A DNA stretch of 41,008 bases from NCBI GenBank assembly GCA_025451035.1, contig JANWLE010000017.1:1-41008 (forward strand), in the 5' to 3' direction. Shown in pieces: positions 1 through 41,008 of this stretch. This DNA is from Solirubrobacteraceae bacterium (GTDB lineage: Bacteria; Actinomycetota; Thermoleophilia; Solirubrobacterales; Solirubrobacteraceae). The notes under the pieces were generated by a model. It was given only the letters and a program-made list of their open reading frames with translations. It made no database searches and was not told the DNA's origin. Positions within the stretch are counted from its first letter, which is position 1, and every line of letters begins with the position of its first letter. Position numbers and translations under genes: made by a program.

Positions 1-120
1 CCGAGGCCGCTCAGCCTGAATAGGGCGACGGTGTCAGGGCTAGGCATATGAGGTATGCCTGCGGAACCGTCGGTGCTGTCCTAGCTGGATGAGCGGCGTG
101 GCCGCGCTGGCAGGACAGGA

Positions 121-380
121 GACTACGGCTCTTACAGCCGTGCGAGCCACAAAGTCTCGACCGCGAAACGAGCACCAGCTCAAGAGCAGCGGGAACGGAG
201 TCGGTAGACGACTCACGTGGTTCCTTTGGAACCTCCGAGGACGGCACTACGCTGTTCCAAGCCGTGAGTACGGTGAAAAATGCGTGGCGTTGCCACGAGT
301 ATGGTGGACACGCTTTAGCGGTGGGACTTTGCTTGGCTCGGTCGTGGCACTAGCGCAGCGTTAGCGGCAACGCAGCCGTG
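121..380. ncRNA. candidate structured RNA with about six hairpins
   Basis: Perfect short-loop inverted repeats follow one another. ACGGCT/AGCCGT lies at 125-141, GAGTCG/CGACTC at 198-214, GGTTCC/GGAACC with a TTT loop at 219-233 and CGTGGC/GCCACG with a GTT loop at 283-297. CTAGCG/CGTTAG (one G-U pair) lies at 350-364 and CGGC/GCCG at 365-378. This density looks more like a folded RNA than chance, but I see no Rfam family by eye. One idea is an omega-RNA-like tail of an IS200/IS605 TnpB gene whose body lies left of the window; nothing in view proves it. The strand is unknown, since all these stems also form on the complement. Confidence 0.3.
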
Positions 381-524
381 GGTGCCGTGTCCAGCGCTGA
401 TCCCTCAAAGCGTCCTCGGACTTCTCGTATGCCTATGTAGTGTCTGGTCGTTCGGGGACGTGGTTGATTTGGTCTGCGTCGTAAGCGAGAGAGTCATCGT
501 GGCGGACGGGCCAGGCTTCGAGTT

Positions 525-539
525 GGATCACGGTGATCC
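525..539. repeat. perfect 6-bp inverted repeat
   Basis: GGATCA is followed by a CGG triloop and TGATCC. It lies between the 121-380 hairpin cluster and the AT-rich patch. Its function is unknown. Confidence 0.4.
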
Positions 540-699
540 TGTGGTGACGTTTTTAGTCGAGCCTCTTTCTACTTCGACCTCGAGTTTTCAAATCAAAGAG
601 TTTTCAGATCAAGGTTTTTTTGTAGTGCAACTTTTTAGTAATTTCAATCTTTCTTTTTTCTTTCTGTTACATGCAACCTTTTACACCACCAATAGCTGA

Positions 700-873
700 G
701 CGTTTCGTTGATAGAAACGCGATTGGGAGCTCAATCAATGCGTAGTCGACTTTTGGGATTCACAAGGGACGCAGTTCAGAGAGAGAGAGAGTAAAAGAGG
801 GGCAGCTTCAACGCTGGACGTTGAAGCAGAGCATCGTTAAAGGATGCTCTCAGGCACGCCGATAACCGCGTGC
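700..873. repeat. run of five hairpins
   Basis: GCGTTTC/GAAACGC lies at 700-720 (7 bp), GATTG/CAATC at 721-736 (5 bp) and GCTTCAACG/CGTTGAAGC at 805-827 (9 bp). AGAGCATC/GATGCTCT lies at 828-850 (8 bp) and GCACGC/GCGTGC at 854-873 (6 bp). The last three almost abut. All stems are perfect Watson-Crick pairs with loops of 5-8 nt. They could be a structured RNA, protein-binding sites or replication-related hairpins. There is no coding frame that would explain them. Confidence 0.4.
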
Positions 874-1061
874 AACAGGTGATAGGGCGCAAAGGCGCTG
901 GACCAACTGCAACGCCAGCAAGGCATCGCAGAGCTCGAGAGCGAAGGCTCGGGCCCACCGACATACGGAGGCAAGGCTCGCCACTGGCATAGCCATCTGC
1001 ATGCTGCCGAAGGGCAAGACCGAGACGGGTGTGTGGACGTTGAATCTGAGCAGTTGAGGGT

Positions 1062-1120
1062 TTGACGGTTAGACCATCGCTGGCGATCTCCTTCCCGATT
1101 CCACTGGCGAACACCGTCAA
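1062..1120. repeat. nested stem structure
   Basis: TTGACGGT at 1062-1069 pairs perfectly with ACCGTCAA at 1113-1120. The enclosed sequence holds ATCGC/GCGAT at 1076-1087. Nested pairing of this kind favours RNA structure over a simple operator. Confidence 0.35.
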
Positions 1121-1158
1121 CGAACCGCACCTGCATTTTGCTGGGGATGACTGACCGC

Positions 1159-1194
1159 GAAGAACCGGGAGCGGAAGAAGAACCGGGAGCGGAA
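1159..1194. repeat. tandem 18-bp repeat, two copies
   Basis: GAAGAACCGGGAGCGG begins at 1159 and again at 1177, giving an 18-bp period. It lies in the gene-free block and has no assigned role. Confidence 0.7.
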
Positions 1195-1585
1195 AGCGGG
1201 CAATCTGTGCGTGTTCGCTTTCGCTGGCACCGGCATTGGCTGGGGTGTCTTGATCTGAGCTTCGTTCGAGAAGCGGGTTGTGGTGCAGGTGCGGAGTGGG
1301 TGTTGGCCTCGGGAATGGGGAAGGAGAGGTCTGGTTGCGGGGTAGCTGGGCGGTGACGGCCGGATAGGGCTGGGCCTGAGGCAGCTGGGCGGTGCGGGCT
1401 GGCTAGGACGGCGGGTGGCCAAGGGTTCGCGCGGTCTCTGGCGGCTCCGGCAGGGATCGGGGATGGGGCTGGCAGCGTCCGGTCCTGGGGCGCCGCTGGG
1501 ATCGGGATGGAGTTGGCGCGGGCTTGCGGCGGCTGGGCGGTGACGGGCTGAATAACAACCTCCGCCTCTCCCAATACACACCACG

Positions 1586-1616
1586 GGTGCTCTTCGTCGC
1601 TTTGGCGAGGAGCACC
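1586..1616 (+). terminator. 11-bp hairpin followed by T-rich run
   Basis: The stem runs from 1586-1596 to 1606-1616 with a 9-nt loop and one G-U pair. On the plus strand it is followed by TGTGTCTTTT (1617-1626), resembling an intrinsic terminator. No gene is visible upstream on that strand. If it is functional, it would terminate a non-coding transcript crossing the block. Confidence 0.45.
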
Positions 1617-1740
1617 TGTGTCTTTTATCTCGTTGATTGGAGCTAAGGCCACGACTGGCGGTTGGCATTGGAAGTCCGCGATTGATGGCCACCTAGCCGC
1701 TCGCGGGCCTCAATCTCGGACCTGGGCGAAGCCGGTCAAG

Positions 1741-1806
1741 GCTTCACGACAAACCGTGAAGCAGTCAGACGGCAGACGACCGTCAATCTGAGCACCAGGC
1801 TCCTGG
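1741..1806. repeat. second run of hairpins
   Basis: GCTTCACG/CGTGAAGC lies at 1741-1762 (8 bp), GACGG/CCGTC at 1768-1784 (5 bp) and CCAGG/CCTGG at 1795-1806 (5 bp). The first resembles the 805-827 stem. The motif ATCTGAGC at 1786-1793 also occurs at 1044-1051 and 1253-1260, and CGTTAAAG occurs at 835-842 and 1859-1866. The block therefore reuses sequence modules. Confidence 0.35.
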
Positions 1807-2200
1807 CGACTCACGGGCAGCGATGATGCCTGGGTGCCTCAGGGGGGGGGTTAACCAACGTTAAAGCAATGGCTATAACCACATCTGCCTTCGCCCGACA
1901 TCCAACTGAAGACCCAAGCAAACAACCAACAAAGAAATGGACGGCAAAGAGAGAGGAAAGGCGGGTGTGGATAAATCAAATCAAAGAAACTTCAAATCAA
2001 TGTGACGTAGTCAAATCACCACCTCACCCGTTGAAGAGAGGTTCTCGCGACTAATCCCTCCAAAGGAGTGTGTAGGTCGCTCGACGTGGCTTTGACCGCC
2101 CCCGTTTCAACCGGTTTCAGCCTGCTCGGCCCCCTCTGCGTGCAGGACTCTCGCTCGCCCATCCGCGACGCTTCGCTGAAGCACGGGGCTGGCGGCGAGC

Positions 2201-2953
2201 ATGCCGGCCCAGGCAATAGCCTCAGGCCTGAAGATGGCTGTTTCCTTGCTCATCATCGTCACCGCGCGCAACGAGCAAGCGCGCCTTCCCTCTACGCTCA
2301 CAGCGCTCGCAGAGGCATTCCCGGGGGCGTCTTTGTGGGTCGCTGATGACTGCTCGACCGACGCGACACGCCGGATCGCGATCGAACGTGGCGCCGAGGT
2401 CATAAGCCCAGACAGCTCGCTCGGCAAGGGCGGCGCCGCCACACTCGCGGCACGCGCGGCGCTGGCCACAGTCGCTGACCCGGACGCGACGGTGGTCGTG
2501 CTCTGTGACGGGGACCTCGGCGAGAGCGCCGGGCGGCTCGACGCGCTGGTAGCAGCGGTCAGCGCCGAGGAGGCTGACCTGGCGGTCGCGCTGTTCTCGC
2601 GAAAAACCGGTGGGGGCTTCGGCCTGGCGCTGGGCTTCGCGCGCTTCGCGATCCGCCGCCGCTGCGGTCTGCGCATGTCTGCGCCGATATCCGGGCAGCG
2701 GGTGATGCGCGCGAACGTGCTCGCGCAGCTACTGCCGTTCGCGGACGGGTTCGGCATGGAGGTCGGGATGACGATCGACGCCGCTCGCCGCGGCTTGCGG
2801 GTGGCGGAGATAGAGGTCGACCTCTCCCACAGAGCTACCAAGCGCACGCTCCGCGGCTTCGTCCACCGCGGACGTCAGCTGATCGATTTCGTGCGCGTCT
2901 ACCGTGCGCGCGGCTACTCTCGCCGTGTGCGCATCGACCACAGCAGCGGATGA
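2201..2953 (+). CDS. family 2 glycosyltransferase (GT-A fold)
   Basis: This is probably a soluble nucleotide-sugar glycosyltransferase of the GT2/dolichol-phosphate-sugar synthase type. The core starts at VSLLIIVTARNEQ (about residue 14). A nucleotide-binding DDCSTDATR follows near 50 and a metal-binding DGDLGES (DXD-like) near 105. The C-terminal part carries SGQRVMR, FADGFGMEVGMTIDA and a HRGRQ motif typical of a conserved bacterial GT2 subgroup. No membrane helix is visible. An alternative ATG at 2234 (M12) sits directly before the first beta-strand and may be the true start; neither start has a convincing Shine-Dalgarno site. The stop overlaps the glycerol kinase start by 4 nt (ATGA), so the two are probably translated together. 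The acceptor is unknown. Confidence 0.82.
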   Translation: MPAQAIASGLKMAVSLLIIVTARNEQARLPSTLTALAEAFPGASLWVADDCSTDATRRIAIERGAEVISPDSSLGKGGAATLAARAALATVADPDATVVVLCDGDLGESAGRLDALVAAVSAEEADLAVALFSRKTGGGFGLALGFARFAIRRRCGLRMSAPISGQRVMRANVLAQLLPFADGFGMEVGMTIDAARRGLRVAEIEVDLSHRATKRTLRGFVHRGRQLIDFVRVYRARGYSRRVRIDHSSG

Positions 2954-4416
2954 TCCTCGCGATCGACCAGGGCACCACCGGCACGACATGCGTGGTCTAC
3001 GACGAGCACGCCCAGCCCGTTGGTCACGCCTACCGCGAGCTGGCGCAGAGCTTCCCCTCGCCCGGCTGGGTGGAGCACGATCCGCTCGAGATCTGGCTGG
3101 CGACGCAGGCGCTTGCTGGGGAGGCGCTCGCCGACGCCGCCGTGGCGAGCGCTCAGCTCACCGCGGTGGGCATCACCAACCAGCGCGAGACGGTGTGCGT
3201 CTGGGATCCCGCTAGCGGCGAGCCCCTGCACAGCGCGATCGTGTGGCAGGACAGGCGCACCGCGGGACGCTGCGAGCAGCTGCGCACGGCTGGGGTGGAG
3301 CCCTTGCTGCGCTCGCGAACCGGGCTCGTGCTCGACCCCTATTTCTCAGCGACCAAGATGCAATGGCTGCTCGAGAACGTGCCCGGGCTGCGTCGAAGAG
3401 CAGAGCAGGGCACAGCGGTGTTCGGCACGATCGACTCCTGGCTCGCGTTCAAGCTCACCGGCGAGCATGTGACCGACCCCTCCAACGCCGCGCGCACGCT
3501 GCTGTATGACATCACCGCCGGACGCTGGGACCCCGAGCTACTCGAGCTGTTCGGCATCCCCGAGCGTTCGCTGGCGCGGGTATGCCCCAGCACGGGCGTG
3601 ATCGGCATGACGGACCCGCTGACACTGCACGGCCACTCCGTCCCGCTGGCTGGTATCGCCGGCGACCAGCAGGCGGCGCTGTTCGGCCAGGCGTGCGTCG
3701 AGGCGGGAATGGGCAAGAACACATACGGGACGGGGTCATTCGTGCTGTTGAACGCCGGGGCCAGTCCCCCCGAGCCGACGAGCGGGCTGCTCAGCACGGT
3801 CGCCTGGGGCCTCGGGCAGCAGCTCACCTACGCGCTGGAGGCGTCGATCTTCGTCACCGGGGCGGCCGTGCAATGGTTGCGCGATGGGCTCTCGATCATC
3901 GAGCGCGCCAGCGACAGCGAGACGCTCGCCCGGACGCTCGATGGCAACGACGGCGTGTACTTCGTTCCGGCGCTCACCGGCCTAGGTTCACCGCACTGGG
4001 ATCCCCACGCCCGCGGCACGATCGTCGGCTTGACCCGTGGCAGTTCCCGCGCGCATATCGCGCGGGCGGCGCTCGAGGCGATCGCCTACCAGACGGTCGA
4101 CGCGGTGCGCGCGATGGAGAGCGCATGCCGCTCGCCGCTGAAAGAGTTGCGCGCGGACGGCGGCGCCACCGGCAACGAGTGGCTGATGCAATTCCAGGCC
4201 GACGTGCTGGGCGTGCCGGTCGTCCTGCCGCACATCACCGAGACGACATCGCTCGGCGCCGCCTACCTCGCGGGGGTGGGTGTCGGCCTCTGGAGCGTGC
4301 CCGAGGTGCGCGCGAACTGGCGTGAACGGGCCCGGTATGAGCCGCGCATGAGCGCCGACGAGCGCGAGAGCCTGCTCGAGGGGTGGCATCGCGCGCTCGA
4401 GCGCGCACGCGGATGA
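2950..4416 (+). CDS. glpK: glycerol kinase
   Basis: A FGGY-family kinase that phosphorylates glycerol with ATP to sn-glycerol 3-phosphate in the cytosol. At 488 aa it has normal family length. The N-terminal phosphate-binding loop DQGTTGTT is at residues 6-13 and the substrate region WQDRRT near 100. GDQQAALFGQ lies near 240 and the C-terminal ATPase motif DGGATGNEWLMQFQAD near 402. The ATG overlaps the upstream glycosyltransferase stop (ATGA). The next gene is an acyltransferase of glycerolipid synthesis, so the product may feed phospholipid synthesis as well as glycolysis. No glycerol facilitator or glycerol 3-phosphate dehydrogenase is in the window. Confidence 0.95.
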   Translation: MILAIDQGTTGTTCVVYDEHAQPVGHAYRELAQSFPSPGWVEHDPLEIWLATQALAGEALADAAVASAQLTAVGITNQRETVCVWDPASGEPLHSAIVWQDRRTAGRCEQLRTAGVEPLLRSRTGLVLDPYFSATKMQWLLENVPGLRRRAEQGTAVFGTIDSWLAFKLTGEHVTDPSNAARTLLYDITAGRWDPELLELFGIPERSLARVCPSTGVIGMTDPLTLHGHSVPLAGIAGDQQAALFGQACVEAGMGKNTYGTGSFVLLNAGASPPEPTSGLLSTVAWGLGQQLTYALEASIFVTGAAVQWLRDGLSIIERASDSETLARTLDGNDGVYFVPALTGLGSPHWDPHARGTIVGLTRGSSRAHIARAALEAIAYQTVDAVRAMESACRSPLKELRADGGATGNEWLMQFQADVLGVPVVLPHITETTSLGAAYLAGVGVGLWSVPEVRANWRERARYEPRMSADERESLLEGWHRALERARG

Positions 4417-4463
4417 CCGCAACGGCGTAACTTTGCCGGCTCGCGGAGGTACAGCTGATCTAG

Positions 4464-5252
4464 ATGAGCGATCTAGCACCCATGCGCGAGCAGGTCTACA
4501 CCGACCCGCGGCCCAAGGAGCACTTCGACCGCTTCCACGAGCGCGCCCGCACACGCGAACCCGACTGGGCGTACGAGCTCACGCGCCTTTTGACCTCGCT
4601 CTATGCGTACGTGTTCCTGCGCGTGCGCTCCATCTCCACCGGGAACGTCCCCGGGAAAGGCGCCGTGATCCTGGCGCCCAACCACTTCTCGTTCATGGAC
4701 CACTTCCTGATGGGCTGCTACATCCGCCGCAAGGTGCGCTTCATGGCCAAGTCGCAGCTGTTCAAACCGCCGATGCAGTTCATCTACTCCCACGGCGGGG
4801 TCTTCCCGGTGCGCCGCGGCGCCCGCGACGACGAGACGTTCATCACCGCCGAGACGATCCTCGCCAGGGGTGGCGCAGTCACGATGTACTGCGAGGGGGG
4901 ACGCTCGCGCACTGGCAAGATGTCCACCGACGCCAAGCGCGGAATCGGTCGTCTCGCCCTGGAGACCGGCGCGCCGGTCGTCCCGATCGCGATTCACGGC
5001 TCCTCGCGAATCCGCAACTGGAAGCGGCTTCAGTTCCCCAAGGTCACCGTACAGTACGGGCAGCCGCTGCGTTTCGAGCGCACCGAGAACCCGAGCCGCG
5101 AGCTCCAGCAGGAGGTCGCAAACCAGATCCTCGTGGAGATCAAACTGCTCTACGACGGCCTGGAGGAGCACGGCCGCAAGGGCGTGCTCAAGCGCCTGCG
5201 CGAGCAAGCTGGCTCCGCTCGCCGCGCCCGCGGTGGCGCCGCCGTCGCGTGA
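4464..5252 (+). CDS. 1-acyl-sn-glycerol-3-phosphate acyltransferase (PlsC family)
   Basis: Likely transfers an acyl group to lysophosphatidic acid at the membrane to make phosphatidic acid. The catalytic motif NHFSFMD is at residues 73-79 (His74 and Asp79, the H-x4-D pair). The substrate-binding block EGGRS (144-148) corresponds to the EGTRS motif, followed by VVPIAIHG. At 262 aa it has usual PlsC length. A GGAGGT sits about 12 nt before the ATG; M7 is an alternative start. The gene lies 47 nt after glpK on the same strand, which suggests a glycerolipid pair. The basic, alanine-rich C-terminus is probably disordered. PlsC paralogues can have other lysolipid acceptors, so exact substrate is inferred. 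Confidence 0.88.
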   Translation: MSDLAPMREQVYTDPRPKEHFDRFHERARTREPDWAYELTRLLTSLYAYVFLRVRSISTGNVPGKGAVILAPNHFSFMDHFLMGCYIRRKVRFMAKSQLFKPPMQFIYSHGGVFPVRRGARDDETFITAETILARGGAVTMYCEGGRSRTGKMSTDAKRGIGRLALETGAPVVPIAIHGSSRIRNWKRLQFPKVTVQYGQPLRFERTENPSRELQQEVANQILVEIKLLYDGLEEHGRKGVLKRLREQAGSARRARGGAAVA

Positions 5253-5365
5253 CTCTGCTGCGGCAGGGCCTATCATGCGCAAGGCCATCAGCGTGAGGGC
5301 CGCAAGGTGCACAGCTCAAGCCACATACCGCCTGCCACAAGCGGCTCGCCCACGGCGGTGAGGGC

Positions 5366-6061
5366 GTGAACGGCCGGGTGCAGGTGGGCGCGGTGATCCG
5401 CCGCACGTTTGAGATCTACGTCGACCAGGCACCGGTGCTGATGCCGGCCGCCGCCGTCGTGTTCGTCGTCAGCTCGCTGCTCAGCGTGGTGTTGGTCGCG
5501 GCCGCGCCTGCGCTGGCGATCGTCGCGCTCGTGATCAGCATCGTCGCGACGACGCTGTTCACCGGGATGGTCGTCGAGCTGGTCGCCGACGTGCAGGACG
5601 GCCGGCGTGACGCGAGCGTCTCCCAGCTCCTGCGCGCCGCCTCGCCGATGCTCGGTCCGCTGCTGCTGGTCGGCATCCTCGCCGGCTTCGGGATCGTGAT
5701 AGGTCTCGTGCTGTTCGTGATCCCCGGGGTGATCCTGATGACGATCTGGTCGGTCGCGGCGCCAGCCGTGGTGCTCGAGCGGCTCAGCGCCACGCGCGCA
5801 CTGGGACGCAGCCGTGAACTAGTCAGGGGCAACGGCTGGAGCGTCTTCGGGGTGATCGTGGTGATGGTCGTGCTCGTCGTGATCGTCGGCGGCGGGGTGG
5901 AGCTAGCCGCCGAAGCCGCTGGAACGGCCGCCGGGCTCGGCGCGAGAGTGATCATCGGAGTCCTCACTGCCCCGCTCTCCTCGCTCGCGGCGGCCGTCCT
6001 CTACTTTCAGCTGCGCAGCTCTAGGAGCGATGAGGTCGTCTCCGGCGCCGCCTCGCTGTAG
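5366..6061 (+). CDS. multipass membrane protein
   Basis: A 231-aa hydrophobic protein starting at a GTG after a GTGAGGG sequence. It has a short cytosolic N-terminus (GAVIRRTFEIYVDQ), two hydrophobic stretches at about 25-70, one at 95-125 containing VLFVIPGVILM, and two more at 155-178 and 185-215. The pattern, with an amphipathic ...LGRSRELVRGNGW segment before the fourth stretch, resembles the glycerophosphodiester phosphodiesterase membrane-domain-like/DUF7847 group of actinobacterial proteins. No catalytic residues are recognisable. It follows the acyltransferase after 113 nt, and its role is unknown; membrane-lipid association is only suggested by context. Confidence 0.75.
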   Translation: MNGRVQVGAVIRRTFEIYVDQAPVLMPAAAVVFVVSSLLSVVLVAAAPALAIVALVISIVATTLFTGMVVELVADVQDGRRDASVSQLLRAASPMLGPLLLVGILAGFGIVIGLVLFVIPGVILMTIWSVAAPAVVLERLSATRALGRSRELVRGNGWSVFGVIVVMVVLVVIVGGGVELAAEAAGTAAGLGARVIIGVLTAPLSSLAAAVLYFQLRSSRSDEVVSGAASL

Positions 6062-6097
6062 GGGGAGGAGCGCCCGGGCCGGGTGGCGCCCACGCGA

Positions 6098-6103
6098 TAG
6101 GGT
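6098..6103 (+). promoter_or_regulatory. -10 box TAGGGT of a probable leaderless promoter
   Basis: TAGGGT lies 9 nt before the ATG at 6113 with no Shine-Dalgarno between them. The identical TAGGGTGCTCG string precedes the DegV gene start on the other strand (19507-19517). Confidence 0.45.
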
Positions 6104-6112
6104 GCTCGTTTC

Positions 6113-6727
6113 ATGGCCGGCCTTCGCGCATCACAGCTGCTGCGCGCGCAGCTGCTAGACGGCGTCTCGCTGCTGCTGGCCGGTGCGGTCGAGCCCGCAC
6201 CCAAACAGGCTCTGGGTCCAGCTGTCGCGGACGCATTCGCCTCGCTCGGCGCGAGCGTATTTGAGATCCCTGTGCGGGCGCGCGAGGAGCAGGCGCTCGA
6301 TCAGGCGGTGGGCAACGCGCTTGCCGGCACGGGCAGGATCGACATGCTCGCCGTCGACTGCGCCGGCGTCTTCGGCGAAGAGCTCGCCGAGCACGGTGAC
6401 TCCCAGCGGGCCTTGCGCGGCTGCGTACAAAGCGCCTGGAACGCGACCCGCGCTCTCGCAAACGGCGCTTTCCTACCAGCTGGCGCCGGGGGCAGGGTCG
6501 TGTATCTGGCCGCGCCGGCGGGGTACGACGGAGCGGGGGCCCTGCGCGCGGCGCTCGAGAACCTCGCCCGCACGCTTTCCACCGAGTGGGCGCGCCACCA
6601 GCTGACGACAGTGACGCTCGCGCCTGCAGCCGAAGGCGCGGCGGACGAGGTGGCGGCGCTCGTCGCCTACCTCGCCTCGCCCGCCGGCGCTTACTTCTCG
6701 GGCTGCGTGCTGGAGGTCGGCTGCTAG
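6113..6727 (+). CDS. degenerate short-chain dehydrogenase-like protein (probable pseudoenzyme)
   Basis: The 204-aa sequence follows an SDR Rossmann pattern: GRIDMLAVDCAG near 74-85 for the NNAG strand, RVVYLAAPAG for the Ser strand, then AGALRAALENLARTLSTEWA. Where active SDRs carry Y-x-x-x-K, this protein has Ala141 and Arg145, so the catalytic Tyr and Lys are gone. The usual glycine-rich TGxxxGIG loop is also not recognisable (LLLAGAVEPAPK). It probably cannot reduce a ketone by the usual mechanism. It may be a non-catalytic partner of the active SDR encoded convergently next to it, with which it shares the stop tetranucleotide CTAG at 6724-6727, or it may have a different function. Confidence 0.72.
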   Translation: MAGLRASQLLRAQLLDGVSLLLAGAVEPAPKQALGPAVADAFASLGASVFEIPVRAREEQALDQAVGNALAGTGRIDMLAVDCAGVFGEELAEHGDSQRALRGCVQSAWNATRALANGAFLPAGAGGRVVYLAAPAGYDGAGALRAALENLARTLSTEWARHQLTTVTLAPAAEGAADEVAALVAYLASPAGAYFSGCVLEVGC

Positions 6728-7551
6728 CCGGTCATCCCTCCGAACATGCCACCGGTGATGTGCAGTGTCTGGCCGTGGACATAGTTGGACCACGGAGAGC
6801 AGAGGAAGAAGACGCCGCCGGCGGCCTCCTCGGGGCTGGCCGGGCGGCCCAGCGGGATCAGCATCGAGGCCATCTGGCGCAGCTGCTCGGGGATGCCGAG
6901 CTGGATCTTCTCGCCATCCTTCTCCATCGTGTTGTCCTCGACCTTGGCCTGCGTCAGGCGGGTGTCGATGAAGCCGAAGGCGACCGCGTTGACGTTGATC
7001 TTGAACTGACCCCACTCCTTCGCGAGCGTCTTGGTCAATCCCACCACGCCGGCCTTCGCGGCGGAGTAGTTGGCCTGGCCCGGGTTGCCGAAGGTCCCCG
7101 AGGTCGAGGATACGTTGACGACCTTGCGGAACACCTCGCGTCCCTCCTCGCGCTCCTTCTTGGCGGGCTCGCGCAGATGCGGAGCCGCGGCGCGCAGGAC
7201 ACGGAACGGCACGATCGTGTGGATGTCGAGCATCGCTTGGAAGTGCTCGTCTGACATCTTGTGGATCGGCGCGTCGAGCGTGTAGCCGGCGTTGTTGACG
7301 ATGATGTCGATCTTGCCGAAGGCGTCGACTGCCTTCGCCACGAGCTGGTCCGGCACGCCCGGCTTGGTCAAATCGCCGGCGAAGACAGCCGTCTCGCCGG
7401 AGATCTCCGAGGCCGCCTGCTGCGCGACGTCGTTATCGAGGTCGTTGATCAGGACCTGTGCCCCTTGCGCGGCGAGAAGTTCAGCGGTCGCGCGTCCGAT
7501 GCCGCGCGCCGAGCCGGTGATGATCGCCGACTTGCCGTCGAGTACTCCCAT
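6724..7551 (-). CDS. SDR-family 3-oxoacyl reductase (FabG-like)
   Basis: A classical short-chain dehydrogenase that probably interconverts 3-oxoacyl and 3-hydroxyacyl thioesters with NAD(P)H. The cofactor loop TGSARGIG is at residues 12-19 and NNAG at 86-89. The catalytic set Ser148/149, Tyr162 and Lys166 (YSAAK) is intact, and the C-terminal HITGG closure is present. At 275 aa it is about 25 residues longer than minimal FabG, with charged insertions near 128-140 (REPAKKEREEGRE) and 205-220. An AGGAGA lies just upstream of the ATG. It is convergent with a catalytically dead SDR and near two acyl-CoA dehydrogenases, consistent with fatty acyl or branched acyl metabolism. ACP versus CoA specificity cannot be told. 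Confidence 0.9.
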   Translation of the reverse strand: MGVLDGKSAIITGSARGIGRATAELLAAQGAQVLINDLDNDVAQQAASEISGETAVFAGDLTKPGVPDQLVAKAVDAFGKIDIIVNNAGYTLDAPIHKMSDEHFQAMLDIHTIVPFRVLRAAAPHLREPAKKEREEGREVFRKVVNVSSTSGTFGNPGQANYSAAKAGVVGLTKTLAKEWGQFKINVNAVAFGFIDTRLTQAKVEDNTMEKDGEKIQLGIPEQLRQMASMLIPLGRPASPEEAAGGVFFLCSPWSNYVHGQTLHITGGMFGGMTG

Positions 7552-7638
7552 AGTCGTTAGGTCTCCTGTTGTCGTGGTGGCTGGTGGCGGAGGTTATCTA
7601 TCTGGGCCATCGGGCGGGAACGCAGCGGCGCGCGTCAC

Positions 7639-8265
7639 TCAAGCCCCGCCGCTGTGAACGAAGCCGAAGTCTTGTGTGTAGGTGGCGCCGATCTGACCGC
7701 CGCAGGCGGACGCCGGTGCCTTGGCGGCCACGCCGATGCCGGTGTCCCGGAAACGGCTGTCGAGGATGTTCGCCAAATGCGGCGGCGAAGCTATCCAGGC
7801 TCGCACGATCGCATACGGGGTCGACTGCTGGAGTGTCCCGCAGCCGATGTTCTCCCCGATTTCGTATCTGAGCTGCCGGCCCCGCAAATAGCCGCTCGCA
7901 CGTATCCGTCTGAGCAGCGTGTCGTCGTGCGGGCCGAGGTGAGCGAAATAGCCCTCGGCGACCATGCTCTGCGTGTGGCTCTGCGCCGAGCGCTGCAGGC
8001 GCCGGTCGATGCGCAGCGGTCGCTCGCCATGCAGGACTCGCTCCTGGTTGATCAGGCACAGCGTCGCCGCGCGCATCGCCCGCAGGTTGCGTGCATCCGG
8101 CGTGAGCTTCGCCTGAGCGCAGCGCGCCGGATCGAGCGCCGTCGCCCGGGCCGCAGCGTTGGCCGCGGGCGGCTGCGAGGGGCTGTATACGGCAAGCATT
8201 GCGGCCAGGGCCAACGAGACTCTCAGGATCATGCTCGAGGCATCGAACCGGTCTGCGTTCAGCAT
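7639..8265 (-). CDS. secreted CAP/SCP-domain protein
   Basis: An extracytoplasmic CAP (cysteine-rich secretory/SCP-like) domain protein of 208 aa. A hydrophobic segment ILRVSLALAAMLAVY near the N-terminus looks like a signal peptide; M12 just before it may be the real start. The CAP signature follows: INQERVLHGERPL, SAQSHTQSMVAEGYFAH, then RIRASGY, GENIGCG, AWIASPPHLANILDSRFRDTGIGV. Bacterial members have been linked to cell-wall or sporulation functions, but the biochemical role is usually unknown. It is separated by 87 nt from the downstream-read SDR and by 56 nt from the acyl-CoA dehydrogenase upstream. All are minus strand, so it may be part of that transcript. Confidence 0.85.
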   Translation of the reverse strand: MLNADRFDASSMILRVSLALAAMLAVYSPSQPPAANAAARATALDPARCAQAKLTPDARNLRAMRAATLCLINQERVLHGERPLRIDRRLQRSAQSHTQSMVAEGYFAHLGPHDDTLLRRIRASGYLRGRQLRYEIGENIGCGTLQQSTPYAIVRAWIASPPHLANILDSRFRDTGIGVAAKAPASACGGQIGATYTQDFGFVHSGGA

Positions 8266-8321
8266 GAGCTGCCCGCCGGTTTGCGCGCGGACGTCGGGGG
8301 CCGTGGCGGCGCACAGCTCAC

Positions 8322-9464
8322 CTACAGGTCCAGCAGGCGCCCGAGGATCTCGCGCATGATCTCGTCAGAACCGCCGCCGATCGGACCCAGACGAGCGTCG
8401 CGCGCGGCGCGCTCCACCCAGTACTCGCGCATGTAGCCCGCGCCGCCGTGGATCTGCAGGCACTCGTCCATCAGCTCGAAGCACGCGCGTTGGGTCACGA
8501 GCTTGGCGATCGTGACCTCCCGCAACGCCTGCTCGCCCGCGCAAAAGCGCCGCAGCGCGTCGTAGGTCACGCAGCGCGCGGTGTGCGCGCTCGCCGCGAG
8601 GTCGGCGAGCTTGTGGCGGATCGCCTGGTGCTTTGCGATCGGCCGTCCGAAGGCCGTGCGCTCGCGTGCATACTGCGCCGTGCGTTCATAGGCGAGCTGC
8701 ATCGCGCCGACCGCTCCGAGCGCCATCGCCAGGCGCTCCCACTGGAAGTTGGCCATGATCAGCTTGAAGCCCTCGTGCAACGGGCCCAGCAGGTTCTCCT
8801 GCCCCACGAACACGTCCTCGAAGGAGATCGTCGCGGTATCTGAGGCGTTCCAGCCGAGCTTGCGCAGCTTGGATGAGCTCACCCCCTCGCCGCGGTCGAT
8901 GATCAGAAACGAGATGCCGTTGTGGCCGCCCTCTGCCGTCGTCTTGACCGCGGTGACGATGAAATGCGCGCGCACTCCGTTTGTGATGTAGGTCTTTGAG
9001 CCGTTCACCAAAAAGCCGCCGTCCACGCGGGTGGCCGTCGTGCGCAACGACGCCACGTCGGAGCCGGCGTCGGGCTCGGTGATGCCGAGCGCGCCGATCT
9101 TCTCACCGCGGATCGCCGGCGCCAGGTAGCGCTGCTTCTGCTCCTCTGAGCCGAACTTCCAGATTGGCGGCGTCGCGATGTTCACGTGCGCGCCGATGCC
9201 GGCCGCCGTGCCGCCCGAGCCGATGCGCGCGAGCTCCTCCACCAGCACCGCCTCGTGCAGGTAGTCGCCGCCTTCCCCGCCGTACTCGGCGGGGTACTTC
9301 AGGCCCAAGAGCCCCTGGCCGGCGAGCTTTGCGAACACCTCGTCGGGGAACCATTCCTCCGCCTCCCAGCTCTGCGCGTCGGGGGACAGCTCCCGTTCGA
9401 TGAAGCCACGGACCGATGAGCGCAGCTCTTCGTGCTCGTCCGTAAACGGCGGCGTTGCGCTCAC
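8322..9464 (-). CDS. acyl-CoA dehydrogenase (second of a tandem pair)
   Basis: A 380-aa FAD-dependent acyl-CoA alpha,beta-dehydrogenase. I chose the GTG at 9464 because it overlaps the upstream dehydrogenase stop by 4 nt (GTGA) and gives the normal N-terminus FTDEHEELRSSVRGF; the open frame extends further upstream in unrelated sequence. FAD/substrate motifs are ITEPDAGSDVASLRT and GSKTYITNG, and the C-terminal signature is IHGGAGYMREYWVERAARDARLGPIGGGSDEIM. The MCAD-type catalytic Glu position has Gly (IGGGSDE). The likely base is the Glu of FQWERLAMA, as in isovaleryl- or long-chain acyl-CoA dehydrogenases. Tandem coupling suggests a hetero-oligomer or two steps on related substrates. Confidence 0.92.
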   Translation of the reverse strand: MSATPPFTDEHEELRSSVRGFIERELSPDAQSWEAEEWFPDEVFAKLAGQGLLGLKYPAEYGGEGGDYLHEAVLVEELARIGSGGTAAGIGAHVNIATPPIWKFGSEEQKQRYLAPAIRGEKIGALGITEPDAGSDVASLRTTATRVDGGFLVNGSKTYITNGVRAHFIVTAVKTTAEGGHNGISFLIIDRGEGVSSSKLRKLGWNASDTATISFEDVFVGQENLLGPLHEGFKLIMANFQWERLAMALGAVGAMQLAYERTAQYARERTAFGRPIAKHQAIRHKLADLAASAHTARCVTYDALRRFCAGEQALREVTIAKLVTQRACFELMDECLQIHGGAGYMREYWVERAARDARLGPIGGGSDEIMREILGRLLDL

Positions 9465-10648
9465 AGGCCGTAGGAGCGGCCGATAACGTCGAGCATGATC
9501 TCGTCGGTGCCCGCGCCGATGCGGTTCAGCCGCGCGTCGCGCCAGGCCCGCTCGACGCCGTACTCGCGCATGTAGCCCGCGCCGCCGTGGATCTGGATGC
9601 ACTCGTCGGCGACCTCGACCGCGACCCGTGCGGCGTGGAGCTTGGCCATCGAGATCTCCCTGACGGGGTACTCACCGTTGGCGAAGCGCCACGCCGTCAC
9701 GTAGACCATCTGGCGCGCCGACTCGATCTTGGTCGCCATCTCCGCGAACTTGTGGCGGATCACCTGGAAGTGACCGATCGAACGGCCGAACGCCTTGCGC
9801 TCATTGGCGTACTCCAGGGTCCGCTCGAATGTCCGCTGGGCGCCCGCCACGCAGCCGGCGGCGCCGATCAGACGCTCGCCCTGGAGCTCCCACATGATGT
9901 TGTAGAAGCCCTTGCCGACCTGTCCCAGCACTGCCGACTCGGGCACACGCACGTCCTGGAAGGCGAGCAGCGCCGTGTCGGAGGCGTGCATGCCGAGCTT
10001 CTCGAGCTTCTTCTCCCTGATGACGCCGGGCGCGTCCATCGGCACCAAGAACAGGGTGAAGCCGTCGTAGCCGGCGTCCGCGTCGGTCTTGGTGACGAGC
10101 ACGATCACATCCGCGCGGAGACCGTTGGTGATGTAAGTCTTTGAGCCGTTGATGAGGTAGCCATCGCCGTCCTTGACCGCGCGTGTCTTTATGCCAGCGA
10201 CATCCGAGCCGGCGTCGGGCTCGGTGATGCCGATGCAGAGGATCTTCTCGCCCTTGATCGCCGGCACGACCCATTCCTGCTTCTGCTCCTCGGAGCCGAA
10301 CGCGAGGATCGGCGGCATCGCCATGTCGGTGTGGACCGCGACGCCCATCGCCAGACCGCCCGAGTTCGCCTTGACGATCTCCTCGGCGAGAACGAGGCTG
10401 GTGTAGTAGTCCCCGCCCTGGCCGCCATAGGCCTCGGGCTTGTCCAGGCCGAGGAAGCCAAGCTCGCCCATGCGCGTGAAGACGGAGTCGGGGAAGGTCG
10501 TCTCCTCCCATTCCTCGGCGTGCGGCGTGAGCTCCTTCAAGACGAAGCTGCGGATCGACTCGCGCAGCGCTTCGTGCTCGTCGGTAAAGATGAAGTGCTT
10601 GCGCTTGGCCTGATGGTCGGGCTTCAGGACGGTCTCGGTGCTCGCCAT
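9461..10648 (-). CDS. acyl-CoA dehydrogenase (first of a tandem pair)
   Basis: A 395-aa flavoprotein dehydrogenase with FTDEHEALRESIRSF, ITEPDAGSDVAGIKT, GSKTYITNGLRAD, and the C-terminal signature IHGGAGYMREYGVERAWRDARLNRIGAGTDEIM. As in its neighbour, the MCAD catalytic Glu position is Gly (IGAGTDE). The Glu in LQGERLIGAAG (about residue 255) is the probable base, the arrangement known for isovaleryl-CoA dehydrogenase. AGAGGAG precedes the ATG by about 8 nt. It leads a minus-strand operon divergent from the hydratase/carboxylase operon, and the shared intergenic region holds an inverted repeat. A branched short-chain acyl-CoA substrate is plausible but not proven. Confidence 0.93.
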   Translation of the reverse strand: MASTETVLKPDHQAKRKHFIFTDEHEALRESIRSFVLKELTPHAEEWEETTFPDSVFTRMGELGFLGLDKPEAYGGQGGDYYTSLVLAEEIVKANSGGLAMGVAVHTDMAMPPILAFGSEEQKQEWVVPAIKGEKILCIGITEPDAGSDVAGIKTRAVKDGDGYLINGSKTYITNGLRADVIVLVTKTDADAGYDGFTLFLVPMDAPGVIREKKLEKLGMHASDTALLAFQDVRVPESAVLGQVGKGFYNIMWELQGERLIGAAGCVAGAQRTFERTLEYANERKAFGRSIGHFQVIRHKFAEMATKIESARQMVYVTAWRFANGEYPVREISMAKLHAARVAVEVADECIQIHGGAGYMREYGVERAWRDARLNRIGAGTDEIMLDVIGRSYGL

Positions 10649-10705
10649 TGGTGTGGCTCCTCTGGTCGGTCGTGCGGTGGTTGGACGCTAGCGCAGCCAA
10701 AAAGA

Positions 10706-10732
10706 AAAGTAAACAGTAGGACTTCTTACTTT
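10706..10732. promoter_or_regulatory. inverted repeat, candidate operator between divergent operons
   Basis: AAAGTAA at 10706-10712 and TTACTTT at 10726-10732 are perfect complements around a 13-nt spacer. They sit between the acyl-CoA dehydrogenase operon (minus) and the enoyl-CoA hydratase operon (plus). The patch is AT-rich in a GC-rich region. A TetR- or MerR-type regulator from this cluster is a reasonable binder, but the link is inference. Confidence 0.5.
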
Positions 10733-10752
10733 CGACGATGGCGAGAAGTGGT

Positions 10753-10758
10753 TAGGAT
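10753..10758 (+). promoter_or_regulatory. -10 box TAGGAT
   Basis: TAGGAT lies 7 nt upstream of the in-frame GTG at 10766. If this is the promoter, the hydratase mRNA is leaderless and starts at that GTG, not at the ATG at 10757 that overlaps the box. Confidence 0.4.
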
Positions 10759-11587
10759 GCCTAGCGTGTCCGAGCAGAGCAGCGGCGCCGAGCCCACCGC
10801 CCACCCGCCTCAGCCGGTTCTCTACGCCGTCGCGGAGAACGGCGTCGCGACGATCACGCTGAACGAGCCCGCCACGCGCAACGCGCTGTCGGCGGAGGTG
10901 CTGCAGGGGCTGATCGACGCCTTCACACGCGCCCGCGACGAGGAGGCGGTTCGCGCAGTCGTGCTCGCCTCCTCGCACGAGACGGTCTTCTCCTCGGGCG
11001 CGAACCTGTCGGGCTTCTCGATCGACGCCCCGCTTGTGCACCGCCACTTCGCCACCGAGCGCTTCGTCGCGCTTTTCAAGCTGATCAGCGCGCTCGGCAA
11101 GCCGACCCTGGTGGCCGCCTCGGGTCACGTGCTCGCGGGGGCGCTCGGTATCGCGCTCGCCTGCGACTTGATCGTCGCGAAGGAGGAAGCGACGTTCGGC
11201 ACGCCCGAGATCAACGTCGGCGCCTTTCCCTTCATGATCATGGCGCTGATCTACCGCAACGTGCCCCGCAAGAAGGCCAACGAGCTGCTCCTGCTTGGCG
11301 AGCGCTGGAGCGCCCAGCAGGCGCTGCAGGCAGGAATCGTCAACAGGGTCCTGCCAGCAGAGGAGTTCGAGCAGGCCGTGCAGGAGTGGGCCGCCAAGCT
11401 CGCCTCGAAGTCGCCCGTGATCATGCGCCTCGGCAAGGAAGCGATGCGCCGACAGATGGACATGGATCTCGACGACGCGCTGGACTACCTACGCGCGCAG
11501 CTGACACTCGCGTCCTCCACGGAGGACATTGTCGAGGGCGTGACCGCCTTCTTCCAAAAGCGCGAACCGCAGTGGAGGGGACGATGA
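10757..11587 (+). CDS. enoyl-CoA hydratase/isomerase family protein
   Basis: A 276-aa crotonase-fold protein acting on an acyl-CoA double bond. The oxyanion-hole segments are FSSGANLSGF and ASGHVLAGALGIALACD. The Glu in FGTPEINVGAFPF matches one of the two catalytic glutamates of hydratases. RKKANELLLLGERWSAQQALQAGIVNRVLP is the usual C-terminal half. The ATG at 10757 is used here. GTG at 10766, three codons later, is an equally good start if the transcript is leaderless. It is the first gene of a coupled operon (carboxylase, BKACE, CoA-transferase, MerR) and divergent from two acyl-CoA dehydrogenases. Confidence 0.9.
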   Translation: MPSVSEQSSGAEPTAHPPQPVLYAVAENGVATITLNEPATRNALSAEVLQGLIDAFTRARDEEAVRAVVLASSHETVFSSGANLSGFSIDAPLVHRHFATERFVALFKLISALGKPTLVAASGHVLAGALGIALACDLIVAKEEATFGTPEINVGAFPFMIMALIYRNVPRKKANELLLLGERWSAQQALQAGIVNRVLPAEEFEQAVQEWAAKLASKSPVIMRLGKEAMRRQMDMDLDDALDYLRAQLTLASSTEDIVEGVTAFFQKREPQWRGR

Positions 11588-11616
11588 GCCGATCCGCCCG
11601 TGAGGACAGACGATGA
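11584..11616 (+). CDS. 10-codon bridging mini-ORF
   Basis: ATG at 11584 overlaps the hydratase stop as ATGA. The frame reads MSRSAREDRR and its own TGA overlaps the ATG of the carboxylase gene (11613) as ATGA. This arrangement could carry terminating ribosomes from one gene to the next. GTGAGGAC inside it also offers a Shine-Dalgarno for 11613, so ordinary initiation is equally possible. I doubt that the peptide itself has a function. Confidence 0.3.
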   Translation: MSRSAREDRR

Positions 11617-13184
11617 GCACCGACGAGAAGACGTCCCTGCTGCGCCCGCTCGCTGAGGATCTGCACGCGCGCCGCGCACAGATAAGGCTAGGCGGCGGAC
11701 AGGAGAAGATCGACAAGCAGCACGAGCGGGGCAAGCTCACGGCGCGCGAGCGGATCGCGCTGCTCGTCGACGAGGGCACGTTCGTCGAGCTGGGCACCCT
11801 CGGCAAGCCACACACCACGCAGCGCGCGATGGATGGCGTGGACGCTCCCGCCGACGGCGTGATCACCGGCTACGGCAAGATCGACGGGCGGATGACGGCG
11901 GTCTGCGCGTACGACTTCACGGTCATGGCCGGCTCGATGGGCATGACCGGCGAGTTCAAGGTCACACGCCTGCGTGAACTGGCCCTGACCAAGCGCATCC
12001 CCTTCATCTGGCTGCTCGACTCTGCCGGCGCCCGCGTGCAGGAGGCGGCCGGCGCGATGTTCGCCGGCTCGGGTCACCTCTTCCGCGAGGAGGTGATCAT
12101 GAGCGGCGTGATTCCCCAGGTGGCGGCGCTGATGGGCCCGTGCGCCGCCGGTACCGCCTACATCCCCGGGCTGGCGGACTTCGTGCCGATGGTCAAGGGC
12201 CGCGGCTCGATGGCGCTCGCCGGGCCGCACCTGGTCAGGGCTGCCATCGGCGAGGACGTCACGCAGGAGGAACTAGGCGGCTCGCGCGTGCACTGCCGCA
12301 AGTCGGGCGTGGGGGACATGGAGGTGGCCAGTGACGAGGAGTGCATCGAGCGGATCAAGCAGTACCTCTCCTTCATGCCGCAGAACTGCGAGCAGCTCCC
12401 GCCGATCAGGCCCGTCTCAGACCCGGTCGAGCGCGCGGACGAGGAGCTGCTGGACGTGCTGCCCGAGTCCAACCGCAAGCCGTATGACATGTATGAGGTG
12501 ATCTCCCATATCGTCGACGACGGCGAGATCTTCGACATGAAGGGCCAGTGGGCCAAGACGATCATCACCTGTTTCGCGCGTTTCGGCGGGCGCCCCGCGG
12601 GGATCGTCGCAAACCAGCCCAAGCAGCTCGGCGGCATCCTCGACAACGACTCCGCCGACAAGGCCGCGCGCTTCATCAACCTCTGCAACGCGTTCGGCAT
12701 CCCGCTCGTCTTCATCCAGGACGTCCCCGGCTTCATGGTGGGCACCAAGGTCGAGGCCGAAGGCATCATCCGCCACGGGGCGAAGATGCTCTATGCGGTC
12801 GCCAACGCGACCGTGCCGAAGGTGACCGTGATCACGCGCAAGGCGTATGGCGCCGGCTACTACGTGATGTGCGGGCGGGCCTATGAGCCCGACCTGATCG
12901 TCGCCTGGCCGAGCGCGGAGATCAGCGTGATGGGTGCCGAGGGGGTCGTGGAGATCGCCTTCCGCAAGGCGGTCGACGCCGCCGAGGACCCCGAGGCCAA
13001 GCGGGCCGAGCTGATCGAGAACTTCAAGAAGATGTTCGACGTGTACATCGCCGCCGGCAACGACCTGATCGACGACGTGATCGACCCGCGCGAGACGCGC
13101 GCGACGATCTGTCATGGGCTGGAGATGGCCGCGGGCAAGAAGGTCGAGCGGCCCTACAAGAGGTCTGGAGTGGTGCCCGTATGA
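11613..13184 (+). CDS. acyl-CoA carboxylase carboxyltransferase (beta) subunit
   Basis: Transfers CO2 from carboxybiotin to an acyl-CoA. At 523 aa it is typical of propionyl-/methylcrotonyl-CoA carboxylase beta subunits. KLTARERIALLVDEGTF marks the N-terminus, LLDSAGARVQEAAG the first crotonase-like half and GSGHLFREEVIMSG follows it. The acyl-CoA-binding half has PAGIVANQPKQLGGILDNDSADKAARFI, DVPGFMVGTKVE and KAYGAGYYVMCG. The holoenzyme needs a biotin carboxylase/carrier alpha subunit, which is not in the window. The stop overlaps the BKACE gene by 4 nt. Propionyl, methylcrotonyl or another acyl specificity cannot be decided by eye. Confidence 0.93.
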   Translation: MSTDEKTSLLRPLAEDLHARRAQIRLGGGQEKIDKQHERGKLTARERIALLVDEGTFVELGTLGKPHTTQRAMDGVDAPADGVITGYGKIDGRMTAVCAYDFTVMAGSMGMTGEFKVTRLRELALTKRIPFIWLLDSAGARVQEAAGAMFAGSGHLFREEVIMSGVIPQVAALMGPCAAGTAYIPGLADFVPMVKGRGSMALAGPHLVRAAIGEDVTQEELGGSRVHCRKSGVGDMEVASDEECIERIKQYLSFMPQNCEQLPPIRPVSDPVERADEELLDVLPESNRKPYDMYEVISHIVDDGEIFDMKGQWAKTIITCFARFGGRPAGIVANQPKQLGGILDNDSADKAARFINLCNAFGIPLVFIQDVPGFMVGTKVEAEGIIRHGAKMLYAVANATVPKVTVITRKAYGAGYYVMCGRAYEPDLIVAWPSAEISVMGAEGVVEIAFRKAVDAAEDPEAKRAELIENFKKMFDVYIAAGNDLIDDVIDPRETRATICHGLEMAAGKKVERPYKRSGVVPV

Positions 13185-14050
13185 GTCTCGACGATCCCGT
13201 CGTCATTACCTGCTCGATCTCGGGCGTGATAGCAAACCGCGAGCAGTGCCCGGCGATCCCCTATACGCCGCAGGAGTACGGGGAAGAGGCCAAGCGGGCG
13301 GTGGACGAGGGGGCCTCGATGATCCACATCCACGCCCGTAAATCCGACGGCACTCCCAGCTACGAGATCGAGGACTTCGCCGCGATCACCGAGGCGATCA
13401 GGGACGCAGTCGACGATGTGATCATCAACTACTCCACCGGCACGATCGGCGTGCCGGTGTCAAAGCGGATCGAGTACCTGCGCGCCTGCCGCCCGGAAGT
13501 CGCCGCCCTGAACATGGGCTCGATGAACTACGCCAAGTACTCGCGCTCGCGCAAGGACTTCGTGTTCAAGATGGTCTTCCAGAACCCGTTCGAGGAGATC
13601 GTGGAGCTGCTGCAGGCGATGAACGAGCTGGGGATAAAGCCCGAGCACGAGTGCTTCGACCTCGGGCATGTCGGCTCGCTCACGCCGCTGGTGGACATGG
13701 GGGTCTTGAAGGCCCCCCTTCACATCGACTGCGTGATGGGAGTGATCGGCGGCATCCCACCGACGGCACGCAACCTGGCCGCGATGGCCGACAACATCGC
13801 GCAGGTGCCCGGCGGCCCGCACCACTGGGGGGTGATCGGCATCTCGCGCGACCAGTGGAACCTGATCGCCACGGCGCTCACGCTCGGCGGCTCGATCCGC
13901 GCGGGCGTCGAGGACAACCTGTACCTGCCCGACGGCACGATGGCGCGCTCCAACGGCGAGTTGATCGCGCAGGCGCGCCGGATGGCTGAAGACGTCGGGC
14001 GCCGGCCCGCCACGGTCGCCGAGGCGCGCGGGCTGCTGGGCATCGGCTGA
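13181..14050 (+). CDS. beta-keto acid cleavage enzyme (BKACE, DUF849)
   Basis: A 289-aa TIM-barrel zinc enzyme of the family that includes 3-keto-5-aminohexanoate cleavage enzyme. Members condense a beta-keto acid with acetyl-CoA and give acetoacetate plus a new acyl-CoA. The zinc motif MIHIHAR carries His49 and His51. LNYSTGT-like INYSTGTIG, FDLGHVGSL, MGVIGGIPPTARNL and the C-terminal GGSIRAGVEDNLYL are family hallmarks. It is coupled to the carboxylase upstream (4-nt overlap) and the CoA-transferase downstream (stop and start share one base). The co-translated set suggests a pathway for a substituted beta-keto acid; the substrate is not evident. Confidence 0.9.
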   Translation: MSLDDPVVITCSISGVIANREQCPAIPYTPQEYGEEAKRAVDEGASMIHIHARKSDGTPSYEIEDFAAITEAIRDAVDDVIINYSTGTIGVPVSKRIEYLRACRPEVAALNMGSMNYAKYSRSRKDFVFKMVFQNPFEEIVELLQAMNELGIKPEHECFDLGHVGSLTPLVDMGVLKAPLHIDCVMGVIGGIPPTARNLAAMADNIAQVPGGPHHWGVIGISRDQWNLIATALTLGGSIRAGVEDNLYLPDGTMARSNGELIAQARRMAEDVGRRPATVAEARGLLGIG

Positions 14051-15297
14051 TGGGACTGCCGCTCGGGGGCATCCGCGTGCTCGACCTCTCGCGGCTGCTG
14101 CCGGGAGGCTTCTGCTCGCTGCTGCTGGCCGACTTTGGCGCCGAGGTGCTGAAGGTCGAGGACACCGCCATGGGCGACTACATCCGCTGGGCGCCGCCGT
14201 ACTACGACGGCGCCGAGGACAGCGCTCGCTCGGCGCTGTTCCTCTCGCTCAACCGCAACAAGCGCTCGATCAGGATCGACCTCAAGAGCCAGGAGGGACG
14301 CGAGGTCCTGCTACGGCTGGTGCGCGAATACGACGTCGTGCTCGAGTCCTTCCGCCCGGGCGTGCTCGATCGGCTTGGCGTCGGCTACGAGCTCATGCGC
14401 GAGGAGAACAAGGGCATCGTCTACTGCGCCATCACCGGCTACGGCCAGAGCGGACCAAAGCGCGAGGCCTCTGGGCACGACATGAACTACCTCGGCCTCG
14501 TCGGCCTGCTCGGCCTGAGTGGCGAAGCGGGCGGCCCGCCCGTCCAGTCCGAGGGCCAGATCGCCGACATCGGCGGCGGCGCGTTGATGGCGGCGTTCGG
14601 GATCATGGCGGCGCTGCGCGAGCGCGACGGCTCGGCGGCTCGGCCCGGCTCCGGCGAAGGCCAGCTCGTCGATGTCTCGATGGCCGACGGCGCGCTCTCC
14701 TGGCTCGCGATGGTTGCCGGCAGATACTTCGCCGACGGCTTGGTGCCCAAACGTGGCGAGCAGATCCTCGCGGGTGCTCTCATCTGCTACCGGCCCTACG
14801 AGTGCGCCGACGGCTGGGTGACCCTGGGCGCGCTTGAGCCGAAGTTCTGGCAGGCGTTCTGCCGTGGCGTCGGGCGCGAGGAGCTCATCGAGAGGCAGTT
14901 CGAGAACCCCGGGTCAGAGGCTCACGCGCAGGTGAGCGAGATCTTCCGCTCACGCACACGCGCGCAATGGGAGGCGTTCGCGGGCGAGCACGACTGCTGT
15001 CTTGAGCCGCTGCTGGACCTCGACGAGGCGCTCGCCTCCGCGCTTGTGCGCGAGCGCGGCATGGTCGTAGAGCTGCACCAGCCCGGAGTAGAGGGCGGCG
15101 TGCGCCAGCTCGGCGTGCCGATCAAGCTCGATCGCACCCCTGGCGAGCACGACCGCCTGCCCGGGCCTGCGCTCGGCGAGCACACCCGCGCGGTGCTGTC
15201 CGAGACGGGCTATACCCACGCGCAGATAGAGCAGCTGCTTGCGACGGGCGCCGTCGCGCTACCCCCAGACGGGGAGCAGGGGACCTTCATGGCATGA
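14050..15297 (+). CDS. family III CoA-transferase (CaiB/BaiF)
   Basis: Moves CoA between carboxylic acids through an aspartyl-anhydride mechanism. The 415-aa protein has the N-terminal LGGIRVLDLSRLLPGGFCSLLLADFGAEVLKVE, the NRNKRSIRIDLK block, and the catalytic Asp144 in SGHDMNYLG. The GQLVDVSMADG segment is also typical. It is translationally linked to BKACE and overlaps the MerR start by 4 nt. In context it could activate the acid consumed by the pathway or recycle CoA from its product. Some homologues are alpha-methylacyl-CoA racemases, which would also fit branched acyl-CoAs. Confidence 0.9.
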   Translation: MGLPLGGIRVLDLSRLLPGGFCSLLLADFGAEVLKVEDTAMGDYIRWAPPYYDGAEDSARSALFLSLNRNKRSIRIDLKSQEGREVLLRLVREYDVVLESFRPGVLDRLGVGYELMREENKGIVYCAITGYGQSGPKREASGHDMNYLGLVGLLGLSGEAGGPPVQSEGQIADIGGGALMAAFGIMAALRERDGSAARPGSGEGQLVDVSMADGALSWLAMVAGRYFADGLVPKRGEQILAGALICYRPYECADGWVTLGALEPKFWQAFCRGVGREELIERQFENPGSEAHAQVSEIFRSRTRAQWEAFAGEHDCCLEPLLDLDEALASALVRERGMVVELHQPGVEGGVRQLGVPIKLDRTPGEHDRLPGPALGEHTRAVLSETGYTHAQIEQLLATGAVALPPDGEQGTFMA

Positions 15298-16019
15298 GGG
15301 ACGAGGCTTCGAGCGAGCTGCTGAAGATGAGCGAGCTGGCGGAGCGCTCCGGCGTCAGCCCCGGCACCATCAAGCACTACCTGCGCGAGGGGCTGCTCGG
15401 CGATGGCGTCAGGCGGACCAGCCGCAACATGGCCTACTACCCCGTCGAGTTCGTGCAACGGATCGAACTGATAAAGCGCCTGCAGGAGGAGCGCTACATG
15501 CCGCTGCGGGTGATCAGGGACGTGATGGACGATGACCCCGAGCGGGTGCGCGCCCTGATCGAGCTGGAGGACCGCATCCTGGAGCGCGCGCTCGCGCACG
15601 CAGACGAGCAGCGGGTCTCGGCCAAGGCGGTGGGCGAGCGTTACGAGATCCCTCGCAACGTGCTCGAGCGCCTGCAGGAGATAGGCGTGCTCACCCCCGA
15701 CCGGCGCGGCTATGACCGCGACGACGTGAAGATCATCGAGGCGATCGCCAGCTTCCGCGCCGGAGGCTACGAGGAGGAGCTCGGCTTCACCGTCTATGAC
15801 ACGTTGCGCTACCGCGAGGCGCTGGAGCCACTGGTCGCGGAGGAGGTGCGTGCTCTGCTGGACCGTCTGGTGGGCGAGGTCGAGATCGAGCGCGCGGTGG
15901 AGATCGTCGAGGCCGGCGCCGAGCCGCTGCGGGAGCTCCTCGGTGCGATGCATTCCAAGCTGCTGCTGGCCGAGCTGCACCGCCAGCGCGCGCGGGGCGA
16001 GCGCGACCAGGAAGGCTGA
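15294..16019 (+). CDS. MerR-family transcriptional regulator
   Basis: The N-terminal winged helix-turn-helix reads LLKMSELAERSGVSPGTIKHYLREGLL (about 9-35). A wing with RRTSRNMAYYPVEFVQRIELIKRL and a long coiled helix follow. The remainder (about 100-240) is helical and unlike the small metal-binding C-termini of classic MerR, with a second HTH-like stretch SAKAVGERYEIPRNVLERLQEIGV. It is the last gene of the hydratase-carboxylase-BKACE-CoA-transferase operon (4-nt overlap), so it probably controls this pathway, perhaps in response to an acyl-CoA. That is inferred from position only. Confidence 0.87.
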   Translation: MRDEASSELLKMSELAERSGVSPGTIKHYLREGLLGDGVRRTSRNMAYYPVEFVQRIELIKRLQEERYMPLRVIRDVMDDDPERVRALIELEDRILERALAHADEQRVSAKAVGERYEIPRNVLERLQEIGVLTPDRRGYDRDDVKIIEAIASFRAGGYEEELGFTVYDTLRYREALEPLVAEEVRALLDRLVGEVEIERAVEIVEAGAEPLRELLGAMHSKLLLAELHRQRARGERDQEG

Positions 16020-16054
16020 CGGGCGAGGGCCAAGCAAGCGATATGCTTCAACGG

Positions 16055-16070
16055 TTGACTGACTAGTCAA
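16055..16070. promoter_or_regulatory. palindromic operator, TetR type
   Basis: TTGACT, four bases, AGTCAA form a perfect 16-bp dyad. It sits 28 nt before the nitrilase-family gene, which is co-transcribed with a TetR regulator. Size and form match typical TetR-family operators, so autoregulation is likely. A TATGCT (16042-16047) just upstream could be the -10 box it occludes. Confidence 0.6.
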
Positions 16071-16098
16071 TCTATTCGGCCGGGGGTCTGGCGAGGGT

Positions 16099-16932
16099 AT
16101 GCATTTCAGAGTCGCGGCAGTCCAGCTCAACTCCGGCGCCGAGAAGACCGCGAATCTCGCCGCCGCCGACCGCCTGGTGCGCGCCGCCGCCGCCGACGGA
16201 GCCAGCTTGATCGTGCTGCCCGAGAAGTGGCCCGCGATCGGCTCTGAGGAGCAGCTGCGCACAGCCGCAGAGACACTCGACGGCCAGGCGATCAGCTGGG
16301 CGCGCCAGACAGCGCGGGAGCTCGCCGTAGACCTCATCGCCGGCTCGATCTGCGAGCAGCGCGAGGGGCAGACCAAGCTGTCGAACACCTCCGTGCACGT
16401 CGGCCCAGACGGCGAGATCAAGGCCGTCTACCGCAAGCTGCACATGTTCGACGTCGAAGTCGATGGGCGCGTCTACCGCGAGTCGGCGCTCGAGCAGCCA
16501 GGCCAGGAGATCGTCCTGAGCCAGACCGCCGACGGCGTCAGGCTCGGGCTGTCGGTGTGCTACGACCTGCGTTTCCCGGAGCTCTACCGCATCCTGGCGC
16601 TGCAAGGAGCACGCGTGCTCCTGGTTCCCGCGGCGTTTACGCTCGCCACCACCCGCGACCACTGGGAAATCCTGCTGCGCGCCCGGGCGATCGAGAACCA
16701 GTGTTTTGTCCTCGCCGCCAATCAGATCGGTGAGCATCCCGGCGGCCAGCGCTCCGGCGGGCGCTCGATGATCATCGACCCGTGGGGGACGGTGCTCGCG
16801 CAGGCGCCGGACAGTGAGGGTCACATCTTCGCCGAGCTTGACCTGGCGCGGCTTGAGGAGATCCGCACACAGCTGCCGGCGCTGGCCAACCGCCGCCCCG
16901 GCGCCTACCGCTGGCCGGAAGCGGTGAGCTGA
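16099..16932 (+). CDS. nitrilase-superfamily amidase (Nit/omega-amidase-like)
   Basis: A 277-aa carbon-nitrogen hydrolase with the complete catalytic triad: Glu42 (LPEKW), Lys113 (YRKLHMFDV) and Cys154 (SVCYDLRFPELYR). The YRKxHxFDV and CYDLRFPELYR strings are characteristic of the Nit1/Nit2 branch, which includes deaminated-glutathione amidase and omega-amidase. It therefore probably hydrolyses a small alpha-keto-acid amide, though related proteins hydrolyse carbamoyl compounds. The ATG follows a GAGGG. The stop overlaps the TetR start by one base, and a palindromic operator lies upstream, so the pair forms a self-regulated operon. Confidence 0.88.
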   Translation: MHFRVAAVQLNSGAEKTANLAAADRLVRAAAADGASLIVLPEKWPAIGSEEQLRTAAETLDGQAISWARQTARELAVDLIAGSICEQREGQTKLSNTSVHVGPDGEIKAVYRKLHMFDVEVDGRVYRESALEQPGQEIVLSQTADGVRLGLSVCYDLRFPELYRILALQGARVLLVPAAFTLATTRDHWEILLRARAIENQCFVLAANQIGEHPGGQRSGGRSMIIDPWGTVLAQAPDSEGHIFAELDLARLEEIRTQLPALANRRPGAYRWPEAVS

Positions 16933-17558
16933 TGGCGAGCGCTCCCCGCACAAAGGCCGCGATCGACAAGCAGCGCGCGATCCTCGACGCGGCCGTCAGG
17001 GTGTTCGCCCGGCAGGGCTTTCACGCCTGCCGCGTGTCGGACATAGCCGACGAGGCCGGCGTCGCCTACGGGCTCGTCTACCACTACTTCGACTCCAAGG
17101 ACGAGATCCTCAACACGCTCTTCCGCGAGCGCTGGAACGTGATGCTCGCGACCATCAAGGAAGTCGACACCGAGCCGCTGAAGCCCCGCGACAAGCTGCA
17201 GGCGATAGCGTCATTCATCGTCGACAGCTATCGCCACGACCCCGAGCTGATGAAGGTGATCATCGTTGAGGTCACGCGCGCGGCTAACTCGTTCGGCCAA
17301 ACACACCTAGGTGAGATCCGCGAGGCCTACCTGATGATCGCTGAGATAGTCACCAAGGCCCAGCGCGAAGGCACGTTCAAGCGCGAGATCGACGCGGAGT
17401 TCGCGGCGATGGCCTTCTACGGCGCGATCGAGCAGGTGCTCACCGGTTGGATCTTCGGTCTGCTGCCCGAGGGTGAGGAGCACTTCGAGCGCGCCAAGAA
17501 GCTCGTGGTCGAGACCGTCTGCGGCGGACTGCAGAGCGAGCCCGCGGCGGCCAAGTGA
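16932..17558 (+). CDS. TetR/AcrR-family regulator
   Basis: A 208-aa one-component repressor. The DNA-binding domain is at residues 10-60: QRAILDAAVRVFARQGFHACRVSDIADEAGVAYGLVYHYFDSKDEIL. The C-terminal domain (70-205) is all helical with AAMAFYGAIEQVLTGWIFGL, similar to FadR-like acyl-CoA-responsive TetR regulators. It shares one base with the upstream amidase. Likely targets are the palindrome at 16055-16070 and possibly the inverted repeat at 10706-10732, given the surrounding acyl-CoA genes. The ligand is unknown. Confidence 0.9.
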   Translation: MASAPRTKAAIDKQRAILDAAVRVFARQGFHACRVSDIADEAGVAYGLVYHYFDSKDEILNTLFRERWNVMLATIKEVDTEPLKPRDKLQAIASFIVDSYRHDPELMKVIIVEVTRAANSFGQTHLGEIREAYLMIAEIVTKAQREGTFKREIDAEFAAMAFYGAIEQVLTGWIFGLLPEGEEHFERAKKLVVETVCGGLQSEPAAAK

Positions 17559-17602
17559 GAACCCACCCGCGAGCCGCCCTGGATCGCGCGGTCGGCTATC
17601 AA

Positions 17603-17608
17603 TAGACT
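17603..17608 (+). promoter_or_regulatory. -10 box TAGACT
   Basis: TAGACT lies 8 nt before the ATG at 17617 with no Shine-Dalgarno, fitting a leaderless transcript for the small membrane-protein cluster. Confidence 0.4.
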
Positions 17609-17616
17609 GCAGCCCT

Positions 17617-17751
17617 ATGGATAACGACCTAGTCAAGCGCCTGATGTGGTCCGGCATGCTCGCCGGCGTCGGAGCGCTCTCCAGCGTGCTCGCCCAGCGC
17701 GTCGCCGTGATGCTCTGGCGGCGCCTGTTCGACGAGGAGCCGCCGGAGTGA
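17617..17751 (+). CDS. 44-aa membrane protein, DUF4235-like
   Basis: A short protein with one hydrophobic helix (about 10-32, MWSGMLAGVGALSSVLAQRVAVMLW) and an RRLFDEEPPE tail. The WRR...EEPPE ending resembles DUF4235 integral membrane proteins of actinobacteria, but this one is about half the usual length, with only one helix. It is too short for many gene finders. Evidence that it is real: its stop overlaps the next gene by 4 nt (GTGA), it has a promoter-like box, and it is followed by three further membrane proteins on the same strand. Confidence 0.65.
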   Translation: MDNDLVKRLMWSGMLAGVGALSSVLAQRVAVMLWRRLFDEEPPE

Positions 17752-17927
17752 GCGACCCGCCAGCAGCCGAGCAGGCCGCCAATGGGTTCGCGCCGCCGGC
17801 CGGGCAACCGTCCGCGCAGAGCCCGATCGAGCAGCTCTATGACGCCGAGCGTCCCGAGCTCGCCGTAGCCGCCGCGTTCGCCGGCGGCCTGGTGTTCGCG
17901 ATACTTTTGCGCCGGCTGCGCTCCTGA
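17748..17927 (+). CDS. 59-aa single-pass membrane protein
   Basis: It starts at a GTG overlapping the previous stop. Residues 1-35 are Pro/Ala-rich and probably disordered (SDPPAAEQAANGFAPP). A conserved-looking PIEQLYDAERPELAVAAAFAGGLVFAILLRRLRS segment then gives one C-terminal transmembrane helix with a basic cytosolic tip. No family is recognised. Its place between the DUF4235-like and holin-like genes suggests a shared membrane complex or envelope function. Confidence 0.6.
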   Translation: MSDPPAAEQAANGFAPPAGQPSAQSPIEQLYDAERPELAVAAAFAGGLVFAILLRRLRS

Positions 17928-17929
17928 CC

Positions 17930-18436
17930 ATGTGCCCGCCCCCGCAAGACAAAGAGCACTCACAGAACATCGCAACCGCGATCGCCGAGGTCTCAGAGCG
18001 CGCCTCACTGCTCGTACGCGAGGAGATCGAGCTCGCCAAGACCGAGATCAGCGAAAAGGTCGGCAAGATCCTCAAGGGCGTCGTGGTCGGCGCGGCCGCC
18101 GGCGTCTTCGTCCTCACCGCAGTGTTCTTCATCCTGATCGGCTGCGCCTGGCTGCTCTACTTCGAGCTGCCGATCGGCAACGAGTTCACGTACTTCTGGG
18201 GTTTCTTCGCGATGGCGGCGATTCTTCTGGTGCTGGGCGCGATCGCTGGATTTCTCGCCGCCAAGGCAGTCAAAGCCGGCTCCCCGCCGGTGCCCGAGAT
18301 GGCGATAGACCAGGCGCGCAAGATCCGCGAGACAATGGGCGCGCCAGCCGGCGAGACGCCGTTCGCAGCCCCTGCAAACGCCACGGACACAAAGGAGCAG
18401 GTTGATGCCACAGCGCTCGGCCGCCGAGATTCGTAG
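17930..18436 (+). CDS. holin-superfamily-like membrane protein (Phage_holin_3_6 type)
   Basis: A 168-aa protein with an amphipathic N-terminal helix (IATAIAEVSERASLLVREEIELAKTEISEKVGKI). Two transmembrane helices follow: about 50-78 (VVVGAAAGVFVLTAVFFILIGCAWLLYF) and 90-112 (FWGFFAMAAILLVLGAIAGFLAAKAV). A disordered tail completes it. This matches the chromosomal actinobacterial holin-like family, which is widespread outside prophages. There are no lysin or phage genes nearby, so a lysis role is unlikely. It begins 2 nt after the previous stop and overlaps the DUF3618 gene. Confidence 0.8.
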   Translation: MCPPPQDKEHSQNIATAIAEVSERASLLVREEIELAKTEISEKVGKILKGVVVGAAAGVFVLTAVFFILIGCAWLLYFELPIGNEFTYFWGFFAMAAILLVLGAIAGFLAAKAVKAGSPPVPEMAIDQARKIRETMGAPAGETPFAAPANATDTKEQVDATALGRRDS

Positions 18437-18629
18437 CTCGATCGAGGCCAACCGCGCCGAGCTCGGCGTATCGCTCGAACGCCTGCGCAGCGAGGTCTCC
18501 GAGCTCACGGACTGGCGTGCGCAGATCAACCGCCATCAGCGGCAGGTTCTGGTCGGCGCGGCCGTCGCGGGTTTCGTGATCGGCGGCGGCATCGCCGCCT
18601 TCGGCGGGCTTTTGCGCCGCCGCCGCTAA
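18405..18629 (+). CDS. DUF3618 membrane protein
   Basis: A 74-aa protein with the DUF3618 signature at its N-terminus (RSAAEIRSSIEANRAELGVSLERL), a coiled-coil-prone charged helix, and one C-terminal helix (VLVGAAVAGFVIGGGIAAFG) ending in LLRRRR. AAAGGAG ends 7 nt before the ATG at 18405, which decides the start over a TTG one codon earlier. It overlaps the holin-like gene by 32 nt in another frame. The holin-like plus DUF3618 pairing is common in actinobacteria; function is unknown, perhaps membrane or stress related. Confidence 0.85.
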   Translation: MPQRSAAEIRSSIEANRAELGVSLERLRSEVSELTDWRAQINRHQRQVLVGAAVAGFVIGGGIAAFGGLLRRRR

Positions 18630-18642
18630 CGCGCGCGGCCGT

Positions 18643-19503
18643 CTACAACAGGCTGCGCGGGATGGCGCCCACGCCGAGCAGGCCCGGGCCCGTATAGGTG
18701 CCGATCACGGGCCCCACCTCGGAGGTGAAGATGGGCTCGCAGTCGAAGATCTCCCGGCAGCGCTCGATCAGCCGCTGCGACTGCTCGGGCGCCTGGATGT
18801 GCTGGACCACCCAGCCATCGGCGCCGCTCGCCTTGAGCTCCTGCGCGTACTGGACCATGCGCTCGAAGGCGCGTCCCGCGGTCCTGACTCGCTCGACCGG
18901 GGTGATCTCGTACTCGAGCGAGAGAATCGGCTTGATCTTCAGCGTGCCCCCGAGCCATGCCTGCGCCTTGCCGATACGCCCGCCGCGTCGGAGGAACTCG
19001 AGCGTGTCTAGGCAGAACCAGATCCGCAGAGCGCCGCGCGCGTCGTGCACGCGGGCGATCACCTCCTCGCGGTCGGCGCCCTCATGCACCGCCGCGCAGG
19101 CGGCCAGCAGCAGCAGGCCCATTCCGCCGCAACCGGTTTCCGCGTCCAGGACAGTCACCCGCTCGCCGACGCCGCGCTCCACCAGCAACTGGCGGGCCTG
19201 GCGCGCCGCCTCGCAAGTACCGGAGATGCCGCCCGCGAGATGGATCGAGACTATCTCCTGGCCAGCGTCGAGCAGCGGTTCCCAGACCGCCAGGAAATCC
19301 CCGATCGAGGGCTGGGAGGTCGTCGGCAGCTGAGGGTCGGCGCGCAGCCGCTCATAGAACTCGTCGAGGCTCGAGATCGCCAGCTCGCGCTCCGGTGACC
19401 CGCCCCAACCCACATACAGGCTGACCAGATGGATGTCGTTCTCCGCCACCAGCGCGGACGGCAGATAATGGGTTGTATCGGAGACGATCGCCACAGCGGG
19501 CAT
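18643..19503 (-). CDS. DegV family (fatty-acid-binding) protein
   Basis: A 286-aa cytosolic protein of the DegV/FakB type, members of which bind a fatty acid for a fatty-acid kinase. AIVSDTTHYLP at the N-terminus, TTSQPSIGDFLAVWEPL, IHLAGGISGTCEAARQA and a WFCLDTLEFLRRGGRIGKAQAWLGGTLKIKPIL block are typical. The ATG at 19503 is chosen because AIVSDTT follows at once and a TAGGGT box lies 8 nt upstream. No FakA-like kinase is in the window. It is divergent from the epimerase gene. Confidence 0.9.
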   Translation of the reverse strand: MPAVAIVSDTTHYLPSALVAENDIHLVSLYVGWGGSPERELAISSLDEFYERLRADPQLPTTSQPSIGDFLAVWEPLLDAGQEIVSIHLAGGISGTCEAARQARQLLVERGVGERVTVLDAETGCGGMGLLLLAACAAVHEGADREEVIARVHDARGALRIWFCLDTLEFLRRGGRIGKAQAWLGGTLKIKPILSLEYEITPVERVRTAGRAFERMVQYAQELKASGADGWVVQHIQAPEQSQRLIERCREIFDCEPIFTSEVGPVIGTYTGPGLLGVGAIPRSLL

Positions 19504-19511
19504 TGGCGAGC

Positions 19512-19517
19512 ACCCTA
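19512..19517 (-). promoter_or_regulatory. -10 box TAGGGT for the DegV gene
   Basis: Minus-strand TAGGGT lies 8 nt before the ATG at 19503, with no Shine-Dalgarno. The first 11 bases (TAGGGTGCTCG) are the same as in front of the gene at 6113. Confidence 0.45.
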
Positions 19518-19585
19518 ACAGCAACGCTCGATGCGGACACCGTAGAGGCTGCGGCTCACCGTTTTTGCGAACGCTGGCGTAGAGC

Positions 19586-19591
19586 TACACT
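19586..19591 (+). promoter_or_regulatory. -10 box TACACT
   Basis: TACACT lies 7 nt before the GTG at 19599. A T-rich TTTTTG is at a -35-like distance. A leaderless transcript is suggested. Confidence 0.4.
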
Positions 19592-19598
19592 GGCGGCG

Positions 19599-20647
<1,049 letters not shown>

Positions 20648-20651
<4 letters not shown>

Positions 20652-21052
20652 AGACGGTTCTCGATCTGCACGAACCCGGATGGCTGTGCCTCGCCGTCAC
20701 TCGGCGCGCCCTCGGTCGCCTGGCCCTCGGGCAGGCCTAGCGCCTGCGCCAGCTCGCCGGACTCGTACATCTCGCAGACGATGTCGCATCCTCCGATCAG
20801 CTCACCGCCGATGAACAGCTGCGGGATCGTCGGCCAGTCCGACAGAGTCGACAGCTCCTGGCGGATGCGCGGATCGGGCAGCACGTCGACCGCGGCGAAC
20901 GGCGCGCCAAGCGCCTGCAGCGCCGCGATGGTGCGGGCGGAGAACCCGCAGGCGGGGGCTTCGGGGGTGCCCTTCATGAAGAGGATCGTGTGGTTCTCGC
21001 TGATCGCCTGTGCGATCGCGTCGCGGACCTGGTTTGACTCGCTGGTGGACAT
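20648..21052 (-). CDS. monothiol glutaredoxin, CGFS type
   Basis: A Grx4/GrxD-type protein that binds a [2Fe-2S] cluster with glutathione and passes it on. The active site is Cys35-Gly-Phe-Ser38 (ACGFS). The glutathione-binding segments WPTIPQLFIGGELIGGCDIV are intact. At 134 aa it is slightly longer than usual because of an acidic C-terminal tail (GQATEGAPSDGEAQPSG...). AGGAGC precedes the ATG; the open frame continues upstream without homology. BolA lies 17 nt upstream on the same strand, its known partner. Confidence 0.95.
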
Positions 21053-21069
21053 GCGGGGGCTCCTGACTC

Positions 21070-21300
21070 TTAGTCTTCGGTCTGGGTCTTCAAGGACAGC
21101 GCGTGGATCGGCCCGCCGATCTCCGCCCCGAAGATCTCGTAGACGAGACGGTGCTGCTCGACGCGGCTGCGCCCGGCGAAGGCGGCGGCGGTGACCGTCG
21201 CGCGAAAGTGGTCGCCGCCGCCGGTGTAGTCCTCGACTTCGGCGCGAGCGCCCGGTATGGCGGACTCGATGCGCTGCTTGATCTCCTCGACTGTGGGCAT
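21070..21300 (-). CDS. BolA family protein
   Basis: A 76-aa BolA protein. Residues RIESAIPGARAEVEDYTGGGDHFRATVTAAAFAGRSRVEQHRLVYEIFG match the family, and the C-terminal IHALSLKT contains the conserved His that can join glutaredoxin in cluster binding. AGAGAGG lies upstream of the ATG. It probably forms a Grx4-BolA [2Fe-2S] complex with the next gene. It is divergent from an A-type Fe-S carrier gene, so all three may share one control region. Confidence 0.94.
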   Translation of the reverse strand: MPTVEEIKQRIESAIPGARAEVEDYTGGGDHFRATVTAAAFAGRSRVEQHRLVYEIFGAEIGGPIHALSLKTQTED

Positions 21301-21334
21301 ATAGATCCTCTCTAGAGTAGTGAACTTTGGTGGC

Positions 21335-21350
21335 TATACTTTGGAAAGTA
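21335..21350. promoter_or_regulatory. -10 box within a palindrome between bolA-type and Fe-S carrier genes
   Basis: TACTTT, GG, AAAGTA at 21337-21350 form an inverted repeat ending on the base before the ATG at 21351. TATACT at 21335-21340 could be a -10 box for that gene, giving a leaderless mRNA. A repressor bound here would cover both promoter and start codon. Confidence 0.45.
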
Positions 21351-21704
21351 ATGATCACAATCAGCGACAAGGGCGCCGAGAAGGTGCGCGAGTTTCTCGC
21401 CAGTCAGCCGGGCGACGTGAGCCTGGCGGGTCTGCGCGTCGGAGTGCGCGGCGGCGGCTGCTCTGGATTCCAATACCAGCTCGCGTTCGACGAGCAGCGC
21501 GAGAGCGACACGGTGTTCGAGAGCCACGGCTTGAAGCTGCTGGTCGACAACTCGAGCCTGCCGTATGTGAGCGGCTCGGTGATCGACTACGAGGAGAGCC
21601 TGCAGGGCGCCGGCTTCAAGGTGAACAACCCCAACGTGGTTGCTGCCTGCGGTTGCGGCTCATCCTTCCGCGTCGCCGACGAAGAGCCGGTCTCCGCGCT
21701 GTAG
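21351..21704 (+). CDS. A-type iron-sulfur carrier (IscA/ErpA family)
   Basis: A 117-aa scaffold/carrier for Fe-S clusters. The three cluster cysteines are Cys37 (GGGCSGF), Cys100 and Cys102 (ACGCGSSF). MITISDKGAEKVREFL is a standard N-terminus, so I prefer ATG 21351 to the start 24 nt earlier. It is divergent from the glutaredoxin-BolA pair, making a compact Fe-S delivery locus. The following lipoprotein gene appears to begin inside its last 52 nt in another frame. Confidence 0.94.
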   Translation: MITISDKGAEKVREFLASQPGDVSLAGLRVGVRGGGCSGFQYQLAFDEQRESDTVFESHGLKLLVDNSSLPYVSGSVIDYEESLQGAGFKVNNPNVVAACGCGSSFRVADEEPVSAL

Positions 21705-22993
21705 CGGTCAGGGCGAGGGGCTGCGCGCCGCTGCTGGCGGCGCTGGCGATCCTGCCCGGCTGCGGCTCGCGCAAGCAAGCCCACGCTCGTGCCTCCAGGG
21801 CGCAACTGACTGTCGCGGCGGGCACGCCGGTCAAGGGCCCCGCCGGCGGTCTCGCGATCGGTCTCACCGAGCCAAACCCGTACTTGCTGGCCGAGCCGGT
21901 ACCGCTCCCGGCGTTTACGGGCGCCCGCGGCCTGGTGAGCGCGCTCGCGCCGCGCTTTTTGCGCCTCGACGTCGACTGGGCGGCGTTGGCGCCTTCCGCG
22001 CGGACCCCGCCGCTGCTCGCGGGCGAGGTCTCCGGCTGCGCGCGAACAATCGGCCCTTGCGCCGCCTACGCGGGCGTGGCCGCCCAGATGCGCGCGATCG
22101 CGGCGCTCCAGCGCCGCTCGGGCGTCCCCGAAGTCCTCGTCGTCTTCTACAACGCGCCCGCGTGGGCGAGTGCCCCGCCCAACGGTTGCGTCGTTACCCG
22201 CGCGAGGGCGGGGGCGGGGACATTGACGGCAGCTGGGCTCGCCGCCTACCGCCAGCTCGCGCTCGAGGTGCTTGTGCTGGCGCGGCGCGAAGGCGCCCGG
22301 CTGCGCTGGTGGAGCCCGTGGGATGAGCCGAACGAGCCGCTGATGCTGAGCCCCCAGCGCCAAAGCTGCTCTGTCGGCTCCCCCTCGCTGGCGGTGGGCG
22401 CCTACACCCGCCTGGCGCGCACCCTGATAGGCGTTTTGCGCGCGCAACCGGGTGGGCCGCGCGGGCTCGTGCTCGGCGAACTGGCGGACATTCCCGCGCC
22501 CGCGCCGAGCGCGACCGGCATCGCCGAGTTCGTCGCCGCGCTGCCCGCCGACGTGCTCTGCAGCACCGGCGTCTGGGGGCAGCACGTCTACCCGGGGGGC
22601 CATGGCTCTCTGTATGGGTCATCCGCCGATCCCGCTGACGTCGCGGTGCTCGAGCGGGCGCTCGACGAGCGCGGCGTCTGCGGTCAGCGTGCCCGCATCT
22701 GGATCAGCGAGACCGGTGTCGGGGCGCTGCACGACCCCGCCGCGCGCGCCTCCGCCAGCGCGCCGCGGGCGGAGTGCCGGCTGCTTCAGCAAGCGCTCTT
22801 GCGGTGGTACCGCGACCCGCGTGTGGACGTCGCCTTCCAGTACACCTTCCGCGAAGACCCGGCGTTCCCCGTCGGGCTCGCCTCCGCGGACCTCAGCCAC
22901 CTCTATCCGTCCTACTACCTGTGGCGCGCGTGGGGTGGCGCGAGGGCCCCGCAGGCTGCGCCGCCACAGCAGCCGGCGCAGTGCTCGGGATGA
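21653..22993 (+). CDS. glycoside-hydrolase-like lipoprotein
   Basis: A probable surface (beta/alpha)8-barrel hydrolase of the GH39/GH5 clan type. A basic n-region, APLLAALAILPG and Cys form a lipobox near residue 38. The barrel shows RLDVDWAAL, VLVVFYNAPAW, the acid/base candidate in WWSPWDEPNEP, and a nucleophile candidate Glu in IWISETGVG. YPSYYLWRAWG is near the C-terminus. The start is uncertain. No ATG or GTG lies before the signal peptide in this frame, so I propose TTG 21653, overlapping the Fe-S carrier gene; later TTG codons would remove the signal. The substrate is unknown. A perfect 15-bp hairpin follows the stop. Confidence 0.75.
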   Translation: MRLILPRRRRRAGLRAVAVRARGCAPLLAALAILPGCGSRKQAHARASRAQLTVAAGTPVKGPAGGLAIGLTEPNPYLLAEPVPLPAFTGARGLVSALAPRFLRLDVDWAALAPSARTPPLLAGEVSGCARTIGPCAAYAGVAAQMRAIAALQRRSGVPEVLVVFYNAPAWASAPPNGCVVTRARAGAGTLTAAGLAAYRQLALEVLVLARREGARLRWWSPWDEPNEPLMLSPQRQSCSVGSPSLAVGAYTRLARTLIGVLRAQPGGPRGLVLGELADIPAPAPSATGIAEFVAALPADVLCSTGVWGQHVYPGGHGSLYGSSADPADVAVLERALDERGVCGQRARIWISETGVGALHDPAARASASAPRAECRLLQQALLRWYRDPRVDVAFQYTFREDPAFPVGLASADLSHLYPSYYLWRAWGGARAPQAAPPQQPAQCSG

Positions 22994-22996
22994 CAG

Positions 22997-23042
22997 ACGA
23001 GCCGGCTGAGGAGCAGTTGCCTGCGGTCCTCAGCCGGCTCGT
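22997..23042. terminator. bidirectional terminator, 15-bp perfect stem
   Basis: ACGAGCCGGCTGAGG at 22997-23011 pairs with its complement at 23028-23042 around a 16-nt loop. It lies between the ends of two convergent genes (22993 and 23075). There is no U-tail, as is common in high-GC actinobacteria. Confidence 0.7.
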
Positions 23043-23074
23043 AGAGCGCGCGTCGGCGCCCGCCTGTCCGAGTG

Positions 23075-23719
23075 CTAGTGCGCGCCAGCCGCCTGCGGCC
23101 TGTGGCGTCCCCAGTGCATCTTGTGCACGAAGCCCAGCGCGGTCTCGGGGTTGCGCAGCGCGCCGGCGAACGTCAGGACGGCGAAGCCGATGCCCGAGAG
23201 CAACAGCGCGAGGCCGACCATGATGCCGAACAGCGAGAGCTGTTCACCCATGTAGGAGGCGTTCAGCGCGGTCGACAGGGCGGTCTCGGTGACCCAGACG
23301 TTGCGGGCCGGGTTTTCCAGCGCCTTGCCGTTGCTCTTCAGCGCTTCGGCTTCGTTGTTGGTGCCAGCGCCGGTGGGGCTCGCAAAGCGAGGCATCTGCG
23401 AGTAGACGGCGCCGTGGCTGGCCACCAGCGCGTGGATGCGCATGTAGTTGGCGAAGCAGCGTGCGGTCGAGCCGGAGTTCACTGACTTGTTCGCCGCCGT
23501 GCAGGTTGGGAGTTCGAGCTTAGAGGGGTTAAGCCCCGCCTTGCTCACCTCTGCGCGAATCGCGGCCGGGCTCATGTCCGGCGTGCCCGCAACCTTCTGC
23601 TGCTTGAGGGCCGTTTGCACTTCATCGCGGCCGCTGACGCTCACCACGATCGCTGCGACGCCAAAGGCGACCAGTACGACCGCTGCGACCAGACCGCCGA
23701 TCTCGAATACCTTGCGCAT
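23075..23719 (-). CDS. two-helix membrane protein of unknown function
   Basis: A 214-aa protein with an N-terminal transmembrane helix (about 7-30, GGLVAAVVLVAFGVAAIVVSVSG). An extracytoplasmic region of some 125 residues contains two cysteines (PTCTA...ARCFANYM) that could form a disulfide. A second helix follows at about 165-190 (LFGIMVGLALLLSGIGFAVLTFAGAL), then a basic tail. AAAGGAAAG precedes the ATG. I do not recognise the family; the MSPAAIRAEVSKAGLNPSKLELPTC segment recurs to my knowledge in actinobacterial hypothetical proteins. It is isolated between two hairpin terminators. Confidence 0.75.
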   Translation of the reverse strand: MRKVFEIGGLVAAVVLVAFGVAAIVVSVSGRDEVQTALKQQKVAGTPDMSPAAIRAEVSKAGLNPSKLELPTCTAANKSVNSGSTARCFANYMRIHALVASHGAVYSQMPRFASPTGAGTNNEAEALKSNGKALENPARNVWVTETALSTALNASYMGEQLSLFGIMVGLALLLSGIGFAVLTFAGALRNPETALGFVHKMHWGRHRPQAAGAH

Positions 23720-23886
23720 GTCTTTCCTTTCGGTTCTGGTCGTGCCTTTGCCGACCTTCCAAGCGCAGTCTTATCTCCGGGCTGCCGTGGCGCATCCGTG
23801 CTGGGCGACGCTTGCGATGGGCGGTCCTCCGGCGAGATCTGCGGTTTTGTCCCGTACGCCCGTGGCGGATAGGCCTCCCTGTGTCC

Positions 23887-23915
23887 GTAGCTTCCCGCAG
23901 CTAGCGGGAGGCTAC
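23887..23915. terminator. 12-bp hairpin 3' of the DNA glycosylase gene
   Basis: GTAGCTTCCCGC at 23887-23898 pairs with 23904-23915 (one G-U) around a 5-nt loop. It lies 6 nt beyond the stop of the minus-strand gene ending at 23921. There is no T-run, so it is judged a terminator by position and stability. Confidence 0.55.
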
Positions 23916-23920
23916 TTGGC

Positions 23921-24538
23921 CTACTGCGGCTCGTTCTCGAGCGAGCGCCACAGGTAGCGGCAGGCGAGCGTGCGGTATGGCCGCCATGGCTCGGCCATCT
24001 GCTCCATCAGCCCAGGGTCGGGGATCTGCTGCAGGCCGTAGGCGCGTTCGATCGCCCGGCGGACGCCGAGATCGCCGACCGCCAGCACGTCGGGGCGCTC
24101 CAGGTGGAACATCAGGAACATGTGCGCTGTCCACTCGCCGATGCCCTTGACCGCCACCAGCTCGGCTATGACCCGATCGTCTGGGAGCTCGTGCAGGCGC
24201 TCGAGCTCCAGCTCGCCCGAGAGCACGTGTTCGGCCAGCGAACGCAGAAAGCCGACCTTGGCGCGCGACAGGCCGGCCGCGGCCTGCAGCTTCACCGGAT
24301 CGTCTGCGAGCAGCAGCGCCGGTGTGGGCTGGCCGTCGTAGCGCTCCAGCAGACGCGTGTAGATAGCTCTCGCGGCGCTGATCGACAGCTGCTGGTTGAT
24401 GATCGAACGCAGCAGCGCGCCGTAGTGGTCATCCTTGCTCGGCCGGCCCTTGCTTTCGCTGGGCAGCTCGCCGTACATGGCGATAAGCCCCTCCAGCACC
24501 GGATCGGCGCTCGAGAGATGGCTCATCGCGCGCCGCAT
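23921..24538 (-). CDS. DNA-3-methyladenine glycosylase (AlkA-like, HhH-GPD)
   Basis: A base-excision-repair glycosylase of 205 aa that would remove alkylated purines from DNA. SIINQQLSISAARAIYTRLLERY is the typical N-terminal helix pair. LVAVKGIGEWTAHMFLMFHL is the helix-hairpin-helix, and the catalytic Asp is in VLAVGDLGVRRA. The C-terminal PWRPYRTLACRYLWRSL is conserved. GGGGAG is 5 nt before the ATG at 24538, so I take that start; a GTG at 24604 in frame lacks a ribosome site and adds a basic leader. It lies 69 nt downstream of the coproheme decarboxylase gene and is probably co-transcribed. Confidence 0.9.
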   Translation of the reverse strand: MRRAMSHLSSADPVLEGLIAMYGELPSESKGRPSKDDHYGALLRSIINQQLSISAARAIYTRLLERYDGQPTPALLLADDPVKLQAAAGLSRAKVGFLRSLAEHVLSGELELERLHELPDDRVIAELVAVKGIGEWTAHMFLMFHLERPDVLAVGDLGVRRAIERAYGLQQIPDPGLMEQMAEPWRPYRTLACRYLWRSLENEPQ

Positions 24539-24607
24539 CGCCGCTCCCCGCAACGGCGCGGGGCGGCGGGTGCGGGCGGCTCGACCGGTGCTGGGACTGG
24601 CCACCGC

Positions 24608-25297
24608 TTAGCCCGCCAGCGTCGCGAGCCGCTCGCCGTCGAGCGCGTTCAGAGCGCGCTGCAGCGGCGCCGCGATGCAGGTGAAGCTCGGTGTGTCGCG
24701 CGCCGTGAAGCTCGACGCCTCGGTGGCGCGCAGGCGTTGCACCAGATCGAGAAACGCGCCGACATCGTCGGTGTCGAAGGCCACCACGAACTCCTGGTCG
24801 TCCAGGCCGAAACTGTAGGTGGTGTGGTTGTCCACGGTGGGGTATTCGCGCCCGACCTTGATGTGCTCCTGCATGATCCGCCAGCGCTCGTCGGCCGACA
24901 GGCGATACCACTCGCGCGACTTCACGAACGGATAGACGAACACATACTTGCCGAGGAACCCGCGGGAGCGCACGCGCTCGTCTTCGGAGTATTCAGAGCT
25001 CTTGCGCATACCCAGAAACGAGTACGGCGTGTGCGCCCAGGCCATCAGCCCGCTCTGCAGCAGCACCACATGAAACTCGTGGATGCGGTCGAGGTTCTCG
25101 GCCTCTGAGATCAACAGCAGATCGGCGTCGCCGCGTGTTCCCACCAACGAGAAGGACTGGAGCAGATGTCCGTCGGCGAAGTCCTCGCAGGCGGCCAGGA
25201 ACTCCAGCTTGTGCTGCCCGCGCGTCGCGGCGTCCAGGCGACGCCAGGCGGGATCTAGCTTCAGGAAGGTGTACTTGACGAAGTGGCGCTCGCTCAT
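24608..25297 (-). CDS. hemQ: coproheme decarboxylase (ChdC/HemQ)
   Basis: The last enzyme of the coproporphyrin-dependent haem pathway of Gram-positive bacteria, which decarboxylates coproheme to haem b. At 229 aa it fits the chlorite-dismutase-like family. The GKYVFVYPFVKSREWY segment carries the catalytic Tyr region, MQEHIKVGREYPTV the likely proximal His, and TTYSFGLDDQEFVVAF the family hallmark. I chose ATG 25297 (MSERHFVKYTFLKLD) since it gives the family N-terminus; the frame extends upstream with no homology. A TATACT at 25322-25327 on the minus strand may be its -10 box. No other haem gene is in view. Confidence 0.93.
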   Translation of the reverse strand: MSERHFVKYTFLKLDPAWRRLDAATRGQHKLEFLAACEDFADGHLLQSFSLVGTRGDADLLLISEAENLDRIHEFHVVLLQSGLMAWAHTPYSFLGMRKSSEYSEDERVRSRGFLGKYVFVYPFVKSREWYRLSADERWRIMQEHIKVGREYPTVDNHTTYSFGLDDQEFVVAFDTDDVGAFLDLVQRLRATEASSFTARDTPSFTCIAAPLQRALNALDGERLATLAG

Positions 25298-25488
25298 GCT
25301 CTCTCTCGCTATGCCCTCACGAGTATATGACCTACCCTCCGGCTCGAATTGGGCAGACGAGCTCAATAGATTGGACTCAGTGTCATCGTCTGGGTTGTCG
25401 GGCGGTGGTGTCCGGTCGACCGGGTTGGGTCTCGGGCTGGCGACGAGCTGACTCTTAGATTGCTTGTCGATCAGCTGATCTGACCAAC

Positions 25489-25518
25489 ACATGAGCGCAC
25501 CGCGCAGCGCGCTCATGT
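25489..25518. promoter_or_regulatory. 10-bp inverted repeat
   Basis: ACATGAGCGC and GCGCTCATGT flank a 10-nt loop. It lies about 190 nt upstream of hemQ and 135 nt upstream of the glycosyltransferase fusion. It could be an operator or attenuator; no regulator is assigned. Confidence 0.4.
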
Positions 25519-25639
25519 CGAGCGCGAGACCACACCGCGCGTCATTCAGGACGTAGCGACATCGGTGGAATCTCTCTCAGATAGCGCCGCAAATCGTTCG
25601 GTCTGAGCGATTTGTGCCATCGGTCGTCTCCACGCTCGT

Positions 25640-25645
25640 TACAGT
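25640..25645 (+). promoter_or_regulatory. -10 box TACAGT
   Basis: TACAGT lies 6 nt before the GTG at 25652, with no Shine-Dalgarno. It is consistent with a leaderless transcript. Confidence 0.4.
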
Positions 25646-25651
25646 TCATCC

Positions 25652-28012
25652 GTGCGGATCGCTCTGGTTTCGCCGTATTCGTGGACCTACCCGGGGGGCG
25701 TGACCCGTCACATCGAGGCGCTGGCCGCCGAGCTTCAAAAGATGGGGTGTGATGTCAGCATCCTCGCGCCGTTTGACCCGGAGGACTCGCTCGCCACACG
25801 GCTTCACCGCGGCGCGCGGCCGCAGCCCCGCGCGCCGGCCGAGAACCTGATCCCGCTCGGCCGCACGATCGGCCTACCCGCCAACGGCGCCGTCTCGAAC
25901 CTCGCGATGACACCGAGCGCCGTGCTGGCGCTGCGCGCAGCGCTGCGGGACAGCGCCTACGACGTCGTACACATCCACGATCCGGTCGCTCCGCTGCTCG
26001 GCTGGGACGCGACCTGCTCCACCCGGGGGGCTGCTCTCGTCGGCACCTTCCACACCTACTCGGAGAACCGCCTGACCAACGGCGGCGCGGCCCTGCTCGG
26101 CGCGGGGCGGCGGATGAATCGGCTGCACGCGCGTATCGCGGTCTCGGAGGCGGCGGCTTGGACGGCCGCGCGCTTCTTTGGCGGCCGTTACACGATCATC
26201 CCCAACGGGGTTCACGTCGAGGCGCAGCCCACCGGCCAGGCGCAGAGCGGGGCCGAGCCGGACGCGCCGCTGCGGATTCTCTTCATCGGCCAGGCGGTCG
26301 CGCGCAAGGGCCTGCCGGTGCTGTTGAGCGCGTTCGAGGCGCTGCGCGACCACGTCCCCGCAACGCTCACGTTGGTCGGCGCGAACACGCAGGAGATAGC
26401 GCCGATGCTGCTCGATGACCATGGCGTGCGCGCGCTCGGCAAGGTCTCAGAGCAACAGAAGCGGGCCGAGCTCGAGCGGGCGCAGGTGCTGTGTGCGCCA
26501 TCGCTGCACGGGGAGAGCTTCGGCATGGTCCTGACCGAGGCGTTCGCCGCCGCGACGCCCGTCGTGGCCTCCGACATCCCCGGTTATCGCGATGTGGTGC
26601 GCGACGGCGTCGACGGGCTGCTCGTCGCTCCCGGTGATCCACTCGAGCTGGCGCAGGCGCTGCGTCGGCTCGCGCTCGATGCGCATGAGCGTGCGCGGAT
26701 GGCGCGCGCCGCGCATGAGCGCGCGCAGCGGTTCGCCTGGCCGCACGTCGCCGCTGAGGTGCTCGAGGTCTATGAGCGCTCGCTCGTGGTGAAGGTCCCG
26801 CGTACGCGCCTGCGGGCCACGGCTGTGCGCTACGGACTGGCTCCCGCCGATTTGCTGCCGCGCGTCCCGCCTCGGCGGCTCGAGACCCTGCAGCGCGCCG
26901 CGGCGCGCCCGGCGAGACGAGTCTCGCCCCGCCTCGGCGGTCGCGTCGTGCTGATCGCGGCCTCGCTGGCGGCGTTGGCGCTCGCGGCATTCGTGTTCCA
27001 GCGCGTCGGCGTGGCGCCGGTGATCGCCAGCCTCGTCGCCTCCAGTCCGGGTTTGGTGGCCGCCGGGCTCGCGCTGATGTGCGCCTCCATGATAGCCCGT
27101 GGTTTTGCCTGGCATGCGATCCTCAGCGCCGCTCCGACGTGGCGGCGCGCCAAACGCCGCGACGCGATGCAGGGCACGTTCATCGGGGTGCTGATGTCCT
27201 CGACCTTGCCGGCCCGCTTGGGGGAGCCATCGCGTGCGTTGATCGTCGCTCGCCGTCTCGGCCGGGCGCGCGAGACGCTGCCGGTCGTGCTCGGCACGAT
27301 GGTCTCCCAGACGCTGCTGAACCTGCTGGCGCTGGGCATCCTCGGGTCGATCATGTTCTCGAGCATCGACCTGTTCAACGGGCACGAGCGAGCGCTGCTC
27401 GCGGTGGCGCTCGCGCCGATCGCGGCCCTGCTGGTCGTGTTCCTCGCGCCGGTGCTCGTGCCCGCCCAGGCGCTGTCGCGCTCACAGCGGCTGGGACGGC
27501 TGTTCTCGGGGGCGCGCGCCTCGCTGCTGCGCGTGCGTGACGGCCTGCGCGTCTTTCGCGACCCTTACAACGCCGCGCTCGCGCTGGCGACGCAGCTGGC
27601 CGCCTGGGGCCTTCAGCTGCTGTCCTGCTATCTGCTGCTGGCGGCACTGGGCCTTTCTGACCGCGCCGGCTTCGGGGCTGCCGCGGCGGTGCTCTTCACC
27701 GTCAACGCCACCGCGATCGTGCCGGCCACGCCCGCCAACGTCGGCGTCTTCCAGGCCGCCTGCGTGGCGGTGCTCGTCGGCGCCTACCACGTGTCCACCG
27801 CCGACGCGCTCGCCTACGGCATCATCCTGCAGGCCGTCGAGGTCCTCACGGCGCTGCTGATGGGGATGCCGGCGCTGGTCAACGAGGGCCTCTCCTGGCG
27901 GGAGGTGCGCCTGCGCACGATGCACGCCACGCCGGTGAAGCTGCCGGCGCTGCCCGCCCAGCCACGAGCGGTCGGGCGCGGCGAGCGGCACAGCACAGCT
28001 CCCTTGAGCTAG
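25652..28012 (+). CDS. GT4 glycosyltransferase fused to flippase-like (LPG-synthase TM) domain
   Basis: A 786-aa two-domain protein. Residues 1-385 are a GT-B glycosyltransferase of family 4 resembling PimA. They show YPGGVTRHIEALAAEL, HIHDP, FHTYSENR, IPNGV, FIGQAVARKGL and the donor-site motif GESFGMVLTEAFAAATPVVASDIPGYRDVV. After a basic linker, residues 430-750 form about seven to eight membrane helices of the lysylphosphatidylglycerol-synthase TM/flippase-like family (SSTLPARLGEPSRALIVARRLG, VNATAIVPATPANVGVFQAACV). The fusion suggests that a glycolipid is made on the inner face and flipped by the same chain. That coupling is inference. Start: GTG 25652, leaderless-like. Confidence 0.88.
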   Translation: MRIALVSPYSWTYPGGVTRHIEALAAELQKMGCDVSILAPFDPEDSLATRLHRGARPQPRAPAENLIPLGRTIGLPANGAVSNLAMTPSAVLALRAALRDSAYDVVHIHDPVAPLLGWDATCSTRGAALVGTFHTYSENRLTNGGAALLGAGRRMNRLHARIAVSEAAAWTAARFFGGRYTIIPNGVHVEAQPTGQAQSGAEPDAPLRILFIGQAVARKGLPVLLSAFEALRDHVPATLTLVGANTQEIAPMLLDDHGVRALGKVSEQQKRAELERAQVLCAPSLHGESFGMVLTEAFAAATPVVASDIPGYRDVVRDGVDGLLVAPGDPLELAQALRRLALDAHERARMARAAHERAQRFAWPHVAAEVLEVYERSLVVKVPRTRLRATAVRYGLAPADLLPRVPPRRLETLQRAAARPARRVSPRLGGRVVLIAASLAALALAAFVFQRVGVAPVIASLVASSPGLVAAGLALMCASMIARGFAWHAILSAAPTWRRAKRRDAMQGTFIGVLMSSTLPARLGEPSRALIVARRLGRARETLPVVLGTMVSQTLLNLLALGILGSIMFSSIDLFNGHERALLAVALAPIAALLVVFLAPVLVPAQALSRSQRLGRLFSGARASLLRVRDGLRVFRDPYNAALALATQLAAWGLQLLSCYLLLAALGLSDRAGFGAAAAVLFTVNATAIVPATPANVGVFQAACVAVLVGAYHVSTADALAYGIILQAVEVLTALLMGMPALVNEGLSWREVRLRTMHATPVKLPALPAQPRAVGRGERHSTAPLS

Positions 28013-28026
28013 CCGCCCCGGCGGCT
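28011..28026 (+). terminator. short GC-rich hairpin at the end of the GT4 fusion gene
   Basis: AGCCGC, four bases, GCGGCT overlap the stop codon, and a T-rich TTGTTTT lies at 28038-28044. This is a weak terminator candidate. Confidence 0.4.
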
Positions 28027-28123
28027 ACCGCCGCCGGCGTTGTTTTACACACCCTCGCTTTGGGAATGTGTCGTGTCTGTTAGTTTCCCGCTCTGGAGCT
28101 CTAAGCAATCCCTGGAGGACCGT

Positions 28124-28390
28124 GTGACCTATGTGATCAACGAGCCGTGCATCGCCACCAAGGACACCTCCTGCGTGGAGGTCTGCCCCGTCGACTGCAT
28201 CCATCCCACCCCGAATGAGCCCGACTACTCCGACCACGAGATGCTCTACATAGATCCCGAGGAGTGCATCGACTGCGACGCGTGCGTGGAGGCATGCCCG
28301 GTTGACGCGATCACAGCCGAGGATCAGGTCCCGCCGGAGTGGGAGCAGTACATCGAGATCAACGCCGCCTACTACCGCGATCGCTCCTAG
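28124..28390 (+). CDS. fdxA: 7Fe ferredoxin
   Basis: An 88-aa electron carrier with one [3Fe-4S] and one [4Fe-4S] cluster. Cys9, Cys17, Cys21 and Cys25 (CIATKDTSCVEVCPVDC) precede the C-x2-C-x2-C-x3-CP motif at residues 48-59 (CIDCDACVEACP). The GTG at 28124 follows GGAGGACC and gives VTYVINEPC, the standard FdxA start. The longer open frame upstream is not homologous. It has its own leader downstream of a weak terminator. The redox partner is not apparent. Confidence 0.93.
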   Translation: MTYVINEPCIATKDTSCVEVCPVDCIHPTPNEPDYSDHEMLYIDPEECIDCDACVEACPVDAITAEDQVPPEWEQYIEINAAYYRDRS

Positions 28391-28436
28391 CCCCCGCGGA
28401 GCAGGAATCCGCGCGGGCCGCGGTGAATGGGCGTAT

Positions 28437-28703
28437 GTGCCAGACGCCTGGGTCTATGTGCTGCGCTGCCGCGACGACTCGCTGTACACGGGCTGGACCA
28501 GCGATCTGCAGCGCCGCCTGCGACGGCACGCCGACGGCAAGGCCAGCCGCTACACCGCCAGTCGCCTGCCGGTCGAGCTCGCCGCCGCCTGGCCGATGCC
28601 AGACCGGGGCGCGGCGATGCGCGAGGAGGCGCGAATCAAGGGTTTGACACGCGGGGCTAAGCTCGAGCTGCTCGAGGACGGCCTGGGGGCGGCGTCCGCC
28701 TAG
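28437..28703 (+). CDS. GIY-YIG nuclease-fold protein (UPF0213/YhbQ type)
   Basis: An 88-aa stand-alone GIY-YIG domain: WVYVLRCRDDSLYTGWT supplies the two strands (VYV and YTG). The conserved Arg lies in LQRRLRRH, and Glu in the MREEARIKGLTRGAKLELL helix matches the metal-binding Glu. Family members are DNA endonuclease-like proteins of uncertain cellular role. GTG 28437 is taken as start because the domain begins five residues later; the frame opens earlier over the ferredoxin gene end. The stop shares CTAG with the convergent metH gene (28700-28703). Confidence 0.85.
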   Translation: MPDAWVYVLRCRDDSLYTGWTSDLQRRLRRHADGKASRYTASRLPVELAAAWPMPDRGAAMREEARIKGLTRGAKLELLEDGLGAASA

Positions 28704-31700
28704 TCCTCGGATTCAACCGCCCCGTCGGGCGGGTCCTCTTCGCCGAGCTCGCCGAAGAGCGAGGGGTCGCGATCAGAGCCCTTGATGATGTCGTCGGGCG
28801 AGCCGTTGGGCAGCAGCCGCCCCTGGCGCGTCCCGAAGTAGATCGCCTGTGGGTGGTGGGCGACGAGCGCGAGTGTCGACTGCTCGGGGATCGGGGCGTA
28901 TCCGTCTGAGATCTCCATCCCGATCTGCTCGAGGCCGAGCAGCTTCTCGACCTTGAGGTGCTCGGCCTGCTCGGGCACCGCTGGGTAGCCCCACGAATAG
29001 CGTCTGCCCTGCGTGGCGGGGATTGCGAGCATCTCGCGGGCTTTCGCGTGCAGCCACTCTGCGAGCCCCTCGGCGGTTTGCACGCCCAATCCGTGCACGA
29101 AGAGTTGTTCGGCGAACTCTCCGTCTGACTCCAGCTTCGCCATTAGCTCGGTCACCTCCGAGCCGACGGTCACCGCCTGCACAGCGATCACATCGAGCTC
29201 ACGGGGCGGCTTGCCGTCCACGGCTGGGCGGAAGAAGTCGGCGAGGCAGATACGGTCGCCCTTCGGTTGGCGTGGGCAAACGAAGCGGGTTAGCTCGGCG
29301 CTCGGATCGGCGGGATCGAGCCCAGAATCAGGGTCGGCTACAGGCGGGTCGAGAACCACGATGTCGTTTCCCTGTGCATAGCAAGGGAAGAAGCCGAGTA
29401 GTGCACGCGGGTGTAGGTACTCCTGCTCCCCCCACATCCGTTCAAGGCGCGGACGGAAGTCTCCCTCCACGAGCTCTCTCCATGCCTCGCCCTTCACGCC
29501 CCTGCCGCCCCAGTGCAGCTTGAAGAGCACATGGGTGTCGAGGTGGGAGTACACCTCATCCATGTCCACCGGCACCTCTTGAACACCCCACCACGGTGGT
29601 GTCGGGACCGGGCCGTCAGTGCTCACGCTTGAGCGCACAGAGTCGTCGGCGAAGTTGAGCACCTCCTCCGGCTCTTCACCCTTCTCGCGGAAGGCTGTGG
29701 CTCCGGCATGGAGCTTCTCAAGCAACGCGTCGTGCGCGCCCTCATCGATCAGCTGGTCCATCACCGACAGTCCCTCGAAGGCGTCCTTGCAGTAGAAGAC
29801 GCCCGGCGCGTACTGCTCGTCGGATTCCTTGCCGCCCGGGTACAGCGCGCGGTATGAGAAAGCCCTGTTGATGGCGGCACCCCCGATCAACACCGGGTAG
29901 TCCATCCCCTTGGAGTGAAGCTCCTGGATGCACGCGGGCATTTGCTTGGAGGTGGAAACGAGCAGTGCGCTCAACCCGATCGCGGTCGCTTCGTGCTCCT
30001 GCGCGGCGTCGAGGATCGTCTGGATCGGCACCTGCTTGCCCAGGTCCACGACGGTGTAACCGTTGTTCGTGAGGATCGTGTTCACGAGCGACTTGCCGAT
30101 GTCGTGCACATCGCCGAACACGGTTGCCAATACCACGGTGCCCTTTGTGTAACCCTCGATCTTGTCGAGGTAGTTCTCAAGCCGTGCGACCGCCTTCTTC
30201 ATCACCTCAGCCGACTGCAACACGAACGGCAGAATCAGTTCTCCCGCGCCGAACTTGTCGCCCACCTCCTTCATGGCGGGCAGCAGCACGTTGTTGAGGG
30301 TGGGCACCGCTCCGATCTTCTCGACAGAGGCGTCGATCCAATCCTCAACCCCCTCCTTGCGGCGACGCAGGATGTGGAAGTGGAGGGCCTCCTCGGGCTC
30401 CATCCCCTCGGTGGGGTTGGCGGTGGTCTGCTCCTCCTCCTCGCCCTTTGACTCGAAGTGGGCGATGAACTTCTCAAGGGCGTCCTCGCGGCGGTTGAAC
30501 ACGAGGTCGTCGGCGAGCTCGCGCTCCTCGTCCGATATCTCCGAGTAGGGAGTGATGTGGTTGGGATTCACCATCGCGAGGTCCAACCCCGCCTCTACGC
30601 AGTGGTGGAGGAAGACGGAGTTCAGTACGGCGCGTGCGCCCGGGGAGACGCCGAAGGAGACGTTTGACACGCCCAGCGACGTCTTCACGCCGGGGATCTC
30701 CGCCTTGATGCGCCTGATCCCCTCGATCGTCTCGATCGCCGAGGGGCGCCACTCCTCGTCGCCTGTGGTGAGCGTGAACGTCAAACAGTCGAAGATCAGA
30801 AGCTCCGGGTCAAGGCCGTGCTCCTCGCAGCAGAGCTGGGTGATCCGCTGCGCGATCTCGAGCTTGCGCTGCGCCGTCTTTGCCATCCCGACCTCATCGA
30901 TCGTCAGCGCGATCAGCGCCGCGCCGTGCGCGATCGCCACCGGCGCGACGCGGTCGAGCTTGGCCCGTCCCGCCTCGAGGTTCACCGAGTTGACGACCGC
31001 GCGCCCCGGGATCTGCTCGAGTGCCCGTTCGATCACCTCCGGCTCGGTCGAGTCGAGCTGGATCGGTGGCTCCTGGGTCAGCGAGATGCGCTTGGCCAGC
31101 TCGCGCATCTGCTCGTCCTCGTCGACGCGCTCGGTCAACGCGACGCACAGGTCGAGCACGTGCGCGCCGCCTGAGACCTGGTCCTCGGCGATCTGAACGA
31201 GACCGTCGTAGTCGTCGGCGAGCAACAGCTCCTTGGCCTTGCGCGACCCCTGGCTGTTCACGCGCTCGCCGACCATCGTCGGACGCGGCTCCTGCACCAG
31301 CGGCGTGGCGGCGATCATCGAGGAGAGGTGCGGCGGACGGGGGGCAGGGCGCGGACCCGCCGCGCGTCCGGCGAGACGCTCGGCGATCGCCTTGATGTGC
31401 GCTGGAGTGGTGCCGCAGCAGCCGCCGACCACGCTCACGCCGTAGCGCTCGACGAATTCGGCGAGCGCCTCCGCCAACTGCTCGGGCTGCTCGGGAAAGA
31501 TCGTCTCGCCGTCGGGGCCCTGCAGGGGCAGGCCGGCGTTTGGGATGCAAGCCACGGGGACGGGGCAGTACTCGCCGAGGAAGCGGATCGCGTCGCGCAT
31601 GTCTTGCGGCCCCGTCGAGCAGTTGAGCCCGATCACGTCCACCTTCAGTGCCTCAAGCGTGCACAGCACCGAGGAGATGTCGGTGCCGAGCAGCATCTTG

Positions 31701-32287
31701 CCGCCGTTTGGCAGCAGCGACACCGAGGTGTGGATCGGCAGCTTTCGGCCGGTCTGCGTGAAGGCCTCGCGCACCCCGAACACAGCGGCCTTCACCTCGA
31801 GGATGTCCTGCGCGGTCTCGATGATGATCAGGTCCGCCCCGCCGTCGATCAAGCCGGCGGCTTGCTCGGCGAACACCTCCACCAGCTCGCCGAAGCGGAT
31901 CTGCCCGAGCGTCGGGTCATCCGACGCGGGCAGAAAGCCGGTGGGCCCGATCGACCCGGCGACGAAGCGATGCTCGCCGGCGGCCTCGCGCGCGATCTGC
32001 GCGGCCTTGGTGTTGATCTCCACCGTGTGGTCGGCCAGCCCCCACTCGTCGAGCTTCAGTCGCGACGCCTGGAAGGTGTCGGTCTCGAGGACCTGCGCGC
32101 CGGCGTCGAGCATTGAGGCGTGCACCCCCCCGATGACGTCGGGGCGGTTGAGCACGAGCGCCTCGTGGCACTTGCCGGCCAGGCCGCCGTAGTCCTCGCT
32201 GGTGAGGTCGAACTGCTCGAGCGTCGCGCCCATGCCGCCGTCGTAGATGACGACACGGGTGCGGATCGCTTCCAGATAGTCACGCAT
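28700..32287 (-). CDS. metH: cobalamin-dependent methionine synthase
   Basis: Transfers methyl from 5-methyltetrahydrofolate through cobalamin to homocysteine. All four modules are present in 1195 aa. The homocysteine domain (1-310) has zinc cysteines in GLNCSTGP and GGCCGTTP. The pterin-binding domain runs to about 345-600 (RVNSQGSRKAKELL, LDLCVALTERVDEDEQM). The cobalamin domain (about 650-880) has the His ligand in GDVHDIGKSLVNTIL. The C-terminal AdoMet reactivation domain (about 910-1190) has RYSWGYPAVPEQ and DGYAPIPEQSTLALVAHHPQA. The ATG lies 7 nt after a TAGCAT box, so the mRNA may be leaderless and lacks room for a cobalamin riboswitch. A palindrome lies 30-50 nt upstream. Confidence 0.97.
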   Translation of the reverse strand: MRDYLEAIRTRVVIYDGGMGATLEQFDLTSEDYGGLAGKCHEALVLNRPDVIGGVHASMLDAGAQVLETDTFQASRLKLDEWGLADHTVEINTKAAQIAREAAGEHRFVAGSIGPTGFLPASDDPTLGQIRFGELVEVFAEQAAGLIDGGADLIIIETAQDILEVKAAVFGVREAFTQTGRKLPIHTSVSLLPNGGKMLLGTDISSVLCTLEALKVDVIGLNCSTGPQDMRDAIRFLGEYCPVPVACIPNAGLPLQGPDGETIFPEQPEQLAEALAEFVERYGVSVVGGCCGTTPAHIKAIAERLAGRAAGPRPAPRPPHLSSMIAATPLVQEPRPTMVGERVNSQGSRKAKELLLADDYDGLVQIAEDQVSGGAHVLDLCVALTERVDEDEQMRELAKRISLTQEPPIQLDSTEPEVIERALEQIPGRAVVNSVNLEAGRAKLDRVAPVAIAHGAALIALTIDEVGMAKTAQRKLEIAQRITQLCCEEHGLDPELLIFDCLTFTLTTGDEEWRPSAIETIEGIRRIKAEIPGVKTSLGVSNVSFGVSPGARAVLNSVFLHHCVEAGLDLAMVNPNHITPYSEISDEERELADDLVFNRREDALEKFIAHFESKGEEEEQTTANPTEGMEPEEALHFHILRRRKEGVEDWIDASVEKIGAVPTLNNVLLPAMKEVGDKFGAGELILPFVLQSAEVMKKAVARLENYLDKIEGYTKGTVVLATVFGDVHDIGKSLVNTILTNNGYTVVDLGKQVPIQTILDAAQEHEATAIGLSALLVSTSKQMPACIQELHSKGMDYPVLIGGAAINRAFSYRALYPGGKESDEQYAPGVFYCKDAFEGLSVMDQLIDEGAHDALLEKLHAGATAFREKGEEPEEVLNFADDSVRSSVSTDGPVPTPPWWGVQEVPVDMDEVYSHLDTHVLFKLHWGGRGVKGEAWRELVEGDFRPRLERMWGEQEYLHPRALLGFFPCYAQGNDIVVLDPPVADPDSGLDPADPSAELTRFVCPRQPKGDRICLADFFRPAVDGKPPRELDVIAVQAVTVGSEVTELMAKLESDGEFAEQLFVHGLGVQTAEGLAEWLHAKAREMLAIPATQGRRYSWGYPAVPEQAEHLKVEKLLGLEQIGMEISDGYAPIPEQSTLALVAHHPQAIYFGTRQGRLLPNGSPDDIIKGSDRDPSLFGELGEEDPPDGAVESED

Positions 32288-32294
32288 CGCCCCG

Positions 32295-32300
32295 ATGCTA
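32295..32300 (-). promoter_or_regulatory. -10 box TAGCAT for metH
   Basis: Minus-strand TAGCAT is 7 nt from the metH ATG, with no Shine-Dalgarno site. It fits a leaderless start. Confidence 0.45.
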
Positions 32301-32316
32301 GCAGTGAAACCCGGAA

Positions 32317-32338
32317 CCTTGACACGAGCATGTCAAGG
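32317..32338. promoter_or_regulatory. 22-bp palindrome upstream of metH
   Basis: CCTTGACA, six bases, TGTCAAGG are perfectly complementary. It lies just upstream of the proposed metH -10 box, where it would overlap the -35 region, and contains TTGACA on both strands. It is a good operator candidate for metH; the binding protein is unknown. Confidence 0.55.
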
Positions 32339-32465
32339 TGGTTTGGTCGTGGTACGCCGCCAAGCGCACGTCCACGCGTTCCGCAGCGATTAACGCTCGG
32401 AGAAGATTCATTAAGGATTGCCTTTGGGGCGCTCTTGCGTGCTGCGACGAGGGTCATCATGGGTA

Positions 32466-32963
32466 ATGCCTGCCATGGAGATGAGGGCCCCCAACGCGCA
32501 GTCCCTAGTCGAGGCACCTCGCGCTCACCCGCGGGTGATCACGGATGGCGCCGAGTGCGTGCCAGCATCCGAATGGACGGCGAGCGGCCGCGAGCCGCAG
32601 GTGTTCCTTGACGAGCGAGGGAGGCGGCGGCGCTGGGTGCTCGCGGGCGGGGCGATCGCCGGCCTGCTCGCGAGCGTGTGGCTGGCCGCGCTCATCAGCG
32701 GCGGGGTCGGCTTCGCGACGTTGCCGTCGCTGCGGCTCGCGGCGAGCCCGACGGGGGCGGTGAGGTCCGGCTCAGCCGAGCTCTCCAAGCGTCGTGGCTC
32801 GGCTCAGCGCCTGGAGGTGGCGCTGCGCGCGCCGAGCGGGCCAGTCCAGCCCGACCGCTCTCCTGCACGGCGGGTAGCGGCGGTGTCCCACAGTGCCTTT
32901 GAGCGCCGCGCCTCGCGCAGACGAGCGGGCCGCGTTGTCCTCGCGGCGGTGCTGGCGCGTTGA
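32466..32963 (+). CDS. small single-pass membrane protein of the polysaccharide operon
   Basis: About 165 aa with a cytosolic N-terminus and the segment QVFLDERGRRRRW. One transmembrane helix follows (VLAGGAIAGLLASVWLAALISGGVGF), then a Ser/Arg-rich extracytoplasmic tail that looks disordered. The same layout is known to me in front of deacetylase-glycosyltransferase fusions in actinobacteria, though I cannot name a domain. The start is uncertain: ATG 32466, 32475 and 32481 are possible, as is TTG 32424, which has AAGGA 6 nt upstream. It lies 72 nt before the fusion gene and is probably co-transcribed. Confidence 0.6.
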   Translation: MPAMEMRAPNAQSLVEAPRAHPRVITDGAECVPASEWTASGREPQVFLDERGRRRRWVLAGGAIAGLLASVWLAALISGGVGFATLPSLRLAASPTGAVRSGSAELSKRRGSAQRLEVALRAPSGPVQPDRSPARRVAAVSHSAFERRASRRRAGRVVLAAVLAR

Positions 32964-33035
32964 GCGAAGTGGCGTGTGTGTCCGTGCGCCGCCGACTGTG
33001 CCCGTCGGTCTGCGAGCGCAGCGAGGGGATCGCCG

Positions 33036-35252
33036 GTGTCCTCAGCTAGCCCAAGGCGCCACTCCGGGCAGCAAAAGATGTGGGGCCGGCGTCTCTTGCT
33101 CGGCCTGGGCATCGGCATGGTGGTGCTGATGCTGCTCGTCGACGGCATCACGACGAAGACGGTCGGCGCGTCCAGTACGGGTGGCCCGAGCGCCGGCGTC
33201 TCGCCGCTGGCAGGCGAACGGCCCGTCCTCGTCTACAACGGGCACGGCGGGCTCGTCTCCCACCAACCCGCGCCGGGCAGGCGCATAGCGCTCACCTTCG
33301 ACGACGGCCCCAGCCCCGAATGGACGCCGAAGATCGCGGCGATCCTGATGGCCGAGCACGTGCCAGCCACGTTCTTCGAGGTCGGCAGCCAGGTCGTGCG
33401 CCACCCCGAGCTGACCAGCATGCTGCACGGCGACGGCTTCCAGCTGGGCAACCACACCTTCACTCACGCCGACCTCTCGCAGCTGCCGCGCTGGGAGGCC
33501 CGGCTGCAGGTCTCGCTCACCGAGAGCGCGATCGCCGGCATAACCGGCATCCGCCCACGCCTTTTGCGCCCGCCGTACTCCTCCACGACGAGCGCCGCCA
33601 CGCCCGTCCAGGCGCGCGCCTGGACGGCGCTCGCGGCCTCCGGCCACATGATCGCGCTCGCCAACTACGACACCGAGGATTGGCGGCGTCCCGGCGTCGC
33701 GAGGATCCTCGCCAACATCCTGTCGCAGCCGAGCATCCGCCACGGCGTCGGCGGCATCGTGTTGATGCACGACGCCGGCGGCGACCGCTCCCAGACGGTG
33801 GCGGCGCTGCCGAAGCTGATCGCGGCGCTGCGCGCCCGCGGCTTTCGCTTCGTCACCGTCTCTGAGATAGCCGGCATCCCAGCCAGCCAGGCGCAGGTCC
33901 CGGCGAGCGCCGCGCAGCGTCTGCGTGGCCGCGCGTTCGAGGTGATGCTCGCCCTCGCCGGCATCGTCACGAGCATCCTGACGTGGCTGGTGATGGGCGT
34001 GACGGTGACCGTCGGCGTGCGCATGCTCGCCGCGCTGACGCTCGCGCGAGCCCACCGGCGGCGCGTACGCTCGCTGCGGTTCGACCCCAGCTTCGCGCCC
34101 GCGGTATCGGTCGTTGTGCCCGCCTACAACGAGGCGCTCGGCATCGAGCGGTCGCTGCGCTCGCTGGTGGGCTCTCGCTACCCGGGCAGGATGGAGCTGA
34201 TCGTCGTCGACGACGGCTCGACCGACGAGACCGCGACGATCGTCGAGCAGCTCATCCGCGAGCACCGCGGCCCCGCCGAGCTGCGCCTGCTGCGCCAGCC
34301 CAACGCGGGCAAGGCTGCGGCGCTCAACCGCGCGCTCACCGCCAGCCGTTATGAGATCATCGTGACCGTCGACGCCGACACGGTGTTTGAGCCCGATACG
34401 ATCGCGCTGCTGGTGCAGCGCTTCTCGGACCGGCGCGTCGGCGCGGTCTCCGGCAACACGAAGGTGGGCAACCGCCGCGGGCTGATCGGGCGCTGGCAGC
34501 ACATCGAGTACGTGATGGGCTTCAATCTCGACCGCCGCGCCTACGAGGTGCTCGGCTCGACGCCCACCGTCCCTGGTGCGATCGGCGCGTTCCGCCGCCA
34601 GGCACTCGCGCAGATCGGCGGGGTCTCCGGCGCGACGCTCGCCGAGGACACCGACATCACGCTCGACATCGGCCGCGCCGGCTGGCTGGTCGTGTATGAG
34701 AGCCGGGCGCGTGGCTGGACGGAGGCGCCGACCACGCTGCGCGCCTTCTACCGTCAGCGCAGCCGCTGGGCGTACGGCACGATCCAGTCGATGTGGAAGC
34801 ACCGCCGCGTACTCGTCGCCGCCAACCAAGGCAGCGCTCGCGCGGTCGTCACGCTGATCGTCTTCCAGATGCTGCTGCCGCTGTGCGCGCCGCTGATCGA
34901 CCTGTTCGCGATCTACGGCCTGATCTTCCTTCAGCCGCTGCCGATAGTCGCGTTCTGGGGCGCCTTCAACCTCTTCCAGATGGCTCTCGCGATCGTCGCC
35001 TTCCGGCTCGACGGGGAGCCGATGGGCCCGCTCTGGGCGCTGCCGCTGCAGCAGTTTTTGCACCGCCAAGTCTCCTACCTGGTGGTCTACGACGCGGTCA
35101 TCACCGCTCTGCTCGGCGGCGCCCTGCACTGGCAGCACTCACAGCGCACCGGTCACATACAGGTGATTGGTGGTGAGCTCGAGCGCCAGGCGGTCGAAGC
35201 GGACCAGGCGGGCGCGCTCGAGCACCAGCCGGCCGGGGCGATACGCGCGTGA
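33036..35252 (+). CDS. polysaccharide deacetylase-glycosyltransferase 2 fusion
   Basis: A 738-aa membrane protein joining a NodB deacetylase and a processive-type GT2. After an N-terminal helix (LLLGLGIGMVVLMLLV), the deacetylase has TFDDGPSPEWT (motif 1), GNHTFTHADLS (motif 2, metal His pair) and RPPYSSTTSAA (motif 3). A membrane helix (about 300-335) leads to the GT2 domain: VSVVVPAYNE, VVDDGSTDET, VDADTVFEPD, EDTDIT and QRSRWAYGT (QxxRW). Three or so helices follow at the C-terminus. This resembles PgaB plus PgaC activities in one chain, so it may make and de-N-acetylate an amino-sugar polymer. GAGGGG lies 7 nt before GTG 33036. Confidence 0.92.
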   Translation: MSSASPRRHSGQQKMWGRRLLLGLGIGMVVLMLLVDGITTKTVGASSTGGPSAGVSPLAGERPVLVYNGHGGLVSHQPAPGRRIALTFDDGPSPEWTPKIAAILMAEHVPATFFEVGSQVVRHPELTSMLHGDGFQLGNHTFTHADLSQLPRWEARLQVSLTESAIAGITGIRPRLLRPPYSSTTSAATPVQARAWTALAASGHMIALANYDTEDWRRPGVARILANILSQPSIRHGVGGIVLMHDAGGDRSQTVAALPKLIAALRARGFRFVTVSEIAGIPASQAQVPASAAQRLRGRAFEVMLALAGIVTSILTWLVMGVTVTVGVRMLAALTLARAHRRRVRSLRFDPSFAPAVSVVVPAYNEALGIERSLRSLVGSRYPGRMELIVVDDGSTDETATIVEQLIREHRGPAELRLLRQPNAGKAAALNRALTASRYEIIVTVDADTVFEPDTIALLVQRFSDRRVGAVSGNTKVGNRRGLIGRWQHIEYVMGFNLDRRAYEVLGSTPTVPGAIGAFRRQALAQIGGVSGATLAEDTDITLDIGRAGWLVVYESRARGWTEAPTTLRAFYRQRSRWAYGTIQSMWKHRRVLVAANQGSARAVVTLIVFQMLLPLCAPLIDLFAIYGLIFLQPLPIVAFWGAFNLFQMALAIVAFRLDGEPMGPLWALPLQQFLHRQVSYLVVYDAVITALLGGALHWQHSQRTGHIQVIGGELERQAVEADQAGALEHQPAGAIRA

Positions 35253-37228
35253 AAGGCTCCTCGTCGCTGTTCGCGCTCGTCGTGCTGGGGGCAACCAGCC
35301 TGGCACTGCTCGCCTCGCCGTCTCATCCAGGCGCCCTGCAGGCGATGACCGTGCCCGCCGGGCCGAGCGCCTCGGCGGGGGTCATCTTCCGCTTTGACCA
35401 AGTCGGCTATCCCGTCGGCGGCGCCAAGCGAGTGCTGGTGATGGTCCGCCGGCGGGTGCGCTCACGCCGCTTTGAGCTGCTCGACGCGCAGGGGAGGGCC
35501 GTTCTGCGTGCGCCCGCCAGCGGCCCGGCGCGCTGGAACCGGCGCTACCTCGTATACGCGCTTGACTTCAGCACGGTGCGCACGGCCGGCGTGTACACGC
35601 TGCGCTTCGCCGGAGCAAGCTCGCAAGCGGTGCGGGTCGCGGACCCCCGCACGCTGTACCGGTCGCTCGCCGACGGCGCGATCGCGTTCCTGCAATCCCA
35701 GCGCGACGGGCCGGAACCGATCCCCGGCGCGCTGGGACGCGAGCCCGCTCATCTAAATGACGCCTCCGCGGCGGTGTACCGCACGCCGCGCTTTCGCGGC
35801 ACGGCGCTCGCCGGCGGGCTGCGCGCCAGCGGCACGCGCGTGAACGCCTCCGGGGGATGGTTCGACGCCGGCGACTACCTGAAGTTCGTGGAGACCGCGA
35901 GCTTCGTCGACGTCACGCTCCTGTACACCGCGCGGGAAGACCCCGGCGCGCTCACCGACCTGCCGGCGCTGCTCGCCGAGGCGCGCCACGGCACCGACTG
36001 GCTGCTACGGATGTGGGATCAGAGCCGGCGCGTGCTCTACCTCCAGGTCGGTCTCGGCGACGGCTCGAGCGGCCAGCGGATCATCGGCGACCACGATCTA
36101 TGGCGCCTACCGCAAGCCGATGAAGCGATGGGCCAGAGATCCGGCTCGCCCAGCTATTTCATCGCGCACCGGCCGGTGTTCGCCGCGAACGCCCCTGGTG
36201 CACCGATAAGCCCCAATCTCGCCGGGCGCCTCGCCGGCGCGTTCGGGCTGTGTGCTCAGGTGTTCGCGCGCAGCGACCTGGCGTACGCTCAGCGGTGCCT
36301 GCTGGCCGGCCAGCTGATCTACGCCCAGGCGGACACCCACCCACGGGGCGGGCTGGTGACGAGCGCCCCGTTCGCCTACTACCCGGAGCGCGAATGGCGC
36401 GACGACATGCAGCTCGGGGCCAGCGAGCTGTACCTGGCGACAAGCACGCTCGCGGGCGCCGAGCCCCCCAGCCTGCCCCACCGCCAAGCCGTCTACTACC
36501 TGCCGCTGGCGGGCCGCTATGCCAACGCCTACATCACCGCCAGCTTCAGCGGGCACGACTCGTTCAACGTGTACGACACCTCGGCGCTCGCCGACAGTGA
36601 CCTGGTTCGCATCTTGCGCTCAGGGCCAGCCCGCCGTCAAATACAGGAAAACGGAAAGATCAACGTGCCGAGCGACATACCGTCGCTCCTGAGCGACCGC
36701 CACGACCAGCTCTCGCTCGCTCGCCGGCTCGCGGCACACGAACCGTTCGGCCTGGCCAACCCGGCGATGCCCTACGACACCGTCTCGCACGCGCTCGGCT
36801 ACATCGTGCAGGCGCGGCTGTATGACGCGATGACCCACAGCCACACGTTCGCCCACCTGGCGCAGAACCAGCTCGACTGGGTGCTCGGCGCCAACGCCTG
36901 GGGATCCTCCTTCATCGTCGGCGCGGGCTCGGTCTTCCCGCACTGCCTGGCCTCCCAGATCCCGAATCTCGCGGGCTCCCTCGACGGCCGCCCGCCAATC
37001 CTGGCCGGCGCCACGGTCGACGGGCCGGCAGCGGTGGGACAGCTACGGGGTCTCGGAGCGCCGAGCGGCTACCGGCGCTGCTCCGTTGGCGGGGACCGGT
37101 TCGCCGCCGAGGTGGGCCACGGCCTGGGCTACCTGGACGACGTGCGCTCGCCGCTGACCTCTGAGCCGAGCGACGATCTGGCAGCGCTCACGCTGCTGGC
37201 AGCGGCGGTATCAGCTACTCCAAATTGA
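35249..37228 (+). CDS. glycoside hydrolase family 9 protein
   Basis: A 659-aa secreted (alpha/alpha)6-barrel hydrolase, probably acting on a beta-glucan or on the polymer made by its operon. A signal peptide (SLFALVVLGATSLALLAS) precedes an N-terminal Ig-like CelD_N domain (about 45-140, FRFDQVGYPVGGAKRVLVMV). The catalytic domain begins near 145 with the DAGD motif in GGWFDAGDYLKF (about 203-214). It continues with LDWVLGANAWGSSFIVGAG, and the C-terminal SEPSDDLAALTLLAA holds the probable acid Glu. GTG 35249 overlaps the fusion gene stop by 4 nt (GTGA). Its last codons run into the operator array upstream of the Fic gene. Confidence 0.9.
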   Translation: MKGSSSLFALVVLGATSLALLASPSHPGALQAMTVPAGPSASAGVIFRFDQVGYPVGGAKRVLVMVRRRVRSRRFELLDAQGRAVLRAPASGPARWNRRYLVYALDFSTVRTAGVYTLRFAGASSQAVRVADPRTLYRSLADGAIAFLQSQRDGPEPIPGALGREPAHLNDASAAVYRTPRFRGTALAGGLRASGTRVNASGGWFDAGDYLKFVETASFVDVTLLYTAREDPGALTDLPALLAEARHGTDWLLRMWDQSRRVLYLQVGLGDGSSGQRIIGDHDLWRLPQADEAMGQRSGSPSYFIAHRPVFAANAPGAPISPNLAGRLAGAFGLCAQVFARSDLAYAQRCLLAGQLIYAQADTHPRGGLVTSAPFAYYPEREWRDDMQLGASELYLATSTLAGAEPPSLPHRQAVYYLPLAGRYANAYITASFSGHDSFNVYDTSALADSDLVRILRSGPARRQIQENGKINVPSDIPSLLSDRHDQLSLARRLAAHEPFGLANPAMPYDTVSHALGYIVQARLYDAMTHSHTFAHLAQNQLDWVLGANAWGSSFIVGAGSVFPHCLASQIPNLAGSLDGRPPILAGATVDGPAAVGQLRGLGAPSGYRRCSVGGDRFAAEVGHGLGYLDDVRSPLTSEPSDDLAALTLLAAAVSATPN

Positions 37229-37300
37229 TCCAAAAAATTCCAAACATTTGGAACTAGATGCTAAACTCCAAGGACTTGGATCGATTTGGAGTAATTTGGA
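37219..37300. promoter_or_regulatory. symmetric operator array of eight TCCAAA/TTTGGA half-sites
   Basis: TCCAAA begins at 37219, 37229 and 37239. TTTGGA lies at 37247-37252, TCCAAG at 37267-37272, CTTGGA at 37275-37280, and TTTGGA at 37285-37290 and 37295-37300. Every left site has its mirror partner about the centre 37259.5. The outer three on each side are spaced exactly 10 bp, one helical turn. Sites 3-4 and 5-6 form two palindromes with 2-bp spacers. TAAACT at 37262-37267 near the centre may be the -10 box of the Fic gene. The array starts in the last codons of the GH9 gene and ends on the base before the Fic start codon. Confidence 0.8.
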
Positions 37301-38650
37301 TTGTATGTAGCCAAGCCACCCGATAGAACCGATCTCTGGTCCGAGCTCCACGGTGAGCGCTTGATGGAGATCTTGGGGATTGAGGTAGCCGACGGGGCGA
37401 GGGACTACGTTCACTGGGACAAGCTCCGCCATCTGGAGCCTCCGAACGGGCTCACTCATAGGGAGTGGTGGCTCGTGCTCAAGATGGAGCGTGTCTTGCT
37501 GCTGCGCCAGATCCCGCTTACGGATCCGCAGGGGAAAGCGTTCGTATACGGCGTCCCAGATCTCGTAGCGCGTCGCCTGCACTACGTAGACCAGCGTTGC
37601 AGCGGCGAGGTGGCGATGCCGGAGGTCGTCACCGCCGACGAGCAGGCTCGCCGCCACTACCTGGTGAACTCGCTAATGGAGGAGGCGATCCGATCTAGCC
37701 AGCTGGAGGGCGCCACCACTACGCGCGCGGTTGCCAAGGAGATGCTGAGGACAGGGCGCGAACCGCAGGATCGCGGCGAGCGGATGATCCTCAACAACTA
37801 CCTGGCGCTCCAGTACATGCGCGATCAGATGGACGAGCGGCTGACGCCTGGGGCCGTGATGGAGCTGCAGCGCATCCTCACGGAGGGGACGCTCGACAAT
37901 CCAAGCGCGGCAGGCAGGCTCCAGCACTCCGACGAGATTCGCGTCTCGGTCATCGACAGCTTCGACGGCACCGTCATGCACCATCCGCCGCCCGCCGAGC
38001 AACTGCCGGAGCGGCTGAAGAGGATGTGCGACTTCGTCAACGAAGCCGACACCGCGGATCGCTTCATCCATCCCGTGATCCGCGCGATTCTGCTGCACTT
38101 CTGGCTGGCCTACGACCATCCATTCGAGGACGGCAACGGGCGCACGGCGCGAGCGCTCTTCTATTGGTACATGCGGACGCGTCGCTACTGGCTGGTCGAG
38201 TACCTGTCGATCTCAAAGATCCTCCGTGGCGCTCCAGCGCAGTACTCACGCGCATTTCTGTACACGGAGACCGACGAACGAGACGTCACTTACTTCATCG
38301 TTCACCAGCTCGAAGTCATCGAGCGGGCCGTCGACCAGTTGCACGAGTATCTGCGTAAGCAGGTGAGCGAGGTTCGTGAAGTCGAACGCCTCCTAAGGGG
38401 CTCAGACCGTTTCAACCATCGTCAGCTCGCGCTGCTTGGCAATGCCCTGCGGGGATCGGATGCACGCTACTTGTTTCAGGCACACGCCGCCAGCTATGGC
38501 GTGACGCACGAGACAGCGAGAAACGATCTGCTCCAGCTGGCCAAGATGGGACTGCTCGAGCAGCGCCGCGAAGGACGGCGCTACTCGTTCAGCCCGCCGC
38601 TTGACTTGGCCGAGCGCTTGAAGGCGCTCGGCCAGCCTTCTATCACTTGA
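37301..38650 (+). CDS. Fic-domain AMPylase with C-terminal winged helix
   Basis: A 449-aa Fic protein that would transfer AMP from ATP to a protein hydroxyl. The catalytic motif [12 protein letters not shown] is complete (about 273-284). The inhibitory S-x-x-x-E-G motif (SSQLEG, about 131-136) lies N-terminal to it, making this a class II, autoinhibited enzyme. A Fic_N-like region precedes it. Residues 365-440 form a winged helix ([41 protein letters not shown]). The start is TTG 37301: MYVAKPP is the family N-terminus, and GGAG at 37288-37291 gives a 9-nt spaced ribosome site lying inside the operator array. It overlaps glnN convergently by 8 bp. The target protein is unknown. Confidence 0.92.
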
Positions 38651-40790
38651 TGAACAGCATCTCCGAGTACTTCGGCAGCGGCCAGCGGTCGTCGGCGATG
38701 AGCTTCTCCAAACGGTCCGCGACCTCGCGCACATCCTCCATCGCGGGGATCACCGTGTCGCGCATGTACTTCGCCCACTTGTGGGCGCCCTCCGGCTGGT
38801 TCTCCTTGAGGTTTGCGTCCTCGAGCTTCACCAGCGCGAAGTGCAGCTCCTTGATGACCGGCTCGAGCTCGGCGACCAGCTCTTCGAGCCCGCTCTCCTT
38901 GAGCTCGTTCAGATGGCGCACGGCGGCGGGGAGGATCATCGTGCGGGCGATCGACGCGGCTGTCTCGGCCTCGATGTTGATCGTCACCGCGTACTGCTCG
39001 GTGAACACCTCCTCGCGTGATTCGAGCTCTCGCTTGGAGAGGACCTTGTACTTCTTGAAGGCCGCGACAGTCTGGCGCTCGGTCAGCCACGGCAGCGCGT
39101 CGGTGCTGGTGCGCAGATTCGCGAGACCGCGCTTCTCGGCCTCGGCGTGCCACTCCTCCGAGTAGCCGTCGCCGTCGAACACGACCTGCTTGTTCGCCGA
39201 CCAGCTTTCCTTGACGACCTTCGCTACCGCGTTCTCGAGCGAGTTGCCGCGCAGCGCCTTCTTCAGCGCCTCCGCCATCTCGTCGATCGCCTCCGCCGCG
39301 ATCGTGTTCAGCACCGTGTTCGGCAGCGCGGGGGACATCGAGGAGCCGAGCGCCCTGAACTCGAACTTGTTGCCGGTGAACGCGAACGGGCTGGTGCGGT
39401 TGCGGTCGCCGCCATGCATCGGCAGCGGCGGCAGCACCGGGGTGCCGAGACCCAGGAACGACCCCGGCTTGGCGCTCTGCGCCTTGCCCGACTCGATCGC
39501 CGCATACACCTTCTGCAGCTCGGCGCCGAGGAAGATCGAGATGATCGCCGGCGGCGCCTCGTTGGCGCCGAGGCGGTGATCCTGTCCGGCGTTCGCGACC
39601 GATGCCCGCAGCAGCGCCTGGTGCTTGTTCACCGCCTGGATCACCGACGTGCAGAAGAACAGGAACTGCAGGTTCTCGTGGGGCGTATCGCCCGGCTCCA
39701 GCAGGTTCAATCCCGTGTCCGTGCCCATCGACCAGTTGTTGTGCTTGCCCGAGCCATTCACGCCCGCGAACGGCTTCTCGTGCAGCAGGCACACCAGGCC
39801 ATACCGCCGCGCCGTGTTCTGCATGATCTGCATCGTCAGCATCTGGTGGTCCGCGCCCACGTTCGAGTTCTCGAAGATCGGCGCCACCTCGTACTGGTTC
39901 GGCGCCACCTCGTTGTGGCGCGTCTTGATTGGCACGCCCAGCTTCGCCAGCTCCAGCTCCACCTCCAGCATGTACGCCAGAATCCGCTCGGGGATCGAGC
40001 CGAAGTAGTGGTCGTCCAGCTCGTGGCCCTTCGGCGGCTGTGCGCCGAACAGCGTGCGGCCCGTCGTCAAGAGGTCCGGGCGCTCGAAGTAGTACTGCTC
40101 ATCGATCAGGAAGTACTCCTGCTCGCAGCCGATCGTCGTGAAGACGCGCTCCGCGTCCGTCACGCCCAGCAGCTCCAGGGCGCGTATCGCCGCGCCCGAG
40201 AGCGCATCCATCGAGCGCAGCAGCGGGATCTTGTGGTCCAGTGCCTCGCCCGTCCAGGAGGTGAAGGCCGTCGGGATGCACAGCAGCGCACCATTCGGGT
40301 TCTCCAGGATGAACGCCGGCGACGTGGGGTCCCAGGCGGTGTAGCCGCGCGCCTCGAACGTCGCTCGGATGCCGCCCGTGGGGAACGACGATGCGTCGGG
40401 CTCGCCCTGGATCAGCTCTTTGCCGCTGAACTCCGCCAGCGCCGTGCCGTCGCCCGCGGGGCCGTAGAAGCTGTCGTGCTTCTCCGCTGTGCTGCCGGTG
40501 AGCGGCTGAAACCAGTGCGTGTAGTGCGTCGCGCCCTTCTCCATCGCCCAGTCCTTCATCGCCTGCGCCACCGCATCCGCCAGCGACGTATCCAGCGCCT
40601 CGCCCTTCGCCAGCGTCCGCTGCAGTGCCTTGTACACGTGCTTGGGCAGGCGCTGGCGCTGCACCGCTGGGCTGAACACGTTCGACGCGAACGTCTGGTT
40701 GCCTGGGAGAGTCAAATCCGGGGCGCCAAGGGCGGTTCCATTGGCGCTCCACTGCGCGGCTGTCACATTGTGCTGGCGGGTCCTAGGCAT
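38643..40790 (-). CDS. glnN: type III glutamine synthetase
   Basis: ATP-dependent amidation of glutamate to glutamine in the cytosol. At 715 aa it has the length of the GSIII class, far longer than GSI or GSII. Active-site blocks include [48 protein letters not shown] and [20 protein letters not shown]. The long C-terminal helical region (about 600-715) is GSIII-specific. ATG 40790 gives the [14 protein letters not shown] start. AGGAGG is 14 nt upstream, a rather long spacing; the frame extends further upstream without homology. No other nitrogen gene is in the window. It ends inside the convergent Fic gene's last 8 bp. Confidence 0.95.
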
Positions 40791-41008
40791 GGGCTCGTTC
40801 GATTCCTCCTGGAGATCTGGCTGATGGGCGTACGACGCATCCGCATCGTAGAGCCCCAGCGCCAAAGATTGCGCCCTGCCACTGGCGAAACTCCCGCTGC
40901 GCCGTTTCGACACCCGGCCAAACGGCGGGATCTGGGGTGGACATCGCAAGTTCGTGTGCGCTCGTAGGTCAGATAGGCGATAGCGCGAACTGTGAGCGGT
41001 GGCGATCG
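40791..41008 (-). other. upstream region of glnN at the window edge
   Basis: It contains the AGGAGG ribosome site of glnN (about 40805-40810, read on the minus strand). I see no clear promoter or coding sequence. The upstream neighbour is outside the window. Confidence 0.4.

Follow-up and report, generated by a model that had tools for sequence, protein, structure and literature searches.

A Fic gene in a Solirubrobacteraceae bacterium is preceded by an ordered array of short half-sites that, judged from this sequence and those of its relatives, is likely the operator at which the encoded Fic-helix-turn-helix (HTH) protein represses its own gene. We describe the array within a window of 41,008 nucleotides, the whole stretch of DNA that was analyzed. 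The claim rests on the arrangement and conservation of the array, not on the number of copies of its pentamer.

The array spans 82 bp (37219 to 37300) and consists of eight TCCAA/TTGGA half-sites. Read directly from the sequence, these are TCCAAA at 37219 to 37224, 37229 to 37234, and 37239 to 37244; TTTGGA at 37247 to 37252; TCCAAG at 37267 to 37272; CTTGGA at 37275 to 37280; and TTTGGA at 37285 to 37290 and 37295 to 37300. Successive steps are 10, 10, 8, 20, 8, 10, and 10 bp, and the two inner palindromes are TCCAAA-CA-TTTGGA and TCCAAG-GA-CTTGGA. A preliminary description of this DNA had reported eight half-sites, a common mirror center at 37259.5 for all four pairs, 10-bp outer steps, and inner palindromes 28 bp apart, and all of these agree with our coordinates. 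It had also stated that the array starts inside the stop region of a GH9 gene and touches the Fic start codon. Indeed, the 5' end of the array falls in the final codons of the GH9 gene, the stop of which (37226 to 37228) lies inside it, and the last half-site adjoins the TTG at 37301. On the forward strand, the half-sites form an upstream module, >>>< (37219 to 37252; TCCAAA at 37219, 37229, and 37239, then TTTGGA at 37247; steps of 10, 10, and 8 bp), and a downstream module, ><<< (37267 to 37300; TCCAAG at 37267, CTTGGA at 37275, then TTTGGA at 37285 and 37295; steps of 8, 10, and 10 bp).

We compared this layout across 12 loci picked for TCCAA sites (the window, L002 to L009, L086, L089, and L115), leaving out L010, which carries GCCAA. 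One-mismatch sites in register were counted, and the third site of L007 was taken from the spacing analysis. Two modules of four half-sites were kept in 11 of the 12 loci, the window included. The downstream module read ><<< in 11, the exception being L115, whose layout is irregular, and the upstream module read >>>< in nine, all of which have the full order >>>< ><<<. The upstream module of L008 and L009 is flipped, giving ><<< ><<< with both modules in one orientation, and L009 has one additional site. Within modules the convergent step was 7 to 8 bp and the other steps 10 to 11 bp; between modules, the start-to-start gap in the nine >>>< ><<< loci was 16, 18, 20, or 22 bp. The preliminary description had proposed a single, perfect mirror array bound on one DNA face, and such a rigid 82-bp operator is contradicted by the 16- to 22-bp range of gaps and by the same-orientation modules of L008 and L009. 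Because the gap varies and two loci flip the upstream module, we regard the ~34-bp module as the conserved unit; two modules can be placed in two ways, of which the global mirror is one. As a separate observation, the gap was even-numbered in all nine >>>< ><<< loci, which are related to one another.

Elements of gene expression can be read within the array. A probable extended -10 element, TGC-TAAACT (37259 to 37267, forward strand), was recognized by eye in the gap between the modules, and a probable Shine-Dalgarno sequence, GGAG (37288 to 37291, forward strand), stands 9 bases before the TTG and overlaps the half-site at 37285. The preliminary description had the array cover the likely Shine-Dalgarno and -10 sequences; both are readings from the sequence, and a scan of 37150 to 37400 returned no sigma-70-type promoter. 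Pattern matching was also a weak means of placing the promoter core: a TAnnnT hexamer is readable in the module gap of all 12 same-hexamer loci, and this weak pattern occurs in 20 of 36 bacterial gaps; 12 of 49 archaeal gaps contain a TATA-like element. The TTG start at 37301 lines up in register with the ATG that opens the gene in close homologues.

The fic gene itself (37301 to 38650, forward strand) encodes 449 amino acids, with a Fic domain, an inhibitory-helix motif, and a C-terminal HTH. The Fic domain matches Pfam Fic (PF02661) at 63.8 bits against a curated cutoff of 24, which places the protein among the Fic/Fido AMPylases. It carries the motif HPFEDGNGR, which fits the pattern HPFx[D/E]GNGR and of which P274, G278, N279, G280, and R281 are invariant in the A1 homologue alignment, and SSQLEG at residues 132 to 137 fits the class II motif [S/T]xxxE[G/N], with E136 and G137 invariant across 42 sequences. 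The protein is a solo, probably self-inhibited (class II) AMPylating enzyme. Matches of the C-terminal domain to HTH_DeoR were weak (E value of 0.0058, below the cutoff; 15 of 42 homologues matched at 0.01), and the profile match to 8cil, which we take to be the PDB entry of the Coxiella burnetii protein CbFic2, extends through the HTH; by sequence, this HTH is probably winged. The best match in the PADLOC library, which gives no cutoff, was SoFic (1.2e-39), and the protein fell far outside the SoFic equivalog NF046030 (36.1 bits against a cutoff of 550).

No gene accompanies fic consistently. Across 10 loci we found no common frame of at least 80 aa outside fic, except between L008 and L009, which are close relatives. 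Among short upstream cross-matches other than those between L008 and L009, 13 of 14 fell in the array itself, and one lay elsewhere (L002/L007, 22 aa). A partner gene or small antitoxin beside fic, and with it the conserved partner that marks a type II toxin-antitoxin system, was therefore not common to these 10 loci, L008 and L009 again excepted.

Arrays of this kind extend to distant homologues. The homologue loci were the best 80 of 106 relatives from one scan, plus others from whole genomes, and 82 of them were scored (75 of the best 80 and 7 from whole genomes, with L040, L042, L066, L073, and L074 left out); the frame-broken L078 was left out of protein counts. A hexamer-array score was computed on the 120 bp before each start, the threshold being a score above all 100 shuffles. 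This was reached in 47 of 82 upstream regions versus 2 of 82 control stretches taken 297 to 420 bp upstream, or in 43 of 78 versus 2 of 78 once 4 duplicate loci were removed; the other 35 of the 82 upstream regions failed to beat all 100 shuffles. One further homologue (G040:C123:3246-4181) gave three overlapping same-strand matches and is probably a decayed or frame-broken copy.

The hexamers of distant loci differ (TACTAA, TACCAA, TATCAA, TGTAAA, GCTAA, and others), and these homologues, archaeal ones included, share a ladder of ~10 bp. Among representatives, sites on the same strand and no more than 16 bp from each other were spaced by 10 to 11 bp in 34 of 35 cases for CCAA, 44 of 51 for CTAA, 18 of 27 for TCAA, and 2 of 2 for GTAA, so the helical phasing noted in the preliminary description is found inside modules across hexamer classes. 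Convergent spacing peaked at 7, 17, and 27 bp for CTAA and TCAA and at 9 to 10, 19 to 20, and 30 bp for CCAA. Some archaeal loci (e.g., L251 and L248) contain two complete >>>< modules. The preliminary description had named a lack of hexamer conservation upstream of orthologous fic genes as one half of what would refute it; we found the hexamers kept in close homologues and replaced by residue-matched ones, as set out below, in many distant homologues, which does not refute it. The array looks like an operator of the Fic protein itself.

The array is not a property of all fic genes. Only 1 of 16 other Fic loci (22 taken, 6 of them lacking a usable start or a usable stretch before it) beat all shuffles, and, unlike the window array, SoFic-like genes did so in 0 of 12 cases (14 taken, 2 skipped; all under the NF046030 cutoff). 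TCCAA/TTGGA-like repeats lie upstream of the start in L109 and L111, two other Fic genes from the same order.

When proteins were sorted by their putative recognition helix (codons 401 to 410; 38501 to 38530, forward strand), the residue that best tracked the operator was 404, a glutamate in the window protein. D at this position went with CCAA, Q with CTAA, G or A with TCAA, and E with CCAA or CTAA; residue 403 had a further bearing on the half-site. This rule was recorded before 77 further loci were fetched. Starts were found for 52 of these by a first rule and for 19 more by a looser one, leaving 6 unplaced; 14 of the 71 placed loci had no prediction, so that 57 were scored. The helices and upstream stretches of the 52 loci were viewed before scoring, and the residue 404 rule was left unchanged. 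Each prediction was ranked against 16 tetramers, of which the rule had named four, and P at position 404 was scored as GTAA only.

The predicted tetramer ranked first of 16 in 36 of the 57 new loci; 20,000 label permutations averaged 14.9 and went no higher than 26. Sixteen of the 57 test proteins shared at least 80% identity with a training protein, and three of these shared 100%; among those less than 80% identical to any training protein, the prediction ranked first in 25 of 41, and among those less than 60% identical, in 20 of 33. Restricting the test to representatives gave 23 of 39 (permuted mean, 10.2), and the training set itself gave 45 of 81, with 5 loci lacking a prediction. The 21 misses comprised 4 of the 12 loci with A, 1 of the 8 with D, 2 of the 4 with E, 4 of the 6 with G, both loci with P, and 8 of the 25 with Q; the missed G404 loci were Methanoculleus-like and showed one or two exact sites apiece. 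Wherever CCAA was predicted among the test loci, in eight cases, the prediction stemmed from D404. No test locus belonged to the class of the window itself (E404, non-Y403, CCAA), so the evidence for that class comes from the training set, where 11 of 12 scored members fit and L010 had the predicted tetramer second.

Two further analyses pointed to the same residue. In a label-free scan of 100 representatives drawn from training and test loci, residue 404 came first of 418 positions when these were ranked by how well they explain operator similarity over and above Fic-domain identity, with a partial r of 0.217 compared to 0.136 for the next position and a standard deviation over positions of 0.037; the pairs underlying these values are not independent of one another. 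On a tree built from residues 1 to 365 only, without the HTH (152 tips), there were 22 changes of half-site class, and the rule agreed with 16 of 18 independent pairs, training loci included (sign test, P = 0.0007), the two negative pairs being L068/L254 and L016/L218. Outside the rule, N occupies the residue 404 position in a diverged branch made up of L142, L147, L151, and L153, on viral contigs, together with L221 and L226. Upstream of the gene, these loci carry inverted repeats of the TTTCAA or CTCAAAA type, and TCAA came out on top in L221 and L226. The viral contigs L138 to L153 were read by eye, and L154 to L217, together with plasmid and phage matches, were listed and left out of this reading.

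Chance, low-complexity sequence, or the repeats of a mobile element could in principle produce such a pattern, and the pentamer count by itself lends this some plausibility: eight copies in a 102-bp stretch were matched in 3 of 10,000 shuffles, at least seven copies of some pentamer are present in many other stretches of the window, and the window holds 40 TCCAA/TTGGA sites, of which 8 lie in the 82 bp of the array. We therefore do not treat pentamer density as proof of an array. The window locus (row L082) nonetheless scored above all 100 of its dinucleotide shuffles for hexamer arrays. Across the assembly that contains the window (2.87 Mb and 94% complete), the exact pattern TCCAAANNTTTGGA occurred only in the array and exact TTTGGANNNNTTTGGA in three places, all within the array, with two further places elsewhere when one mismatch was allowed. 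Confinement of the exact patterns to one place in the genome suits an operator for a single gene and speaks against a mobile element, and the layout is kept, and its letters co-vary, in homologues; an origin by chance or by repeats is hardly credible.

In the autorepression we favor, the recognition helix of the Fic C-terminal HTH would dock on each TCCAA/TTGGA half-site, with neighboring half-sites about one helical turn apart and two modules of four flanking and overlapping the probable promoter core. Since the modules overlap that core, filled modules would stop fic transcription, giving negative autoregulation without a separate antitoxin or repressor gene. That Fic binds, that it does so cooperatively, that the effect is repression and not activation, and that there is any tie to enzyme activity are inferences. 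The array might instead be bound by a separate regulator whose gene lies elsewhere, leaving the HTH to serve localization or activity switching, roles that are discussed for CbFic2 in the part of that report available (PMC10628234), and it is by co-variation that the array is assigned to Fic. The half-site letters, however, track a residue of Fic itself in bacteria and archaea, also on the HTH-free tree, and no neighboring regulator was common to the 10 loci, which makes this option very unlikely. Fic might also bind the array and activate or fine-tune its gene, or use the array mainly as a scaffold for oligomerization. Eight sites are many for plain repression, and CbFic2, according to the accessible text, dimerizes on DNA and shifts between AMPylation and deAMPylation (PMC10628234). 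Yet the sites overlap the probable -10 element, the Shine-Dalgarno sequence, and the start region and adjoin the start codon, and the available account of CccR places the site from which it represses close to the -35 and -10 elements (PMC9755527); we judge activation or scaffolding to be quite unlikely. Bolder than autorepression, and unlikely, is the idea that a Fic oligomer on phased modules would be kept inactive or deAMPylating. The operator would then double as antitoxin and set both level and activity, loss or titration of the DNA would release the enzyme, and bacteria and archaea alike would have retained the device, with one main residue setting the half-site.

For this family of Fic enzymes, encountered here in both bacteria and archaea, our reading predicts much of the DNA site from one or two residues of the protein. 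The array thereby offers a ready test of restraint in Fic enzymes that have no separate antitoxin, and the loci form a natural series for studying joint change of an HTH and its operator.

The operators of Phd-Doc and other type II toxin-antitoxin systems are autoregulatory and hold toxin expression down, with the antitoxin binding the DNA. Here, unlike in Phd-Doc, a single protein combines the enzyme with the putative DNA-binding part, and the loci compared had no second gene in common. The Escherichia coli anti-phage AMPylator Sofic is restrained by the small protein AS1, as stated in the portion of the report at hand (PMC12249575), whereas the loci compared here had no common small partner. 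The matched range of solved SoFic chains does cover the HTH stretch of the window protein. Six SoFic-like loci (L300, L302, L304, L306, L307, and L309) have inverted TATGTATAG...CTATACATA repeats upstream, L309 more than one, which are probably a different autoregulatory operator.

CbFic2 is a class II Fic protein with a C-terminal winged HTH, on which DNA causes dimerization and changed activity, as far as the available text describes (PMC10628234). The window protein resembles it in class and in a profile match to 8cil that spans the HTH. CbFic2 was studied with random DNA, unlike the case here, and its own operator is not described in the sections we could consult (PMC10628234). The 2009 Fido paper, again in its accessible portion, suggested a possible role in regulating fic expression for HTH domains that are fused to Fic (PMC2686095). 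The closest precedent is CccR, the Fic-HTH autorepressor of Yersinia pseudotuberculosis, for which the available text gives 46 protected nucleotides and two inverted 10-bp repeats 26 bp apart (PMC9755527). The window protein shares with CccR a Fic domain and, by its weak HTH_DeoR matches and 8cil alignment, a C-terminal HTH. CccR binds its own promoter near the -35 and -10 elements in negative autoregulation, according to the same partial source (PMC9755527), and co-variation leads us to propose the same here. Autoregulation by a Fic-HTH protein is thus already known, to the extent that this source covers it, and the preliminary description's statement that no operator of this form had been described needs to be narrowed to the modular array. 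In open-licence papers, as far as their text was available, we found no phased two-module operator, no account of its bacterial and archaeal occurrence, and no residue 404 code. Compared by description rather than with the CccR sequence, the CccR site has two inverted 10-bp repeats and the array has eight hexamers in two phased modules; this two-module operator, and the residue 404 code that accompanies it, appear to be new.
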